A stretch of DNA of 64,000 nt from Acidiluteibacter ferrifornacis (GTDB taxonomy: Bacteria > Bacteroidota > Bacteroidia > Flavobacteriales_E > Vicingaceae), in assembly GCF_009909615.1 (NCBI RefSeq), contig NZ_WWNE01000011.1, positions 1-64,000 of the forward strand. The letters are read 5' to 3'. Position numbers and translations under genes: made by a program. Shown here piece after piece: positions 1-64,000 of this stretch (the first letter of the stretch is position 1; each line of letters opens with the position of its first letter). Below the pieces are notes generated by a model that worked only from the letters and a program-made list of their open reading frames with translations, made no database searches and was not told where the DNA came from.

Positions 1-117
1 GCCGATTTTGAAAACTACACTGAACAACAACTGAATACTGAAATTCAGCAAGCACAAAACCAGCAACCTGCTGACGAATCTCCTGACGGTAGAGGTGGTG
101 ATTGGGAATTCCCTTAG
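1..117 (+). CDS. C-terminal end of an unknown protein (truncated by window start)
   Basis: Frame 1 is open from the first base to a TAG at 115-117 and gives 38 residues. The tail is rich in Gln, Asn and acidic residues and ends in Gly-Asp-Trp-Glu-Phe-Pro. No domain can be recognised from so short a piece. A hairpin at 172-197 lies downstream and may end its transcript. It is called coding because the frame is open from the edge and is followed by a non-coding AT-rich stretch; function is unknown. Confidence 0.6.
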   Translation, partial: ADFENYTEQQLNTEIQQAQNQQPADESPDGRGGDWEFP

Positions 118-171
118 TAGACCAATATTTTTTTAAAAAAATAAAACACTCCACACCATTCAAAGCGCACA

Positions 172-197
172 AAACATCACACCTTAAAGTGATGTTT
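172..197 (+). terminator. Possible terminator hairpin after the truncated first gene
   Basis: AAACATCAC at 172-180 pairs with GTGATGTTT at 189-197 around an 8-nt loop, a 9-bp stem. Only a broken T-run follows, so termination may be weak. Confidence 0.5.
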
Positions 198-332
198 ATT
201 AATTATTTAAATACCAAAAATACAGTATTTAACAACTTTCTATATGCACAATTTTGGATTATTGTCCTTTTATAAGGATGACATTCAGCCTAATTTTACA
301 TCGTAGGTTAAAAAAATAGCCTCTTCGTAGAG

Positions 333-1418
333 ATGATTAAAATTAGAAACCTTGTACGCCAATTAAACACCGAAGACTACAATTCTTTGGTTGTTAACTT
401 TGAGGACTCTAATAATATCCTACTCAAAGGCATTATTGAACTCTACAGAAATCATATTTACAGTGATGAAAAGATGGCTGAAGTTCTTCAAATCAACTCC
501 TACCTATATTTAGAGTTAAAACGATCACTGAAAAGAAAAATCTATGCGCTTTACGAAATTGATTGCAATGAAATAAAGCACAGCTTATTGAATAGAGTAT
601 CCTATTTATCTACTAGACCTAGCAACTTTAATTGTGATGAAGAGAACTTAATTCTACACTCCTTTCTAAGCGATTTAAATAAGTTTAATCTAGATTATTA
701 TGCTGCCCCAATTTATGAAAAGCTAACTCAACTGAATAGAAATAATGAGAAATATGAAGAGTATTATAAACTTTATAGAAGTCATTATAATATCAAACAA
801 TCTAATGAAAGATGTTTAACTCTATTCATGCATTTAAATTCAAAAATTGGAGAATACAATCAAGATCCTTGTACTGAATTTAAGTCCCAAATTGATAGAA
901 CGTTACTTGAATTGAAAAATATTTTCACGTATAACCAGAATGGGTATACTTCAAGCATTTATCATTTGGCTATTCTATTGTCCAGCGCCTTTTTACCAGA
1001 AAGTAAATACGCCCTCACGTCAATAGAAACTATTGAAAATTCTTATTTAACAACCAATGAATTGATTCAGCAACTACCAGCTGGAGCTGAACAATTTTAC
1101 TTAAACAATATACTTGCTCTATCAGGCATGAAGTTTTTGTTAGAAAATAACAACCCCACTTTCGAAACTGCGTTTATTTTACAAATAAATACTGCAAAAC
1201 ACGTAGTTTATTACAACTTAAACTTTCCAACTGATATTGCAAAAGATTTAATAACCTCCTACCAAGAAAGATACCTTAATAACCAATCATTTACCCCCTC
1301 GAAAGGATTGGTTATTTCTCTACAAGAAAACCTTGTTAAAACAAAGAATGCAATCAACTATTTTACAAAGAACAGGGAACTAAACCCACTGACAAATAGA
1401 TCTACTGCATTCAGCTAA
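333..1418 (+). CDS. Conserved-looking helical protein of unknown function
   Basis: A 361-residue protein read from ATG 333. It has no signal peptide or membrane segment, so it is probably cytoplasmic. The sequence is rich in Leu, Asn, Tyr, Lys and Glu and appears almost wholly alpha-helical, with repeated Leu/Tyr-spaced helices that suggest a TPR-like or other helical-repeat scaffold. No catalytic motif was recognised. It stands alone between the truncated first gene and a bidirectional terminator at 1471-1500. Codon use resembles the neighbours. The reading frame is firm but the function is unknown. Confidence 0.8.
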   Translation: MIKIRNLVRQLNTEDYNSLVVNFEDSNNILLKGIIELYRNHIYSDEKMAEVLQINSYLYLELKRSLKRKIYALYEIDCNEIKHSLLNRVSYLSTRPSNFNCDEENLILHSFLSDLNKFNLDYYAAPIYEKLTQLNRNNEKYEEYYKLYRSHYNIKQSNERCLTLFMHLNSKIGEYNQDPCTEFKSQIDRTLLELKNIFTYNQNGYTSSIYHLAILLSSAFLPESKYALTSIETIENSYLTTNELIQQLPAGAEQFYLNNILALSGMKFLLENNNPTFETAFILQINTAKHVVYYNLNFPTDIAKDLITSYQERYLNNQSFTPSKGLVISLQENLVKTKNAINYFTKNRELNPLTNRSTAFS

Positions 1419-1470
1419 ACAACACTCTTGAAAATAATAATTGGTTAAAACTTTCTGTTTAGTTGCCGAA

Positions 1471-1500
1471 AACTCCTCACACCCAATGAGGAGTTTTTTT
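1471..1500. terminator. Bidirectional rho-independent terminator
   Basis: AACTCCTCA at 1471-1479 pairs perfectly with TGAGGAGTT at 1487-1495 around a 7-nt loop and is followed by a T-run. An A-run precedes it, so it can serve both the plus-strand gene ending at 1418 and the minus-strand crcB ending at 1505. Confidence 0.85.
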
Positions 1501-1504
1501 ATTT

Positions 1505-1864
1505 TTACATACTTTTATTCAAATAGGCAATTATCCCCAATCCAAAGCCAACACTTATTAAAACATTAAGTAAAGCAATGCAATAATTACCATCTTTGAA
1601 AAGAGTAAAGGTCTCCAAACTAAAAGTAGAGAATGTGCTAAAACCGCCACAAAAGCCTATAATCAATAAGGGCCTATAAATTGAATCGATTGGCCACTTT
1701 GTGGTACTATAAAATACCAACACTCCTATCAGTAAACAACTTACCAAATTAGTTAATACCGTGGCTACTGGAAATTTATGCGTTTGAAATTGAAATAGAA
1801 TACTGATTGCATACCTTAACACACTACCAATTCCTCCTCCTACAAAGACTAATACATAATTCAT
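1505..1864 (-). CDS. crcB: CrcB/Fluc family fluoride channel
   Basis: A 119-residue, four-helix membrane protein of the usual CrcB/Fluc length. Family hallmarks visible are an N-terminal GGGIGSVLRY segment, the Thr-Asn pair before the second helix (TNLVSCLLIG) and GFCGGFSTFSTFS, the Gly/Phe/Ser/Thr motif that lines the pore. Members work as dual-topology dimers that export fluoride from the cytoplasm. Its ATG overlaps the TGA of the upstream PAP2 gene by 4 bp, so it is translationally coupled as the last gene of an obg-PAP2-crcB operon. No fluoride riboswitch was seen in front of it. Confidence 0.92.
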   Translation of the reverse strand: MNYVLVFVGGGIGSVLRYAISILFQFQTHKFPVATVLTNLVSCLLIGVLVFYSTTKWPIDSIYRPLLIIGFCGGFSTFSTFSLETFTLFKDGNYCIALLNVLISVGFGLGIIAYLNKSM

Positions 1865-2454
1865 TTTGTTTGAGAATTGATTCCAAAATTGAATCGTTTA
1901 TCGATCCAATTCATGAAAGAATAATCAAGATAGGCAATCAAAACACCTAAAAGAGCTCCACACAGAACATCTAAAGGAAAGTGAACACCTAGGTAAACTC
2001 GGCTATACGAGACAACTGTAGCCCATATTAACAAACCAAACAACCAGCTTCTATTCTTTAAAATCAACCCAATAAAAGTGGCCAAAGCAAATGTATTTGT
2101 AGCATGAGAAGAAACGAATCCAAACTTTCCACCACATCGATTATCCACTATATAAACCAACCCTTCTAGTGTTGGGTCATGACATGGCCTAAAACGTTCA
2201 AACACATTTTTAAATAGATTAACAGAAATTTGATCTGAAGCTACAATTAACAATACCACAAAAAACAATATATAAAAACCCTTCGTTTTATACTGTTTAA
2301 ATACAAAATAAAGTAAAACGGCATATAACGGGATCCACTCTAACTTTCCCGAAACAAACACCATTAGCGAATCAAGCTGAGGAGCTCCACAGCCATTTAA
2401 AGATAAAAATAGAGACTTGTCAAGATGGATTAATTGGTCAATAATACTACTCAT
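1861..2454 (-). CDS. PAP2-family membrane phosphatase (undecaprenyl-diphosphatase-like)
   Basis: A 197-residue integral membrane phosphatase with the three PAP2 motifs in order: KNVFERFRP (KxxxxxxRP), SSHATN (the PSGH position, here SSHA) and [13 protein letters not shown] (SRxxxxxHxxxD). The catalytic histidines are in the second and third motifs. Several hydrophobic helices surround them. Members of this size in Bacteroidota often recycle undecaprenyl diphosphate to the monophosphate for cell-wall synthesis, but lipid A or phosphatidate phosphatases share the fold, so the substrate is inferred. It overlaps obg by 8 bp upstream and crcB by 4 bp downstream. Confidence 0.88.
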
Positions 2455-3442
2455 TTATCGTAAGATTTTTCCACAAGAGGTCTTTTAACTCAGTCAACCC
2501 TTGTTGCGCCACCGAAGAAATAAAAATAGAATCCAAATCAGGCAACTGAGCTTTAATTTCCGACTTTAATTCCTCATCCAACATATCAGATTTAGATATT
2601 GCTAATATTCTTTTCTTGTCCAATAATTCAGGATTATACGCTCTCAATTCATTCAACAAAATTTCATACTCTTTTGCAATATCCTCACTATCTGCTGGCA
2701 CCATAAACAACAGCAAGCTGTTTCTCTCAATATGTCTCAAAAATCGCAACCCTATCCCTTTTCCAGTATGAGCCCCCTCAATAATACCAGGGATATCTGC
2801 CATAATAAAGGACTTAAAATCACGATAAGGCACGATTCCTAAATTAGGCACCAATGTAGTAAAAGGATAATTTGCGATTTCTGGTTTTGCTGCTGTGATA
2901 ACAGAAAGCAATGTTGATTTCCCTGCATTCGGGAAGCCAACTAAACCCACATCAGCAAGAACTTTCAATTCTAGAATCTTCCATTGTGTTTGCCCTTCTT
3001 CACCAGGCTGAGCATATCTTGGTGATTGATTAGTTGCTGATTTAAATTTTGTGTTCCCTTGTCCACCTTTTCCTCCACTAAGTAGGATCACTGTTTGCCC
3101 ATCTTCAGTAATTTCAAATTCAACCTCTCCTGTTTCAGCGTCTCTAGCAATCGTTCCTACGGGGACATCGATAACTTCATCATTTCCATCTCCTCCGCTT
3201 CTGTTATTCGCTCCTCCGCCTTCGCCATCTCCAGCGCTAATATGTTTTCTATACTTCAAGTGCAATAGGGTCCATAATTGGGCATTTCCTCTCAATACGA
3301 TATGTCCACCTCTACCACCATTTCCTCCATCAGGACCACCTTTTGCTGTCAATCGATCTCGGTAAAAATGAGTAGAACCTCTCCCACCTCTACCAGATTT
3401 AAAGGCAATCTTAACGTAATCTACAAAGTTATTTTCGGACAT
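2447..3442 (-). CDS. obg: Obg/CgtA GTPase
   Basis: A 331-residue GTPase that binds the 50S ribosomal subunit and links ribosome assembly to growth state. Residues 1-160 form the glycine-rich Obg domain with many GG and GxGG turns. The G domain follows: G1 GFPNAGKST (169-177), G3 [14 protein letters not shown] (216-229), G4 reading SKSD (283-286) where most GTPases have NKxD, and G5 ISS near 308. The C-terminal OCT domain of Firmicutes Obg is absent, as is usual for Bacteroidota. It is first in an operon with the PAP2 and crcB genes and has a perfect -7 box 19 bp upstream. Confidence 0.96.
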
Positions 3443-3461
3443 CTACATTTTGTTTAATTTG

Positions 3462-3469
3462 CAAATTTA
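3462..3469 (-). promoter_or_regulatory. Bacteroidota -7 box for obg operon
   Basis: The minus strand reads TAAATTTG, a perfect TAnnTTTG, and its end lies 19 nt before the obg ATG at 3442, giving a short 5' leader. Confidence 0.7.
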
Positions 3470-3607
3470 AACTTTTAGTAAGGAATAGGACTTTGATAGT
3501 AAAAAATAAAAGATTCGTCTATTTTTTGTTTTTTTGTTCGTAAAATGAAATTATCTTTAGGCTATCACTACTTTAACATAATTTAAAACCCAACAATAAA
3601 CTCACCT

Positions 3608-3615
3608 TAACTTTG
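3608..3615 (+). promoter_or_regulatory. Perfect -7 box overlapping the TTG start of the phosphatase gene
   Basis: TAACTTTG fits TAnnTTTG exactly. Its last three bases are the TTG that must start the downstream gene if the receiver domain is to be complete. Transcription from this box would begin near 3620, inside the coding frame. Either the match is fortuitous or translation starts at a non-standard codon. Confidence 0.45.
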
Positions 3616-5268
3616 AACATTTTAATAGTTGTTGACAACGAGGACGATGCATTCTTCCTGAGCGAATTGATAGAAAGTAATCATCCTGAAGAAAAATCAA
3701 TATTTCATAAGAGCACCCTATTAGAAGCTAGCAAAGCACTCAACTGTGATAAGTTTGACATCGTTTTAATAGACCTCACCCTACCTGATAGCTTCGGCAT
3801 TTTTAATTATCTTAAGCTTTTCCAAGAAAATGCAGACACTCCATTCATTGTTTTAACCGGTATAAATGATGAGTATGTTGGAATTAATGCAGTTAAAAAT
3901 GGAGCTCAAGACTTTTTAGTGAAAGGAAATTTTGACGAATTACTCCTGAATCGATCCATTCAATATTCTATAGAGCGAAAAAAGACGGAAGTTACTCTTA
4001 GAAGAAGCGAAAATCGATATAAAGAACTATTCTACCATTCGATAGATGCTATCTATATGACCAATGAAAGAGGTGAATTCATTACCATCAATCCATCTGG
4101 TTTAAAATTATTTGAAATCGAGAAAGAAAAATTAGATCATTATAGTGCTCATGATCTTTATATCGATCAGAACGAAAGAGAACAACTGATCAAAGAAATT
4201 GAAAAAACCTCTAGTGTTAAAGACTTTGAGGTGAAACTAAAAAAGCAACAAAGTGGAGAGGTAATAGACTGCCTTTTAAGTACTATTAAAATTTTTGATG
4301 AAGTACAGAATGATTACCTGTATCAAGGTATTATTAGAGACATTACCGCAAAAAAATTAGCTGAAAAAGCTTTAAATCAAAGTCTAAAAGACCTGGATAG
4401 AGCAAATGAGAGCCTCATCACCCTCAACAACAGCCTAGAAGAATTGGTTCAAGAAAGAACCTTTCAGTTGAATAAAGAAAAGGAAATCGTTGAAATCCAA
4501 AACTTAGAAATAAAGCGGAGTATTCAGTATGCTAAAAGAATTCAAGCATCGATTCTACCTACTCAAAGCTACATTAGACAAACCCTACCCGACTCATTTA
4601 TATATTACCATCCGAAAGATATTGTGAGTGGAGATTTTTATTGGTTCACCCAAATTGGACACAAAGCAGTAATAGCTGCTGTAGATTGTACAGGTCACGG
4701 TGTTCCTGGTGCTTTTATGTCAATTATTGGATATACAGCTTTAAACTATATTATCAACGATAAAAAGATATTAGAACCTTCGGTTATTTTAAAAGAATTA
4801 GATAAACAAGTTCGCACAAGTATCAATCAACAGGGAGCAAATATTGAGAACTCTACAGACGGAATGGAGCTGGGTATAAGCGTCATCGACTTTCAAACAA
4901 ACAAAATAGAATATTCAGGAGCCAATCGGCCAATGTATATTTACACTAAAAATGAGCTTCATAAAATAACTACGTCTAAGAATTCAATTGGTGGAGATCG
5001 AGAGGGTAATGTAAAAAAGGAATTTAAAACCTTTAGACATCAATTTCAAACTGGAGATTTGTTCTATCTTTTAAGTGATGGCTATGTAGATCAGTTTGGA
5101 GGACCTAGAGGCAAAAAGTTTATGAGTAAAAATATCATACACCTTATCGAAGCAATTAAACATTTACCAATGAGAGACCAAGGTAAACTCTTTGAGAAAA
5201 ACATCATCGATTGGAAAGGCAACGAAGAACAAGTAGACGATATTCTGGTTATCGGAGTAAGATTATAA
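3613..5268 (+). CDS. Response regulator with PAS and PP2C/SpoIIE phosphatase domains
   Basis: A 551-residue cytoplasmic signalling protein. Residues 1-120 form a receiver with an acidic cluster near 9-13, phospho-acceptor Asp54 in DIVLIDLTLPDS and the conserved Lys in LVKG. A PAS domain (about 130-245) ends in the usual RDITAKKLAEKAL linker. A coiled coil (about 245-310) leads to a SpoIIE/RsbU-type phosphatase with metal-binding Asp in SGDFYW, AAVDCTGHGVPGAF and LLSDGYVDQ. Such proteins dephosphorylate anti-sigma antagonists in partner-switching pathways; the partner is not visible here. There is no ATG before the PAS domain. The TTG at 3613 gives a full receiver but lies inside a perfect -7 box. 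Confidence 0.88.
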   Translation: MNILIVVDNEDDAFFLSELIESNHPEEKSIFHKSTLLEASKALNCDKFDIVLIDLTLPDSFGIFNYLKLFQENADTPFIVLTGINDEYVGINAVKNGAQDFLVKGNFDELLLNRSIQYSIERKKTEVTLRRSENRYKELFYHSIDAIYMTNERGEFITINPSGLKLFEIEKEKLDHYSAHDLYIDQNEREQLIKEIEKTSSVKDFEVKLKKQQSGEVIDCLLSTIKIFDEVQNDYLYQGIIRDITAKKLAEKALNQSLKDLDRANESLITLNNSLEELVQERTFQLNKEKEIVEIQNLEIKRSIQYAKRIQASILPTQSYIRQTLPDSFIYYHPKDIVSGDFYWFTQIGHKAVIAAVDCTGHGVPGAFMSIIGYTALNYIINDKKILEPSVILKELDKQVRTSINQQGANIENSTDGMELGISVIDFQTNKIEYSGANRPMYIYTKNELHKITTSKNSIGGDREGNVKKEFKTFRHQFQTGDLFYLLSDGYVDQFGGPRGKKFMSKNIIHLIEAIKHLPMRDQGKLFEKNIIDWKGNEEQVDDILVIGVRL

Positions 5269-5271
5269 AAA

Positions 5272-5300
5272 AAGGGAGTGCAATGCTCTCCCTTCCTTCT
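5272..5300. terminator. Bidirectional terminator between convergent genes
   Basis: AAGGGAG (5272-5278) pairs with CTCCCTT (5288-5294). An A-run precedes it and a T-rich stretch follows, so it can serve the phosphatase gene on the plus strand and adk on the minus strand. Confidence 0.75.
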
Positions 5301-5304
5301 TTTA

Positions 5305-5874
5305 TTATTGTTTGATTTTCTCTGTCAATCTATTAAAAACTTCATCCATACTACCTACGCCATCTATTACGTTATATTTCCCTTGCTTATTGTAGTATAC
5401 TTTTAACGGGGAAGTCACTTTATTGTAAGTTACAATTCTATTAAAAATTACCGACTCATTTTTATCATCCTCCCTACCGGAGTCCTTTCCTCTTTGAACA
5501 ATTCGGGCCACTAATTCTTCATCATCCACTTCTAGAGACAACATTACTGTTATAGAGGTATTGTAATCTTCTAATAAAGCATCTAGAGCTTTGGCCTGCT
5601 CTGTTGTTCTAGGAAAACCATCAAAAATAAAGCCTTTGGCATCAGAATTTTGCTCCAATTTCGACTCTATCATCCCAATAACTACCTCATCTGGAACCAA
5701 CTCACCCTTATTCATAAAGGCTTGTGCTTCTAGACCCAACTTAGTCTTTTCTTTAATTTCAGCTCTCAATAAATCTCCTGTTGAAAGGTGCACTAAATTA
5801 TATGCTTCTTTTAATTTAGTTGCTTGAGTGCCTTTTCCTGCCCCTGGAGGTCCAAATAATACAATATTTAACAT
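5305..5874 (-). CDS. adk: Adenylate kinase
   Basis: A 189-residue enzyme that interconverts ATP plus AMP and two ADP. Visible are the P-loop GPPGAGKGT (8-16), the AMP-binding STGDLLR segment, GFPRT, and a short LID around RGKDSGREDD without zinc-binding cysteines, that is, the short-LID form typical of Bacteroidota. Length is normal for this form. It lies 16 bp downstream of hpt on the same strand, a two-gene purine-nucleotide unit. Confidence 0.96.
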   Translation of the reverse strand: MLNIVLFGPPGAGKGTQATKLKEAYNLVHLSTGDLLRAEIKEKTKLGLEAQAFMNKGELVPDEVVIGMIESKLEQNSDAKGFIFDGFPRTTEQAKALDALLEDYNTSITVMLSLEVDDEELVARIVQRGKDSGREDDKNESVIFNRIVTYNKVTSPLKVYYNKQGKYNVIDGVGSMDEVFNRLTEKIKQ

Positions 5875-5890
5875 TGTCTTCTTTCTATTA

Positions 5891-6427
5891 TTAATCTTTT
5901 AAAACAAATAGTTCATTTAAATTTCTTCCAAAACCATCGTAGTCTAGGCCATACCCTACTACAAAAGCATTCGGAATTTCCATAGCAACATAGTCAACGG
6001 GGATGTCCTTATTATATGCCTCTGGTTTGAGCAGAAAAGTAGCAATTTTTATGGAGTTACAGCCAGCTTTTTTTAATAAATCGACAATTGTTTCTATAGT
6101 ATTTCCAGTATCTACGATATCTTCTACTATAATAACATCTCTACCTTCAAGACTTCTGTCTAAGCCAATCAATTGATTTACTTCACCTGTAGACTTCATT
6201 CCTTTATAACTAGCTACCTTCACAAAACTTATTTCACAAGAAAGGTTTACTTTTTTCATTAAGTCAGCAGCAAACAGAAAGCATCCATTGAGAACGCCTA
6301 AAAATAAAGGCGACTTGCCTTCATAATCTGAATTTATACTATTGGCTATGGTCGAAATTGAAGTAGCGATTTCTTCTTCGTTCTTATATAATCGAAATGT
6401 TTTGTCTAATATTTTTACTTCTTTCAA
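5891..6427 (-). CDS. hpt: Hypoxanthine phosphoribosyltransferase
   Basis: A 178-residue type I phosphoribosyltransferase for purine salvage (hypoxanthine or guanine plus PRPP to IMP or GMP). The PRPP motif is VIIVEDIVDTGNTI. An N-terminal GVLNGCFLFAADLM segment supplies the PPi loop, and the C-terminal part contains YVAMEIPNAFVVGYGLDYDGFGRNL, the base-binding and metal region typical of HPRT. Length is normal. It is the first gene of the hpt-adk pair and has no visible PurR-type operator. Confidence 0.94.
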   Translation of the reverse strand: MKEVKILDKTFRLYKNEEEIATSISTIANSINSDYEGKSPLFLGVLNGCFLFAADLMKKVNLSCEISFVKVASYKGMKSTGEVNQLIGLDRSLEGRDVIIVEDIVDTGNTIETIVDLLKKAGCNSIKIATFLLKPEAYNKDIPVDYVAMEIPNAFVVGYGLDYDGFGRNLNELFVLKD

Positions 6428-6644
6428 TTGATTGTTTTTTTTAAGGTTCCAAAAGTAATAAAATTCTAAGATTCCACTTGTGGTTTAAATTCCTTCCCTG
6501 ATCAAGGTTCAAGATTTTGCTCACTGCATATATTAAGTAAAAATCCATACGTAAAAACACTAATAAAAATTTCATTTTTTCTTCGACTACTAACTTGTTT
6601 AAAACTACTAAGTATTGATTTTAGTAGACAAACAAATTTTACCT

Positions 6645-6652
6645 TAACTTTG
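6645..6652 (+). promoter_or_regulatory. -7 box for T9SS cargo gene
   Basis: TAACTTTG is a perfect TAnnTTTG located 21 nt before the ATG at 6674. The TTG inside this box is in frame with the gene and could be mistaken for its start. Confidence 0.7.
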
Positions 6653-6673
6653 GCCACCCTAAAAAGTATCACA

Positions 6674-7669
6674 ATGAAGAATCTGTTAACCCCATATGGA
6701 ATTGGTGCATTCTTGATTAGCCTTGTATTTTTTCTCCATACCGATTCTGCTATTGCGCAATGCACAGTCACATCGTCAACAGGATATGAAGTTACTGTCA
6801 ACGTTGTTCCTCGCTCAGTCGTTGCACCAAGTTCATGTCCTTATGGCTATAATTACAACATTATCGTTGACTACACTGTTACTTTTAGTGGAGCTACAGC
6901 ACCATCATCCATGTATACCTTACAAGGAAATTTAAGATGTGGCAGTCATACCCTATTTTACAATTTGCCCAACTCCGGAGGAACTGGCTCCTACACCACG
7001 ACTTCAAATCCATACAGAAGTGCCTCAGACTGTGCAACAGCTACTACATCTTCTTTGGGTTGTAATAGCAGTACATTACAAATCGACGGACCAGGAATTT
7101 CCAATCGGACCATTTCATGCTCCGGCTCCCCACTTCCAGTTGAATTGATTGACTTTAAGGCAATAAAAACAACAAACCAAGTACTTTTAAAGTGGATTAC
7201 CGCTTCAGAAATCAATAATGATTACTTTTCAATTGAACGCTCAAGTGATGCAGAAAATTGGGAAATCATTGGCACAGTGAAGGGCTCTGGGAATTCAAAT
7301 CAAAAAAATGAGTACTCCTTTATAGATAAAGATCCATTAAAAGGAGACTCCTATTATCAAATAAAACAAACTGATTTCGATGGAACATCTACCTATTCGT
7401 TTATTTCGTCAGTAGAAGAAAATAAAATTTATTCACCTGTAGAACTAAAGGTTTACCCGAACCCCAGCGAAAACCACATCTCAATCGAAGGCGAAGAGAT
7501 TGAACTCTCACAAATTTTGATTTATTCTAGTTTGGGCAAAAATTTAACTCTGCAAATACCATCGACTATAATATCACCAACTATGATACAATATGATATT
7601 TCAAATCTTCCAAATGGTGTATATGTTATACAAACTCTTAGAGGAACCAAAAGGTTTGTAAAAATCTAG
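6674..7669 (+). CDS. Secreted protein with T9SS type A C-terminal sorting domain
   Basis: A 331-residue exported protein. I place the start at ATG 6674, because the upstream in-frame TTG (6650) is part of the promoter -7 box and the ATG gives a proper signal peptide ending near SAIA-Q. Residues about 30-150 form a Cys/Thr/Ser-rich domain with no recognised family. A beta-sandwich linker follows (PLPVELIDF to the conserved TASEINNDYF and YYQIKQTDFDG), then a type A sorting domain with KVYPNPSENHISIEG and a C-terminal GVYVIQTLRGTKRFVKI. Such proteins cross the outer membrane by the type IX system and are often surface-anchored. The linker and sorting region are paralogous to the gene at 50336. 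Its TAG overlaps the stop of the convergent transporter gene. Confidence 0.85.
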   Translation: MKNLLTPYGIGAFLISLVFFLHTDSAIAQCTVTSSTGYEVTVNVVPRSVVAPSSCPYGYNYNIIVDYTVTFSGATAPSSMYTLQGNLRCGSHTLFYNLPNSGGTGSYTTTSNPYRSASDCATATTSSLGCNSSTLQIDGPGISNRTISCSGSPLPVELIDFKAIKTTNQVLLKWITASEINNDYFSIERSSDAENWEIIGTVKGSGNSNQKNEYSFIDKDPLKGDSYYQIKQTDFDGTSTYSFISSVEENKIYSPVELKVYPNPSENHISIEGEEIELSQILIYSSLGKNLTLQIPSTIISPTMIQYDISNLPNGVYVIQTLRGTKRFVKI

Positions 7670-8400
7670 AACATCTTTGCGAGAACATCCCCCACCAAAA
7701 ATGATAATCCTGCTGCAAAAGCACCCAACATCAATGTTTCTATAATACTTCTGAAAGGATTAGTTTGATTCACCGAACTTTTTAACCAACCAATTAACAT
7801 AAATGCTACTGACGTCAGTAGTATTGCGACTAGAAATGGTTGTTCAATTTTTGTGGAAGAAAGATAATCCAAAACATATACAAGCAATGGAATGAAACCG
7901 ACCACAATAAACGATATGAATGTAACGGCGCCCATTTTAATAGGCGACTTTTCCTCTTTTATCATCCCCAACTCTTCCTTCATCATTACGTCTACCCAAC
8001 GCTTTTTGTTGGCTGTTATCACATCGACTACTTTTTCTAATAACTCTCCTTCAAATCCTTTGGCCGCATATATTTCCTTGACTTCCTCCCGCTCTTTTTC
8101 TGGTAGATGCTCAACTTCCCAATACTCTACTTGTTCATGCTTTTCAAAGCGTTCCAATTCTGACTTATTAGAAAGATAACTGCCTACCGACATTGCAAAA
8201 CCATCTGCAATCAAATTGGCAAACCCTAGAATAATAACTACTGAAGAATCTAAATTGGCTCCTGCTGCTCCTGCTACAACTGCAAAAGTAGTGACACTAC
8301 CATCTATTCCGCCATATACGAACTCTCCGATATAATCATTCCACTTATCCCAGAATTTAGATCCATTATGATACTCATACTCTCTATGTTCTTCCGCCAT
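7666..8400 (-). CDS. VIT1/CCC1-family transporter (Fe2+/Mn2+)
   Basis: A 244-residue membrane protein of the VIT/CCC1 family, which moves ferrous iron or manganese. The signature GGIDGSVTTFAVVAGAAGANL and FANLIADGFAMSVGSYLS cover the first two helices. A cytoplasmic Glu-rich segment (about 80-145, with EYWEVEHLPEKEREEVKEIY) corresponds to the metal-binding domain of plant VIT1. Three hydrophobic helices complete the C-terminal half. It overlaps the upstream membrane-protein gene by 1 bp (TAATG), which suggests translational coupling. The metal is inferred from the family. Confidence 0.88.
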   Translation of the reverse strand: MAEEHREYEYHNGSKFWDKWNDYIGEFVYGGIDGSVTTFAVVAGAAGANLDSSVVIILGFANLIADGFAMSVGSYLSNKSELERFEKHEQVEYWEVEHLPEKEREEVKEIYAAKGFEGELLEKVVDVITANKKRWVDVMMKEELGMIKEEKSPIKMGAVTFISFIVVGFIPLLVYVLDYLSSTKIEQPFLVAILLTSVAFMLIGWLKSSVNQTNPFRSIIETLMLGAFAAGLSFLVGDVLAKMF

Positions 8401-8924
8401 TATAAGTGTTGATCTATTTCTTGTTTTAAGTAATCGATGGCAGTTCTGGATGGAGACTGTTTCATACCTGCCATTAATTTTAATATTAATTGACTCAACT
8501 CCATACCCGATGCATCTTCAGGTAAAGAACTTGCAGCGGTATTTACAATTTTTAAGTTTTCTTCTTTTACTGTCCTAACCATCCTCCACGCCGAGGTACT
8601 AACATAAACCTGTTGTGATAAATTATGCTCATATTCTGTTCGTATGGCTTTAAGTAATTCTTGATGTAGTTTACTTCTAGACATTCCTCCGACATAAATC
8701 CGCATCACTAAATTCTCTAAGGATATTCGCTCTAAGAATAAAACAATTCTTTCGTAAGCCTGAAACTTAATAGGTGTCACTGTTTTTTGAGACTCTTTCC
8801 TAAAATCTAAAAGCCACTTTTTTTGAAAAGAGTCAATTAGTTTTTTCATCATAAAATAGATTCCAATGAACACAATTATGATTGGTAGAATAAATAGTAA
8901 TGCTTGTAGGATTGATTCTGTCAT
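8400..8924 (-). CDS. Membrane-anchored protein of unknown function, coupled to the VIT transporter
   Basis: A 174-residue protein with one N-terminal transmembrane helix (about 5-28) and a soluble, helical, basic-then-neutral cytoplasmic part. It resembles conserved hypothetical proteins seen in Flavobacteriales and has no catalytic motif I can name. Its stop overlaps the start of the VIT-family gene by one base, so the two are probably co-translated and may work together in metal handling or membrane homeostasis; that link is inference from position only. Confidence 0.75.
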   Translation of the reverse strand: MTESILQALLFILPIIIVFIGIYFMMKKLIDSFQKKWLLDFRKESQKTVTPIKFQAYERIVLFLERISLENLVMRIYVGGMSRSKLHQELLKAIRTEYEHNLSQQVYVSTSAWRMVRTVKEENLKIVNTAASSLPEDASGMELSQLILKLMAGMKQSPSRTAIDYLKQEIDQHL

Positions 8925-9031
8925 AAAATAGATTTTGAAAATTTAAAATTAATCGAATTATTTGGTTTATACCGCACCATTTTTTCTTAATATCTATTGT
9001 ATTTAATAGGGGCTGTAGTGAACAAATTTAT

Positions 9032-9039
9032 TAGATTTG
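9032..9039 (+). promoter_or_regulatory. -7 box for aspartate aminotransferase gene
   Basis: TAGATTTG is a perfect TAnnTTTG 31 nt before ATG 9071. Confidence 0.6.
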
Positions 9040-9070
9040 TGCCTCACGTATTTACGAATCTGTTTTAATT

Positions 9071-10261
9071 ATGAGTCAAGTTGCAGACCGCATCAATCAC
9101 TTATCTGAATCACAAACACTAGCAATGGCTCGTCGTAGTCGAGAACTTCAACAAGCTGGGATTGACATAATAAGTTTAAGTCTAGGTGAACCAGACTTTG
9201 ACACCCCTGATTTTGTAAAAAAAGCAGCTAATGAGGCTATTGCCAACAACTTCACCCATTATACTCCGGTGAACGGATATCTGGAAGTAAGACAAGCCGT
9301 TTCTGAAAAATTTAAGCGAGATAATAATTTAAATTACTCTCCTGACGAAATAGTAATTTCAACTGGTGCCAAACAATCCATTACCAATGTAATGTTGAGT
9401 ATTGTAAATCCTGGAGATGAAGTAATTGTTCCTGCTCCTTATTGGGTTAGCTACATTGAAATCATAAAAATGGCTGAAGGAATCCCAGTCATCATAGAAG
9501 CTGGAATCGAACAAGATTTTAAAGTAAGTGCTGAACAAATTGAAGCAGCAATTACTCCTAAAACTAAAATGATGATCTTCAGTACACCCTGTAATCCAAC
9601 AGGCTCGGTTTATGGGCAGCAAGAATTAAAGGAAATTGCCGAGGTCATGAAAAGAAATCCTAACTTTTTAGTGATTTCTGACGAAATATACGAACACATC
9701 AACTTTGTCAACCAACACCAGAGTTTGGCTCAATTCTCAGAAATTAAGGATCAAGTCATCACAATTAATGGTGTTTCTAAGGGTTTTGCAATGACTGGCT
9801 GGCGAATTGGATACATCGGAGCTCCAAAATGGATTGCTGATGCCTGCACTAAAATACAAGGACAAGTGACTTCAGGCACTTGCAGTATTGCCCAAAAAGC
9901 AGCTCAAGCGGCTCTTTTAGCCTCACCTGTAGTTTTAAAGGAAATGCAAACAGCATTTAGAAATCGAAGAGATTTAGTGTTAGAGTTACTTCAAAAAATT
10001 CCTGGAGTTAAAACCAACACACCTGAGGGAGCCTTTTATGTATTTCCAGATGTATCCTCTTTCTTTGGTAAGTCGTTTAATGGAAGATCCATTGAAAATG
10101 CAAATGACCTCAGCTTATTCTTATTGGATGAGGCTAAGGTAGCATTAGTAACTGGAGAAGCTTTTGGAAACCCCAATTGCATTAGAATTTCATATGCCGC
10201 TTCTGAAAGTGTTTTAACTGAAGCCTTAAAAAGAATACAAACTGCATTAGCAAAAATTTAA
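9071..10261 (+). CDS. aspC: Aspartate aminotransferase (class I PLP enzyme)
   Basis: A 396-residue class I/II aminotransferase of normal length. The PLP Schiff-base lysine is Lys237 in NGVSKGFAMTGWRIGY. Other family features are SLGEPDFDTP near the N-terminus, the FSTPCNPTGSVY loop, ISDEIYEHI with the pyridine-binding Asp and Tyr, and the C-terminal substrate Arg in CIRISYAAS. It matches the aspartate/prephenate aminotransferase subgroup (I-gamma), so it should convert aspartate and 2-oxoglutarate to oxaloacetate and glutamate; some relatives also use prephenate. A 5-bp gap separates it from the PfkB-family gene, suggesting co-transcription. Confidence 0.93.
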   Translation: MSQVADRINHLSESQTLAMARRSRELQQAGIDIISLSLGEPDFDTPDFVKKAANEAIANNFTHYTPVNGYLEVRQAVSEKFKRDNNLNYSPDEIVISTGAKQSITNVMLSIVNPGDEVIVPAPYWVSYIEIIKMAEGIPVIIEAGIEQDFKVSAEQIEAAITPKTKMMIFSTPCNPTGSVYGQQELKEIAEVMKRNPNFLVISDEIYEHINFVNQHQSLAQFSEIKDQVITINGVSKGFAMTGWRIGYIGAPKWIADACTKIQGQVTSGTCSIAQKAAQAALLASPVVLKEMQTAFRNRRDLVLELLQKIPGVKTNTPEGAFYVFPDVSSFFGKSFNGRSIENANDLSLFLLDEAKVALVTGEAFGNPNCIRISYAASESVLTEALKRIQTALAKI

Positions 10262-10266
10262 TCATC

Positions 10267-11262
10267 GTGCAAAAAGTCAACCTCACGAGTTTATTTCAAA
10301 AGTTCAACGAGTTAAACGTACTAATCATAGGCGACGTTATGGTAGATGCCTATTATTGGGGAAAAGTAGAACGCATTTCTCCAGAAGCACCTGTACCTAT
10401 TGTCGCAGTAGATTATTCCGAAAAGCGATTGGGAGGAGCAGCAAATGTAGCTTTGAATATTCAAGCTTTAGGGGCAAATGCCATTATGTGTGCTCCTATT
10501 GGTAATGACACTAGTGGAGTTGATTTTATTGAATTGTTAAACACACATCAGCTTTCAAGTGAAGGAATTTTGACCATTGAAAATAGAGTGACCACAGAGA
10601 AAACCCGCATCATTGGCAATAATTACCAAATGCTTAGAGTGGATAGGGAAACAACTGATGCTATTCCAAAAGCAGATGAAGATGCCTTTTTTCAAGTGAT
10701 TCACCAAATTATTAATGATTCGAAAATAGATGTCATTATTTTTGAAGATTATGATAAAGGAGCTATTTCTGAACGTTTAATCAAAAAGGTAGTTGACCTT
10801 GCCATCGAAAAAAATATCCCAACAACGGTAGATCCCAAAAAGAGAAATTTTAAGTTTTATAAAAATGTAACTCTATTTAAACCCAACTTAAAAGAATTAA
10901 AAGAAGGACTAAAAATAGACTTTGATAAAAAAAATAAAGCAGAATTAGAAGTAGCAATAGACCAGCTAGAAAAAGTACTCAATAACAAACAGACTCTAAT
11001 TACCTTATCAGAGTTAGGTGTATTTATCAAGAATAATTCGGAGAAACACCACATTCCAGCTCATCACCGTTCTATCGCTGATGTTTCTGGTGCAGGTGAC
11101 ACTGTAATAAGTGTGGCTTCTTTGTGTTTGGCCTTAGATATGCCTTCAAAAGTAATTGCTGAATTATCTAATCTAGCTGGTGGACTTGTTTGCGAAAAAG
11201 TGGGTGTAGTTTCTATTGTGAAGGAACAATTATTAAAAGAAGCCATAGAGATTTATAGCTAA
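10267..11262 (+). CDS. PfkB-family kinase, heptose-7-phosphate kinase (RfaE1/HldE-N) type
   Basis: A 331-residue ribokinase-fold enzyme read from GTG 10267, which lies 5 bp after aspC; no ATG gives a complete N-terminus. Features are GDVMVDAYYWGKVERISPEAP and GGAANVALNIQALG, both typical of the HldE kinase domain, and DVSGAGDT with catalytic Asp278. The family phosphorylates D-glycero-beta-D-manno-heptose 7-phosphate for LPS inner-core synthesis. The adenylyltransferase half of bifunctional HldE is absent here, as in species with separate rfaE1 and rfaE2. Substrate assignment is by similarity only. Confidence 0.85.
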   Translation: MQKVNLTSLFQKFNELNVLIIGDVMVDAYYWGKVERISPEAPVPIVAVDYSEKRLGGAANVALNIQALGANAIMCAPIGNDTSGVDFIELLNTHQLSSEGILTIENRVTTEKTRIIGNNYQMLRVDRETTDAIPKADEDAFFQVIHQIINDSKIDVIIFEDYDKGAISERLIKKVVDLAIEKNIPTTVDPKKRNFKFYKNVTLFKPNLKELKEGLKIDFDKKNKAELEVAIDQLEKVLNNKQTLITLSELGVFIKNNSEKHHIPAHHRSIADVSGAGDTVISVASLCLALDMPSKVIAELSNLAGGLVCEKVGVVSIVKEQLLKEAIEIYS

Positions 11263-11287
11263 ATGCACGGATTTACAAAATTCAGCC

Positions 11288-11295
11288 TACATTTG
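11288..11295 (+). promoter_or_regulatory. -7 box for TrkH-type transporter gene
   Basis: TACATTTG is a perfect TAnnTTTG 28 nt before ATG 11324. Confidence 0.6.
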
Positions 11296-11323
11296 ATTCT
11301 TCATTTATAGCATTTAAGCTACT

Positions 11324-13156
11324 ATGGGTATTCAGGAGTTTAGAGAAAAAATCAACCTAAGGCTATACAAGTCAAAAGGATTGGTCAATAGAATAATGAA
11401 AATTGGCGTTTTCGTAGCTTCTATTGTTGCCTTGGCTACTTTAGTATATTATTATGGATTCCCTCAAACCGACTCCTCTAAAAGTTACCTAATAGGTATT
11501 TTTAAAAGCACTTTTGTAGTTTATATTCTCAATTACATCATACAATTTATCTACGATTTTGAACCAATAGATTTTCTGAAAAGAACATGGGTAGAAGGTA
11601 TGGTAATGTTGTTTTTAGTAGTAGAAGGTATTTCATATAACCTTTTCGACCATCTCCTTATCTCCTCCTTTTTTACCAACTTGGGGTTCGCCAATGTTGG
11701 AGAATATACCAACTTATTGATTCAGCTCTACTTTCTAATAGTGGTTTGGTATGAAATCGGAAAAGGAAGTAACATTCTACCTCGTTTAAAAATTAATCCC
11801 TCCGGATTATTCTTAGGTATTTTTGTGTGTATTATTATAGCAGGAGCAGGACTATTAATGCTTCCAGAAATGACCACGATTGAAGGTGGAATGAGTTTTA
11901 TAGATGCCATCTTTACTGCTACATCAGCTGCCACAGTTACCGGTTTAGCGGTTCAGGACACTGCTCTATTTTTCACCTTTAAAGGGCAAATGATAATAAT
12001 GCTCTTGATTAAGTTTGGTGGTTTGAATGTAATTGCATTTGGTTCCTTTATCGCCTTATTCTCTAAGTTTGGTGTAGGTGTAAAACAACATTCAGTAATA
12101 GAAGATTTCTTTAACAAGAATAACTTAATGAGTGCCAGAGGCATGCTGGCGAAAGTAATCATTTGGAGTTTATTCATAGAAATATTGGGGGCTGTGCTTA
12201 CCTTTTTCGCTTGGTCTCCTGATATTCCCTTTAAATCAGTAAATGAAAAGATTTTCTTTTCCATTTTCCACTCTATTTCTGCATTGAATAGTGCAGGATT
12301 TTCACTCTTCAGTGATGGATTACACGAAGAAATAGTCAGAGACAACTATCTAGTCCACAATATTATGTGTATCCTGTTATTTTTGGGTGCCTTAGGTTTT
12401 ATGGCTATTTTCGATATTTTCAGCATTAAACGTATTCGTGAAAGAATAAAAATGCCTTGGAAATCATTAGAATTTGCCACCAAAATTTCGCTGTATTTTT
12501 CATTAGGGTTAGTACTTGTAGGTGCATTCTTTTTCTACATTTTTGAAGGAAATTATTCCTTAAAAGGTCAGACGAATGTGTTAGAAAATATTAGTCATTC
12601 TATTTTTCAATCAGTCACTACTCGATCTGGCGGTTTAAATACTGTCGATATCTCTGCACTCTCGCTTCCAACAGTTGTTGTTTTTATGTTCTTAATGTTT
12701 ATTGGTGGAGCATCTAGTTCAACTGGTGGGGGAATAAAAACATCCACCTTTGCCATTATTTGGGCGGCTACGATCAGTACCATCAAAAATAAAAAGAGAA
12801 CAGAACTTTTCTCGTATAATATTCAAGGAAATCTAGTATTGAGGGCCTATTCAGTCTTTCTATTTTTCGCAATTGGCCTATTATTAGGTTGCTTTGGCTT
12901 GGCCTACACCGAGACAAGCTTGATAGAATCAGGCAGCTTTACCTTTATTGATATTATTTTTGAAGAAGTGTCGGCATATGGTACTGTTGGATTATCCAGA
13001 GGTGTCACTTCCTCCTTATCCATGTGGGGAAAGGTCATTTTAGTTTTATCCATGTTTGCAGGAAGGGTAGGAATGTTAACAGTAGCCTATGCATTTACTA
13101 AAGAATCATTAAGTACCAATTATAAATTTGCTGATGGACATACGATGGTAGGTTAA
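11324..13156 (+). CDS. TrkH/KtrB-family potassium transporter
   Basis: A 610-residue polytopic membrane protein. Residues about 165-600 form the Trk/Ktr channel fold with four pore repeats; selectivity-filter segments visible are ATSAATVTGLAVQD, SALNSAGFSLF, VTTRSGGLNTVD and SAYGTVGLSRG. A further roughly 150-residue N-terminal region holds four or five extra helices, the long form common in Bacteroidota. It should take up K+ (possibly with Na+ or H+ coupling) with a cytoplasmic RCK subunit such as TrkA; none is encoded beside it. A perfect -7 box lies 28 nt upstream. Confidence 0.92.
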   Translation: MGIQEFREKINLRLYKSKGLVNRIMKIGVFVASIVALATLVYYYGFPQTDSSKSYLIGIFKSTFVVYILNYIIQFIYDFEPIDFLKRTWVEGMVMLFLVVEGISYNLFDHLLISSFFTNLGFANVGEYTNLLIQLYFLIVVWYEIGKGSNILPRLKINPSGLFLGIFVCIIIAGAGLLMLPEMTTIEGGMSFIDAIFTATSAATVTGLAVQDTALFFTFKGQMIIMLLIKFGGLNVIAFGSFIALFSKFGVGVKQHSVIEDFFNKNNLMSARGMLAKVIIWSLFIEILGAVLTFFAWSPDIPFKSVNEKIFFSIFHSISALNSAGFSLFSDGLHEEIVRDNYLVHNIMCILLFLGALGFMAIFDIFSIKRIRERIKMPWKSLEFATKISLYFSLGLVLVGAFFFYIFEGNYSLKGQTNVLENISHSIFQSVTTRSGGLNTVDISALSLPTVVVFMFLMFIGGASSSTGGGIKTSTFAIIWAATISTIKNKKRTELFSYNIQGNLVLRAYSVFLFFAIGLLLGCFGLAYTETSLIESGSFTFIDIIFEEVSAYGTVGLSRGVTSSLSMWGKVILVLSMFAGRVGMLTVAYAFTKESLSTNYKFADGHTMVG

Positions 13157-13173
13157 GTTTGATTATCAATCCT

Positions 13174-13181
13174 TACTTTTG
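13174..13181 (+). promoter_or_regulatory. -7 box for lgt
   Basis: TACTTTTG is a perfect TAnnTTTG 30 nt before ATG 13212. Its TTG is in frame with lgt and would be a false start. Confidence 0.7.
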
Positions 13182-13211
13182 TCAATAGCACATTTTTTTC
13201 AATTCAAATAT

Positions 13212-14372
13212 ATGTATCCAACTATAAGTGACGCGCTGAAAGACCTTTTTGGCATTAATATCCCATTACCATTGCCGTCTTTCGGCTTTTTTGTAGCCAT
13301 TTCATTTTTATTAGCGGCTTATTTCTTTACACTTGAGTTGAAAAGAAAAGAAAAGAACGGATTGTTAAAACCCACTTGGAAAACAGTAACTATAGGAGCT
13401 CCTGCATCTTTTCAAGACCTGCTATTAAATGGTTTATTCGGCTTTGCTTTAGGGTTCAAACTTCCGATTTTAATACTTGAGTACAGTCAGTTTGTGGCTA
13501 ACCCTCCTTCCTACATCCTTTCTGGTAAAGGCTATTTCATTGGTGGTGTTATAGGTGCTGCAATTGCAGTCTATTTAAGAAAAAAGGATGCCGACAAACA
13601 AAAGTTAGCAACTCCTAAAACTGAACAACAAAAAATGCAGCCGCATGAACATGTGAGCAATATGACGCTAATTGCAGCAGTAGCAGGTATTCTTGGAGCA
13701 AAATTATTTCACAACTTAGAGAATTTAGACGAGCTTTTAGCAGATCCGATTGGAGCCTTAACCAGTTTTTCTGGGTTAAGTATTTATGGCGGTTTGATTA
13801 TAGGAGGAGGTTCAGTATTATATTATGCAGTAAAAAATGGAATGACGTGGATACATGTAGCAGATGCATGTGCTCCTGGACTAATGGCTGCATATGGGAT
13901 GGGACGAGTTGGATGTCAAGTTGCCGGGGATGGTGATTGGGGAATGCCAAACGATGCTCCACAACCTGAATGGATGAGTTTTTTACCAGATTGGACCTGG
14001 GCTTACGATTATCCCAACAATGTACTCGGAATAGATATAAAAGAAGATTTTGCACAAATGGGCCTCGAAAGTATTACCGGAAAGGCTTGGCCGACTCCAT
14101 TCTATGAAACCATTATGGCATTCATTATTTTTGGAATTCTATGGAGCCTGAGAAAACGAATAGACATTCCAGGAATCATATTTAGCATTTACCTCTCTTT
14201 AAATGGAATTGAGCGATTTTTAATCGAACAAATTCGAATCAATCCGGATTATCATTTTGCAGGGCTCAGCTTTACACAAGCGGAAATGATTGCTGTGATA
14301 TTATTTCTATCTGGCATAGCTGGAATGATTTACTTTACAAAGAATAAGAATAAATACCTTCCCCAAACATGA
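13212..14372 (+). CDS. lgt: Prolipoprotein diacylglyceryl transferase
   Basis: A 386-residue membrane enzyme that moves diacylglycerol from phosphatidylglycerol to the lipobox cysteine of prolipoproteins. I start it at ATG 13212 because the in-frame TTG at 13179 belongs to a perfect -7 promoter box. The signature region AAYGMGRVGCQVAGDGDWG matches the Lgt GRxGC motif, and a later YLSLNGIERFLIEQIRINP carries the conserved Asn-Gly-xx-Arg-Phe-xx-Glu. It is the long Bacteroidota form, with an extra cytoplasmic insertion near 150 (KKDADKQKLATPKTEQQKM). Its TGA overlaps the ATG of the next gene by 4 bp. Confidence 0.93.
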   Translation: MYPTISDALKDLFGINIPLPLPSFGFFVAISFLLAAYFFTLELKRKEKNGLLKPTWKTVTIGAPASFQDLLLNGLFGFALGFKLPILILEYSQFVANPPSYILSGKGYFIGGVIGAAIAVYLRKKDADKQKLATPKTEQQKMQPHEHVSNMTLIAAVAGILGAKLFHNLENLDELLADPIGALTSFSGLSIYGGLIIGGGSVLYYAVKNGMTWIHVADACAPGLMAAYGMGRVGCQVAGDGDWGMPNDAPQPEWMSFLPDWTWAYDYPNNVLGIDIKEDFAQMGLESITGKAWPTPFYETIMAFIIFGILWSLRKRIDIPGIIFSIYLSLNGIERFLIEQIRINPDYHFAGLSFTQAEMIAVILFLSGIAGMIYFTKNKNKYLPQT

Positions 14373-15154
14373 ATTTAGAACAACTCTGTCAGGAAGTCAT
14401 CTCACTATCAACTGAGGTTGGCAATTTTATACGAGATGAAAATATCAAAGCTTCTGACGTAGAGATTAAATCTAAAAATAGCTTAGTTACTTATGTAGAT
14501 AAAACAGCTGAAAAACGACTGGTAGATGGATTGAGTGTTTTGATTCCTGAAGCTGGATTTATCGCCGAAGAAGGGACTTCAATAAAAAAAGGAGAGGTAT
14601 ACAATTGGATCATAGACCCTCTAGATGGAACAACCAATTTTATTCATGGATTGCCTGTGTATTGTATTAGTATTGCACTAAGAAAAGAAAATCAAATTAT
14701 TCTAGGCGTCATCTTTGAAATTACCTCAAGCGAATGCTTTTACGCATGGGAAAATAGTGCAGCTTTTCTGAATGGCAAACCAATTCATGTTTCAGAAACA
14801 GATGATTTGTCGCAGTCATTGATTGCCACAGGATTTCCATACTACAATTACGACCGACTAACTGAATACATGCAATTATTGCAACATTTCATGAAAGAAA
14901 CTAGAGGCATTCGTAGATTAGGGTCAGCGGCAATGGATCTTGCTTACGTCGCTTGTGGCCGAATGGATGGTTTTTTCGAGTACAGTTTGAATGCTTGGGA
15001 TGTAGCTGCGGGTGCATTTATAGTTCAACAAGCAGGTGGTCAAGTCTGTGATTTCAGTGGTGGTGACGACTATTTATTTGGGAGAGAAATAATCGCGTCG
15101 AATTCTAATTTACATGCATCATTCTTAATGTCGATAAAAAATTATATGGAGTAG
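14369..15154 (+). CDS. Inositol monophosphatase family protein (SuhB-like)
   Basis: A 261-residue Mg2+-dependent phosphatase. Metal ligands are visible in EEGTS, WIIDPLDGTTNFIHGLP and NAWDVAAGAFIVQQAGG. Members act on inositol phosphates, 3'-phosphoadenosine 5'-phosphate or other small phosphates, and E. coli SuhB also binds the transcription apparatus; the substrate here is not decided by sequence. It is translationally coupled to lgt by an ATGA overlap. Confidence 0.9.
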   Translation: MNLEQLCQEVISLSTEVGNFIRDENIKASDVEIKSKNSLVTYVDKTAEKRLVDGLSVLIPEAGFIAEEGTSIKKGEVYNWIIDPLDGTTNFIHGLPVYCISIALRKENQIILGVIFEITSSECFYAWENSAAFLNGKPIHVSETDDLSQSLIATGFPYYNYDRLTEYMQLLQHFMKETRGIRRLGSAAMDLAYVACGRMDGFFEYSLNAWDVAAGAFIVQQAGGQVCDFSGGDDYLFGREIIASNSNLHASFLMSIKNYME

Positions 15155-15195
15155 TATTTTTCTTATCTTTATAAGAATCAATAAACTACTTTATC

Positions 15196-15945
15196 ATGAA
15201 AACTTTCTTAACTGTACTGCTTGCATTAATTGTAAAAATGGGATTGGGGTGTACATGTAGTACATACTGGTCATTCTGTACATCAGCAAACCATTCTCAA
15301 ATCTATCCTGTTATTGCAGGACAAATTTTATCTTCAGACTCAACAAGTATCTCAGTTTTAGTCCTCGAAAAATTACGTGGAACCATTTCGGACACCATTA
15401 CTATTGAAAACTACGATATCAATTCCTGTGCAGATTCTTCTATGGCACTAGCCACAAGATTGGGAAATGTGGGGGATACTATTATTGCTATTTTACATCC
15501 TTACTCCAATGGCAGTTACTCTAGAAGTGAAAATTCATGTGGAATAGGCGATTTAGTAATCTCCAATGGAACTTGTACCGATTACATCGTCAATACCGTA
15601 TCCACATTCCCTAGCCCTAGCGATTACACCACCTTTAGTTATTCTACAATTATCAATAACTGGAAAGCCAATAATGGAGATTGCAGGTCTTTAGTGGGTT
15701 TGGAAAAAAGATCAATTGCATCTGGGATTTCTTTTAGTAACAACCTAGACGGTACCTTCAAAATTCAATCTATCTTCTCAGCTGATTTAAGGGTAAATGT
15801 ATACAGTCTAACAGGTAAGCTAATCAGGTTTCAATCTTTTACTGAATCCACCACCATCCATTTAGCAGGTGAAAGCAATGGAATCTACCTTTTTCAAATC
15901 ACCAATAAGGGAGTTCCTATTTTGACCAAAAAAATAATGAAGTAA
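15196..15945 (+). CDS. Secreted Cys-containing protein with probable T9SS sorting domain
   Basis: A 249-residue exported protein. The N-terminal signal peptide (about 1-18) is followed by Cys-Thr-Cys at the start of the mature chain, a layout seen in TIMP/NTR-like domains that use the N-terminal cysteine. Further cysteines near 75, 115 and 125 could form disulfides. Residues about 170-249 resemble a T9SS sorting domain (VNVYSLTGKLIRF and a final GIYLFQITNKGVPILTKKIMK), although the KxYPNPxxxx start is not clear. TATCTTTA upstream is a 7/8 match to the -7 box. Function is unknown; it could be a surface protease inhibitor-like protein, which is speculative. Confidence 0.75.
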   Translation: MKTFLTVLLALIVKMGLGCTCSTYWSFCTSANHSQIYPVIAGQILSSDSTSISVLVLEKLRGTISDTITIENYDINSCADSSMALATRLGNVGDTIIAILHPYSNGSYSRSENSCGIGDLVISNGTCTDYIVNTVSTFPSPSDYTTFSYSTIINNWKANNGDCRSLVGLEKRSIASGISFSNNLDGTFKIQSIFSADLRVNVYSLTGKLIRFQSFTESTTIHLAGESNGIYLFQITNKGVPILTKKIMK

Positions 15946-15964
15946 AATTTTCCATTATAATTAA

Positions 15965-15996
15965 AAATGCCCTTTGACTTTCGTCAAAGGGCATTT
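15965..15996. terminator. Strong bidirectional terminator
   Basis: AAATGCCCTTTGAC (15965-15978) pairs perfectly with 15983-15996 around a TTTC loop, a 14-bp stem, with A- and T-rich flanks. It separates the secreted-protein gene from convergent ettA. Confidence 0.88.
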
Positions 15997-16019
15997 CCTA
16001 TTTAATTATTATCCGAAAA

Positions 16020-17702
16020 TTAATCAGCTAATTTTTTATACTTGAATCGAGTTGGTTCTTTACCCAAACGTTTAGCTCTGTTTTCTTCGTAGTCAGAATA
16101 TCCTCCTTCGAAATAATACACATTCCCATTTCCTTCAAAAGCTAAGATGTGTGTACAAATTCTATCTAGGAACCATCTATCGTGAGAAATCACAACAGCA
16201 CACCCGGCGAAGTTTTCAATACCTTCCTCTAATGCTCTCAATGTATTTACATCGATGTCGTTGGTCGGCTCATCCAGTAACAATACGTTGGCTTCCGTTT
16301 TTAGCGTCATTGCTAAGTGCAATCTATTTCGCTCTCCACCTGATAATACTCCTACTTTTTTATTCTGATCAGAACCAGAGAAGTTAAAACGAGATATGTA
16401 AGCTCTTGCATTCAGTGTTTGACCTCCTACTTCAATGTGCTCTTGTCCATTACTAATTACTTCATAAATGGTCTTATTCGGATCTAAATCTTTGTGCGTT
16501 TGATCCACATAACCTAATTCTACCGTTTGACCCACTGCAAACTCTCCTTTGTCAGGAGTTTCTTCACCCATAATTAAACGGAACAAGGTAGTTTTACCAG
16601 CACCGTTTGGTCCAATAATTCCAACAATACCTGCAGGTGGCAACCTAAAGTTCAAGTCGTCAAATAAAATTTTACCATCAAATGCTTTTGCTACTTGCTT
16701 CGCCTCGATTACTTCATTACCCAAACGTGGTCCGTTAGGAATTGGAATTTCCAAGGTTGACTCCTTTTTCATTCCGCCTTCGCTCATCATTTTGTCGTAA
16801 TTGTTCAATCTCGCTTTCGACTTACTCTGACGACCTTTAGGGCTCATTCTCACCCATTCTAATTCTCGCTCTAAATTCTTTCTTCGCTTGCTCTCAGATT
16901 TCTCCTCTTGCGCCATTTTCTTGGTCTTCTGATCCAACCAAGAAGAATAGTTACCTTCCCATGGAATACCTTTTCCTTTGTCCAATTCAAGAATCCAACC
17001 TGCTACGTTATCTAAGAAGTATCTATCGTGAGTTACCGCGATTACAGTTCCTTTATATTGTTGTAAGTGACGCTCCAACCAATACACAGATTCGGCATCC
17101 AAGTGGTTAGTAGGCTCATCTAGTAGTAATACATCTGGCTCTTGCAACAGTAAACGACACAAAGCCACACGACGACGTTCACCACCGGACAATACTGTCA
17201 CTGGCGTATCTCCATCAGGACACTGTAGGGCATCCATTGCTCTTTGCAAACGTTGATCTAACTCCCAAGCGTTGTATTGGTCTATTTTTTCAGAAAGCTG
17301 CTCTTGCTCTTTCATTAATGCTTCCATCTTATCCGGATTCTCCAAAACTTCTGGATCTCCAAACTTCTCGTTACAAGCTTCGTATGCCTTCAACACATCC
17401 ACCACTTCCTGAACACCCTCTTCTACTACTTGTTTCACCGTTTTTTCTGGATCTAAATAAGGTTCCTGCGAAAGCATCCCTACTTTATATCCGTCAGAAA
17501 AAACAACTTCTCCTTTGATGTCTTTATCCTCTCCGGCAATTATGCGCATCAAGGTAGATTTTCCCGATCCGTTTAAACCAATTATACCAATCTTTGCACC
17601 GTAGTAAAAAGAAAGATAAATGTTACTTAAAATGGTATTTCCAGAAGGCAACACTTTGGAAACGTTTACCATTGAAAAAATAATCTTCTTATCGTCGCTC
17701 AT
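16020..17702 (-). CDS. ettA: Energy-dependent translational throttle protein EttA (ABC-F)
   Basis: A 560-residue soluble ABC-F ATPase with two nucleotide-binding domains. First domain: P-loop GLNGSGKST (about 42-50), signature LSGGERRR and Walker B LLLDEPTNHLD. Second domain: P-loop GPNGAGKTT, signature LSGGERNR and Walker B LLLDEPTNDID. The inter-domain linker around KSESKRRKNLERELEWVRMSPKGRQ is the arginine-rich arm that reaches the ribosome. EttA binds the E site and gates the first translocation according to ADP/ATP ratio. Length and motifs fit EttA better than Uup or antibiotic-resistance ABC-Fs. Confidence 0.94.
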   Translation of the reverse strand: MSDDKKIIFSMVNVSKVLPSGNTILSNIYLSFYYGAKIGIIGLNGSGKSTLMRIIAGEDKDIKGEVVFSDGYKVGMLSQEPYLDPEKTVKQVVEEGVQEVVDVLKAYEACNEKFGDPEVLENPDKMEALMKEQEQLSEKIDQYNAWELDQRLQRAMDALQCPDGDTPVTVLSGGERRRVALCRLLLQEPDVLLLDEPTNHLDAESVYWLERHLQQYKGTVIAVTHDRYFLDNVAGWILELDKGKGIPWEGNYSSWLDQKTKKMAQEEKSESKRRKNLERELEWVRMSPKGRQSKSKARLNNYDKMMSEGGMKKESTLEIPIPNGPRLGNEVIEAKQVAKAFDGKILFDDLNFRLPPAGIVGIIGPNGAGKTTLFRLIMGEETPDKGEFAVGQTVELGYVDQTHKDLDPNKTIYEVISNGQEHIEVGGQTLNARAYISRFNFSGSDQNKKVGVLSGGERNRLHLAMTLKTEANVLLLDEPTNDIDVNTLRALEEGIENFAGCAVVISHDRWFLDRICTHILAFEGNGNVYYFEGGYSDYEENRAKRLGKEPTRFKYKKLAD

Positions 17703-17797
17703 ATTCTAATGTTATTTGAAATAGGTTTCAATATTTTATGCAAATTTGACAAAAATACGACCACTATCAAGTAGTAAACTTAATTTAATACAGATTA

Positions 17798-18226
17798 ATG
17801 GCCAAAAAAGAGAAAGTTTTAATTGGAAGAGTAGAAATAGTAGATTTCCCGAAGCTTGAGCTAATAGGAATTGAGGCAAAAATTGATACTGGAGCCTATA
17901 GCACTGCTCTGCATTGTCATAAAATATGGGTAGAAGAAATTGAAGGAAAAGAGGTACTCCATTTTGACATCCTCGATCCGGATCATCCGGAGTATTCTGA
18001 AAAGATTTTTACCAGTATAGATTTCGGACAAAAGAAAGTTAAAAGTTCAAATGGACGCAAAGAAAAACGCTACATCATTAAAACAAAAATAAAATTAGCC
18101 GGAAAAACCTACCTAACTGACGTCAGTTTAACGGATAGACAAAAGATGAAATATCCAGTATTAATAGGAAGAAAACTATTAAAAAACGGATATTTGATTG
18201 ATGTTTCAAAAATAAAAATCAATTAA
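17798..18226 (+). CDS. rimB: RimB-like retropepsin-fold protease (ATP-dependent zinc protease family)
   Basis: A 142-residue protein with the KIDTGAYSTALHC motif, the Asp-Thr-Gly of single-domain retropepsin-like proteins (annotated in older schemes as ATP-dependent zinc protease), and PVLIGRKLL near the C-terminus, the usual flap/helix signature. In Pseudomonas the homologous RimB is encoded with RimK and affects its S6-modifying activity. Here it is followed after 18 bp by rimK, supporting the same partnership. The role is inferred from that precedent. Confidence 0.85.
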   Translation: MAKKEKVLIGRVEIVDFPKLELIGIEAKIDTGAYSTALHCHKIWVEEIEGKEVLHFDILDPDHPEYSEKIFTSIDFGQKKVKSSNGRKEKRYIIKTKIKLAGKTYLTDVSLTDRQKMKYPVLIGRKLLKNGYLIDVSKIKIN

Positions 18227-18244
18227 TCACATAAGTTCTCAAAG

Positions 18245-19153
18245 ATGAAAATTGCCATTCTCTCTCGAAATAAAAAATTGTACTCAACGCGCAGATTGGT
18301 TGAGGCCGCAGAAATTCGAGGGCATGAAGTTCATGTGCTTGATCATACCAAGTGCTATATTGTCAATCAAAAACAAGAACCTGCCATATATTATGGTAGT
18401 GAAAAGCTAGAAGGGTTTGACGCCGTGATACCCCGTATTGGAGCTTCAGTCACTTTTTATGGCGCTTCCATTATTCGTCAATTTGAGATGTGTAATGTAT
18501 TTACAACGGTTAAATCAGTAGCCTTAACACGTTCCAGAGATAAACTGAGAAGTATTCAAATAATGTCTAGAGAAGGGTTAGATATTCCTAAAACGGCATT
18601 CGCTAGGCACCCTGACGACATCACCAACCTTATCAAAAGTGTAGGCGGAACTCCATTAATTATTAAAGTACTAGAAGGAACCCAAGGATTAGGAGTGGTA
18701 TTAGCTGAAACTCAAAAAGCTGCAAAATCGGTAATTGAAGCCTTCTGGGGATTGAACACCAACATCTTGGTGCAAGAATTTATAAAAGAAGCTGGCGGAG
18801 CAGACATTCGTGCATTTGTAGTAAACGGAGAAGTAGTTGGGGCAATGAAACGCCAAGGAAAAGAAGGAGAGTTTAGATCAAACCTTCATCGAGGCGGGTC
18901 CTCAACCGCAATTAAATTAAAACGATCAGAAAAAACAGCAGCCATAAAAGCGGCTAAAGCAATGGGATTGAGTATTGCAGGAGTAGACATGTTGCAATCG
19001 GAAAGAGGGCCTTTAATTTTAGAGGTGAATTCTTCTCCAGGTTTGGAAGGAATTGAAAATTCGACGAAAGTGGACATTGCAGGAAAAATCATCGAATATA
19101 TAGAAGGAAATGCAGGAAAAAAGAACAGCTTGAAAGATAAAGTTGGCGCATAA
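18245..19153 (+). CDS. rimK: RimK-type ATP-grasp alpha-L-glutamate ligase
   Basis: A 302-residue ATP-grasp ligase of normal RimK length. N-terminal pre-ATP-grasp region is [15 protein letters not shown]. Conserved parts are [26 protein letters not shown] near 95-105, [19 protein letters not shown] (nucleotide clamp), [17 protein letters not shown] and the metal-binding [15 protein letters not shown]. RimK adds glutamates to the C-terminus of ribosomal protein S6 and can make poly-glutamate. It is the middle gene of rimB-rimK-aspartoacylase. Confidence 0.93.
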
Positions 19154-19175
19154 CAATCAAAATCTACCATAGGAT

Positions 19176-20120
19176 ATGAGTAAAATGATTTCCATCAATA
19201 AACAAGGAGTAAAAGACGGCGAAAATGCTGTCATCACTTTAAATATAGCCCGATTGGCTTCAGGAACTAAAATCGACTTACCGATTTATGTGTACCGAAG
19301 TAAAAACCCTGGTCCTATATTGTTATTGAGTGGAGGTCTTCATGGAGATGAAGTTAACGGCGTTGAGATTGTCCGCAGAATGGTGGCCAACCATACCTTC
19401 GAACACCTCCACTGTGGGTCAGTGATTGCTATTCCTATCATGAACATCTATGGATTTCTCAACTTTTCGAGGGAAGTGCCAGACGGTAAAGACATTAACA
19501 GAAGTTTTCCCGGTAGTTTAACTGGTTCTTTAGCAGCCAGAGTCGCCTACAACTTAACACACAAAGTCTTAAAAGAAATAGATTTAGGAATTGACTTCCA
19601 CACCGGCGGAGCCAGTAGATACAACTATCCTCAATGTCGTTTTTCACCAAGTGATGAATACAGCAAAAAAATAGCCGACGTGTTCAATGCCCCGATTACT
19701 ATGGCTTCTAAATTAATTGATAAAAGCTTACGGAAAGAAGCCTACAAAATGGGCAAATCCATCATTGTGTTTGAAGGTGGAGAATCGATGCGTTTTGATG
19801 AACACGTGATACAAAATGGTATTCGTGGAGCGAGAAGAGTAATGAAGCATCTAGGAATGATCACTCAAGCTCCTCATGAAGAAGAAAATGTTTTTTGCAG
19901 CAACAGTTTTTGGGTTCGAGCCAAAAGCTCTGGAATGTTCACTGCTACTATACACTCGGGCAAAGAAGTCAAAAAGAACCAAATCATTGGAAAAATTACC
20001 GATCCATTTGGGCAATTTGAAACCAAAGTAAAAGCTTCCCATACCGGAATTATAATTGGGCACAATAATATGCCATTGGTTAATCAAGGAGATGCGCTAT
20101 TCCACATCGGGATTCATTAA
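19176..20120 (+). CDS. Succinylglutamate desuccinylase/aspartoacylase family zinc hydrolase
   Basis: A 314-residue M14-type hydrolase. Zinc ligands are His56 and Glu59 in GGLHGDEVNG and His142 in DFHTGG; DINRSFPG supplies the substrate-binding Arg. The last 80 residues form a beta domain like that of AstE/ASPA. Members remove acyl or amino-acid groups from small amides. It lies 22 bp after rimK. In this position it may act on glutamylated products or on RimK substrates, which is inference; arginine catabolism genes expected next to a true AstE are absent. Confidence 0.88.
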   Translation: MSKMISINKQGVKDGENAVITLNIARLASGTKIDLPIYVYRSKNPGPILLLSGGLHGDEVNGVEIVRRMVANHTFEHLHCGSVIAIPIMNIYGFLNFSREVPDGKDINRSFPGSLTGSLAARVAYNLTHKVLKEIDLGIDFHTGGASRYNYPQCRFSPSDEYSKKIADVFNAPITMASKLIDKSLRKEAYKMGKSIIVFEGGESMRFDEHVIQNGIRGARRVMKHLGMITQAPHEEENVFCSNSFWVRAKSSGMFTATIHSGKEVKKNQIIGKITDPFGQFETKVKASHTGIIIGHNNMPLVNQGDALFHIGIH

Positions 20121-20142
20121 ATTTGCCGCAAAATTAGATTGA

Positions 20143-21015
20143 ATGAAGGCTTCTCCCGTTAAAAATTTTCTTTCGCTTGTAAAATTTAGTCACACCATTT
20201 TTGCATTGCCTTTTGCACTGATTGGCTACTTTTTGGCGATTAAATTCTCCATCTACACCTTTGATTGGGTAACTTTTATCCCCATGCTTCTGTGTATGGT
20301 TTTCGCTAGAAATGCCGCCATGGCCTTCAACCGATACATCGATAGAGATATTGACTCAGCCAATGAAAGAACCGCTAAAGTCAGAGAAATTCCAAACGGA
20401 ACGATTACGCCGAATTCTGCAAAATGGTTTGTCATTGGAAACAGCATATTATTTATTGCAACGACTTATTTCATCAATTCCATTTGCTTTTACCTTTCAC
20501 CAGTTGCTTTAGCTGTAGTTTTAGGATATAGTCTCACTAAAAGATTTACAGCATTGTGCCATTTAATATTAGGTATTGGATTGGCATTAGCTCCAATCGG
20601 AGCATACCTAGTAGTTGTCGGTTCATTTGCTTGGCTTCCACTCTACTTTTCTTTTGCGGTATTGTTTTGGGTATCCGGATTTGATATTATTTATGCTTTG
20701 CAAGACTATGATTTTGATAAAAAAATGAACCTAAAATCCATTCCTGTTTTTCTAGGGAAAGATGGCGCTTTGGGTTTCTCTACATTCTTACACCTACTCA
20801 CTGCCGGTTTTATCATTTTTGCAGGATACAAAGCTGGTTTCGGTACATTTTATTGGATTGGAACTGCGCTTTTTCTAGCCTTACTCACCTATCAACACCT
20901 CATCGTAAAAGCCAATGATCTTTCTAAAGTTAATTTGGCCTTTTTTACCACCAATGGAGTTGCCTCCGTTCTGTTTGCTGTTTTTACCATTTTAGAGTTG
21001 CTCTTCCCCTTATAA
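20143..21015 (+). CDS. UbiA-family polyprenyltransferase (possibly MqnP-like)
   Basis: A 290-residue membrane enzyme with eight or nine helices. The two Asp-rich prenyl-diphosphate motifs are NRYIDRDID (63-71) and DYDFDKKMN near 190. UbiA relatives attach a polyprenyl chain to an aromatic ring. Bacteroidota make menaquinone rather than ubiquinone, so a futalosine-pathway prenyltransferase of the MqnP type is more likely than 4-hydroxybenzoate prenylation for ubiquinone; MenA or haem-O synthase are less likely from the motif spacing. It begins 22 bp after the aspartoacylase-like gene. Confidence 0.85.
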   Translation: MKASPVKNFLSLVKFSHTIFALPFALIGYFLAIKFSIYTFDWVTFIPMLLCMVFARNAAMAFNRYIDRDIDSANERTAKVREIPNGTITPNSAKWFVIGNSILFIATTYFINSICFYLSPVALAVVLGYSLTKRFTALCHLILGIGLALAPIGAYLVVVGSFAWLPLYFSFAVLFWVSGFDIIYALQDYDFDKKMNLKSIPVFLGKDGALGFSTFLHLLTAGFIIFAGYKAGFGTFYWIGTALFLALLTYQHLIVKANDLSKVNLAFFTTNGVASVLFAVFTILELLFPL

Positions 21016-21188
21016 TTCTTTTTTTAAGGAGTCTCTTTTACAGTTTGGGAAATTTACCCCACAAAATTGAATTCTGACAGACTTCAAGATTACACCATAA
21101 CTAGCTCACATTTAAATATATAACCAAAAAAATCTCTTCTGGCTCAGCTTTTTCTAATGGTTAAGAAACTTATAAAACTTAAACAATT

Positions 21189-21851
21189 ATGAAAAGGTAT
21201 AAAATAACAGTAGCAGCGATTTTAATCGGAGGAATGGGATTTTTAAGTAGCTGCGATACGGCAAACAACGAATCTAAAAATCTAGAAGAATTTGAGGCCT
21301 ACGTGAATGAACTTTCCGCAGAAACTGAAGCCAACTGGGAAGAAGTAGAACGAAAGTATGTAGTCAAAAAGAACAAAGTTAGTGACGAAATCGAACAACT
21401 TTCTGATGATTCTAAAAAGGAATTTGAAGAGTTGAAAGATAAATACGAAAGAATGAAAGCAGACGCAAAAGCCAAAATGGATGAAATGGAGGCTAAAGAA
21501 AGAGCTGCAAAGATTAATGAAATGTATTTAATCGTGAAAAGCAACGATAGAAACATGGACTTATCTAACGTTACCGCTTCGAACATTAAAGAAGTCTATG
21601 AGAATTTCGTCAATTACATCGACGCCAACCAAGATGCGATGAGCAACGAAGACTGGAAAGAAGCTGAATTAATTTGGGATGCATTGAACGAACGAAAAAA
21701 TGTAGTAGAACCAGATTTAAAGGCTGAAAACAACCGAGAAATTGCAAAAACAAAAACAAAGTATGCAGCATTGAAGGTAGCCAATAAACCTGGAGCTAAA
21801 GCCGATGAAAAAATAGCGACGGATAAAGAAAGAGAAATGAAGCAGAAATAG
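21189..21851 (+). CDS. Coiled-coil lipoprotein of unknown function
   Basis: A 220-residue lipoprotein. A signal peptide ends in the lipobox FLSSC with acylated Cys22. The mature part is highly charged: about residues 35-105 are Glu/Lys/Asp-rich and predicted coiled coil (with EELKDKYERMKADAKAKMDEMEAKERAAK), and a second helical segment spans 125-205. No enzyme motif is present. It is monocistronic and followed by a strong terminator. A periplasmic structural or stress role is possible but not shown. Confidence 0.8.
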   Translation: MKRYKITVAAILIGGMGFLSSCDTANNESKNLEEFEAYVNELSAETEANWEEVERKYVVKKNKVSDEIEQLSDDSKKEFEELKDKYERMKADAKAKMDEMEAKERAAKINEMYLIVKSNDRNMDLSNVTASNIKEVYENFVNYIDANQDAMSNEDWKEAELIWDALNERKNVVEPDLKAENNREIAKTKTKYAALKVANKPGAKADEKIATDKEREMKQK

Positions 21852-21886
21852 ATATTGATTTACAACCAATTATTACTGAAGAGAAG

Positions 21887-21917
21887 GGAATCGTCACTAA
21901 GGCGATTCCTTTTTTTT
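21887..21917 (+). terminator. Rho-independent terminator after lipoprotein gene
   Basis: GGAATCGTC (21887-21895) pairs with GGCGATTCC (21901-21909) with one G-T wobble, followed by eight T. Confidence 0.85.
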
Positions 21918-21930
21918 GAGTCCATCTTTA

Positions 21931-21950
21931 TTTTTAGATTAATCTAAAAA
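21931..21950. promoter_or_regulatory. Perfect 20-bp palindrome, distal DtxR-like operator
   Basis: TTTTTAGATTAATCTAAAAA is a perfect palindrome centred at 21940.5. Its core TTAGATTAATCTAA resembles halves of the DtxR/IdeR box (TTAGG...CCTAA type). It lies upstream of the TonB receptor promoter. Confidence 0.55.
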
Positions 21951-21969
21951 TATTTTTACACAAATAATA

Positions 21970-21985
21970 TTTAGGCTAATCTAAA
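21970..21985. promoter_or_regulatory. Imperfect palindrome, proximal DtxR-like operator
   Basis: TTTAGGCTAATCTAAA matches the distal palindrome at 14 of 16 positions and lies 4 bp before the -7 box, where a bound repressor would block RNA polymerase. The centres of the two sites are 37 bp apart. Confidence 0.55.
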
Positions 21986-21989
21986 TAGA

Positions 21990-21997
21990 TATATTTG
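21990..21997 (+). promoter_or_regulatory. -7 box for TonB receptor operon
   Basis: TATATTTG is a perfect TAnnTTTG 21 nt before ATG 22019. Confidence 0.7.
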
Positions 21998-22018
21998 CAC
22001 TTCTAAAAATTTATAGAA

Positions 22019-24322
22019 ATGCCGTTTAGAAATGCACTTCATCTGCACTTAATCTTTCTTTTTGCAATTATTCCCCCTCAACAGGTTTTCGGTCAGTTGG
22101 GTACCATTTCGGGAACAGTATTTCAAGAAAATGGAGAAGTTGTTCCTTTTGCAAACGTCTACCTCTCCAATACCAATTGGGGAGCCGCTAGCGACGAAAA
22201 CGGTCAATTTAAAATCAACAATATCCCTCCTGGAGAATACCAAATACATGCACAGTTTATTGGTTTCAGCCGTCAATCAAAATCCATTGCATTAAGCGAA
22301 AATCAAAATTTAACCGTCAATTTTGAACTACAATACAGCAACTTAGATCTTGAGGAAGTAGTCATTACAGGTACCATGAAAGAAATGTCCAAAAAAAATA
22401 GCCCTGTGCCTGTAGAGGTATATACTGCGAAATATTTTGCCAATAATAAAAACCCATCCGTATTTGAATCATTGCAAAATGTCAATGGAGTTCGTCCTCA
22501 ATTAAACTGTAGTGTATGCAATACTGGAGACATCCACATCAACGGATTAGAAGGCCCTTACACCATGGTCTTAATAGATGGAATGCCTATCGTTAGCGGA
22601 TTATCCACTGTTTATGGGTTGACAGGAATCCCAGCTTCACTCATCGAACAGGTGGAAATTGTAAAAGGCCCTGCTTCCACATTGTATGGCTCAGAAGCCG
22701 TAGGTGGATTGATCAATGTGATTACCAAAAAACCAAGTACAGCACCACTTTTCTCTGCAGATGTATTCACTACTTCTTGGTTAGAAACCAATGCAGACAT
22801 TGGAGCCAAATTCCATTTAGGAAAAAAAGCATCTTCCCTGCTTGGCGTCAATTACTTCAAATACAGCGATCCATTAGACCTCAACAATGATGGATTTACT
22901 GACATTACTTTGCAGGATCGAATTTCCTTGTTCAACAAGATCTCTTTTGATCGAAAAGACAACAGAATATTCAACATCGGCATGCGCTACGTTTATGAAG
23001 ACAGATGGGGTGGAGAAATGAATTGGCGCCCTGCTTTTAGAGGTGGAGATTCCATATATGGAGAAAGTATCTATACCAACCGATGGGAGGTTTTTGGCAA
23101 CTATCAACTGCCAATCGTTGATGAAAATTTCAACTTGCAATTCAGTGCCAACGGACATCACCAAAATTCAGTGTACGGAACCGATCGATACATTGCCGAT
23201 CAACGAATTGCTTTTAGCCAATTGACTTGGAATAAAAAATGGACTCCTTCCAATGATGTATTGTTAGGCGTGGCTTATCGCTATACTTACTACGACGACA
23301 ACACAGTAGCCACCTACGCCGCTGACAGCAGCAGAAACAGCCCATCCTATATTCACTTGCCAGGACTATTTATTCAAGACCAAGTAACCATCAATGAATT
23401 CAACACCCTACTTTTAGGACTGAGATACGATCACAATAACATTCATGGAAATATATTCTCCCCAAGAATCAATTATAAATGGAATTCTAAAAAGGAGAAG
23501 ACCATTATCCGCCTGAGCGCAGGAAATGGATTTCGAGTGGCCAACATCTTTACCGAAGATCATGCCGCATTAACAGGTGCGCGTGAAGTGGTTTTTACTG
23601 AAAAGCTACAGCCAGAGCAATCGGTGAATGTCAACTTAAATGTGGTTCAGAAATTTTACACCAAAAATCAGACTTACGTCAACCTAGATGGATCAATATT
23701 TTACACCTTTTTCTCTAATCGTATTGTGCCAGATTACGAAATCAATCCCAACCAAATTATTTATGCCAACCTAGATGGACAAGCCATTTCAAAAGGCGTA
23801 TCATTGAATGCCGACATCGTATGGCATAGCGGAGTAAAAATAATGGGAGGCGCCACTTTGATGGATGTAACGATAGAAGAAAACGATGGCAAACAGCGCC
23901 AATTATTAACGGAGAATTTTACAGGAGTTTGGAGTATCGAATACACCATCCTCCCCTACAACCTCACCATTAATTACACTGGAAATGTATACAGCCCTAT
24001 GCGCTTACCACTATTGGGCGACCTCGACAATCGCAGTGAATATTCTCCATGGTTTAGCATTCAAAATATACAATTGACCAAACCCATCAATGACCAATGG
24101 TCGGTTTATGGAGGAGTGAAAAACCTGCTCAATTTTACTCCTGCTAGGAATAGTATTGCTCGATCTTTCGATCCATTTGACAAAAATGTACAATTTGATG
24201 CCAATGGAAATGCCGTTCCAACTCCCGAAAATCCCAATGCGCTAACATTTGACCCTTCTTATGTGTATGCCGCCAACCAAGGGATTCGAGGATTTATCGG
24301 AATAAAATATACGTTGAAATAA
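22019..24322 (+). CDS. TonB-dependent outer-membrane receptor, probably metal-regulated
   Basis: A 767-residue receptor. A signal peptide ends near VFGQ, then comes a carboxypeptidase-D-like domain (about 28-115, GTISGTVFQENGEVVPFANVYL). The plug domain has VEVYTAKYFANN, INGLEGPYTMVLIDGMPIVSG and EIVKGPASTLYGSEAVGGLINVITKKP. The rest is a 22-strand barrel ending in GIRGFIGIKYTLK. An NCSVCNTGD pair of cysteines sits in the plug just before INGLEG, an unusual place for a CxxC and a possible ligand-contact site. It is followed after 2 bp by a thioredoxin-like gene. The two DtxR-like palindromes upstream suggest iron- or manganese-dependent control; the ligand is unknown. Confidence 0.9.
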   Translation: MPFRNALHLHLIFLFAIIPPQQVFGQLGTISGTVFQENGEVVPFANVYLSNTNWGAASDENGQFKINNIPPGEYQIHAQFIGFSRQSKSIALSENQNLTVNFELQYSNLDLEEVVITGTMKEMSKKNSPVPVEVYTAKYFANNKNPSVFESLQNVNGVRPQLNCSVCNTGDIHINGLEGPYTMVLIDGMPIVSGLSTVYGLTGIPASLIEQVEIVKGPASTLYGSEAVGGLINVITKKPSTAPLFSADVFTTSWLETNADIGAKFHLGKKASSLLGVNYFKYSDPLDLNNDGFTDITLQDRISLFNKISFDRKDNRIFNIGMRYVYEDRWGGEMNWRPAFRGGDSIYGESIYTNRWEVFGNYQLPIVDENFNLQFSANGHHQNSVYGTDRYIADQRIAFSQLTWNKKWTPSNDVLLGVAYRYTYYDDNTVATYAADSSRNSPSYIHLPGLFIQDQVTINEFNTLLLGLRYDHNNIHGNIFSPRINYKWNSKKEKTIIRLSAGNGFRVANIFTEDHAALTGAREVVFTEKLQPEQSVNVNLNVVQKFYTKNQTYVNLDGSIFYTFFSNRIVPDYEINPNQIIYANLDGQAISKGVSLNADIVWHSGVKIMGGATLMDVTIEENDGKQRQLLTENFTGVWSIEYTILPYNLTINYTGNVYSPMRLPLLGDLDNRSEYSPWFSIQNIQLTKPINDQWSVYGGVKNLLNFTPARNSIARSFDPFDKNVQFDANGNAVPTPENPNALTFDPSYVYAANQGIRGFIGIKYTLK

Positions 24323-24324
24323 AC

Positions 24325-24777
24325 ATGAAACAGCTTTTACTCATTTTCCAGTTTTTCCTTCTTTCATTGGCAGCCTTCGCTCAAGTAGATTGGATCAATT
24401 TTGAAGAAGTAACCACCCAACTCGCTGAGAAAAAGAAACCCATTGTCCTGTTTATACATACTGATTGGTGCAAAATCTGCAAAATGCAAGAAGAGACCGT
24501 TTTCTCAGACGAAATTGTGGCCAAACAAATCAACAATCAATTTTATGCGCTGAAATTAAACGCTGAAGAAAAGCAGTCGTTGACCTTCTTAGGCCGGACT
24601 TATGCAGGAGCAACAGCTAACCGCTACCACGAACTAGCGGAATACTTGGGAAAAAGCAACAAAGAGTTCTACTTTCCTACATTGATTATACTCAATGAGC
24701 AATTGGAGGTAGTCTATAAAAAAGCAGGATTGGTGAGTAAAGAAGAATGGGCGGAATGGATGGAGGAAATGAAGTAA
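24325..24777 (+). CDS. Exported thioredoxin-fold protein
   Basis: A 150-residue protein with a signal peptide ending near AAFAQ and a thioredoxin fold whose active site is DWCKIC (Cys49, Cys52). The cis-Pro is in EFYFPTLIIL. It belongs to the DUF255/thioredoxin_7-like group. It starts 2 bp after the TonB receptor stop, so it is in the same operon; it may reduce a periplasmic substrate linked to the imported ligand or keep the CxxC of the receptor reduced (inference). Confidence 0.85.
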   Translation: MKQLLLIFQFFLLSLAAFAQVDWINFEEVTTQLAEKKKPIVLFIHTDWCKICKMQEETVFSDEIVAKQINNQFYALKLNAEEKQSLTFLGRTYAGATANRYHELAEYLGKSNKEFYFPTLIILNEQLEVVYKKAGLVSKEEWAEWMEEMK

Positions 24778-24860
24778 CCTCGGAAGGATTCAAACTTATA
24801 GCAATTGCTATTCTATATAAACACTACTTGAGCAATACATACTATTCCTACCCTATTTTT
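24778..24860. other. Spacer between thioredoxin gene and CRISPR-flank repeats
   Basis: Contains a perfect palindrome ATAGCAATTGCTAT (24798-24811) and otherwise no recognised signal. The palindrome may be a weak terminator for the TonB operon or an intergenic repeat. Confidence 0.4.
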
Positions 24861-25152
24861 CAATAAACAAAAAAGAGTAAATCATATTTTAGTCCCGAAC
24901 TTATCGGGATGAATCGCTTTATGCGTGAGAAAATAATTTAAATGTGCATATACATGCTAAAAGCATGGGACTTCCGAGCGATAGCGAACATACGATTCCC
25001 GAAACAATAAACAAAAAAGAGTAAATCATATTTTAGTCCCGAACCTATCGGGATGAATCGCTTTATGCGTGTGAAAATAATTTAAATGTGAACGCATATG
25101 CATGCTAAAAGCATGGGACTTCCGAGCGATAGCGAACATACGATTCCCGAAA
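24861..25152 (+). repeat. Two tandem ~146-bp units flanking the CRISPR array
   Basis: Copy 1 is 24861-25004 (144 bp) and copy 2 is 25005-25152 (148 bp); a third copy starts at 25153 and runs into the array. Each unit begins with CAATAAACAA, then an AAATCATATTTTAG segment that aligns with the CRISPR repeat 3' half (13 of 20 bases identical), a TCCCGA/TCGGGA hairpin, then TGAATCGCTTT, which equals repeat bases 5-15. Each ends with the segment from TTCCGAGCG to GAAA that is also found inside the array. They look like decayed repeat-spacer units or repeat copies interrupted by insertions. No gene is present. Confidence 0.75.
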
Positions 25153-25170
25153 CAATAAACAAGAGAGAGT
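25120..25170 (+). repeat. 51-nt segment abutting the half-repeat (outer copy)
   Basis: The sequence from TTCCGAGCG to GAGAGAGT is identical to 25567-25617, where it splits a CRISPR repeat. Here it directly precedes the 20-nt 3' half of a repeat (25171-25190). Confidence 0.85.
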
Positions 25171-28100
25171 AAATTGTAATTTAGCACAGCTGGATAGAAA
25201 TAGTAGCATCTTCACGACTTGTTGTGAATCGCTTTCAAATTGTAATTTAGCACAGCTTCAGTTATAGAAAAGCAAACCAAAGCTTTGTTGTGAATCGCTT
25301 TCAAATTGTAATTTAGCACAGCCATTAGGAAGATGAAGAGCGCAGAAGCATTGTTGTGAATCGCTTTCAAATTGTAATTTAGCACAGCTAATTTGGTTAG
25401 CCTCGTTCACAAAGGCCTGTTGTGAATCGCTTTCAAATTGTAATTTAGCACAGCCGTATCTAAATCAACAGATTCCTCTTTAGAGTTGTGAATCGCTTTC
25501 AAATTGTAATTTAGCACAGCTTTTTTAAAATTAGTTAGAACCCAATACTCGTTGTGAATCGCTTTCTTCCGAGCGATAGCGAACATACGATTCCCGAAAC
25601 AATAAACAAGAGAGAGTAAATTGTAATTTAGCACAGCTATATTCTATGCTGAAATTAGAAACATCATGTTGTGAATCGCTTTCAAATTGTAATTTAGCAC
25701 AGCTATGCATACTCGGTTTACGATGGGCTAATGGTTGTGAATCGCTTTCAAATTGTAATTTAGCACAGCCTCTTCTAAGGTTTTCAAATTCATCACTACG
25801 TTGTGAATCGCTTTCAAATTGTAATTTAGCACAGCATCTCCTCTTCAGCATTACTCATTTTACCTGTTGTGAATCGCTTTCAAATTGTAATTTAGCACAG
25901 CTGCTTCTTTTGTTGGGTTTATCCCAACTGTGTTGTGAATCGCTTTCAAATTGTAATTTAGCACAGCAAACGAAACGATTCCTTCTGGTACAGATTTGTT
26001 GTGAATCGCTTTCAAATTGTAATTTAGCACAGCATGATGTGGAATATGCAAGACCTCACAATGGTTGTGAATCGCTTTCAAATTGTAATTTAGCACAGCC
26101 GTACTCTTCATTTCTATAACATTGCTTCGTTGTGAATCGCTTTCAAATTGTAATTTAGCACAGCTTTCATTCTTCGCAAAAGGTGAAGTGCATAGTTGTG
26201 AATCGCTTTCAAATTGTAATTTAGCACAGCTGAGCGTAGCGAAGCTTTAGGCGAAGCCGTGTTGTGAATCGCTTTCAAATTGTAATTTAGCACAGCTTAC
26301 CAATTAGACAGTAAAACTGGAGTGAGTTGTGAATCGCTTTCAAATTGTAATTTAGCACAGCAGCCCAACTTAAAGCTCAACAGCAATTACTGTTGTGAAT
26401 CGCTTTCAAATTGTAATTTAGCACAGCTCTATTCTCAATTATTCTCCCCCCATTTGGTTGTGAATCGCTTTCAAATTGTAATTTAGCACAGCGTTCGAAA
26501 ATAAGCGAAATGCGTGAAGCTAGTTGTGAATCGCTTTCAAATTGTAATTTAGCACAGCTTTTTATTGATTTCTACCATGGGTTCTATAGTTGTGAATCGC
26601 TTTCAAATTGTAATTTAGCACAGCCTATGGAAATTGTAAAAGCTCGTGAGGCGAGTTGTGAATCGCTTTCAAATTGTAATTTAGCGCAGCAACGCTTACT
26701 TTAGCATCAGCAGCAGCTTTGTTGTGAATCGCTTTCAAATTGTAATTTAGCACAGCTAGGCGCTGATGCTACAGTAAACAAAACAGTTGTGAATCGCTTT
26801 CAAATTGTAATTTAGCACAGCATATACCAATAGTTGTAACAGTTAATGCAGTTGTGAATCGCTTTCAAATTGTAATTTAGCACAGCAAAAGCAAAAATGA
26901 TTGTGATGGGAACGCAGTTGTGAATCGCTTTCAAATTGTAATTTAGCACAGCTCAAGAGTCTGAAGTACCAGAAAGAGATTAGTTGTGAATCGCTTTCAA
27001 ATTGTAATTTAGCACAGCGTGATTAGAGTAATGGATTTGGCAGCATATGTTGTGAATCGCTTTCAAATTGTAATTTAGCACAGCACTTTTTGGATTGACT
27101 TATTCTGTGGAGCGGTTGTGAATCGCTTTCAAATTGTAATTTAGCACAGCTTGTTGCTTTTCGCTCAACCCTCCCGTAGTGTTGTGAATCGCTTTCAAAT
27201 TGTAATTTAGCACAGCGCGTTTTTGGAGAAACTTAAGGCGAGCACAGTTGTGAATCGCTTTCAAATTGTAATTTAGCACAGCAAACTGCTGATCGATAAA
27301 ACTCACCTTCGCGTTGTGAATCGCTTTCAAATTGTAATTTAGCACAGCGGTGCGCGCTTTCCTGCTTGGCTTCCTGCTGTTGTGAATCGCTTTCAAATTG
27401 TAATTTAGCACAGCTCCTTGGGTTGACGTAAATAATACACCTCAGTTGTGAATCGCTTTCAAATTGTAATTTAGCACAGCACCGAAAATGGTGGAATGAC
27501 TTTCGAGCCTGTTGTGAATCGCTTTCAAATTGTAATTTAGCACAGCCGGTCTAACGTAGGATAACCATTTTCTGAGGTTGTGAATCGCTTTCAAATTGTA
27601 ATTTAGCACAGCTATCCAACTTGCAATCGTAGGCAACAACGTGTTGTGAATCGCTTTCAAATTGTAATTTAGCACAGCATCAGAATCCGAAATAGTGTAC
27701 CAAGGCATGTTGTGAATCGCTTTCAAATTGTAATTTAGCACAGCGAACTTTAACGAGATTAGAACCGAAGTAAAGTTGTGAATCGCTTTCAAATTGTAAT
27801 TTAGCACAGCCTTTTCCAAATTGCTATTAAATGGAAATCTGTTGTGAATCGCTTTCAAATTGTAATTTAGCACAGCTAGTAGAAATGTATTGATCATCTA
27901 CTATTAGTTGTGAATCGCTTTCAAATTGTAATTTAGCACAGCGGTAACACCGTCTTTAACAGCCTCCGCATAGTTGTGAATCGCTTTCAAATTGTAATTT
28001 AGCACAGCTGAGGGATATGGATATCTATGCTAAATCTAGTTGTGAATCGCTTTCAAATTGTAATTTAGCACAGCTGTGGGGGTGGGGATTAAATCGTAAA

Positions 28101-30708
28101 ACATGTTGTGAATCGCTTTCAAATTGTAATTTAGCACAGCGGGGTTAAGCAAACTTACCCATACGCTCGTGTTGTGAATCGCTTTCAAATTGTAATTTAG
28201 CACAGCGGAGTATCTTGAGCCACACGACCAAATAAGTTGTGAATCGCTTTCAAATTGTAATTTAGCACAGCGAAGAATGCAGAGAAGTGCGATGAGATGC
28301 AGTTGTGAATCGCTTTCAAATTGTAATTTAGCACAGCTAGATGCAGATGTCTACCTAATAGGGATTGTTGTGAATCGCTTTCAAATTGTAATTTAGCACA
28401 GCATAAAAATAAATTATTATGGGGGGACTTTAGTTGTGAATCGCTTTCAAATTGTAATTTAGCACAGCAAAAAGGATATGACATTTACAGAAATTTTAGT
28501 TGTGAATCGCTTTCAAATTGTAATTTAGCACAGCTTCTATATTGTCAGTTGATGCAGATTCAGCGTTGTGAATCGCTTTCAAATTGTAATTTAGCACAGC
28601 TTTCAGCAAGTAGAGCAGCTTTAAAGGATTGTTGTGAATCGCTTTCAAATTGTAATTTAGCACAGCGCCGTAATCATCTACAAATGGAATGAGTGGTTGT
28701 GAATCGCTTTCAAATTGTAATTTAGCACAGCCACCACCAGAGCCAAGCGAAAAGGACACAAGTTGTGAATCGCTTTCAAATTGTAATTTAGCACAGCGGT
28801 GGTGTAGCCTTCGTCTCCACTTGCTGTGTTGTGAATCGCTTTCAAATTGTAATTTAGCACAGCTTGTTGTAAATCGACCGCCTTTTTTAACGAGTTGTGA
28901 ATCGCTTTCAAATTGTAATTTAACACAGCACTCAAAAATATATCACTTTGGCGTTTCCGGTTGTGAATCGCTTTCAAATTGTAATTTAGCACAGCTAAAG
29001 AATTTGATTTAAACTTAGTTTGGGTGTTGTGAATCGCTTTCAAATTGTAATTTAGCACAGCGGTCTGAATCTAGTTGGATAGACGACTTGAGTTGTGAAT
29101 CGCTTTCAAATTGTAATTTAGCACAGCCACCACCTCCGATTTAGGGAAAAGAACTTTGTTGTGAATCGCTTTCAAATTGTAATTTAGCACAGCTTATCTT
29201 CAGCAAAAAAAACACTACCGTCGTTGTGAATCGCTTTCAAATTGTAATTTAGCACAGCTTTGGTAGAGCTGGCAAAACAGCCATTTAGGTTGTGAATCGC
29301 TTTCAAATTGTAATTTAGCACAGCACCAACGGAAGTGTGGGTTTAGCGAGATTGTTGTGAATCGCTTTCAAATTGTAATTTAGCACAGCTTCAAAGAAAC
29401 AGCAACTGGAAAAATATTAGTTGTGAATCGCTTTCAAATTGTAATTTAGCACAGCTTTTACGTGCTGAATATCAGTTCCTACTTTGTTGTGAATCGCTTT
29501 CAAATTGTAATTTAGCACAGCAAGGCAACAGAAACATATCAGTAAACGAAGTTGTGAATCGCTTTCAAATTGTAATTTAGCACAGCGTATCCCAACTGTA
29601 CTTCCACTCAAACATTGTTGTGAATCGCTTTCAAATTGTAATTTAGCACAGCAACACTCAATTAGTTGACGGTTGCCACATAGTTGTGAATCGCTTTCAA
29701 ATTGTAATTTAGCACAGCTAATGCAACGGTATTAGCACCAATAGCAATGTTGTGAATCGCTTTCAAATTGTAATTTAGCACAGCCGAAAAGACTGAGAAA
29801 GCAATCGCAGATCAGTTGTGAATCGCTTTCAAATTGTAATTTAGCACAGCGAATCTATCGGGCAACATTGACCCAACAATGTTGTGAATCGCTTTCAAAT
29901 TGTAATTTAGCACAGCAGAATTACTAGAGCAAAGAGATGAGTTATTGTTGTGAATCGCTTTCAAATTGTAATTTAGCACAGCACATTCAAGGACTTATTC
30001 GATAAGGAGTACGTTGTGAATCGCTTTCAAATTGTAATTTAGCACAGCAGAATGCGCCGATATGTGCTACGGTAGAATGTTGTGAATCGCTTTCAAATTG
30101 TAATTTAGCACAGCTCCTTAGTTATCTTCAACCCATAAGGCAAGGTTGTGAATCGCTTTCAAATTGTAATTTAGCACAGCGCCCATTAACAAATCTGTGC
30201 CAATGGATATGTTGTGAATCGCTTTCAAATTGTAATTTAGCACAGCAGCATGGCTGTATGGTTGAAGTGGTCGCAAGTTGTGAATCGCTTTCAAATTGTA
30301 ATTTAGCACAGCCGGAATAATAAAGGCTTGTACAACTTGCAAGTTGTGAATCGCTTTCAAATTGTAATTTAGCACAGCGTTGGGAATGAATTGAGCTACA
30401 TCAGCAATGTTGTGAATCGCTTTCAAATTGTAATTTAGCACAGCATAAAGTTTTGTTTGTTAGTGGTTTAATAAGTTGTGAATCGCTTTCAAATTGTAAT
30501 TTAGCACAGCATCTGAAAAAGTAGCAGATCAATTAAAACAGTTGTGAATCGCTTTCAAATTGTAATTTAGCACAGCCACCATTGGACAACGTTTAATATA
30601 CGAGAGGTTGTGAATCGCTTTCAAATTGTAATTTAGCACAGCATCCCCGATGATGTTTTCTCTAGCATCCCAGTTGTGAATCGCTTTCAAATTGTAATTT
30701 AGCACAGC
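25171..30708 (+). CRISPR. Type II-C CRISPR array, 84 repeats and 83 spacers
   Basis: The repeat is 36 nt: GTTGTGAATCGCTTTC followed by AAATTGTAATTTAGCACAGC. I count 84 repeat units: a 3' half only (25171-25190), one repeat split by a 51-nt insert (25551-25637) and 82 full copies, of which only two have a base change (26655-26690, A to G at position 32; 28894-28929, G to A at position 30). Of 83 spacers, 72 are 30 nt and 11 are 29 nt, and none was seen twice. Pairing with the tracrRNA shows that crRNAs are read on the plus strand, towards cas2. Degenerate units at the 5' end mark the old end; the 3' end is intact and abuts a terminator hairpin. Long open frames through the array are only translations of the repeat. 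Confidence 0.98.
25551..25637 (+). repeat. CRISPR repeat split by a 51-nt insert
   Basis: Bases 25551-25566 are repeat positions 1-16, 25567-25617 are the insert, and 25618-25637 are repeat positions 17-36. No repeat base is lost or duplicated. The insert is identical to 25120-25170. The spacers after the two copies differ, so this is not a simple recent tandem duplication. Confidence 0.9.
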
Positions 30709-30733
30709 AACCCCTGCAATAAGGGGTTGTTTT
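30709..30733 (+). terminator. Terminator hairpin directly after the last CRISPR repeat
   Basis: AACCCCT (30709-30715) pairs with AGGGGTT (30722-30728) around GCAATA, followed by GTTTT. It starts at the base after the last repeat and would stop array transcripts before the convergent cas2. There is no T-run on the minus strand, so it is not a terminator for the cas operon. Confidence 0.7.
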
Positions 30734-30800
30734 GATGCTATTTAAGGCTCTATTTTTGACTTCAGAATTATAAAACTATCTCAATTTTTCGACCTTCCAC

Positions 30801-31145
30801 TCAAAAAAGTTCTAATTGTTGATGTGTTTCTGGTAATGCTTCTTTTTGTTGGGATAAATAAACTTCCATCATTCCGAATTGCTTATCGGTAAGGTGCAAA
30901 ATACAGACGTGGCCTTTGGGTGGCAAGTTTTTCTTCGTTCGTTTAATGTGTACTTGTGCGTTTTCCATGCTCGGACAGTGCCGCATAAAGATACTCCATT
31001 GAAAACGCGTAAAACCATCCTCTTCCAGCTGCTTCACAAATTTTCGATAATTGCGTGTATCGGTTTTGGTTTGTGTTGGAAGGTCAAAAAAAACAATTAC
31101 CCACATGATGCGATATTGATTAAAACGACTGCTCAAATTTCCCAT
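30801..31145 (-). CDS. cas2: CRISPR-associated endonuclease Cas2
   Basis: A 114-residue protein when started at ATG 31145. The frame is open to 31184, but related II-C Cas2 proteins begin about ten residues before the YRIMW motif, and MGNLSSRFNQYRIMW fits that. The first strand ends in VIVFFDLP with the conserved Asp; RHCPSMENAQVHIKR and HVCILHLTDKQFG follow. Cas2 forms the core of the Cas1-Cas2 integrase. It overlaps the end of cas1 by 13 bp and is the last gene of the cas9-cas1-cas2 operon. Confidence 0.93.
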   Translation of the reverse strand: MGNLSSRFNQYRIMWVIVFFDLPTQTKTDTRNYRKFVKQLEEDGFTRFQWSIFMRHCPSMENAQVHIKRTKKNLPPKGHVCILHLTDKQFGMMEVYLSQQKEALPETHQQLELF

Positions 31146-32035
31146 ACCGGAAGTTTCAGTTTCTTCCGCTCTTTCAAATAGCATGCCGCTAATGAAGCAG
31201 TAGTTTGCTGAACGGCCAACATCAATGGTTTTCTTTTTTGATTAATAATAACATCTAAAGTAGGGATAGTCAATAAAATACTTTTAATGTCCCAAGTAAG
31301 TTCTACTTCGCCTTCCTCATCTTCTAAAATTTTAAGCACTAATTGGTCTACATAAGGACGGTAAGGCTCCATGATATCATCCGCTAAACAATAGGCATTG
31401 TATTTATTGTGATGATGGATACCCAGTGAAGGATGCAAGCCCGACCCTACTAATGAGCGAGCTACAACAGCTCGCAAAATGGCATACCCATAATTTAAGA
31501 GAGAATTGGGAGCTGCTTCAAACCGTCCTCTTGTAAAACCTTCTATATAATCCACAAATACGGTTTTCCAATAATGAGCTGCGGCTCTTCCCTCATAATT
31601 ATCGGGATCTCCGTTTTTTACTTGACTCGCCCAGTAGTTCATGTTCTCAATAGAAGCACCAGTTAGTTTTAGAACAGCTGCTTGATTGTATATTTTTTGC
31701 TGTATCACTGTTTTCCATATTCGGTCTTTGAGTGCAGCGCTTGCTTCAATTTGCGCTGCTAATTGAGCTTGTTGGGTATGGTGCCCATCTAAATTCAACA
31801 TCAATCCCTGTGGTAGATGTCGTTCATTGCAAGTAATCAGCGCTACATTGTAGTCTAATAATTTACTGATTAATGGTTGGGTAATCGTAATCTGAGGATG
31901 GTCTAAAAAAACGATTCCTAAATCTTCTATTGGTACAGTCTTAGCTTCTTCCACCTTGGGATAATTGACCACCAGTTGTTGCTTATTCATGGATAAATAG
32001 GCCGGGTTACCAAAATATACCGTTCGTTTAATCAT
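31133..32035 (-). CDS. cas1: CRISPR-associated integrase Cas1 (type II)
   Basis: A 300-residue protein of normal type II Cas1 length. N-terminal beta domain starts MIKRTVYFGNPAYLS. The alpha domain contains the metal ligands: Glu148 in NYEGRAAAHYW, His near 207 in GLHPSLGIHH and Glu223 in ADDIMEPYRP. With Cas2 it inserts new spacers at the leader end of the array. A 131-bp gap with a palindromic element separates it from cas9. Confidence 0.96.
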   Translation of the reverse strand: MIKRTVYFGNPAYLSMNKQQLVVNYPKVEEAKTVPIEDLGIVFLDHPQITITQPLISKLLDYNVALITCNERHLPQGLMLNLDGHHTQQAQLAAQIEASAALKDRIWKTVIQQKIYNQAAVLKLTGASIENMNYWASQVKNGDPDNYEGRAAAHYWKTVFVDYIEGFTRGRFEAAPNSLLNYGYAILRAVVARSLVGSGLHPSLGIHHHNKYNAYCLADDIMEPYRPYVDQLVLKILEDEEGEVELTWDIKSILLTIPTLDVIINQKRKPLMLAVQQTTASLAACYLKERKKLKLPVWEI

Positions 32036-32084
32036 ACTTTAACATTTTTATCTCCAACTTTTAGCAATTCGGCTTAGCAAAAGG

Positions 32085-32117
32085 AGACCTAACAGGTTTT
32101 GGAAGCCTGCTAGGTCT
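32085..32117. repeat. Palindromic intergenic element between cas1 and cas9
   Basis: AGACCTA (32085-32091) and CAGG (32093-32096) pair with CCTG (32106-32109) and TAGGTCT (32111-32117), with one A-C mismatch. It resembles the ACCTGACAGG-type palindromes that are scattered between genes in many Flavobacteriia. There is no T-run, so it is more likely an intergenic repeat or mRNA hairpin than a terminator. Confidence 0.6.
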
Positions 32118-32166
32118 ATATCAAATTTAATTCATCAGGTGTATATCCATTTTATATCTTGCGGAA

Positions 32167-35100
32167 TCACTCCCCTACTTTTACAATTTCACCTAAATGA
32201 CTAATCTTCAACTTCTGTAATCTATTAAGTAACTTATTAGATCTAATATTAATCCATGTTATCTCTTTAATATTTCTGGTTATTGTTGACTCTAAGTGAT
32301 GTCTAAAGTGAATGTCAAATTCTCCACTTGACTTCTTACTCATCTTCTGAACTCTAAAAAGTCTTTTACTAATAACGTCTCTATTTTTTTCATCAAAAAA
32401 GTCAAGCTCATTCTCTTCCTGCGGGTTATTAGAATGTTTTAGATCAAAGACAAACAAATCGTTAATCTGCATAGAGAATTGAAACTTACCTAAATCAGTA
32501 TCATCTTCTTTAAGAATAATTGGATATGGCTTCCCTGTCTCTGAAACATTTAACAACCCTATTTGAACAGCTTCACTAAACGAAATAACCTTATCTGAGT
32601 ACTTTCCATTTTCATCTTTATAAATTAACGCGTGGTGGTTTCCGCCAGTTTTTGCTACTCCATCTCTCACATTAATAGTCTTACTTTCATCATAAACAGA
32701 AAAGTGTTTGATAACTATTCCCTTTTTTTGATTGAAGTAAATCGGATTTTCTTCTATATTCTTAAATGCTGCCTTAATTCCGCCATATTCATCTACTCTT
32801 TTATTTAAAATCTTCTTTACTTCTTCATCTATCACTTTATCTAATTGAGCTTTGGTAACATTATCAGAAATTGCAACACGCTTTGAATTAGTATTCTCAA
32901 ATATTTGAACCTCAGACAAAGGCTTACCCTTAAAAACTAATGGACTTTTCTTTAGATTTTTAGAATCAAATGCCTTTGTAGTATCGTCACTATATTTTTT
33001 TAAATGTTGTTTTAAAAATACCTTAATATCGGGATCAATTATATCTTCTAAATTGTAAAACTTTTTATTTAGAATAACTTTCTTTTTTGAGATACGTCTG
33101 CGTTTACCCATAATAGTATCCTCATGCAAACTGGCTCTAGGAACCCAAGTTACTTGAGGTTCTGCATTTTTAATTTTATTTACATTCTTTGTTAAAACTT
33201 TTGAATTACTCTTTTTAAATGAAATAAAAATTTCGTCTAAATGCTTCTTCACTTTTGGTCTTAAATTCTCAATTGGCTCTTTGAACTCGTATGCTCCTTG
33301 AGCAAAAAATTCTTTTAAATCATACTTATTTTCATTAATTCTTTCCATTTCAGCTATTTCATCCATACTAAGCGTTTCCCTGGAGTACTGAAATATCTTA
33401 TTGAGATTATTGAGTTTAAAAATTATTTTTTGATCTGTTAAAGCACAAATTAATGCATCAACCGCATGATGTCGATGATCATCACGTTTAGTCCAATCTT
33501 TAATTTTTTCAATTGTTTTAACGTTTCCTTTTGAATCCTTTATTTCTTTTGTTTCGATCATACCAAGCTCTCTATATAAAGGCTTCCCTAATTCTTCTAA
33601 AACATTTTTTAATCCCCACTCACTTCTCAATAAATCTGTTATTTGCCCGGTAGTAGTATAGGTATTTTCACAAACAGTTCTCAATAACTTGACTGTTTCT
33701 TTAGCTATATACTGAGAATCCTTTTTCATCCTTTCAACGAAGTCAGTAGGAATCGCTTCTCCAGAACACATTAACTTTTCGAACTTTGCTTTACTGATTT
33801 GTCCCTTGCCGTCATTAAATAGTTTGTTTACCTTTTCAGTATAGGATTTTAATGCCTGCTCTCCTTTAGATTCCATAAAATCGTATGCAGTCATCTGGTT
33901 TTTACTTGCATTACACTTTTTATGAGCAAGGATAAAATTGTTCATTGCGTTACTAAAAGATCTTGATTTAGGTAATATATGTTCTATCTCTGCATTACCA
34001 CTCAAAAAATCTGTTTTCGTTATAGGATTGTCACAATACAGGCAACTACAATTCGTTTCCTTCCAAAGATTATAGCGTTTTACATCTCTTCCATTCACAA
34101 TCTTTAGTCCGTATTCTTCGTAAAGCCGTTGTCGAACTTTATCGTTATCCTTCTTGTTTGAAGAATTTAGTCTCGAAATTCTACTTCGAGCTTTCGCACT
34201 ATTTCTAAGCTCCCTAGCCAATTCCACCCTAACCTCATCAATTCGGCCATACTTTTCAATAATTAAATTAACTGCATTGACCACTTGGTTTAATACTTGC
34301 TCAACAACTGGGTTTCTAAGTGAGTTAGGAGAAATAGCATCTAACTTCTCCTTAAGCTCAATTTTTGTTTTATAACCACTATGATCATAACCTACCTCAT
34401 CACATGCTGAACTATAATTTAATCCATTTTGCATATGAGGTAGTAACTTTCTTATGGCTCTAGTTGATAGCTTACCGTAATCAGATTTGTAGTGAACATT
34501 ATCAGCTATAAATAAAGCTTGTTCTTCTGTAAATGGAAATCTTCGAGTTAAAGTTCTTACGATTTCTTCAACTGTTGATAACGAATAGGTAATGTGCCAT
34601 AATTCAAAAAGTCCTCCTTTCTCATCACTAATAGTTGGGTCAAACTTTAGATAGTTATCAATTTTTTGAACTCCGGCTCCTATTAGAGCTTTTCTTATTC
34701 TATTGGCAGTTCTACTACCTTCTAATTCTTCAAAATTAAAATAAACTTTATCATTACTCTTACACCCTAAAATAGACTTAATGGTTTTTAATGGTAGATT
34801 TCCTTGCTTTGTTAGGTTTATTCCATTTATTAAATTATTTATTAACTCATCCTTTTGCTCCTTAGTTGGGTAAAACTGTTCTCCTTTATCATTTTTCCAA
34901 CTTAAATCATTTACTCTTTGATATGCTCTAAACATCTCAAAAAATGGAGAACTTTTGGCAACTCCCTTATGGTGCTTTTCAAATTCACAATCAGAAACTA
35001 GCGCCTTTTGACTTTTTAAAGGTCTTTGGTAAAATATTGTGTTATTTCGAATTTCATCATATAATGTACCTTTTATTTCATCAATTTGAGAATTCCCTGT

Positions 35101-35742
35101 TAATACATTAGGATAGTACTCATTCTGTTTATCCCATATTCTATCAAACTCTTCTAAGTAACTATTTCTCAAATAAGTTCTTTCTCGAAGTAATACATTT
35201 TGAATATTAATAGATGAAGCTAACTCTTCATATAACGCCTGTCCAATAGTCTTCTCACCTAAATCATTTTCGAGGGCCTCTATTTTCTGTTTGTATTCGG
35301 TAAGGTTTTCTTCTGAAGAATTTGCTTTTCTATTACTCAGAAATCCCCGTCTTTGGTTTAATAAAATTAATATTCTACCCAACTCTTCTAATGAAACCTT
35401 TTCACTAACAGCTCGTGCTCTTAATTCATATAAAGAAAGTGCATCTAATTGAAAAAGGCTTTCTTTAGGAAACATATTCTCTTTTTTAAGGGTCCTATAA
35501 AGTCTATCTCTTCGTATTTTAAACCGTTGATTACTTCTTCGAATTCCTCTTTTAGTCGTTCTAGCTAGATTTTTACTAGCAGTATTGCCCGAATAAAACT
35601 TTCCATGAAAATCTGGGTCTTCAGGTACTATCCTAACTGCCATCTTCTCAATTGACTTTTTTCCATCTTCATTTTCAACAACTAGTGCTAATCCAACTGA
35701 AGAAACACCTATATCCAGTCCTAAAATTTTCTTTTTTGTCAT
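32167..35742 (-). CDS. cas9: CRISPR-associated endonuclease Cas9 (type II-C)
   Basis: A 1191-residue RNA-guided nuclease, within the II-C range but shorter than the roughly 1400-residue Cas9s of many Flavobacteria. RuvC-I is KILGLDIGVSSVG with Asp10. The arginine-rich bridge helix is TKRGIRRSNQRFKIRRDRL. RuvC-II is RVELARE with Glu507. The HNH domain has CSCLYC, catalytic His588 in AEIEHILPKS, and NNFILAHKKCNASK. RuvC-III is HRHHAVDALICAL with Asp762. All catalytic residues are intact, so the enzyme should be active. The C-terminal 400 residues include the basic PAM-interacting region; the PAM cannot be told from the sequence. It is transcribed divergently from the tracrRNA, whose promoter must overlap the cas9 start. 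Csn2 and Cas4 are absent, as expected for II-C. Confidence 0.98.
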   Translation of the reverse strand: MTKKKILGLDIGVSSVGLALVVENEDGKKSIEKMAVRIVPEDPDFHGKFYSGNTASKNLARTTKRGIRRSNQRFKIRRDRLYRTLKKENMFPKESLFQLDALSLYELRARAVSEKVSLEELGRILILLNQRRGFLSNRKANSSEENLTEYKQKIEALENDLGEKTIGQALYEELASSINIQNVLLRERTYLRNSYLEEFDRIWDKQNEYYPNVLTGNSQIDEIKGTLYDEIRNNTIFYQRPLKSQKALVSDCEFEKHHKGVAKSSPFFEMFRAYQRVNDLSWKNDKGEQFYPTKEQKDELINNLINGINLTKQGNLPLKTIKSILGCKSNDKVYFNFEELEGSRTANRIRKALIGAGVQKIDNYLKFDPTISDEKGGLFELWHITYSLSTVEEIVRTLTRRFPFTEEQALFIADNVHYKSDYGKLSTRAIRKLLPHMQNGLNYSSACDEVGYDHSGYKTKIELKEKLDAISPNSLRNPVVEQVLNQVVNAVNLIIEKYGRIDEVRVELARELRNSAKARSRISRLNSSNKKDNDKVRQRLYEEYGLKIVNGRDVKRYNLWKETNCSCLYCDNPITKTDFLSGNAEIEHILPKSRSFSNAMNNFILAHKKCNASKNQMTAYDFMESKGEQALKSYTEKVNKLFNDGKGQISKAKFEKLMCSGEAIPTDFVERMKKDSQYIAKETVKLLRTVCENTYTTTGQITDLLRSEWGLKNVLEELGKPLYRELGMIETKEIKDSKGNVKTIEKIKDWTKRDDHRHHAVDALICALTDQKIIFKLNNLNKIFQYSRETLSMDEIAEMERINENKYDLKEFFAQGAYEFKEPIENLRPKVKKHLDEIFISFKKSNSKVLTKNVNKIKNAEPQVTWVPRASLHEDTIMGKRRRISKKKVILNKKFYNLEDIIDPDIKVFLKQHLKKYSDDTTKAFDSKNLKKSPLVFKGKPLSEVQIFENTNSKRVAISDNVTKAQLDKVIDEEVKKILNKRVDEYGGIKAAFKNIEENPIYFNQKKGIVIKHFSVYDESKTINVRDGVAKTGGNHHALIYKDENGKYSDKVISFSEAVQIGLLNVSETGKPYPIILKEDDTDLGKFQFSMQINDLFVFDLKHSNNPQEENELDFFDEKNRDVISKRLFRVQKMSKKSSGEFDIHFRHHLESTITRNIKEITWINIRSNKLLNRLQKLKISHLGEIVKVGE

Positions 35743-35770
35743 TTGTATAATTTTTTTGTTATTTTTACTT

Positions 35771-35848
35771 CACAATTTGAAAGCGATTCACAATAAGGAT
35801 TATTCCGTTGTGAAAACATTTAAGGCGGGGCAACTCGCCTTTTTTTTA
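35771..35848 (+). ncRNA. tracrRNA
   Basis: Bases 35772-35793 are a perfect 22-nt complement of CRISPR repeat positions 2-23. A nexus-like small hairpin follows (GGATTATTCC, 35798-35807), then a linker and a final hairpin AAGGCG (35822-35827) with CGCCTT (35836-35841) leading into a run of eight T. This order (anti-repeat, nexus, terminator hairpin) is that of type II tracrRNAs. The T-run fixes transcription on the plus strand, so the crRNA is also the plus-strand transcript of the array. A weak promoter candidate is TATTTTTA (35760-35767). The exact 5' end is not known. Confidence 0.9.
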
Positions 35849-36113
35849 TTGCGCTAAATCGTGTGTCATTTCGTTCATTTTATTCAGTGGCCTAGCCAAT
35901 CTTATGTCAAGCTGTAGTTTTCTACTATTCAGTTATTAAGAAAATCAATAATACTATATAATTTTGATAAACACAAGGTTAGCAAACAATAAAATTCGAA
36001 GAAAAAATCCTCCGATTTACAGCGCTTATTTTTCCTGAAGCTAGTATTCCGCTAGCATCTCCTCTCCCCTTTCAAAATCTTTTTAATCAATGCCATACAT
36101 TGAGTTAATTTTC
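35849..36113. other. Intergenic region after tracrRNA
   Basis: AT-rich, without an open frame of note. A short inverted repeat GCTAG...CTAGC lies near 36040-36056. Nothing else was recognised. Confidence 0.5.
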
Positions 36114-36121
36114 TATCTTTG
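36114..36121 (+). promoter_or_regulatory. -7 box for TPR histidine kinase gene
   Basis: TATCTTTG is a perfect TAnnTTTG 28 nt before the TTG start at 36150. Confidence 0.6.
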
Positions 36122-36149
36122 GTCGCTTTACCACTTTTAGGATAAACCT

Positions 36150-38084
36150 TTGAAAAAATTCTTCTTCCTTTTTGTTTCTATCATTCAGCTACATGGATGG
36201 GCTCAAGAAAAAAGCGACGCTGATCTACTTCCTTTTTTAGATATAGAGTCCCTTTTAGACAGTAAGAACACTTCCAACATGAGTGTTACTGAAATTATTG
36301 AACATACCGAAAAAAGCATCAAAGCCAATCATACCATCTCCATTCCAGCACAGGGTACGGAGCTAGAAAAGGTAATCTTCACCATAAGAAGACTCCAACA
36401 CAATGACAGCCAACTGGTGGCAATCAAATTCGTAAAGACTTTATTGGATTTTGAATGTTACAGAAGCGAAGCAGAAAAATTATATTTAAAATATCTTTTA
36501 GCTTCAAGCCTAAAAAGCATAGGAGCACCGCTAGTTGCTAACAAATATGTAAATGAGGTATTTCCCAAGCTACTTTCTTTTATTGATAGCGAATTAATAA
36601 AAGGGCACCTCATCGGCTACTACGCAGGATTCATGATTAAACAAGATAGCCTTGAACGAGCGAGCGAACTATATACCGACAACCTATTGCGATATGAAAA
36701 GTTGGGTAATCATGAAAGAATCTATCAAGCTCGTAATAATCTAGGATATGTCTCCTACTTGCAGAAAAACTACCCTAAGGCCAAGCAATTGTATAAAAAC
36801 AATCAGGTTTCGAGTTTTAAGGACGAGAACATCACACTTTATGCATTTGCTTTTGGAAACTACGGAACTATTCTGCGAGACGAGCACTTATATGATTCTG
36901 CCATTTACTATTTTAATAAAGAAGTCAGCATACTTAACGAACACCATATTCAAACAGGATTAGTCAATATTTTCTTGAGTATTGCAGAAGCGTTTGAACT
37001 AAAAAACGAATTGGATTCTGCCAAAAAGTATTACAACCGAGGGATAGAGAAGGCGAAAGAGATGGGGAAAACTGCCGCTGTAGTGGATGGACTGGAAGGA
37101 TTGCTTAGAATTTATACAACCAAGTCCAATGATGACAATCTAAAGCATACGATAGAGCAATACCACCTTTTTAATGATAGCCTTCGAAATGAAGTCAGTA
37201 TGAATGCTGTTCAAGATGAAATACAAGTTAGCCGATTTCTAGAAATTCTAGCTGAAACAGAACGATCTCGGAAGAAAAACCAAAAATTAGAATCTCAAAA
37301 CAGGGAATTACTGTTATCCATCTCATTGCTCGTTCTTTTATTGGCACTACTTATCGTAATTATTACCTTAAGAAACAGGAACCGAAAAAAGATAGAAGCT
37401 AAAAACTTATTGTTAGAGAGTAATAACAAAGAGCTTGAGCAATCTTACCTCCTAATATCTGAAACCAACTCTAAAAATGAGTTATTATTAAAAGAATTGC
37501 ATCATCGAGTAAAAAACAACCTTCAAATAGTCAGCAGTTTATTCAGCTTACAACTCAATGCTAAAAACTTAGATTCAAATGCCGAAGAAGTTTTTCAAGA
37601 TGCACAAAACAGGATACATTCCATTTCATTGGTGCATAAAAAATTGTATCAATCCAACAACTTTGAACGACTAGATTTTAAAGAATACCTACACGCCATT
37701 GGAGAAGATATCATTAGCAGTCATATTAAAAAAGTATCCATAGAGTTGAATGTAGAATGTCCTCCCATACCTGTCGATACTGCAATTCCTTTAGGTTTAA
37801 TTTTTAATGAATTATTTACCAATTCGCTAAAACACGCCACAGGAACCAACAACTTGGTGGTTTCTATAGCATACATTTCTGAAAATAACCACGGCACTTT
37901 TATCTACAAAGACAATGGAATAGGCATTCAAAACATTGAAATGATGAAGGAGAAAGAAGAATCTATCGGAGTTACCCTCATTCATTTATTGGCAGAGCAA
38001 ATTGATGTAACTGTAGAATATCAAGAATCAACCACCAAAAACAACGGTTTTTGGATTAGCCTAACTGGCAATTTCACCGATTGA
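36150..38084 (+). CDS. TPR-containing sensor histidine kinase (HisKA_2 type)
   Basis: A 644-residue membrane sensor starting at TTG 36150, the only start that gives the signal peptide (cleavage near GWAQ). Residues about 60-370 form a periplasmic array of TPR-like helices, for example NNLGYVSYLQKNYPKAKQLYKNN and LDSAKKYYNRGIEKAKEMG. A transmembrane helix is at about 388-408, then a short coiled coil. The DHp domain is the HisKA_2 type, KELHHRVKNNLQIVSSLFSLQLN, with His451/His452 in the phospho-acceptor position. The ATPase domain has FNELFTNSLKHA (N box) and DNGIGI (G1). No response regulator gene is adjacent. The input signal is unknown. Confidence 0.9.
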   Translation: MKKFFFLFVSIIQLHGWAQEKSDADLLPFLDIESLLDSKNTSNMSVTEIIEHTEKSIKANHTISIPAQGTELEKVIFTIRRLQHNDSQLVAIKFVKTLLDFECYRSEAEKLYLKYLLASSLKSIGAPLVANKYVNEVFPKLLSFIDSELIKGHLIGYYAGFMIKQDSLERASELYTDNLLRYEKLGNHERIYQARNNLGYVSYLQKNYPKAKQLYKNNQVSSFKDENITLYAFAFGNYGTILRDEHLYDSAIYYFNKEVSILNEHHIQTGLVNIFLSIAEAFELKNELDSAKKYYNRGIEKAKEMGKTAAVVDGLEGLLRIYTTKSNDDNLKHTIEQYHLFNDSLRNEVSMNAVQDEIQVSRFLEILAETERSRKKNQKLESQNRELLLSISLLVLLLALLIVIITLRNRNRKKIEAKNLLLESNNKELEQSYLLISETNSKNELLLKELHHRVKNNLQIVSSLFSLQLNAKNLDSNAEEVFQDAQNRIHSISLVHKKLYQSNNFERLDFKEYLHAIGEDIISSHIKKVSIELNVECPPIPVDTAIPLGLIFNELFTNSLKHATGTNNLVVSIAYISENNHGTFIYKDNGIGIQNIEMMKEKEESIGVTLIHLLAEQIDVTVEYQESTTKNNGFWISLTGNFTD

Positions 38085-38128
38085 GATCAACTGACCTAAA
38101 GCCAACAATGGGCAGGTAACCGGAAGAA

Positions 38129-38845
38129 TTAGCCCAACCTCTTTTTCCTCATTCTCTGGTTTAAGAACTCCACCATTAAACTAAATACAAGCGAGAAGTA
38201 GATGTATCCCTTGGGCACGTGAACGTGGAATCCATCTAGTATAAGTAAGGTCCCGATCATTATTAAAAAGGACAAAGCCAACATTTGAACCGTGGGCTGC
38301 TCGTTAATAAACTTCGCAATTTTACTTGCAAACGCTAGCATTACTCCAAGCGATAAAACTACAGCCGCAATCATCACAGGCAAATGATCAGATAACCCTA
38401 CAGCAGTTAGGATGGAATCAAAAGAGAAAACCATATCCAAGATGATAATTTGTAGAATTGCCGCTTTTACGGTCATTTTCTTTCCCTCCTTCACTCCCAA
38501 CTCCGCTTCATCACCATTCACTTTGTGGTGTATCTCTGTGGTACTTTTAGTCAGCAAGAAAACCCCTCCGGCAATGAGTATTAAGTCTCTTACACTAATA
38601 TCTAGGTCGAAAATAGTGAACAATGGATTGGTCAAATGAACAATGTAGGAGATTCCCATCAATAAAAAGATTCGAATCACAATTGCCAGAATCAAACCGA
38701 TATTTCTAGCTCTTCCCTGTTCTGCTTGGGGTAACTTATCGGCAACAATAGAGATAAATATAATGTTGTCTATTCCTAAAACGATTTCTAAGAATGTCAG
38801 CGTCAATAAACTAATCCAAATCTCAGGTTGCAAAAATATCTCCAT
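38129..38845 (-). CDS. TerC-family integral membrane protein
   Basis: A 238-residue membrane protein of the TerC family with seven helices. LEIVLGIDNIIFISIVADKLP (helix 1) and ILDMVFSFDSILTAVGLSDHLP (helix 4) contain the intramembrane Asp residues conserved in the family. TerC proteins are linked to tellurite resistance and, in several bacteria, to manganese export during protein secretion. The metal function is inferred from the family. It is convergent with the histidine kinase and stands alone. Confidence 0.9.
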   Translation of the reverse strand: MEIFLQPEIWISLLTLTFLEIVLGIDNIIFISIVADKLPQAEQGRARNIGLILAIVIRIFLLMGISYIVHLTNPLFTIFDLDISVRDLILIAGGVFLLTKSTTEIHHKVNGDEAELGVKEGKKMTVKAAILQIIILDMVFSFDSILTAVGLSDHLPVMIAAVVLSLGVMLAFASKIAKFINEQPTVQMLALSFLIMIGTLLILDGFHVHVPKGYIYFSLVFSLMVEFLNQRMRKKRLG

Positions 38846-39002
38846 GGCTTTATACTGTTTAGTCTCAAAATTATAAAAGAGAAGCGATTATTTGTCACCA
38901 TTCATCAGATTTCTTTTTCCATTCATCATTCTGGAGCACCACTTAAATTATTATTTTAAAAAAATATGGTACTATGCGTTGCATAATACCTTCTAAAAGA
39001 TA

Positions 39003-39010
39003 TATCTTTG
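39003..39010 (+). promoter_or_regulatory. -7 box (with -33 TTG) for DUF4252-like/PadR/PspC operon
   Basis: TATCTTTG is a perfect TAnnTTTG; TTG at 38979-38981 lies 21 nt upstream, within the usual spacing. The first gene starts at 39035. Confidence 0.7.
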
Positions 39011-39034
39011 CTAAACATTTAAAAAAATAAAACG

Positions 39035-39493
39035 ATGAAATATTTTAGCCTTACAATCATTGCAGCCTTTATGAGTCTTATCGTTACAGCAGGTAATGGT
39101 GGGAAATCGGATAAAATTTATACGCAATTGAAAAGCGATCACGATTGCTTTAGCATGAGTCTTTCAAAGAAAATGATTGATGCTTTTGACATCGATTTAG
39201 ATTTGAATGGAAAGCAAAAGTGGGTAACCGGTGATTTTTTAGAAGGTCGATTTTTAGTCATTAGCGATATAAAAAAAGCGAGTGAAATCAAAAAGTCTTT
39301 TCTAAAAGAAGGTTATGAAGAAATTGACCTAGAAAATGAAGTGGACAAGTTTGAAACTTCCAACGAGGAAACTTATCTAGTCATAACTAAAGTAGGTAAA
39401 GTGGTGAAAGAAGCTCATTTTATCGTCTCTACGGATGACAGTACAGTTTTGCTCTCCATTTATGGAAATATGAACGTAAAAAAACAACAATAA
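39035..39493 (+). CDS. DUF4252-like exported protein
   Basis: A 152-residue protein with a signal peptide ending near VTAGN. The mature part has alternating short strands and helices (SLSKKMIDAFDIDLD, LVISDIKKASEIKKSFLKEGYEEI, HFIVSTDDSTVLLSIYGNM), similar to the DUF4252 family found in Bacteroidota. No lipobox is present. It is the first gene of a probable operon with a PadR regulator (18 bp downstream) and a PspC protein, so it may be part of an envelope-stress response; function is unknown. Confidence 0.75.
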   Translation: MKYFSLTIIAAFMSLIVTAGNGGKSDKIYTQLKSDHDCFSMSLSKKMIDAFDIDLDLNGKQKWVTGDFLEGRFLVISDIKKASEIKKSFLKEGYEEIDLENEVDKFETSNEETYLVITKVGKVVKEAHFIVSTDDSTVLLSIYGNMNVKKQQ

Positions 39494-39511
39494 CAGACCG
39501 AAGGAGCTATT

Positions 39512-39844
39512 ATGAAAATTGAAAACACACAAGCTCAAATGCGGAAAGGAGTTTTAGAATATTGTATTCTATCCATCCTTTCATCAGGAGAGGCCTACCC
39601 TTCAGAGATAATTAATCAACTGAAGGAAGGAAAACTAATTGTGGTAGAAGGAACATTATATCCGCTACTCACCAGATTAAAGAATGCTGAACTTTTGTCC
39701 TATCGATGGGAAGAGTCAAAATCGGGACCACCGAGAAAATATTATCAACTTACAGACAAAGGAAGTAACTTTTTGAAGGACTTAGACGTCACATGGCAGG
39801 ACCTGATGAAAGCAGTAGAATTAACCAGAAAAAAGAACGCATAA
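39512..39844 (+). CDS. PadR-family transcriptional regulator
   Basis: A 110-residue winged-helix protein of the short PadR-s2 type. Visible are KGVLEYCILSILSSGEAYPSEIINQL (helix-turn-helix), VVEGTLYPLLTRLKNAELLSYRW (recognition helix and wing), GPPRKYYQLTDKG, and a short C-terminal dimerisation helix. A GGAG lies 8 nt before the ATG. PadR proteins usually repress their own operon; with the adjacent PspC gene this fits a self-regulated membrane-stress unit. No clear operator was identified. Confidence 0.92.
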   Translation: MKIENTQAQMRKGVLEYCILSILSSGEAYPSEIINQLKEGKLIVVEGTLYPLLTRLKNAELLSYRWEESKSGPPRKYYQLTDKGSNFLKDLDVTWQDLMKAVELTRKKNA

Positions 39845-39868
39845 CCCGACCAAAATAAACCGAAAAAA

Positions 39869-41512
39869 ATGAACAAAACAGTAACCGCCAACATCAGTGG
39901 AATTGTATTCAACATCGAGGTTGATGCATACGATAAACTCAACAACTATTTAGCCACAATAAAGAAATATTTGGGCAATACCGACAGCCGCGATGAAGTA
40001 ATGGCTGATATAGAATCACGTGTAGCAGAACTATTTAAAGAACGATTTAACAACGAACGATCAGTAGTTACACTAAGCGATGTAGACTATGTTATTTCGG
40101 TAATGGGAGAACCAGAACAATATTTTGATGGTACAGAAGAAGAAAGCGACTGGACAAGCGATAAAAGCAACTCAAGCTCTACGAAGCAAAAATCTAAACG
40201 CATTTTTAGAGACGAGGACGATAAAATAATAGGAGGTGTATGTTCAGGAATAGGCCACTATTTCGGAATCGATCGCATCTGGATTAGAATCCTTTTCTTA
40301 TTTGCCTTTTTTGTTTGGGGAGTTGGTTTTATCCCTTATATCATTCTATGGATTGTCATTCCCAAAGCAAAAACAACTGCTGAAAAACTAGAGATGAAGG
40401 GAGAAGCAGTCAATGTAGACAATATCAAAAAAACGGTTGAAGATAAATTTAACGACTTAAAAGACTCTTTTAATGGTGAGGGTGCCAAAGATGCGGCCAA
40501 TTCTTTGAGCGGAGCACTCTCTAAACTGTTCACTTTTATTGGCATGGTGATCTTATTCATATTGAAGTTTGCCATGAAATTCATTGGATTGATCTTCATC
40601 ATAATTGGACTAGCCGTTTTAATTGCGTTAACAGCCACCCTTTTTAATTCCGACATTGTGACCGTCGTAAGTAATAACGAAGTTTTTACGATACCTTCAC
40701 ACGACATTCTCCAGGCACTACTTGGCACTGGAACAAATGCAACTCTTGCACTAATTGCATTGATACTATTCATTGGAATACCAATGATTGGACTAATCTA
40801 TAGCGGGATTAAAATGATTTTCAAATTGAAAACCCAAAACTCGGTGATTGGAATATCAATGGGAGTTCTTTGGATAGTCGGTATTCTTCTAGGTATCTAT
40901 ATTACTATTAATTCCTTGAAGGAGCTGAAATCCACTCAAAAAGCATTGTCAACAATAGAATGGACTAGTCCATCAAACACCGTTTACCTAAGTGATTTAA
41001 CAGAACAAGACAATCAATTCAACGACTTTGACCTACCTGATGTAGAGGGAGATATATGGATAGAGGAAGGAAAGGTATTTTATGAAAACTTAGAAATTGA
41101 TGTTTTACCTACAAGAGGCGACCAAATAAAAGTGATGGTGGAGAAAATTGCAAAAGGTGCGAATCGAAAGGATGCAAAAGATCGAGCAGAGAAAATAAAC
41201 TTTGTTTATCACCTCAATGACTCTGTATTGAAGTTTAGTCCTTACATCAACTTCGAACTACAAGATAAATTTAGAGCACAAGAAGTAAAGGTTCACATTA
41301 TGTTGCCTATCGGTTCAAAAATCGCTTTAGAGGAAGGTTCTGAAGAAATAATTTACGACATCAAAAATGTTGGAAACGAATACGACTTGGATATGATCGG
41401 TGAAACCTGGATCATGCTCAATGAAGGATTAACTTGCTTGGACTGCAAATTTATTGATGGAGTGAGTAGCGGACAACTGAAAAAGGATTCTATTCAACCT
41501 CAATTTCCATAA
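39869..41512 (+). CDS. PspC-domain membrane protein
   Basis: A 547-residue protein. Residues 1-90 form a small N-terminal domain with NYLATIKKYL and DEVMADIESRVAELF, often paired with PspC. The PspC domain (about 110-165) reads KIIGGVCSGIGHYFGIDRIWIRILFLFAFF. Four further helices follow between 205 and 350, then a periplasmic beta-rich domain (about 370-547) of the type that ends many Bacteroidota PspC proteins. It lies 24 bp after the PadR gene. PspC domains sense membrane stress in proteobacteria; a similar role is inferred here. Confidence 0.88.
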   Translation: MNKTVTANISGIVFNIEVDAYDKLNNYLATIKKYLGNTDSRDEVMADIESRVAELFKERFNNERSVVTLSDVDYVISVMGEPEQYFDGTEEESDWTSDKSNSSSTKQKSKRIFRDEDDKIIGGVCSGIGHYFGIDRIWIRILFLFAFFVWGVGFIPYIILWIVIPKAKTTAEKLEMKGEAVNVDNIKKTVEDKFNDLKDSFNGEGAKDAANSLSGALSKLFTFIGMVILFILKFAMKFIGLIFIIIGLAVLIALTATLFNSDIVTVVSNNEVFTIPSHDILQALLGTGTNATLALIALILFIGIPMIGLIYSGIKMIFKLKTQNSVIGISMGVLWIVGILLGIYITINSLKELKSTQKALSTIEWTSPSNTVYLSDLTEQDNQFNDFDLPDVEGDIWIEEGKVFYENLEIDVLPTRGDQIKVMVEKIAKGANRKDAKDRAEKINFVYHLNDSVLKFSPYINFELQDKFRAQEVKVHIMLPIGSKIALEEGSEEIIYDIKNVGNEYDLDMIGETWIMLNEGLTCLDCKFIDGVSSGQLKKDSIQPQFP

Positions 41513-41523
41513 ATACAATTGAC

Positions 41524-41718
41524 ATGAAAAAGAAAAGAATAACTCAAACAATTTCAATTCTATTTTGGTCCATAATCATAGTTTGTGCCATGGTGGCCAA
41601 AAACAGTTTAACCGCTCAAAATGCAACCACAATGGAATCAAAAGAACACTTAGAAAGCGCTAACCCACCTAAATACATCTTCTTCATTGATTTATTTACA
41701 GTTAGCGGATTTCATTAA
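41524..41718 (+). CDS. Small exported protein of unknown function
   Basis: A 64-residue protein beginning 11 bp after the PspC stop. Residues 1-32 look like a signal peptide or signal anchor with cleavage near LTAQ; the mature part would be about 32 residues. No family was recognised. Its position suggests it is the last gene of the PadR/PspC operon, but it may be poorly conserved. Confidence 0.5.
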   Translation: MKKKRITQTISILFWSIIIVCAMVAKNSLTAQNATTMESKEHLESANPPKYIFFIDLFTVSGFH

Positions 41719-41852
41719 TCAATATCAAAAATAAAGGAAGTAAGGACTTCTATAACTCAGAAAAAATCCTTAATTTCCCATGTGCCTTTCAGCTGATTAA
41801 AAAAACTACAGTTAAACAATTTAGTCAACCTTATCTTATCAGAGGCACATTA

Positions 41853-41880
41853 AACAGGAGGGCATTCCCCTCCTGTTTTC
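41853..41880 (+). terminator. Rho-independent terminator after PspC operon
   Basis: AACAGGAGGG (41853-41862) pairs perfectly with CCCTCCTGTT (41868-41877), followed by TTCTTTT. Confidence 0.85.
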
Positions 41881-41961
41881 TTTTCCATACCTCTACAATT
41901 ACCCTAAAAAAAAGCGGTTTTTTTGGTAATTTCGCAAAGCAATTTTTTAAAGATACTACCT

Positions 41962-44391
41962 ATGAGCAAAGAGGCGACATTAGATACCCCAGAGCAAAAG
42001 AAGATGACTCAAGAAGAATTCAAAAAAGATATCCTTGCCGATTATTCATTGGCTGTATTGAGTAGAGAAACATCTCTACTTGGTAGACGTGAAGTTCTTA
42101 CAGGAAAAGCAAAGTTTGGAATTTTTGGTGACGGAAAAGAGGTACCTCAGATTGCCATGTCTAAGTTTTTCCAGAATGGAGATTTCCGATCTGGATATTA
42201 TAGAGATCAAACTTTCATGATGGCTATCGATCAATTAACGATTCGATCTTTCTTTGCGCAATTGTATGCCAATCCTAGTGTTGAATTAGAACCTGCCTCA
42301 GGTGGACGTTCTATGAATGGTCACTTTGCAACACGGAGCTTAAATGAAGATGGTAGTTGGAAAAACCTTACTCAACAGAAAAATTCTTCAGCAGACATTT
42401 CTCCTACTGCAGGCCAAATGCCTCGTTTGTTGGGACTAGCTCAAGCCTCTAAAATATACAGAAATGTGCCAGAACTAGCTGGAGAGAATAATTTTTCCAA
42501 TCAAGGAAATGAAATTGCTTTTGGAACGATTGGAGATGCATCCACCTCTGAAGGTCTTTTCTGGGAAGCCATCAATGCTGCTGGAGTATTACAAGTACCT
42601 ATGGTGATGTCGGTTTGGGACGATGGACACGGAATTTCAGTTCCTAAAAAATACCAAACCACTAAGGAAAGCATTTCTGAGGTCTTAAAAGGTTTTCAAC
42701 GTGACGGAAAAGGAAGTAATGGGTTCGAGATATTAAAAACCAAAGGTTGGGATTACCCACACCTTATTGCGACTTATGAAAAAGCAACAAAAATTGCTCG
42801 TGAAGAACATATTCCAGTATTAATTCACGTAGAAGAAGTTACTCAACCACAAGGACACTCTACATCAGGTTCTCATGAGCGTTACAAATCTAAAGAGCGT
42901 TTAGAATGGGAAAGTGAGTACGACTGTATTAATCAGTTTGGAAAATGGATTGTTTCTAAAGGAATTGCAACGGAAGAGAAATTAAATGAAATAAAAGAAA
43001 TCGCTAAAAAGGAAGTGCGCGATCAGAAAAAGTTAGCATGGGAAGACTTTATTCAACCCATCAAAGCTGATCGAGATCAAGTAATCGGCCTTTTGTCCAA
43101 TTTAGCCGCAGAAAGTCAAAAAGCTGAAGCCATTAATGGATTAATCGCAGAATTAAAAGCGAGCACAGAGCCCAATAGAAAAGAAATAATTAGCGCGGCC
43201 AAAAAAGCCCTTCGTCTAACCAAATCGGAGCAATTATCTTTTAGAGCCTCCATAATCAACTGGGTAAACGAATCAGCTAAAATTAACGCCGACAGATATA
43301 GCTCACACCTTTATTCAGCGAGTAGCGAAAGTCCGATTCATCAGCGAGAAGTCAAACCAACCTATGATGAAAATGCAGAGATGGTGGATGGAAGAGTTGT
43401 ATTAAGAGACAATTTCGAAGTCCTTTTTAACAAATATCCTAACACACTTATTTTTGGTGAAGATGCAGGGCGAATTGGTGATGTAAACCAAGGTCTAGAA
43501 GGCATGCAAGAAAAGTTTGGAGAACTAAGAGTTAGCGATACAGGAATTAGAGAAGCCACTATCGTTGGGCAAGGAATTGGAATGGCGATGAGAGGACTGC
43601 GCCCAATTGCTGAAGTTCAATATTTAGATTACTTGTTGTATGCTTTGCAGATAATGAGTGATGATTTAGCAACTCTTCAATACAGAACGAAAGGCGGACA
43701 AAAAGCACCATTAATCGTTCGTACTCGTGGTCATCGTTTAGAAGGAATTTGGCACTCAGGTTCTCCAATGGGAACGATTATTAATAGTTTAAAAGGAATT
43801 CACATCTGTGTGCCAAGAAACTTAACCACAGCTGCAGGTTTATACAATACTTTATTAAAAGGCGATGACCCAGCATTGATTATTGAGCCATTAAATGCCT
43901 ACAGAAGTAAAGAGCAAATGCCGACTAACTTAGGAGAATTCCAAGTTGAGCTAGGTGTTCCAGAAATCGTCTCAGAAGGTAGCGATGTTACTTTAGTGAC
44001 CTATGGATCAACCTGCAATTTAGCAGAAGAAGCCGTAAAACAATTAGCTGAAGAGGGTATCTCCGTAGAATTGATTGATGTTAGAACATTGATGCCTTTT
44101 GATAAAAATGGGATGATTGGTGAATCCATAAAAAAAACAAACCGAGTAGTATTCCTTGATGAGGATGTAGATGGAGGAGCTTCAGCTTACATGATGCAGC
44201 AAGTTCTTGAAGGACAAAAAGCCTACTTTAACTTGGACTCGGAACCAATTACACTAGCTGCTAAGAATCATAGACCTGCTTATGGAACAGACGGAGATTA
44301 TTTCTCTAAACCAAGTATAGAAGACATCTTTGATGCAATTTACGACTTAATGCACGAAGCAAAACCGCAACAATTTCCTAAAATCTATTAA
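41962..44391 (+). CDS. Fused alpha-beta E1 component of a 2-oxoacid dehydrogenase complex
   Basis: An 809-residue protein that joins both E1 subunits in one chain. I start it at ATG 41962; the in-frame TTG at 41923 lies in promoter-like sequence. The alpha part (about 25-390) has the thiamine-diphosphate motif GDASTSEGLFWEAINAAG and HSTSGSHERYKSKERLEWE. After a helical linker, the beta part (about 465-809) has VFGEDAGRIGDVNQGLEG-like DE residues, QYLDYLLYALQIMSDDLATLQYRTKGGQKAPLIVRT and ELIDVRTLMPFDK. The order and domains match the branched-chain/2-oxoisovalerate type common in Bacteroidota. It decarboxylates 2-oxoacids to acyl groups for E2. E2 and E3 are not in the window. Confidence 0.9.
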   Translation: MSKEATLDTPEQKKMTQEEFKKDILADYSLAVLSRETSLLGRREVLTGKAKFGIFGDGKEVPQIAMSKFFQNGDFRSGYYRDQTFMMAIDQLTIRSFFAQLYANPSVELEPASGGRSMNGHFATRSLNEDGSWKNLTQQKNSSADISPTAGQMPRLLGLAQASKIYRNVPELAGENNFSNQGNEIAFGTIGDASTSEGLFWEAINAAGVLQVPMVMSVWDDGHGISVPKKYQTTKESISEVLKGFQRDGKGSNGFEILKTKGWDYPHLIATYEKATKIAREEHIPVLIHVEEVTQPQGHSTSGSHERYKSKERLEWESEYDCINQFGKWIVSKGIATEEKLNEIKEIAKKEVRDQKKLAWEDFIQPIKADRDQVIGLLSNLAAESQKAEAINGLIAELKASTEPNRKEIISAAKKALRLTKSEQLSFRASIINWVNESAKINADRYSSHLYSASSESPIHQREVKPTYDENAEMVDGRVVLRDNFEVLFNKYPNTLIFGEDAGRIGDVNQGLEGMQEKFGELRVSDTGIREATIVGQGIGMAMRGLRPIAEVQYLDYLLYALQIMSDDLATLQYRTKGGQKAPLIVRTRGHRLEGIWHSGSPMGTIINSLKGIHICVPRNLTTAAGLYNTLLKGDDPALIIEPLNAYRSKEQMPTNLGEFQVELGVPEIVSEGSDVTLVTYGSTCNLAEEAVKQLAEEGISVELIDVRTLMPFDKNGMIGESIKKTNRVVFLDEDVDGGASAYMMQQVLEGQKAYFNLDSEPITLAAKNHRPAYGTDGDYFSKPSIEDIFDAIYDLMHEAKPQQFPKIY

Positions 44392-44399
44392 TTAGATCA

Positions 44400-45263
44400 A
44401 TGGTTTTATACAATCCAAAAGATTGGTGGCGATTAATTTTTGCTTTTCATAAAAGCGATACTTTTAGGAGAACATTTCCTGGTATTGTTGGAGTAGCAAT
44501 ATATACTGGTCTCATCAACTATCTGGAAAAAGAGGTACTACAAGTAGAATTTGCCAACACCCTAAATATTCATTCTTTAGTAGGATTTGTGCTTTCGCTA
44601 CTTTTAGTTTTCCGAACCAATTCAGCCTATGAAAGATGGTGGGAAGGTCGAAAAATATGGGGAAGTTTTGTGAATAATTCCAGAAACCTAGCATTAAAAA
44701 TTGATGCGATTATTACTAATCAAAATGTTAAAACTATTTTCAGCATTTTGATTAGTAATTACATATTAGCATCAAAAGATCATTTGCAAAACAAAGCCAA
44801 TTCTCAACTATTACGTACCTCAGAAAAATACCCCTCAGAATATTACGCCTCTTTTAAGCATCTACCCAATGTGGTTGCCAAAGCGATGTATAGAGAAGTT
44901 CAAGAGCTAAAAGAAAATGGTTCTTTAACTGATGAACAATTACTCTATTTAAATTTGGAATTAAAGTCGTTTACAGATAATATTGGTGCTTGTGAGCGAA
45001 TTAAGAAAACTCCGATTCCCTTTTCATACAATATTTTCATCAAGAAGGTCATCTTTCTATATGTATTTACCATGCCAATTGGTTTTGTACAAACTTTTGA
45101 TTATTGGGCAATGCCGATAGTGGCTTTGATTTTCTATATTTTTAGTAGTATAGAATTAATTGCTGAAGAAATTGAAGACCCTTTTGGAGATGACGCCAAC
45201 GACTTACCTATAAATGATATTTATCAAACTATCAAAGCCAACGTCACTGAAATTTTAGAATAA
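44400..45263 (+). CDS. Bestrophin-family membrane channel
   Basis: A 287-residue membrane protein that starts 8 bp after the E1 gene. The family signature is LVFRTNSAYERWWEGRKIWGSFVNNSRNLALK. Hydrophobic segments near 35-70 and 215-255 and an acidic C-terminal EEIEDPFGDDANDLP fit bacterial bestrophins (UPF0187), which form pentameric ion channels. Bacterial members can be cation- or anion-selective; selectivity is not decided here. Confidence 0.9.
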   Translation: MVLYNPKDWWRLIFAFHKSDTFRRTFPGIVGVAIYTGLINYLEKEVLQVEFANTLNIHSLVGFVLSLLLVFRTNSAYERWWEGRKIWGSFVNNSRNLALKIDAIITNQNVKTIFSILISNYILASKDHLQNKANSQLLRTSEKYPSEYYASFKHLPNVVAKAMYREVQELKENGSLTDEQLLYLNLELKSFTDNIGACERIKKTPIPFSYNIFIKKVIFLYVFTMPIGFVQTFDYWAMPIVALIFYIFSSIELIAEEIEDPFGDDANDLPINDIYQTIKANVTEILE

Positions 45264-45271
45264 ACTTCTTC

Positions 45272-46591
45272 TTATTTATTCTTTCGCTTCCCCTTCTTCT
45301 TTTTGTACTTTCCAAACTTTTCTACTTTATCACGAATTCCGTAATTATAGTCCTTGGAATTCTTTTCTTTCTTTTTATGAAATGCACCTTTATTCGGATC
45401 ATCACTAATTTTTGACTCTTCTTCTATTTCAATTCGCTCAGCATCACCTTCAACAATAGTTCCTAAAGGCAAATCTTCTATTGGCATTACAATATCTGCC
45501 GCTTGTTCTATCTTTCTTAAAGTACTCACTTCATTTTGAGTTGCAAAAAATAGTGCTTTAGCATCCTCTGGAGTATTTTCTTGTTTTACCACTCGATTGA
45601 TAATACTGTCTTTATCATCCTTCAAATCAAAATGAACGATAAATGGCACTCCACTTAAATCAAGTGTCTGCTCTAAATCTTCAGTTGCGACAATTAAAAC
45701 CCTATAATATTCAACCTCCATAAAGTCTTCTACCGAAGAAACGCTCCGTTGATCAAAAAATGGTGCATTAAGTAAAACAATTTGCCCATCGTTTCTTTTG
45801 TCCAAGCTTTTGTATATCTTACTTCCGTTCAATTTATTATTGACAAAAACTATCATCTTGGGATACGTTGGAGCATCACCAACCAGCACATTAAGGAGGT
45901 TTAATTTGGTTTTAAAATTTCTTACCTCATATAATATAGGATCTATAATATTCAAATCCACTTCTTTTTGAGCCTTTACTTCTATATATGATGGAAAATT
46001 CATGAAATCTTCTATCATATTTTCTACCTTGGGATGAATTACTTCGGTGAAAACAAGGTGTTGACATTTAGCAGGCATGTTTTCTCCCAATTGCTTGGTA
46101 GCAGTATGCGTTCCCAATCGTGTAATATGATCAGCTCCATCAACTACAAACATCTGAAGTTGGGTCACATTAATTCCTGTTTTATAGTAAAAAGGCTGAA
46201 CTCGCTCTGGAGTTCCGATCACCACATCTACTCCTTCCGCCAACAAATCGCGTTGAAAATCAAAGTTGCTACCTTTTCGGATAATCTCTACTCTTAAATC
46301 AGTATTTACGCCCAATTGTCCGAACAATTCTTGCATTTCTTCCACCTTTTCTTGAGTCGGAACCAGTATTAACGCCCTTGGCGCAACATCTTTAGCATAA
46401 ATTAAACGAGCTATTACACCCATTACTACCGCTGTGGTCTTTCCGGTTCCTTCAGGACCAATCGCAACAACATCATGACCTCCAACTATTCGATTGATGG
46501 TATTCTCCTGAATCTCCGTTGGATGGTGAACTCCAATTGCATTCAAGGCGAGTTTTAACTGTTTGTTGATTTTTAATGAATCTAAAGACAC
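45272..46591 (-). CDS. Divergent DEAD-box-like protein with degenerate motifs
   Basis: A 439-residue protein with the two-RecA layout of DEAD-box helicases. The Q motif (HPTEIQENTI) and Walker A (GPEGTGKT, 45-52) are kept, as are PTQEKVEE (motif Ia position) and GTPERV (Ib). Motif II reads DGAD (151-154) instead of DEAD, motif III reads FTE (181-183) instead of SAT, motif V lacks its Arg-Gly, and no HRxGRxGR motif VI is found; INRVVKQENTP lies there instead. It may bind RNA and nucleotide but is unlikely to be a normal ATP-driven helicase. The last 40 residues are strongly basic, as in RNA-binding tails. It is convergent with the bestrophin gene. Confidence 0.85.
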   Translation of the reverse strand: MSLDSLKINKQLKLALNAIGVHHPTEIQENTINRIVGGHDVVAIGPEGTGKTTAVVMGVIARLIYAKDVAPRALILVPTQEKVEEMQELFGQLGVNTDLRVEIIRKGSNFDFQRDLLAEGVDVVIGTPERVQPFYYKTGINVTQLQMFVVDGADHITRLGTHTATKQLGENMPAKCQHLVFTEVIHPKVENMIEDFMNFPSYIEVKAQKEVDLNIIDPILYEVRNFKTKLNLLNVLVGDAPTYPKMIVFVNNKLNGSKIYKSLDKRNDGQIVLLNAPFFDQRSVSSVEDFMEVEYYRVLIVATEDLEQTLDLSGVPFIVHFDLKDDKDSIINRVVKQENTPEDAKALFFATQNEVSTLRKIEQAADIVMPIEDLPLGTIVEGDAERIEIEEESKISDDPNKGAFHKKKEKNSKDYNYGIRDKVEKFGKYKKKKGKRKNK

Positions 46592-46712
46592 GGCGGTACT
46601 GAATTATAATTTAAGCAGCAAAATTAAGCAATTCAAACGCCATTCTTATTATATATTAATCCATCAATGTATTGAATCCTCACTTTAAAGAAAAACAAGT
46701 TACCATTGATGA

Positions 46713-46751
46713 CAAAAAAAGAGGAGCGATAAATAAATTTAACGCTCCTCT
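46713..46751 (-). terminator. Terminator for fasciclin gene
   Basis: AGAGGAGCG (46720-46728) pairs with CGCTCCTCT (46743-46751); on the minus strand a run of seven T follows the stem. Confidence 0.85.
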
Positions 46752-46780
46752 ACATACTTAAAACTATAAAATTAAACTTA

Positions 46781-47338
46781 TTACTTTGGCAATACTACTG
46801 TATCGACAACGTGGATCACTCCATTACTTTGATAAACATCTGCAATAGTTACTGTAGAAGTATTTCCATTTTCATCAATAATTATCACACTATCCCCCTT
46901 CAACTTAGCAATTAACTTCCCACCTTGAACAGTTGTTAAAGTGGCCTCTCCTTTTCCATCTTTTATCATTTTCATCAATGATTTAGAATCTACTTTCCCT
47001 GCTACTACATGATAAGTTAAAATTGCAGTCAATTTTGCTTTGTTTTCTGGCTTCACTAAAGTTTCTACAGTTCCTGCAGGTAACTTATCAAACGCCGTAT
47101 TTGTTGGAGCAAAAACAGTAAATGGCCCATCTGACTGAAGAGTCTCTACCAAACCTGCCGCCTTAACCGCAGCTATTAAAGTAGTATGATCTTTTGAATT
47201 TACAGCATTGACAACAATATTCTTTGTTGGGTACATTTCAGCCCCTCCTACCATTTTGGATTTCTGAGCCATTGAGCTTCCACCAATTAATAATAATACG
47301 ATTACTGCTGTTACTTTTAAAATTTTTCTCGTTTTCAT
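46781..47338 (-). CDS. Exported fasciclin (FAS1) domain protein
   Basis: A 185-residue protein when started at ATG 47338, which gives a clean signal peptide (MKTRKILKV... SSMAQ); the frame is open to 47386 but those residues are not signal-like. A single FAS1 domain covers about 45-183, with the H1 motif TVFAPTNTAFDKLPAG and H2-like VIHVVDTVVLPK. FAS1 proteins act in cell-surface adhesion or carotenoid/ligand binding. It is an isolated gene with its own terminator. Confidence 0.93.
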   Translation of the reverse strand: MKTRKILKVTAVIVLLLIGGSSMAQKSKMVGGAEMYPTKNIVVNAVNSKDHTTLIAAVKAAGLVETLQSDGPFTVFAPTNTAFDKLPAGTVETLVKPENKAKLTAILTYHVVAGKVDSKSLMKMIKDGKGEATLTTVQGGKLIAKLKGDSVIIIDENGNTSTVTIADVYQSNGVIHVVDTVVLPK

Positions 47339-47434
47339 AATTGTTTGTATTAAATAAAATATGTTTGTTTTTGATTTATACAACAACTACGAGGGAAGTA
47401 CCATATTCGGATTTATTGATACATACAATTAATG

Positions 47435-47737
47435 TTAAAGAGCAGCTTGTTCCGTCTTTAACTTCTTCTCCATGTAAAAAGTACCAAATGGAATTAATGA
47501 GAGAGTAAAATAGAGAATTACTCTTTCAATGGACCACTTCAATAGATAGGCTGTAATTGCCAACTGGAAAACATAAGCAACGAACAAAACTCCGTGTGCC
47601 CAACCAACATACTTTACCATTTCTGGAATTCCTGCCATATACTTTAAGGGCATGGCTATAAACAACAACAATAAGAATGAAATTCCTTCTGCAATTCCAA
47701 TTTTACGAAAACGATTTAGCTGTTTTGACTGATCCAT
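47435..47737 (-). CDS. DUF3817-family membrane protein
   Basis: A 100-residue protein with three hydrophobic helices. FRKIGIAEGISFLLLLFIAMPLKYM and VGWAHGVLFVAYV are typical of the DUF3817 family (integral membrane proteins of unknown function, YdzA-like). The AEGxSF and WAHGxLF motifs are conserved in the family. No close neighbour suggests a role. Confidence 0.87.
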   Translation of the reverse strand: MDQSKQLNRFRKIGIAEGISFLLLLFIAMPLKYMAGIPEMVKYVGWAHGVLFVAYVFQLAITAYLLKWSIERVILYFTLSLIPFGTFYMEKKLKTEQAAL

Positions 47738-47839
47738 TTTTTATTTGCGAAGTTAATTATGCTCAATGATTATATTCTAAAAACTAAAAAAATCTTAAAA
47801 AGTGCAGCTTAACTAAGAATTTCTACCATTCATCTATTA

Positions 47840-47875
47840 TTTGTATGGAATTATGGAAAAATCATCTTATATTTG
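47840..47875 (+). promoter_or_regulatory. Promoter (-33 TTTG and -7 TATATTTG) of orphan small RNA
   Basis: TTTG at 47840-47843 and a perfect TAnnTTTG at 47868-47875 are separated by 24 nt, slightly longer than usual. Transcription would start near 47881. No annotated gene follows before a terminator. Confidence 0.6.
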
Positions 47876-47880
47876 AATCG

Positions 47881-47961
47881 TCAATGAGTTTAAGAGTAGC
47901 TCATTTGATTTAAGTAGTAGGTTTAGTTTTTAGAGCAGCGAGGGGTCGCTGCTCTTTTTTT
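47881..47961 (+). ncRNA. Candidate ~80-nt small RNA
   Basis: The interval is bounded by a good promoter and a strong terminator hairpin. It contains an internal inverted repeat ATGAG...CTCAT (47884-47904) and ends in the terminator stem. The same first segment also encodes a 9-residue peptide (ATG 47884 to TAA), so a very short leader peptide is an alternative. It does not resemble tRNA, 4.5S or tmRNA. Not recognised as a named RNA family. Confidence 0.5.
47932..47961 (+). terminator. Strong orphan terminator
   Basis: AGAGCAGCGA (47932-47941) pairs perfectly with TCGCTGCTCT (47946-47955) around GGGG, followed by a T-run. No protein gene lies upstream on this strand within 2.7 kb. Confidence 0.9.
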
Positions 47962-48111
47962 ATGCCCATTCCATTATTATTTCCTTTTCTACCTTCTTCA
48001 ATATAAAAGCAATTAACTTTGATCTCTAATTGCTAACTGAAATGATTTTACTCTATTTTTTGTTAGTCATATTAGTAAAAACCCAATAACGAATTAAAGC
48101 CAATTTTTAGA

Positions 48112-50211
48112 TTGATACTTTTCGACCAACAAACAGCAGAAGATTTAAATTTCAAAGACATCACCGATCGGTTAGTACATTTTTGTTACGGTGATACAGC
48201 TAAAGAAAAATTTGATTCTTTAAGACCTTTAAGAAACTTAAAAGCCGCAGAACATCAGTTATCCCTCGCAACTGAACTTTTGATCATTCGTGAAAATGGC
48301 GTCAGATTTCCTCGTTTAGAATTCAAAGAGTTGCTCTATGAATTAAAGCTACTAGGCATACAAAGCACCATATTAGAGTTAGAGAACATTATTAAAATAT
48401 TAGATGCTAGTCGACTAGTAAATGAATTACTGCAATTTAGCTTTAAGAATAAAAATGAATACCCCCTACTTTCCAATTTAATACAACAAGCAGAATATAC
48501 TACAGAAATTGTAGAATCCATAGAGCAAATTCTAGATAATAAGCTTAGAGTTAAGGATAATGCCACCCCAGAATTGTATCAAATAAGGATGAGCATATTT
48601 GCAACTAGAAAACAAATTACCAAGAATTTTGATATCGCTCTTAAACGAATGAAATCAAAAGGCTATTTGGCAGAAACCAATGAAAGCCTCATTAATGATC
48701 GACGAGTACTATCCATTGTTTCCTCCTACAAAAGACAAGTGAAAGGTAAGATTCTCGGCTCTTCAAACACTGGATTTCTAACGTATATAGAACCAGAAGA
48801 AACTGAAAGTTTAAATTTTGAATTGGAACAACTTCTGGACGATGAACGTAAAGAGATTAAAAAAATATTTAGAGAACTAACCAAGCAGATTAAAGGGCAT
48901 CTTCCTTTACTAAATGACTATCAAACTGTTTTAACAGAATTAGATTTTATCCAAGCAAAAGTAAAGCACGCACAATTAATCAATGGGGTTATGCCACAAT
49001 TAGTGGATGAAAGTTACATTGACCTCATTGAAGCCTACCATCCATTATTATGGCTTAAAAATCAAGAACTAAAAAAACCAACTCTTCCTCAGAGTATAAA
49101 AATGGATAAGTTCAGCAGAATGTTGGTCATTTCAGGACCAAATGCTGGAGGAAAATCCATTACATTAAAAACCGTTGGACTACTGCAGTTGATGATGCAA
49201 TGTGGACTATTAATTCCGGTTGACCCTAAAAGCAAACTGGGATGGTTTCATCATATACTTTCAGACATTGGAGACAATCAAAGCATAGAAAATGAGTTAA
49301 GTACCTATAGTTATCGACTAAAGCGAATGAATTATTTTTTAGGTATCGCCAACAAAAGAACACTTTTACTTTTAGATGAATTCGGTACAGGATCAGATCC
49401 AGACTTAGGCGGCGCATTGGCAGAAGTATTCTTTGAAAAATTATACAGCAAAAAAAGTTTTGGGGTAATTACTACCCATTATGGAAACATCAAATTGAAA
49501 GCCGCTCAATTAGCAAATACCTTAAATGCCAATATGCTCTTTGACGTCAAAACTTTACAACCGATGTTTAAGCTTTCTGTAGGACAACCTGGATCGTCAT
49601 TTACTTTTGAAGTTGCTGAAATCAATGGTATTGATAAAGAAATTATAGAATTAGCAAAAGAGAAAGTAGACGTAAAAAAAGTAGAAATGGATCACCTAAT
49701 TGCTGAACTTCAAAAAGAGAAGGCAGAATTTGAGCAAATCAACGCTCAAACTCGTTTGGCAAAAATAATAGCCGAAGATGAACGAAAAGCTTATGAAATT
49801 AAACAAAAACAATACGAAGAAAGACTAGAGAAGCAGCAAGAGACAATTGAGAAGAACAATAAATTTCTTACTAGTGGAAAGAAAATGATGCAGTTTATTG
49901 ATGCATTTGAGAATAAAAAAGGCAACAAAGCAGTCCTAGCTGAAATAAAAAAATACCTAGCGATCGAGAAAAGCAAAAAAGAGGAAATTGAAAAGGCAAT
50001 TAAGCTCAAAGAAGCTGTTCAAGCTAAAGCCAAGCGAAAAAAAACAGTTAGAAAGAAAGTTACCAAACCAATATTAGTGGGATCCACTGTAAAACTAATT
50101 GATGGCAAACAAGGAGGTAAAGTTTTAGAAATCAACGGAAATGAAGCCGTAGTAGCATTTGGAAACTTTAAAACCAAAACTAACCTTAACAAACTGATTT
50201 TAATTAGTTAA
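48112..50211 (+). CDS. mutS2: MutS2-family ATPase without Smr domain
   Basis: A 699-residue protein started at TTG 48112. It has the MutS2 N-terminal core and clamp helices (FDQQTAEDLNFKDITDRL; VSSYKRQVKGKILGSSNTGFLTYIEPEE) and the ABC-type ATPase with P-loop SGPNAGGKSITLKTVG, LLLDEFGTGSDPDLGGAL and THYGNIKLKA. A long coiled coil (about 510-650) leads to a KOW-like segment GSTVKLIDGKQGGKVLEINGNEAVVAFG. The chain then stops; the Smr endonuclease domain of Bacillus-type MutS2 is missing. MutS2 acts in recombination control or in rescue of collided ribosomes, depending on lineage. The loss of Smr seems to be shared by relatives in this phylum. Confidence 0.9.
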   Translation: MILFDQQTAEDLNFKDITDRLVHFCYGDTAKEKFDSLRPLRNLKAAEHQLSLATELLIIRENGVRFPRLEFKELLYELKLLGIQSTILELENIIKILDASRLVNELLQFSFKNKNEYPLLSNLIQQAEYTTEIVESIEQILDNKLRVKDNATPELYQIRMSIFATRKQITKNFDIALKRMKSKGYLAETNESLINDRRVLSIVSSYKRQVKGKILGSSNTGFLTYIEPEETESLNFELEQLLDDERKEIKKIFRELTKQIKGHLPLLNDYQTVLTELDFIQAKVKHAQLINGVMPQLVDESYIDLIEAYHPLLWLKNQELKKPTLPQSIKMDKFSRMLVISGPNAGGKSITLKTVGLLQLMMQCGLLIPVDPKSKLGWFHHILSDIGDNQSIENELSTYSYRLKRMNYFLGIANKRTLLLLDEFGTGSDPDLGGALAEVFFEKLYSKKSFGVITTHYGNIKLKAAQLANTLNANMLFDVKTLQPMFKLSVGQPGSSFTFEVAEINGIDKEIIELAKEKVDVKKVEMDHLIAELQKEKAEFEQINAQTRLAKIIAEDERKAYEIKQKQYEERLEKQQETIEKNNKFLTSGKKMMQFIDAFENKKGNKAVLAEIKKYLAIEKSKKEEIEKAIKLKEAVQAKAKRKKTVRKKVTKPILVGSTVKLIDGKQGGKVLEINGNEAVVAFGNFKTKTNLNKLILIS

Positions 50212-50220
50212 TGGTGTTTT

Positions 50221-50244
50221 TGTCATTTATCGTGTGAAATGACA
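50221..50244 (+). terminator. Hairpin after mutS2, possible terminator
   Basis: TGTCATTT (50221-50228) pairs with AAATGACA (50237-50244). There is no T-run after it, so its function is uncertain. Confidence 0.35.
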
Positions 50245-50335
50245 GCTCAACTTGCTATGCATGCATAATATCGAAAACCCATAGAATATCCTCCTTCAGG
50301 GAATTAACTTTATCCAAGATTTAAAAACTCAAAAG

Positions 50336-51508
50336 ATGAAGCGATTAATTTTCATTCTAATTACTACTCTCTCTTTCAGTATTAACGCCCAAATAATTAG
50401 TCAATTTGACTGGAATTCAGGATTACCGACCACTGCAACAGTTGGTCCAAATGCGACATCAGTCAGCAGTTCTGCTTATATATCCACTGGTGGTAAAGGA
50501 GGAACAAATGGGCTAAACGCAGGTACACCTAAGATGGATATCAATTTAATAATCCCCGGCTCTCCAACTTTTGACGTTCAGGGAATTGACTTATCAATAG
50601 ATTATCAACGCGATGAATCTCAATTAGATCTTGTAAAAAGAGGTGCTAGTTTACTAATAAGAGTGTCTGGAGGAAATGTATCAGTTAGTTATAGAGTAAA
50701 AGATGGAGTAGGCAGTTATACAACTGTTAGTTCAGGAAACATCTATTCCATACCCAATGACGATACCTATAGAACGTATCGCTTTTATTACCTACCCAGC
50801 ACAGGCGTTGGTCGGTTTTTAGTAGATAATGTAGAAATGTGGTCCAATGATGGTATAGACAACAGGGATTTATATTGGACCCCATCAGATGACGTGGTGA
50901 TTGGCGCGCTTGCAGATGGTAGCGGCTCAAACAGGGCCTTTTTTGACAACTTTATAGTAGGTTCAATTTCTACTACGCCTTTACCCATTACACTTAATTT
51001 TTTTAAAGTCCAGAAACAAGTTGAACATGCAATGATTGAATGGCAAACGGCCTCAGAAATCAATAATGACTATTTTACAATAGAAAAATCTATTGATGCA
51101 AAAAGTTGGTCAGTTCTTTCTAGAATTGATGGAGCCGGAAATAGCACTCAGATTATAGATTACTCTACAATCGACCAATTAGAAAAAGCAGAAACAATCT
51201 ACTACAGACTAAAACAAACTGATTTTAACGGAGATTTTAGTTATTCAGAAATTCAATCCGTTGAAGGCACCAATTTCAAAAATAAAGTGAATATTTACCC
51301 CAACCCAACTAGTGAAATTGTAAATATAACCTACGAGGAATTAATCAATAGCGTCGAAATCTATAATCTGAAAGGTGAGCTACACCTCAACCAATTAATC
51401 AATTCAAATACAGTTCGCTTAAACATTGGCAACTACCCTAGAGGCACCTACTTTTTAAAAATTATAGGAACAACAAACACTTCCATCGAAAAGGTAATTT
51501 TTAATTGA
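50336..51508 (+). CDS. Secreted protein with T9SS type A sorting domain
   Basis: A 390-residue exported protein. The signal peptide ends near SINAQ. Residues about 20-210 form a beta-sandwich (FDWNSGLPTTATVG; YYLPSTGVGRFLVDNVEMW; FFDNFIVGSI) that resembles concanavalin/LamG-like folds. The linker TPLPITLNFF to TASEINNDYFTIEKS and YYRLKQTDFNGDFSYSE is paralogous to the linker of the protein at 6674. The sorting domain begins VNIYPNPTSEIVNITYEE and ends GTYFLKIIGTTNTSIEKVIFN. It should cross the outer membrane by the type IX system. Its stop is 3 bp from that of convergent accC. Confidence 0.88.
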   Translation: MKRLIFILITTLSFSINAQIISQFDWNSGLPTTATVGPNATSVSSSAYISTGGKGGTNGLNAGTPKMDINLIIPGSPTFDVQGIDLSIDYQRDESQLDLVKRGASLLIRVSGGNVSVSYRVKDGVGSYTTVSSGNIYSIPNDDTYRTYRFYYLPSTGVGRFLVDNVEMWSNDGIDNRDLYWTPSDDVVIGALADGSGSNRAFFDNFIVGSISTTPLPITLNFFKVQKQVEHAMIEWQTASEINNDYFTIEKSIDAKSWSVLSRIDGAGNSTQIIDYSTIDQLEKAETIYYRLKQTDFNGDFSYSEIQSVEGTNFKNKVNIYPNPTSEIVNITYEELINSVEIYNLKGELHLNQLINSNTVRLNIGNYPRGTYFLKIIGTTNTSIEKVIFN

Positions 51509-51511
51509 ATC

Positions 51512-52999
51512 TTACATTCGGTTAGCTTTCCAATTTGACTTGGTAGAACCACCATTTTCTGCAACCTGTATTGAAGCTTTTTTATCTGATTCGAAAAGTT
51601 TAACTGCCATTAAACTAGCAATTTCTTCCTCAATTTCAGCATCAACCTCTAATTTATCTGGCGTAAAATAATGTTTCACAAAATTGGTGTCGAAATTCCC
51701 ACTAATGAAAGCTTCATGCTTTAAAGCAAACTTACAAAATGCCAAAGTAGTCTCTACTCCACTAATTTCATAATCCTCAATTGCTCGTAACATTCTTAAT
51801 CGAGCTTCTTCCCTGTCCTTACCAAAAGTAATTAGCTTCGAAATCATCGGATCATAATAGATCGGAATTTCCATCCCTTCCTCAAATCCATCATCCACTC
51901 TTACTCCTAAACCTTGTGGCCTTCTATAAGTACTCAGTGTACCAATATCTGGCAAGAAGTTATTCATAGGGTCCTCGGCATAAACTCGAACTTCAAAGGA
52001 ATGGCCATTCATCGGAATATCATCCTGCTTATAAGCTAGCTTCTCTCCTCTTGCTATATTAATTTGCTCACGAACCAAATCAAGACCAGTTATTTGTTCC
52101 GTAACTGGATGCTCCACTTGTAATCGTGTATTCATTTCTAAAAAATAAAAATTCTTATTCTCATCTAGTAAAAACTCGACAGTACCCGCTCCAACATAAT
52201 CACAAGATCGAGCAACATTAACCGCAGCTTCCCCCATAGCTTTTCTAATTTCAGGAGTTAATACACAAGAAGGAGCTTCTTCGATAACTTTTTGGTGTCT
52301 TCGCTGTATGGAGCATTCACGCTCTTGAAGATACAGTATATTATCATGCTGATCTGCTAAAATTTGTATTTCAATGTGTCGAGGAGATCCAACATATCTT
52401 TCAATAAAAACGGCGCCATCACCAAAAGATGAAATTGCTTCGGACACTGCACGATCCATTTGTTCTTCAAAATCCTCTACTCGCTCCACAATACGCATTC
52501 CTTTTCCACCTCCTCCTGCAGAAGCTTTAACAAGAATGGGAAATCCAACTTCTATTGCTCTTTGTTTGGCCTCGCTAATATCTGTAATGGCCTCATCGGT
52601 GCCGGGAACTAAAGGAATATTATACTCCTTAACGGCAGCTTTGGCAGCTAACTTACTCCCCATAACACGCATTGCTTCGGGGGATGGTCCAATAAAAGTG
52701 ATTCCAGCATCAGTAACTTTCTGAGTGAACTCAGCATTCTCCGACAAGAAACCATATCCCGGATGAATACCATCTACATTTAATTCTTGCGCAACCTCAA
52801 TAATTTTATCACCCAAAAGATAAGATTCTGAAGATGGAGGTGGACCTAATAAAACGGCTTCATCAGCATACTTTACAAATGGTGCTTTTCTGTCGGCTTC
52901 AGAATAAACTGCTACCGTTGCAATTCCCATTTCTTTACATGTCCGCATAATTCTTAATGCTATCTCTCCCCTATTGGCAATTAAAATCTTCTTCATCAA
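51512..52999 (-). CDS. accC: Biotin carboxylase (acetyl/acyl-CoA carboxylase subunit)
   Basis: A 495-residue ATP-grasp enzyme that carboxylates biotin on its carrier protein. Domain order is biotin-carboxylase N-terminal (KKILIANRGEIALRIMRTCKEMG), ATP-grasp with GGGGKGMR and the catalytic MNTRLQVEHPVTEQITG, and the C-terminal RAIEDYEISGVETTLAF. About 45 extra residues follow the usual AccC end, a feature of the longer acyl-CoA carboxylase alpha forms. No biotin-carrier or carboxyltransferase gene is adjacent, so acetyl- versus propionyl-type use is open. Two start Met residues (52999 or 52996) are equally possible. Confidence 0.93.
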   Translation of the reverse strand: MMKKILIANRGEIALRIMRTCKEMGIATVAVYSEADRKAPFVKYADEAVLLGPPPSSESYLLGDKIIEVAQELNVDGIHPGYGFLSENAEFTQKVTDAGITFIGPSPEAMRVMGSKLAAKAAVKEYNIPLVPGTDEAITDISEAKQRAIEVGFPILVKASAGGGGKGMRIVERVEDFEEQMDRAVSEAISSFGDGAVFIERYVGSPRHIEIQILADQHDNILYLQERECSIQRRHQKVIEEAPSCVLTPEIRKAMGEAAVNVARSCDYVGAGTVEFLLDENKNFYFLEMNTRLQVEHPVTEQITGLDLVREQINIARGEKLAYKQDDIPMNGHSFEVRVYAEDPMNNFLPDIGTLSTYRRPQGLGVRVDDGFEEGMEIPIYYDPMISKLITFGKDREEARLRMLRAIEDYEISGVETTLAFCKFALKHEAFISGNFDTNFVKHYFTPDKLEVDAEIEEEIASLMAVKLFESDKKASIQVAENGGSTKSNWKANRM

Positions 53000-53070
53000 A
53001 AAATATATTTCTGCTAAATTATGAATTAATGCCTTTTCAAAAAATTACAATGAATATCTTTCAACAATAT

Positions 53071-53078
53071 TACCTTTG
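53071..53078 (+). promoter_or_regulatory. -7 box giving a nearly leaderless rsmE transcript
   Basis: TACCTTTG is a perfect TAnnTTTG and ends only 5 nt before the ATG of rsmE (53084). The transcript should start at or within a base or two of the start codon. Confidence 0.6.
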
Positions 53079-53083
53079 CATCA

Positions 53084-53785
53084 ATGCAATTATTTTATTC
53101 TACTTCTGTCCACTCTGAAATTATCACGCTAGACGAGAACGATTCGAAACATGCAATTCGAGTCTTGCGTTTAAACGAAAACGATAAAATCGATGTCATT
53201 GATGGTATTGGCACACTATATCATTGTGCAATTTTGGATGCTCACCCTAAAAGGTGCACACTTCGTGTTTTGGAATCAAAGAAAGATGAAAACCCTTATG
53301 GAATGCTCCATATCGCTGTTGCTCCCACTAAAAACAACAACAGATATGAGTGGTTTTTAGAAAAAGCAACTGAAATAGGAATAGGTAGTATTACTCCAAT
53401 CGTGACAGAAAATTCTGAGCGAAGAGTTATTAAACATGATCGAATGGAGAAAATACTAATTGCGGCAATGAAGCAATCCCTAAAATTATACCTTCCAGAG
53501 CTTAAAGAAGTTCAACCTTTTAAATCAGCTATCAATCAGTTTCCTGAATCCAATCGATTAATCGCACATTGTGCTTTTGATCTGGATAAAAATAAATTAA
53601 TAGAATCTATAGATACTACCCTACCCACCTATTTAATGATTGGTCCGGAGGGAGACTTTAGTGCAAAAGAAATAGAAATTGCTAAAATGAATGGGTTCAA
53701 ACCAGTATCTTTAGGAAAATCAAGATTAAGAACAGAAACCGCTGCAGTAGTAGCATGTGCACAATTAAATATGAGATATGAGTAA
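53084..53785 (+). CDS. rsmE: 16S rRNA m3U1498 methyltransferase RsmE
   Basis: A 233-residue SPOUT methyltransferase of normal length. An N-terminal PUA-like domain (HAIRVLRLNENDKIDVIDGIG) is followed by the trefoil-knot part: APTKNNNRYEWFLEKATEIG, ERRVIKHDRMEKILIAAMKQS, LMIGPEGDFSAKEIEIA and SLGKSRLRTETAAVVACAQL. It methylates N3 of U1498 in 16S rRNA. It overlaps the DUF4159 gene by 8 bp. Confidence 0.95.
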   Translation: MQLFYSTSVHSEIITLDENDSKHAIRVLRLNENDKIDVIDGIGTLYHCAILDAHPKRCTLRVLESKKDENPYGMLHIAVAPTKNNNRYEWFLEKATEIGIGSITPIVTENSERRVIKHDRMEKILIAAMKQSLKLYLPELKEVQPFKSAINQFPESNRLIAHCAFDLDKNKLIESIDTTLPTYLMIGPEGDFSAKEIEIAKMNGFKPVSLGKSRLRTETAAVVACAQLNMRYE

Positions 53786-54446
53786 AATCACCTCCCTAAT
53801 TCTTACTTTCTTTATTACCATTATTTCCCTCACTGCTCAAAATGTTCAATTAGGCTTGCTGAAATATAATGGTGGTGGTGATTGGTATGCCAATCTTGAA
53901 ACTTCTCTTCCGAATTTAATTGCTTTTTGTAACAAAACCCTCCACACTGATATTAACCCTAAACAAGAGATAGTAGAAGTTGGAAGTAGTGAATTATTCA
54001 ATTACCCATTCATACACATGACCGGTCATGGGAATGTAGTATTTTCTTCGCAAGAAGCTGAAAATTTGCGCCAATACCTTTTAGCTGGAGGCTTTTTACA
54101 CATTGATGACAACTATGGAATGGATCAATTCATTCGTAATGAATTAAAAAAAGTTTTACCGGAATATGAGTTAGTTGAAATTCCTTTTTCACATCCGATC
54201 TACCATCAACAGTATAAATTTCCAAATGGGTTACCTAAAATCCATGAACATGAAGACAACCCTCCTCAAGGTTTTGGAATTGTTCATGAAGGTCGATTAA
54301 TCGTGTTCTATACCTATGAATGTGATCTTGGAGATGGTTGGGAGGATCAAGAAGTGCACCAAGATAGTGATGAAAAAAGATTGGCTGCTTTACAGATGGG
54401 AGCGAATATCATCTCCTATGTATTTATGGAAATGAAAGTAGATTAA
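53778..54446 (+). CDS. Exported DUF4159-family protein
   Basis: A 222-residue protein with a signal peptide ending near SLTAQN. The DUF4159 domain (about 25-215) has GGDWYANLETSLPNLIAFCN, FIHMTGHGNVVFS, LLAGGFLHIDDNYGMDQFIRNE and HPIYHQQYKFPNGLPKIHEH, conserved features of this family. DUF4159 proteins occur with gliding/aerotolerance operons in Bacteroidota. Here the gene overlaps rsmE and is followed after 3 bp by a methyltransferase gene. Function is unknown. Confidence 0.9.
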   Translation: MSKITSLILTFFITIISLTAQNVQLGLLKYNGGGDWYANLETSLPNLIAFCNKTLHTDINPKQEIVEVGSSELFNYPFIHMTGHGNVVFSSQEAENLRQYLLAGGFLHIDDNYGMDQFIRNELKKVLPEYELVEIPFSHPIYHQQYKFPNGLPKIHEHEDNPPQGFGIVHEGRLIVFYTYECDLGDGWEDQEVHQDSDEKRLAALQMGANIISYVFMEMKVD

Positions 54447-54449
54447 TGA

Positions 54450-55607
54450 ATGAAACTAACTAAAGAGATTAGCGAGTTTATTGAAAATCAAAAAAATGAG
54501 AACATTCAATCCCTTGCATTAAAATTAGGTAAACGACCCGACTTGCCTCGACAATTCATTCTACAACAGATACAAGGAATACAATTAGCATCTAAAAAGT
54601 TACCCTCTTGGAACAAGCCCAATTTACTTTTTCCTTTAAAAGTATCGATGGAGCAGTGTTCCTCTGAGAAAACTTCAGTTTACAAAAGCACCATTCATCA
54701 ATATGATAATTTCATTGACTTAACAGGAGGATTTGGAGTAGACACCAAACACCTAGCTGATCATTCAAAAAAGGGAATTTATGTCGAATCATTTCCTGCG
54801 CTTTTTGAAATAGCCAAGCACAATCTTGAAATTTTTCATCCCAGTAAACTTGACTATTATAATGACTCCGCTGAATCCTTTCTATCCAAAAAATCAGAAC
54901 AATTTGATTTAATTTATATAGATCCTGATAGAAGAACGGAAAAAAGCGCTAAAGGAGTTTTTTTAGATGATTGTACGCCCAATGTGCTTGAATTAAAAGA
55001 CAAATTGCTTGAACTAGGGAAAATTATTCTAATTAAAACATCGCCATTAATAGATATAAAAAATACGCTCTATCAGTTGGAAAATGTTTCTAGAGTTGAT
55101 ATTGTTTCTGTCCAAAATGAATGTAAAGAAGTTTTATTCACCCTTGAGAAGAATTTTAGTGGAGAAGCTAAAATTGTAACCGTAAATTTCACAAAAAGTC
55201 AAGATGAACTTTTTTCGTTTTGTTTTTCTGAAGAGGAAGGCTCTATTTGCAGCTATGCCCCTCCAAGGAAATATATTTTTGAGGCCAACACAAGTATCCT
55301 AAAAGCAGGAGGATTTAAAATCATTGGAAGTCGATTTAACCTAGAAAAAATAGCGCCAAGCTCTCACTTTTACACTTCTGAGGAGTTTAAAAGTGAATTC
55401 CCAGGTAAGGTATTTGAGTTAATCTCTACTACCACTAAAACCTCTCAACTTCCCAAAAAAGCCAATATTATAAGTAGAAATCATCCTTTGACACCTGAAA
55501 AAATAAAGACAAAAGGCAAAATAAAAGATGGAGGTTCACTTTTCATTTTAGCGACTAGTGATTATTCAGGTAAACCCTTTTATATAGTTGCCAATCGAAT
55601 ACAATAA
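54450..55607 (+). CDS. SAM-dependent methyltransferase with THUMP-like domain
   Basis: A 385-residue protein. An N-terminal helical domain (1-85) is followed by a Rossmann methyltransferase core with motif I FIDLTGGFGVDTKHLAD, and LIYIDPDRRTEKSAKGVFLDD as motif IV. The C-terminal part (about 285-385) is the THUMP-like ferredoxin fold seen in the PG_1098 family. Such proteins are thought to modify RNA. It is in the rsmE operon, which supports an rRNA or tRNA role; the target base is unknown. Confidence 0.87.
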   Translation: MKLTKEISEFIENQKNENIQSLALKLGKRPDLPRQFILQQIQGIQLASKKLPSWNKPNLLFPLKVSMEQCSSEKTSVYKSTIHQYDNFIDLTGGFGVDTKHLADHSKKGIYVESFPALFEIAKHNLEIFHPSKLDYYNDSAESFLSKKSEQFDLIYIDPDRRTEKSAKGVFLDDCTPNVLELKDKLLELGKIILIKTSPLIDIKNTLYQLENVSRVDIVSVQNECKEVLFTLEKNFSGEAKIVTVNFTKSQDELFSFCFSEEEGSICSYAPPRKYIFEANTSILKAGGFKIIGSRFNLEKIAPSSHFYTSEEFKSEFPGKVFELISTTTKTSQLPKKANIISRNHPLTPEKIKTKGKIKDGGSLFILATSDYSGKPFYIVANRIQ

Positions 55608-55636
55608 AAAAAAAGCCTCCCGAATTCGGAAGGCTT
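55606..55636 (-). terminator. Terminator for desaturase gene
   Basis: AAGCCT (55613-55618) pairs with AGGCTT (55631-55636); inside, CCG pairs with CGG around AATT after one mismatch. On the minus strand it is followed by a T-run (A-run at 55606-55614). Confidence 0.8.
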
Positions 55637-55643
55637 CAGTGAT

Positions 55644-56744
55644 TTATGCCATCTTAGGTTGTGGAGAACCTAATTCTTTTAACAATCTCATATGTGATTT
55701 GAATGCATCCCAAAACGAATCATATTCGTGATAAGGAACACCAAACTCTTTTGCCGTTTCCTGAACTATTTTTGAAATTTCAGGATAGTGAATGTGGCTA
55801 ATATTTGGGAAAATATGATGTTCTACTTGATAATTTAAACCACCGATATACCAACTTAAAATTTTATTCTTTCTGGCGAAATTTGCAGTGGTCATTAATT
55901 GATGGACTGCCCAAGTGTTCTCGATAGTACCGGAGTCGTCTGGTAAAGGTTGCTCAGTATGCTCAACTAAGTGAGCCAATTGGAAGATAATTGCTAAAGT
56001 TAGCCCACATACAAAATGCATGATAGCAAATCCAACAAGAACTCCCCACCAAGGCACACTGTCAATTACCAACATCGGAATAACAAGCATATAAGCTGTA
56101 TATATTACCTTACCTAAAGTCAACTTAAAAATTTCACTTTTTATGTCCATTTGTTTACCGTGGTGCAAACCTCTTTTGTGAAAGTCTGAAAGCTGCTTGA
56201 TATCTTTAAAAGTATACCAAAACATGGTCATTAATCCGTACAATAAAAAGGCATAAATGTGCTGAAAACGATGCATTTTCTTATACTCTGCATGAGGGGA
56301 CATTCTGATTAACCCATTTGCATCTATATCTTCATCTACCTCGAATACGTTAGTATAAGTATGGTGTAAAACATTATGCTGAATTTTCCAGTTGGATTTA
56401 TGTCCTCCAACCAAAATAATAGAAGAACCCATCAGGCGATTTAACCAACCTTTACTAGAAAAAGTACCATGATTTCCATCGTGCATAATGGCCATGCCTA
56501 TCCCTGCCATACCTATTCCCATGAAAGCAGATAAAGCAATCATCGCCCAAAGCGGCAGAAAATCCATTAATAATAGTGCGTAGGGAACAAAATAAAGTGC
56601 AAACACTCCCATCGATTTCCAAATCAATCGACTGCTTCCAAACTTAGACAACTGATTCTCTTTGAAATAGCCATCAACTCTTTTTCGTAGTGTCGAGAAG
56701 AATTTTGCTTGATCTTTATTAATATATTTTATTACTGGTTTCAT
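55644..56744 (-). CDS. Fatty acid desaturase (acyl-CoA/acyl-lipid type)
   Basis: A 366-residue membrane di-iron desaturase. Histidine boxes are HDGNHG, HNVLHHTYTN and QVEHHIFPNISH, with four hydrophobic helices between them. The third box with Gln as first residue is typical of front-end and Bacteroidota linoleoyl-CoA-like desaturases. No cytochrome b5 domain is fused. It should introduce a double bond in membrane fatty acids, a cold-adaptation role in many marine bacteria (inferred). Confidence 0.92.
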   Translation of the reverse strand: MKPVIKYINKDQAKFFSTLRKRVDGYFKENQLSKFGSSRLIWKSMGVFALYFVPYALLLMDFLPLWAMIALSAFMGIGMAGIGMAIMHDGNHGTFSSKGWLNRLMGSSIILVGGHKSNWKIQHNVLHHTYTNVFEVDEDIDANGLIRMSPHAEYKKMHRFQHIYAFLLYGLMTMFWYTFKDIKQLSDFHKRGLHHGKQMDIKSEIFKLTLGKVIYTAYMLVIPMLVIDSVPWWGVLVGFAIMHFVCGLTLAIIFQLAHLVEHTEQPLPDDSGTIENTWAVHQLMTTANFARKNKILSWYIGGLNYQVEHHIFPNISHIHYPEISKIVQETAKEFGVPYHEYDSFWDAFKSHMRLLKELGSPQPKMA

Positions 56745-56802
56745 TCATTAAATTTTAAAAAAGCTAAATTACGATTATATAGTTTATTTAAGATGATATT
56801 TA

Positions 56803-57498
56803 TCAGTTACGGTAAATACTATTCTTGTTCTTTTCATTGTTTTTATTGAACAACGAAATGGCTAAACCAACCCTTAATGTATTCATTTTAAGTTTAAATT
56901 GCTGAGAAAAAGCTTGTAATTTCACCGGAGAAAGTGACCGTTCGTATTGAACAGAAAAAATTAAAAATTTGTAAGTATAACTGGCAGAAAGATTCAATCC
57001 AACTCCAAACCTTTTGTAATACCTGATAGTATTCGAATATTCTCTTTTAGTTCCATCTTTATAATTTACAGTGGAACTTATTGCTAAGTTGGTATTTAAG
57101 CTTGGTCCAATTAGAAAGTGATACTTCTGCATATACTCTACACCCAATAACAATGGAACCTCAGCTCTAAAAATTTGATCCGTGTAATTTTCATTACCAG
57201 ATCTTTCGGGAAATGAGTTAGTGATCATTACATGATTGGCTAATTTCGCTTCCATCTGAGCCACAGGCCGAAAAGGATTCTTTCTAGATACTTGCTCTTT
57301 AGACGGACTGTAACGAATAAATAAACCTCCGGTTGCACCGTAGTTTAGTGGATATTTCAAATTCTTAGTATATGAGCTTCCTTCTTTAAAGGCATAGTTG
57401 GAACTTGTTAGTGTACCAGAAATACCATATACTATTGATTGAGCCGAACATGCTAGTGTTACTAGAACTCCGATTACTGTACAAAGAGCTTTTCTCAA
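56803..57498 (-). CDS. Outer-membrane beta-barrel protein
   Basis: A 231-residue protein with a signal peptide ending near ACSAQS. The mature part consists of alternating hydrophobic/polar strands with aromatic residues (FGVGLNLSASYTYKFLIFSVQYERSL; LRVGLAISLF) typical of the small porin-like barrels of Bacteroidota (outer-membrane beta-barrel families). No further motif is visible. Function is unknown. Confidence 0.8.
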   Translation of the reverse strand: MRKALCTVIGVLVTLACSAQSIVYGISGTLTSSNYAFKEGSSYTKNLKYPLNYGATGGLFIRYSPSKEQVSRKNPFRPVAQMEAKLANHVMITNSFPERSGNENYTDQIFRAEVPLLLGVEYMQKYHFLIGPSLNTNLAISSTVNYKDGTKREYSNTIRYYKRFGVGLNLSASYTYKFLIFSVQYERSLSPVKLQAFSQQFKLKMNTLRVGLAISLFNKNNEKNKNSIYRN

Positions 57499-57572
57499 AT
57501 TATACTCGTTAATTAATTATGACTGTTAGACAAAGTAAAACACACTTTGGTTGTCTTAAAAAAAGAATAAAA

Positions 57573-58391
57573 TTAATCTTTAAACAACAAAGGGTTAGGA
57601 AATTTAAAAGAATAATTGAACGTTTTCTTTAGTTTTTCATTGCTTATCATTTTATAAGTAGAACTATCTAATTCTGAATTATTTAAAAACTCGGGAGCGT
57701 CCACATTAAAAACTTTAGCCATTTCATTATAAAACTCTTCTTTAGTTGGATGCTTATCTGCTACTGCATTAAATACTTCGTTCTGCATATAGTCTAAAGC
57801 AAGGATTGAAATATTTACACAATCAACTAAATGAATTAAATTAATGGGTTGACGGCCATCTTCCTGACGTTTTTTTCCACTTAAATAATTTATAGGATTT
57901 CGACTCTTGCCAACTAACCCTGCAAATCGAATTATCACTGTAGAAAATTGAGTAGATTTCATAAATACTTTTTCAGCATCGATTAATCGTTGAGCTCTAT
58001 CATCATTCGACAGCTGAGCTATCTCAGTTACCCAATTATTATTATTCTCATAAACAGAGGTAGAACTAATAAAAACAATATGTTTAATGGGTGAGGATTC
58101 GATAATAGGCATTAACTGCTTAAATCCTTTTGCATATGATTGTTGATTACTGCTCGCAGTCGAAGGAGGTAAGTTTATAAACAAAGTATCAACCTCCAGA
58201 AACTTTTCCCATTCCTGATCATGAACCTCGGCGGTTACATCAAGTATAAATGCATTGATCCGATACGACTCCAACTCTACTAGCTTACTACTAGTGGTTG
58301 TTGAGCCATTAACCTCTTTTCCTTCTTCCGACAATCGCTTTGCAACCTCAATTCCTAACCAACCACAGCCTAATATACCAACTCTATTCAT
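57573..58391 (-). CDS. NAD(P)-dependent epimerase/dehydratase-like (YeeZ-type SDR)
   Basis: A 272-residue Rossmann protein. The N-terminal nucleotide motif is GILGCGWLGIEVAKRL, and FINLPPS, HIVFISSTSVYENNN (catalytic Ser/Tyr region) and FAGLVGKSRNP follow. It resembles the atypical SDR group that includes E. coli YeeZ. The Tyr-xxx-Lys pair is not clear, so enzymatic activity is uncertain. Substrate is unknown. Confidence 0.85.
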   Translation of the reverse strand: MNRVGILGCGWLGIEVAKRLSEEGKEVNGSTTTSSKLVELESYRINAFILDVTAEVHDQEWEKFLEVDTLFINLPPSTASSNQQSYAKGFKQLMPIIESSPIKHIVFISSTSVYENNNNWVTEIAQLSNDDRAQRLIDAEKVFMKSTQFSTVIIRFAGLVGKSRNPINYLSGKKRQEDGRQPINLIHLVDCVNISILALDYMQNEVFNAVADKHPTKEEFYNEMAKVFNVDAPEFLNNSELDSSTYKMISNEKLKKTFNYSFKFPNPLLFKD

Positions 58392-58470
58392 ATTTTAAAT
58401 TTTTCTTTTAGGATTAGCTTATCACCTTTTCTAATATTTAATTTTTTAAATTTGAAACCAAACATTTCCC

Positions 58471-59277
58471 ATGGCATTCGATTTTCACAAAGACAAGGAG
58501 CGATATTACAAAATGCAAACAGAAAATGCAGTTGAATATATGCTACCATTTATAGAACAAGAATTTCCGTTAACCAAAGGTATGAAAGTACTTGAGATTG
58601 GATGCGCAGAAGGTGGTGTTATAAAGGCATTTATTGATCGAGGCTGCATAGGGTATGGAGTTGAACTGTCTCCTGCTAGACTGGCCAAAGCTAAAGAAAA
58701 CCTCGCCCAAGAAGAGTCCGAAGGTAGAGCATTTTTAATCAACAAAAACATATACGATATTGATTTTGAAGAAGAAATGCAAGGCCAATTTGACCTAATT
58801 GTTCTGAAAGATGTAATTGAACATATTTTTGATCAAAATAAACTCATGCATCAACTGAGAGATTTTTTAAAGCCAGGCGGATATATCTTTTTTGGATTCC
58901 CCCCATGGCAAATGCCCTTCGGTGGTCATCAACAAGTTGCAAAAAGTAAAATCCTATCTAAAGTTCCATACATCCATCTTTTTCCCGCTCCACTATATAA
59001 AGGTATACTAAAGGCTTTTAATGAACCTGAGAGAACTGTGACAGAATTGATGGAAATTAAAGAAACAGGAATCAGTATTGAACGTTTTGAAAGAATATGT
59101 CAACAAAATCATTATTCTATAAAACAAAGAACATACTATTTAATTAATCCTATTTATACTTATAAATTTAAAATGAGGGCTGTTAAACAACTTTCTCCTA
59201 TTTCAGCTATTCCATGGGTCAGAAATTTTGTAACAACCTGTATGTATTACCTTGTCAAAAAAGAGGAACTCAACTGA
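58471..59277 (+). CDS. Class I SAM-dependent methyltransferase
   Basis: A 268-residue protein with motif I KVLEIGCAEGGVIKAF, acidic motif II GYGVELSPARL, and FDLIVLKDVIEHI as motif IV. LKPGGYIFFGFPPWQMPFGGHQQ covers motif V and an active-site loop with Pro/His residues. It resembles methyltransferase_23-type enzymes acting on small molecules or lipid/glycan parts. The substrate is unknown. Its last codons and stop lie within a terminator stem. Confidence 0.85.
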   Translation: MAFDFHKDKERYYKMQTENAVEYMLPFIEQEFPLTKGMKVLEIGCAEGGVIKAFIDRGCIGYGVELSPARLAKAKENLAQEESEGRAFLINKNIYDIDFEEEMQGQFDLIVLKDVIEHIFDQNKLMHQLRDFLKPGGYIFFGFPPWQMPFGGHQQVAKSKILSKVPYIHLFPAPLYKGILKAFNEPERTVTELMEIKETGISIERFERICQQNHYSIKQRTYYLINPIYTYKFKMRAVKQLSPISAIPWVRNFVTTCMYYLVKKEELN

Positions 59278-59288
59278 GTTCCTCTTTT
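59259..59288. terminator. Terminator that includes the stop codon of the methyltransferase gene
   Basis: The 13-bp stem at 59259-59271 pairs with 59276-59288 around AACT, with A-runs before and T-runs after. The last four codons and the TGA (59275-59277) are within it. It can also serve the convergent gene ending at 59292. Confidence 0.85.
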
Positions 59289-59291
59289 TGT

Positions 59292-59828
59292 TTAAAAGTT
59301 TATTCTCCATCCTACACTAGCCAAAAAACCATTGGAGTAAATGGGTTCAAATAATAACTTATCTGCAGTAGCACCGGTACCTACCCCACCAAGTTCTATG
59401 AAGTAGTTAAACTCTGGAGCAAAAAAGAACTCAAAGCCAAATAGCCCATAGCCCCCAATATTAAAATCAGAAGTACTAAATTTCGATGAAGGTAAAATTC
59501 CAATAACTCCTCCTTCACCATACAATGCTAAAAATTCGGCGACTTTGACTGGCTTAGGAGAGATCCCTAACATTATGTTTGAATAGACCGTCCAATCTGT
59601 CTTTGAGTTAATTATTTGCTCATAGAACATCGCATTTGCTCTTAATCTGATGACTAATTTTTCTTTAATAATTGGTGGCATTGCAATATTTACACCTAAT
59701 CCAAAGTCAGACTGAAATTGATTGAGTTGAAAACCGAAACTTGCTTTATTTTCTGTTTCGGATTGAGCATACATCTGAATTCCTAAAAATAAGTTTATGA
59801 GAAATAATAATGTTACTTTTTTGTTCAT
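59292..59828 (-). CDS. Outer-membrane beta-barrel-like protein
   Basis: A 178-residue protein when started at ATG 59828, which gives a standard signal peptide ending near QMYAQSE; the frame is open to 59852 but that extension overlaps the small gene upstream. The mature chain is Gly/Phe-rich with alternating strands (SFGFQLNQFQSDFGLGVNIAM; FNIGGYGLFGFEFFFAPEFNYFIELGG) and a C-terminal Phe, as expected of barrel proteins. It is the last gene of a four-gene unit headed by a membrane protein and a winged-helix regulator. Confidence 0.8.
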   Translation of the reverse strand: MNKKVTLLFLINLFLGIQMYAQSETENKASFGFQLNQFQSDFGLGVNIAMPPIIKEKLVIRLRANAMFYEQIINSKTDWTVYSNIMLGISPKPVKVAEFLALYGEGGVIGILPSSKFSTSDFNIGGYGLFGFEFFFAPEFNYFIELGGVGTGATADKLLFEPIYSNGFLASVGWRINF

Positions 59829-59829
59829 G

Positions 59830-60000
59830 TTACTGTTTTTTTTGATTATCAATAATTGCTTTCAATATATAACCGACACCCATACCAATTATAGTTCCCA
59901 CACCAGTAGAATGAAAAAACATTCCTAATCCGATACCAATGAACATACAACCAATGAAAATGATATTACCTGCAGTTTTCTTTTCTTTTAACTTTTCCAT
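59830..60000 (-). CDS. Small membrane protein (56 aa)
   Basis: A frame from ATG 60000 to TAA 59832-59830 encodes 56 residues: a basic N-terminus (MEKLKEKKTAGN), two Gly/Ile-rich hydrophobic stretches (IIFIGCMFIGIGLGMFF and VGTIIGMGVGYILKAII) and a polar tail. Spacing to neighbours is 3 bp upstream and 1 bp downstream, so it is tightly packed in the operon. Function is unknown. Confidence 0.75.
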   Translation of the reverse strand: MEKLKEKKTAGNIIFIGCMFIGIGLGMFFHSTGVGTIIGMGVGYILKAIIDNQKKQ

Positions 60001-60003
60001 CTT

Positions 60004-60288
60004 TTATTTATTTAAATAGGTTTTTAAATTAGAGACGTATTTTTCAAATGCGCTTATTCCCTCCGTGGTAATTCTACAAGTTGTCAATGGCCTTTTCCCT
60101 TTAAAAGTCTTAACCACAGAGATATATTTTGCCTTTTCAAGCTTGTCTATTTGAACACTTAGGTTACCAGACGTAGCTCCGGTTTTTTCTTTAATAAATG
60201 TAAAATCCGCTTCTTCTAATCCAATCAATAAAGAAATTACAGCTAGTCTTAATTGAGAATGTAAGAGAGGATCTAATTCTTTAAACAT
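60004..60288 (-). CDS. Winged-helix transcriptional regulator
   Basis: A 94-residue protein with a winged-helix fold: QLRLAVISLLIGLEEADFTFIKEKTGATSGNLSVQIDKLEKAKYI (helices 1-4, recognition helix TSGNLSVQIDKL) and FKGKRPLTTCRITTEGISAF (wing). It matches the short MarR/ArsR-like family with a single DNA-binding domain. It overlaps the upstream membrane-protein gene by 8 bp. A palindrome over the operon's predicted start site is the likely operator. Confidence 0.9.
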   Translation of the reverse strand: MFKELDPLLHSQLRLAVISLLIGLEEADFTFIKEKTGATSGNLSVQIDKLEKAKYISVVKTFKGKRPLTTCRITTEGISAFEKYVSNLKTYLNK

Positions 60289-60850
60289 TCTTTTGATATT
60301 TATTGTACAATAGATGACCAGGTATAATATAAGACACCAATATAGCTAACGCTATAATAATTAATTGATTTGAAAAACTTTGATAAGCAGAAACAACCGC
60401 TAATACAAAACACAATGCTCCACCTATTATTAAAGGTGTAAATTTTATAATTCTACCAGTTGCAAAAGTTCCAATCCCATATAATAAAACAAAAATTGGA
60501 TATGTATTTAATATTCCAATTTGCGGCATTAAGAATAATACGACAACAATACCAATTATTACTGTCAACCATAGCTGTCCCATAACTCGATTAAGTATTG
60601 TCTGAGCTCTTCTACTTTTTTTATCTCTTAAGGTCACTACAACTGTGATAATTCCACCAATGCTCATTAATATAGGCCAACCTACCCAATGGTTAGAATA
60701 CCCTACATAGTTTAATAAAATATAATTAACAACTGCGGCTAACATTACAAGCCATCCCCACAACAAGAAGTGAAATCCATTGTAAGAAAAATCTCTCTTA
60801 ACTTCTAGTATCATGGATTCAATTAACTGAATACTTTCTACTGTTTTCAT
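60281..60850 (-). CDS. Multi-pass membrane protein, first gene of regulator operon
   Basis: A 189-residue protein with a soluble N-terminus and five or six hydrophobic helices (FLLWGWLVMLAAVVNYILLNYVGY; LWLTVIIGIVVVLFLMPQIGI; LVSYIIPGHLLYNKY). It is of the type often encoded next to small winged-helix regulators in Bacteroidota, where the pair seem to act as sensor and repressor. No enzyme motif was seen. Function is unknown. Confidence 0.8.
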   Translation of the reverse strand: MKTVESIQLIESMILEVKRDFSYNGFHFLLWGWLVMLAAVVNYILLNYVGYSNHWVGWPILMSIGGIITVVVTLRDKKSRRAQTILNRVMGQLWLTVIIGIVVVLFLMPQIGILNTYPIFVLLYGIGTFATGRIIKFTPLIIGGALCFVLAVVSAYQSFSNQLIIIALAILVSYIIPGHLLYNKYQKNV

Positions 60851-60861
60851 TTTATAAATTA

Positions 60862-60876
60862 GTTTATATTATAAAC
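60862..60876. promoter_or_regulatory. Palindromic operator candidate
   Basis: GTTTATA, one central base, TATAAAC forms a perfect 7-bp inverted repeat just downstream of the -7 box, over the expected transcription start. A related half TTTATAAA lies at 60851-60858. Confidence 0.55.
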
Positions 60877-60884
60877 CAAATATA
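60877..60884 (-). promoter_or_regulatory. -7 box for membrane protein/regulator operon
   Basis: The minus strand reads TATATTTG, a perfect TAnnTTTG, 26 nt before the first ATG at 60850. Confidence 0.7.
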
Positions 60885-60917
60885 CAATAAATTTTTATTT
60901 AACCTAAGAATTAACTA

Positions 60918-61586
60918 TTAATACCCCATAGCTACCTCAAAGAAATCATTCAATGGCTTCATAATTAAAAAGCATTTTTCTAACTCTTCAATTACATCAT
61001 TTGAAATCAATAGTTGAGATGGTAGGGCGGTATAAAAATAAAACTGCTTGTTATAAATCAAAGGCTCCTCCTCTGCTATTTCTTGTAATTCTTTTGGGAG
61101 TCTAACATTGACCTCACCTTTAATGGAACCAAAAGTGCTTACGAATTGCTTTTCAGAAATAATATTTTTAAATGCGTCCATATTATTTGCAATGTAATAC
61201 CTGATGTCTTCTAGCTGCTCCTTATTTACCATAAAAACTCCTCCATAAACTAGAATTCCCTCAGGGCCAAATTCAAAATACATCCCCGGCATTGTTTTAT
61301 CTTTCTTACCTCCGGGGGAAATTATTGCAGAAACAAAGGTTTTATAGGGTCGTTTATCCTTGGAAAATCGGATATCTCGGTTAATTCTAAAAATTAAGTT
61401 TTTAGGATCTAGTTCTAACAATGGCTTATGTCGAGTTAAGTGCAAAGCCAAATCTCCGACGAAAGCTTTAAAAGGCTCTTTCACAACTTTCTCGTACCGA
61501 GCGCGATTTTGGTCAAACCACTCCTTATGATTGTTTGGAGCTAATTCTTTAAAAAACTCAATGAAATCAGGTGTAAAATAGTTCAT
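60918..61586 (-). CDS. DUF2461-family protein
   Basis: A 222-residue protein of the DUF2461 family (TIGR02453). Typical parts are FIEFFKELAPNNHKEWFDQNRARYEKVVKEPFKAFVGDL, FRINRDIRFSKDKRPYKTFVSAIIS and MYFEFGPEGILVYGGVF. Proteins of this family are widespread and cytoplasmic, with unknown function. It begins after a terminator on the same strand as sucC and so is likely transcribed separately. Confidence 0.92.
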   Translation of the reverse strand: MNYFTPDFIEFFKELAPNNHKEWFDQNRARYEKVVKEPFKAFVGDLALHLTRHKPLLELDPKNLIFRINRDIRFSKDKRPYKTFVSAIISPGGKKDKTMPGMYFEFGPEGILVYGGVFMVNKEQLEDIRYYIANNMDAFKNIISEKQFVSTFGSIKGEVNVRLPKELQEIAEEEPLIYNKQFYFYTALPSQLLISNDVIEELEKCFLIMKPLNDFFEVAMGY

Positions 61587-61593
61587 GGTTACA

Positions 61594-61630
61594 ATAAAAA
61601 AAGTCTCATAGGAATGCCCTACGAGACTTT
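61594..61630 (-). terminator. Terminator after sucC
   Basis: AAAGTCTC (61600-61607) pairs with GAGACTTT (61623-61630), with a second TAGG/CCTA stem inside. The A-run at 61594-61602 forms the T-run on the minus strand. Confidence 0.8.
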
Positions 61631-61652
61631 AAATTTATCTATTTTGAATAAC

Positions 61653-62843
61653 TTAAGCCAATACTTCTTTAATTCGATCAGCTGCTTCCTGCAACAATAT
61701 AGCAGAATGCACTTTCAATCCTGAATCATCAATAATTTTCTTCGCTTCTTCAGCATTTGTTCCTTGCAGCCTTACAATAATAGGCACTGGAATATCTCCA
61801 ATATTCTTGTAAGCATCTACAATTCCTTGTGCCACTCTATCACACCTTACAATTCCTCCGAAAATGTTAACTAAAATAGCTTCAACATTTTGGTCTTTCA
61901 GGATAATTCTGAATGCTTTTTCAACCCTTTCTGCGTTTGCTGTACCACCTACATCAAGAAAATTTGCAGGATTTCCTCCACTAATTTTGATAATATCCAT
62001 AGTAGCCATTGCTAAACCAGCTCCATTAACCATGCAACCAACATTTCCATCTAAATTAACAAAATTCAGACCTGCTTCACCTGCCTCTACTTCTGTAGGA
62101 TCTTCTTCTCTTACGTCTCTCATTGCAGCAAGGTCTTTTTGTCTATATAATGCATTGGCATCAATAGAAACCTTTGAATCAACTGCAATGATTTTATCAT
62201 CCGAAGTCTTCAACACAGGGTTAATTTCAAATAAAGAAGCATCAATTCCATCATATGCAGCATATAAGGCATACACGAATTTTACCATCTCTTTAAATGA
62301 CTGACCAGACAATCCTAAATTGAAAGCAATTTTTCTCGCTTGAAATCCTTGTAAACCAACTGATGGATCAATTTCTTCATGAAAAATCAAATGCGGAGTT
62401 TTTTCAGCAACTTCTTCTATATCCATCCCTCCCTCTGTGGAATACATAATCATATTTCTTCCAGAAGCTCTATTTAGAAGAACGGACATGTAAAACTCTT
62501 CCGTTTTACTTTCTCCCGGGTAGTATACATCTTGAGCTACTAAAACTTGATGAACTTTTTTTCCTTCTTTTGAGGTTTGAGGAGTTACTAATTGCATCCC
62601 TAAAATTTGAGAAGATATTTCCTTAACCTCGTCAAGCGATTTAGCTAGTTTAACACCACCGCCTTTACCACGGCCACCAGCATGAATTTGAGCTTTAATC
62701 ACCCACCAACTAGTTCCGGTTTGTTCAGTTAATCTTTTTGCTGCTTCAACTGCCTTTTCTGGAGTGTCGGCTACAATACCTTCTTGAATTGCTACTCCGT
62801 AGCTTTTCAAAGTCTCTTTCGCTTGATATTCGTGAATATTCAT
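61653..62843 (-). CDS. sucC: Succinate-CoA ligase, ADP-forming, beta subunit
   Basis: A 396-residue TCA-cycle enzyme subunit. The start is placed at ATG 62843 (MNIHEYQAKETL), the usual SucC N-terminus; an upstream in-frame ATG at 62864 would add seven odd residues. The ATP-grasp domain includes KAQIHAGGRGKGGGVKLAKS, and the C-terminal domain has GCMVNGAGLAMATMDIIK, NFLDVGGTANAERVEKAF and LVNIFGGIVRCD. It pairs with SucD, which is not in this window. Confidence 0.95.
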   Translation of the reverse strand: MNIHEYQAKETLKSYGVAIQEGIVADTPEKAVEAAKRLTEQTGTSWWVIKAQIHAGGRGKGGGVKLAKSLDEVKEISSQILGMQLVTPQTSKEGKKVHQVLVAQDVYYPGESKTEEFYMSVLLNRASGRNMIMYSTEGGMDIEEVAEKTPHLIFHEEIDPSVGLQGFQARKIAFNLGLSGQSFKEMVKFVYALYAAYDGIDASLFEINPVLKTSDDKIIAVDSKVSIDANALYRQKDLAAMRDVREEDPTEVEAGEAGLNFVNLDGNVGCMVNGAGLAMATMDIIKISGGNPANFLDVGGTANAERVEKAFRIILKDQNVEAILVNIFGGIVRCDRVAQGIVDAYKNIGDIPVPIIVRLQGTNAEEAKKIIDDSGLKVHSAILLQEAADRIKEVLA

Positions 62844-62970
62844 TAAGTCTATTTTTATTATCAACTAAAATATTGGAATCCCAAAAGTAGCACTTATTTA
62901 GTTTTTAGAAAATAAAAAATAGATTGAATTCTAAAGTGGCTGAAAATATTATTTAGTATTTTGGCTGACT

Positions 62971-63630
62971 ATGAATAATTGCATTTTAGAAGCTCAAAAT
63001 ATTCGCAAATCATATGGCGAATTGGAAGTATTAAAAGGAGTCAACTTAACAATCGGCAAAGGAGAAATCGTCTCTATTGTAGGTGCTTCAGGAGCTGGTA
63101 AAACCACATTATTGCAAATACTAGGAACATTAGAGTCTCCCGATTCTGGTCAATTAATTATTAAGGGCATCAATACTACTAGTTTATCCGACAAGAATCT
63201 TTCTCGATTTAGAAATGAAAACATTGGATTTGTTTTTCAGTTTCACCAACTGTTACCTGAATTTACTGCAATTGAAAATATCTGTCTTCCTGCATACATC
63301 AAAGGTACCAGTAAAAAAGTGGCAGAAAAAAAGGCAATTGAACTTTTAAAACTCTTGAACTTAAATAATAGGGGCAGTCATAAGCCAGCACAGCTCTCAG
63401 GTGGAGAGCAACAACGAATCGCAGTGGCAAGAGCATTAATAAACGAACCTTCTATAATCTTTGCTGATGAGCCAAGTGGTAATTTGGATTCTAAATCTTC
63501 GAAAGAATTACATCAATTATTTTTCACATTAAGAAACGAGCTGGATTCCACCTTTGTAATTGTTACCCATAATGAAGAACTCGCCAGTATGACTGATCGA
63601 AAGTTAACAATTATTGATGGAGCTTTTTAA
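62971..63630 (+). CDS. lolD: LolD-like ABC transporter ATP-binding protein
   Basis: A 219-residue ABC ATPase of LolD/MacB type. Motifs are Walker [11 protein letters not shown]-loop [16 protein letters not shown], signature [15 protein letters not shown], Walker [14 protein letters not shown] and the switch His in VTHNEE. It should drive release of lipoproteins from the inner membrane together with LolC/E permeases, which are not adjacent. Other small MacB-type ATPases look alike, so the exact partner is inferred. Confidence 0.88.
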
Positions 63631-63880
63631 CTAAACGAGATTTCTCAGATTCTAAAAACCCATTCTTATATTGCCTTAAGGTTATAGATATAATTTAAAA
63701 ATACTAAATCACAAGTATAAATCGGTTTTTAAGTGATTTCTTTTAATTTTATAATAAGATTAGAATCGCATTATATTTTTCAACATTTTTTTAAATAACT
63801 GATTACGAATATATTTTTTGTTACCTTTATGTGTTGTAAAATAAATTACGAACAAACAATTAACTATTAATTAATATTTT

Positions 63881-64000
63881 ATGAAGAAAAGATTACTCTC
63901 AGTAGGTCTTCTACTTCTAAGTTTTGCGGGTTATTCCCAAATATTCTTAGATGAAGATTTCGAGACCTTTACGGTTGGAGCCGCTGGTCCGACTTTCGCA
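63881..64000 (+). CDS. N-terminus of a secreted protein (cut by window end)
   Basis: Forty codons are visible from ATG 63881. Residues 1-19 are a signal peptide ending at GYSQ, and the mature part begins IFLDEDFETFTVGAAG, similar to the start of choice-of-anchor J/MAM-like domains that often precede T9SS sorting domains. A -7-like TACCTTTA lies at 63832-63839. The rest lies outside the window. Confidence 0.7.
   Translation, partial: MKKRLLSVGLLLLSFAGYSQIFLDEDFETFTVGAAGPTFA

Follow-up and report, generated by a model that had tools for sequence, protein, structure and literature searches.

The repeats of a type II-C CRISPR array in the window (the whole 64,000-nt stretch of Acidiluteibacter ferrifornacis DNA analyzed) each appear to contain a −7 box for the primary sigma factor of Bacteroidota, in the weaker version TAATTTAG, which would start each crRNA; we put the probability of this reading at roughly 0.7. 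Guide RNAs would then probably be started one by one from the repeats. RNA polymerase would start near repeat nucleotide 35 of each unit, and each transcript would comprise one or two repeat bases, a complete 30-nt spacer, and the repeat that follows. The first 23 nt of that following repeat would pair with the tracrRNA, and RNase III would cut the duplex. The 5′ half of a repeat would thereby provide tracrRNA pairing for the preceding spacer, and its 3′ half would be the promoter of the following one. From sequence we infer transcription, its start position, promoter strength, and processing.

The array and its neighborhood

The window contains the gene set of a type II-C system, with cas9, cas1, and cas2 (the three named by profiles) and without csn2 or cas4 (Table 1). 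No additional ORF of at least 90 aa was found on the cas strand in the interval from cas9 to the array, and flanking ORFs were inspected by eye. As is characteristic of type II-C, a tracrRNA with an anti-repeat lies near cas9, and the array is read toward cas2, against the cas genes: the anti-repeat sets the crRNA strand as plus, and the cas genes are on the minus strand. An Rfam search returned one match, which was under its threshold. The terminator-like hairpin after the last repeat has a counterpart at the same site of L171, a genome of the same family with a different Cas9 (AGCCCTC..GGGGGCT, then G and TTTTT).

Table 1. Coordinates of the array, its partial repeats, and neighboring features in the window
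Feature	Position	Strand	Remarks
Oldest unit, half-repeat (positions 17-36)	25171..25190	+	Retains the box (25177-25184) but little of the tracrRNA-pairing half
CRISPR array	25221..30708	+	82 complete repeats of 36 nt; 81/82 have the −7-like box TAATTTAG at 23-30
Split repeat, 5′ half (positions 1-16)	25551..25566	+	Would supply the tracrRNA-pairing tag of the preceding spacer
Split repeat, 3′ half (positions 17-36)	25618..25637	+	Box 25624-25631; would start the next crRNA
Terminator-like hairpin AACCCC..GGGGTT, then TTGTTTT	30709..30735	+	Directly after the last repeat, on the array strand
cas2	30801..31184	−	TIGR01573
cas1, type II	31133..32035	−	TIGR03639
cas9, 1191 aa	32167..35742	−	TIGR01865
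Candidate tracrRNA −7 box TATTTTTA	35760..35767	+	5/6; predicted +1 at 35772
tracrRNA	35772..35848	+	Begins with the anti-repeat (no mismatches against repeat 2-23); downstream hairpins end in GGCGGGGCAACTCGCC plus a T run

Eighty of the 82 repeats are identical, and the other two differ by a single change each (A32G at 26655 and G30A, inside the box, at 28894). Start-to-start spacing is 66 nt in 69 cases, 65 nt in 11, and 183 nt in one. The initial annotation had described the box at positions 23–30 and a TTG at positions 2–4, 18 nt apart, and both are confirmed, the TTG in 82/82 repeats. TAATTTAG agrees with TAnnTTTG at five of the six specified positions, the seventh letter being A, not T. 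The 3′ end of the repeat is CACAGC, and the sigma70 −10 (TAnnnT) is absent there. In one letter-shuffled repeat the chance of an equal match is 0.11 at starts 20–28 and 0.33 anywhere on the strand; the window repeat alone does not convincingly exceed chance, and the comparative set presented below does.

A candidate host promoter box in the repeats

We counted 93 copies of TAnnTTTG 15–65 nt before ATG (a range picked after an earlier count had been seen) across 423 upstream regions in 964 kb of this genome; the antisense count was 27, and off-peak density predicts 21.6. Judged by this placement, TAnnTTTG is a promoter box of the genome. The window’s variant, TAnnTTAG, was modestly enriched before genes (26 versus 19 antisense and 15.7 off-peak), and the TTTA variant, relevant to the candidate tracrRNA box, occurred 77 times versus 40.6 off-peak. 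TTAG, TTCG, and TTTA are among the repeat variants enriched before genes; GATCTTTG and TTTCTTTG are not clearly enriched. Compared with the −7 box TAnnTTTG of sigma-ABfr promoters, the window repeat is thus a 5/6 match in a modestly enriched variant. In Guerin 2021 (PMC9723704) this box spans −12 to −5, which would put +1 at repeat nucleotide 35, in keeping with the start that had been predicted at the repeat end or the first spacer bases.

Sigma-ABfr promoters have TTTG or TTG as their −33 element, and the repeat TTG, previously proposed as a −33-like element, is present at 18 nt but not clearly supported in that role. Among 98 boxes in this genome, upstream TTGs showed no preferred spacing: gap 18 occurred 3 times and no gap between 10 and 25 more than 6 times, against 2.3 expected. 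TTG at repeat positions 2–4 also occurs in 10/20 clusters of other phyla, and the 12 truncated oldest repeats that retain their 3′ part have all lost it.

Repeats across Bacteroidota and other phyla

The initial annotation had proposed comparing TAnnTTTG-like motifs in other Bacteroidota II-C repeats. Most Bacteroidota loci were found via one Cas9 query, and the repeats share descent. Among 33 Bacteroidota repeat clusters from II-C arrays facing the cas genes, 25 matched TAnnTTTG at 5/6 or better at starts 20–28 (mean 5.43 and maximum 14 in 2000 shuffles), and 9 carried it exactly (mean 0.48, maximum 4, again in 2000 shuffles). The box is nearly absent elsewhere: none of the 20 clusters from other phyla had an exact match and one reached 5/6, and 19 of the 20 end in a sigma70-like TAnnnT at 31–36. 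Bacteroidia arrays had the box in 32/35 (the exceptions are L043, L181, and L201) and a TAnnnT end in 0/35, which supports the idea of a Bacteroidota counterpart to the sigma70 repeat box; 10 of the 20 arrays from other Bacteroidota classes lacked it. By its repeat sequence the array resembles the repeat-embedded promoter arrays of Neisseria and Campylobacter in having a host promoter box in the repeat 3′ part, present in the window as a 5/6 variant.

When we counted XXNNXXXX words in repeat 3′ parts without a preset motif, TANNTTTG was the commonest (10/33 clusters), and it ranked best among 30 arrangements of its own letters. Aligning 30 clusters by their best-matching box showed invariant T5 and T6, well-conserved T1 and G8, and variable flanks, a pattern that box anchoring itself favors and that gives no such dip with 5′-end anchoring. 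The box started mostly at 23–24 (17/30 anchored clusters; range, 20–28), in 36-nt and 46/47-nt repeats alike. The comparative picture was stable at clustering cut-offs of 0.6–0.95. The initial annotation had allowed that homogenization of repeats alone could explain the conserved segment; against this, the box is common to clusters that differ around it, although shared descent may contribute.

Besides the window, we used 37 of 39 matching genomes in a first set (G340 left out), 40 of 45 new genomes in a second set (G412, G492, G682, G715, and G723 left out), and the best 80 of 504 in a scan of named loci. An array was missing in 5/37, 19/40, and 28/80 of these, respectively. We dropped repeats shorter than 28 nt (L074, L081, L137, L148, and L152) and the doubtful L205 and L129; for six named Bacteroidota loci, class was read from titles. 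Five 5′ bases were restored to the L170 repeat for numbering, and they agree with the DNA.

Oldest and split repeats

The half-repeat before the first spacer and the split repeat are laid out as the initial annotation described, but its view that both are inactive is probably wrong, the half with the box being retained in each. The half-repeat is probably the promoter of spacer 1; with the promoter half only, it would start that spacer and be unable to yield a useless guide. The box also nearly always survives in truncated oldest repeats of other arrays. In 17 of 41 assessable Bacteroidota arrays the kept part starts at position 1–17 (about 1 mismatch in 10 tolerated), and in just 2 was the repeat cut at or beyond the box. 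The 5′ part was lost and the 3′ part kept in 12 of the 41, with 0 cases of the reverse; the corresponding numbers were 5 and 0 in 26 arrays of other phyla. Arrays at contig edges were excluded (14/55 Bacteroidota and 10/36 other). Truncation from outside takes the 5′ half first by geometry, and the informative part is where the cut stops.

The tracrRNA duplex and alternative explanations

Taking exact matches of at least 12 nt near the cas9 start as anti-repeats, we found an exact TAnnTTTG no more than 45 nt before the anti-repeat in 26/43 Bacteroidota loci (a raw count with no shuffle control); TAnnTTTG therefore seems to drive the neighboring tracrRNA as well. Seven of the eight box positions in the window lie outside the tracrRNA duplex, and in many relatives the longest anti-repeat pairing also extends no further than the start of the box. 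In a group with a shorter Cas9, by contrast, several loci have the box within the pairing (L053, L055, L059, and L061, and partly L063), as does L044 in part. Pairing could therefore conserve the box in those loci, and because of them we graded slightly lower both the promoter reading and a broader one, that type II-C repeats co-evolve with the host primary sigma factor. According to the latter, which we consider reasonably likely, Bacteroidia would have swapped the repeat-end sigma70 −10 for TAnnTTTG further in, and in the window’s group the duplex ends approximately where the box begins.

A long pre-crRNA made from a promoter outside the array is ordinary in types I and II-A. Were a single promoter at the oldest end to produce such a transcript here for cutting by RNase III, the repeat box would be irrelevant. 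The authors of a Riemerella study preferred leader promoters and report no promoter in its repeats (PMC5006608), the variant TATTTTAG occurs twice upstream of our array (within 24880–24900 and 25025–25040), and co-directional relatives without the box suggest that other modes exist. However, no exact TAnnTTTG lies on the plus strand between the one at 21997 and the array, and the exact box was found 90–300 nt upstream of the detected array in just 4 of 40 facing-array loci (43 rows, of which 3 are duplicate entries for a locus already counted; a raw count without a control). The anti-repeat sets the crRNA strand such that the leader on the cas2 side lies at its wrong end, and the class-specific box would be left unexplained. 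We consider an outside promoter unlikely.

In other CRISPR types, integrases recognize motifs inside the repeat. The 3′ element might similarly be a docking or ruler motif for spacer insertion by Cas1-Cas2, or be held by tracrRNA pairing, its promoter likeness being due to descent or chance. Both the preferred start at 23–24 in 36-nt and 46/47-nt repeats and the four loci with a covered box fit this explanation. It is nonetheless improbable: the motif is the host promoter box, its gene-upstream enrichment extends to three of the repeat variants (the other two named above not clearly), and the sigma70-like −10 of repeats in other phyla occupies a different position. In addition, the longest pairing stops at or before the box in the window and many relatives, and the box survives in the oldest unit, where no spacers enter (insertion end: PMC6008519, PMC12080349). 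Less probable still is decay of this array’s box to a weak or dead variant in a family whose repeats are promoters, leaving few active units or read-through; the modest enrichment of TAnnTTAG and the loss of the last G in the repeat at 28894 would fit, but TTAG recurs in repeats of L038, L039, L044, L102, L171, and L182, and L171, despite its different Cas9, keeps 35/36 of the repeat.

Relation to known systems

The Neisseria meningitidis II-C array, the subject of work by Zhang in 2013, reportedly has repeat-embedded promoters and no identifiable leader promoter. Those repeat promoters are also cited in PMC5006608 and PMC7038990; there the final nine repeat bases contain an extended −10 (PMC7038990), unlike the window’s −7 box. 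The Campylobacter jejuni type II array (Dugar 2013, PMC3656092) likewise has a box in the repeat 3′ part, a tracrRNA, and RNase III. Its box is a −10 and its crRNA starts were seen by dRNA-seq, whereas here the box is a Bacteroidota −7, mostly at 23–24 in Bacteroidota, and in repeats of 36 nt the predicted start is close to where repeat meets spacer. For II-C systems of the same class in Flavobacterium columnare and F. psychrophilum (Hoikkala 2021, PMC8092290; Li 2023, PMC10309648), the authors proposed repeat-encoded promoters and transcription toward the variable end; in the relevant passages TTG alone is named for the repeat, as a −33 (8 reads, F. columnare), and TAnnTTTG is applied to cas9. 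Feussner 2025 (PMC12080349), on extra-repeat decay in II-C, reports that oldest-repeat changes cluster in the first 15 nt and offers promoter retention as a reason; its relevant passages mention no Bacteroidota box, and “bacteroid” and “flavobact” are absent from the main text. Repeat promoters in II-C were already known, as was the proposal for Flavobacterium from TTG, but our literature search turned up no publication that identifies the −7 box within repeats.

If the promoter reading is correct, each Bacteroidia II-C guide would be expressed on its own, old leader-distant spacers included, and expression would depend less on array length and spacer age than where a leader drives the array. 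The failure of promoter predictors built for other bacteria to detect these repeats could be explained in this way. Such arrays would be predicted to yield few guides in E. coli unless promoters are added, and the repeat 3′ half would become a marker of lineage promoter type. If repeats do co-evolve with the sigma factor, they would be split-function modules (a tag for one guide and a promoter for its successor), and transfer of a II-C locus to another phylum would leave it silent until the repeat changed. The published B. fragilis II-C repeat has the exact box, TATCTTTG, at 24–31 (sequence from a table in PMC9367070; positions counted by hand) and would offer a direct test case.

Host consensus and repeat type

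Eight loci with co-directional arrays, all in one cluster, were separated because their repeat, read against cas9, began AATAT. The box was absent in 7/8. A leader promoter was expected at such arrays, and an exact box lay within 300 nt upstream in only 2/8, about 200 nt away; these arrays are a weak control.

In 32 genomes we compared the box before ATGAAA with the reversed box, adding sums by hand. Nine Bacteroidia genomes gave 1696/977 pooled, with 8/9 at a ratio of at least 1.25 and G188 at 100/107. Outside Bacteroidia, host consensus is not a clean predictor of repeat type. The box was not enriched in f25, five genomes with TAGATT-ending repeats (463/463), where TTGACA-N16-18-TANAAT was not enriched either (24 versus 47 reversed), yet the exact box precedes f25 tracrRNAs at 12 nt in L051 and L056 and at 40 nt in L052. 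It was enriched in G025 (166/117), whose repeat ends in TACATT without the box. We therefore dropped this test as proof that repeat type tracks host. A mixed set of other Bacteroidota loci showed weak enrichment before genes (45 sense, 37 antisense), small sets being uninformative, and a stricter host-promoter pattern was too rare to use. The three f26 genomes, with GATCTTTG repeats, were not enriched (47/48); f29 gave 8/1 in G045, 16/12 in G249, and 115/91 in G214. Genomes of the other-phyla loci gave 62/58 (G731), 1/0 (G732), 60/68 (G733), and 5/9 (G734). Values for further genomes were 59/39 (G081), 20/25 (G290), 88/68 (G008), 401/173 (G111), 171/142 (G363), 225/194 (G226), and 188/88 (G351).

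A candidate promoter box in the repeats

The window's cas9-cas1-cas2 genes all lie on the minus strand, and the type II-C array lies beyond cas2, read on the plus strand toward cas2. The guide strand was fixed as plus because the anti-repeat upstream of cas9 pairs with repeat positions 2–23. The initial annotation had placed a near match to the Bacteroidota −7 box (TAnnTTTG) at positions 23–30 of each repeat, and we found TAATTTAG intact there in 81 of 82 full repeats. Taken alone, this match is not beyond chance: a single AT-rich 36-mer matched at least 5 of the 6 specified positions in 11% of shuffles at starts 20–28 and in 33% anywhere on the strand. In the window's genome, however many shuffles match it, TAnnTTTG is a genuine signal: exact copies peak 15–65 nt before start codons (93 vs. 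27 antisense and 21.6 off-peak). Single-change variants of its TTTG end are also enriched before genes, namely TTCG (19 vs. 5.2 off-peak), TTTA (77 vs. 40.6), and TTGG (15 vs. 7.9). The window's own TTAG is more weakly enriched (26 vs. 15.7 off-peak and 19 antisense) and is therefore plausible but not strong as a promoter box.

Coordinates of features at the CRISPR locus
Feature	Position	Location	Remark
Repeated unit, ~144–148 bp	24861–25184	before the array	two copies
Part of the same unit	25567–25631	in the split repeat	
Half-repeat	25171–25190	oldest unit	repeat 17–36
Array	25221–30708 (+)	beyond cas2	82 full repeats
Split seventh repeat	25551–25566, 25618–25637	in the array	repeat 1–16, 17–36
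Hairpin	30709–30735	cas2-side array end	
cas9	32167–35742 (−)		
−7-like TATTTTTA	35760–35767	before tracrRNA	predicted tracrRNA start 35772
Anti-repeat of tracrRNA	from 35772	upstream of cas9	pairs with repeat 2–23

Comparison across Bacteroidota and other phyla

The window's Cas9 served as query against two overlapping draws of 395 genomes each, one from the phylum and one from the class, and matched in 39 and 51 of them, respectively. The named genomes were scanned once with a Cas9 alignment, and the best 80 of 504 loci were used; arrays were detected by script and oriented relative to cas9. Eight loci with the array co-directional with cas9 were excluded from the main counts. Grouping the remainder at 75% identity gave 33 clusters from 55 Bacteroidota arrays and 20 clusters from 36 arrays of other phyla.

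This comparison, a check proposed in the initial annotation, found the box at starts 20–28 with at least 5/6 positions in 25 of 33 Bacteroidota clusters and exactly in 9. Dinucleotide shuffles of the repeat part after position 16 gave means of 5.43 and 0.48, and 2000 of them never reached the observed values. Other phyla yielded 1/20 and 0/20 clusters, respectively; their repeats instead carried TAnnnT at 31–36 (19/20 vs. 4/33 in Bacteroidota), and TTG at 8–11 occurred in 15/20 and 26/33. Counted by array, box and TAnnnT were found in 32/35 and 0/35 of Bacteroidia, 10/20 and 10/20 of other Bacteroidota classes, and 2/36 and 33/36 of other phyla. The clear scope of a box rule would be limited to Bacteroidia.

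The pattern was stable across clustering cutoffs, and a motif-free count in 3′ repeat parts returned TANNTTTG as the commonest XXNNXXXX word (10/33 clusters). Among 30 anchored clusters, the box started at 23 or 24 in 17 and within 20–28 in the others, with conserved box columns and variable flanks, a picture that anchoring itself favors. Descent contributes to this distribution, since box types are clustered on the Cas9 tree, where no fewer than five changes are required to explain them. The sister pair L069 and L070 has TAATTTTG beside TAGATTTG, so the two free box positions change and the remainder is kept. On these comparisons, the idea of a repeat-embedded Bacteroidota promoter appears right in kind, with support beyond what one window could give.

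The TTG at positions 2–4, which had been read as a −33 element, is present in 32/33 Bacteroidota clusters, but that role is unsupported: TTG also occurs there in 10/20 other-phyla clusters, TTG stood at no favored distance from 98 boxes of the window's genome (6 or fewer at any one gap vs. 2.3 expected), and all 12 kept half-repeats have lost it at that place.

Oldest units and the split repeat

In an array's oldest unit, the promoter would be needed and the tracrRNA-pairing half dispensable. The 5′ part was lost and the 3′ part kept in 12 of 41 assessable Bacteroidota arrays (reverse, 0; both partly, 6; no partial unit, 23) and in 5 of 26 from other phyla (0, 3, and 18). Cuts from outside take the 5′ half first, and the informative number is therefore the cut end point. 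The oldest repeat was kept from a point within positions 1–17 in 17/41 Bacteroidota arrays, including the window's half-repeat (from 17), and was cut at or past the box in only two (L178, from 25; L047, from 37). The remaining 22 retain at most 6 nt of a partial repeat; in four of these (L043, L068, L166, and L182), 3–4 changes fall within the initial 9 nt of the first full copy, with one further change in L043 at the last base. Under uniform cuts, 17 of 19 sparing the box has a probability of ∼5 in 100,000, a hand estimate for arrays that are not independent. A 5′ bias of oldest-repeat changes in II-C generally, with mention of promoter retention, appears in the available text of Feussner 2025 (PMC12080349).

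In the split repeat, 1–16 adjoins one spacer and 17–36 precedes the next; the 51-nt piece between them is common to the array's left flank. Under the promoter reading, both halves would still function. Inactivity of the half-repeat and split repeat, as initially annotated, is the less likely reading; the reverse probably holds, with the box-bearing 17–36 present in both. The ∼144- to 148-bp unit contains TGAATCGCTTT, like the repeats, and had no further match at E 0.001 within the window's assembly.

Predicted RNA starts and known systems

The predicted tracrRNA start coincides with the onset of repeat pairing. Of 43 Bacteroidota loci for which an anti-repeat was identified, 26 have an exact TAnnTTTG no more than 45 nt ahead of it (raw count). 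In L068, L120, L124, L125, L170, and L172, this TAnnTTTG starts 10–12 nt before the anti-repeat and pairing extends to repeat 23–26; in these loci and the window, the start of the repeat box roughly coincides with the end of the duplex. The arrangement does not hold throughout: the longest anti-repeat match spans the box entirely or mostly in L053, L055, L059, and L061 and partly in L044 and L063.

The Bacteroidota box is placed at −12 to −5 in the accessible part of PMC9723704; the predicted +1 in the window is therefore repeat nucleotide 35, and the resulting guide would contain the complete spacer. For repeats of 46/47 nt, +1 would fall near nucleotide 36, leaving ∼11 repeat bases before the spacer that would have to be trimmed or tolerated.

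The proposed arrangement, with a Bacteroidota −7 box, would resemble the repeat promoters shown in Campylobacter jejuni (PMC3656092, in part) and reported for Neisseria meningitidis, as cited in PMC5006608 and PMC7038990. Those in Flavobacterium were proposed from TTG alone in the sections available of PMC8092290 and PMC10309648, and the available portion of PMC5006608 states that none was found in Riemerella repeats. We found no statement of a Bacteroidota −7 box within II-C repeats in the literature searched, mostly nonsubscription papers. The Bacteroides fragilis II-C repeat printed in PMC9367070 has TATCTTTG at 24–31 in the guide-strand reading (counted by hand); the −7 consensus was deduced from this species (PMC7366714). 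Repeats resembling it occur on a 140-kb Phocaeicola massiliensis plasmid (OY726067.1) at 23205–23249 and seven more places.

Other features of the loci

The window's cas1 (68%), cas2 (80%), repeat (35/36), tracrRNA, and leader hairpin are nearest L171 among the loci compared. Its Cas9 is nearest L166, L167, and L120 (60–62%) and only 36% identical to that of L171; this points to an exchange of cas9 alone, like the one described for Flavobacterium psychrophilum Fp2Cas9 in the text available of PMC10309648.

A hairpin, in some cases with a T run, stands at the cas2-side array end in the window, L042, L044, L046, L068, L171, L097, L106, and L133 (the shuffle control covers the window's hairpin only). 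As a candidate terminator staying beside the newest repeat, it would stop array transcripts from running into cas2. A palindrome in the Riemerella leader, as described in part of PMC5006608, looks like the same element.

The arrays co-directional with cas9 (L065, L066, L071, L088, L096, L109, L113, and L200), which include Flavobacterium and Polaribacter, have the repeat end GATATT, and 7/8 lack the box; they form a neighboring lineage, possibly with another expression mode.
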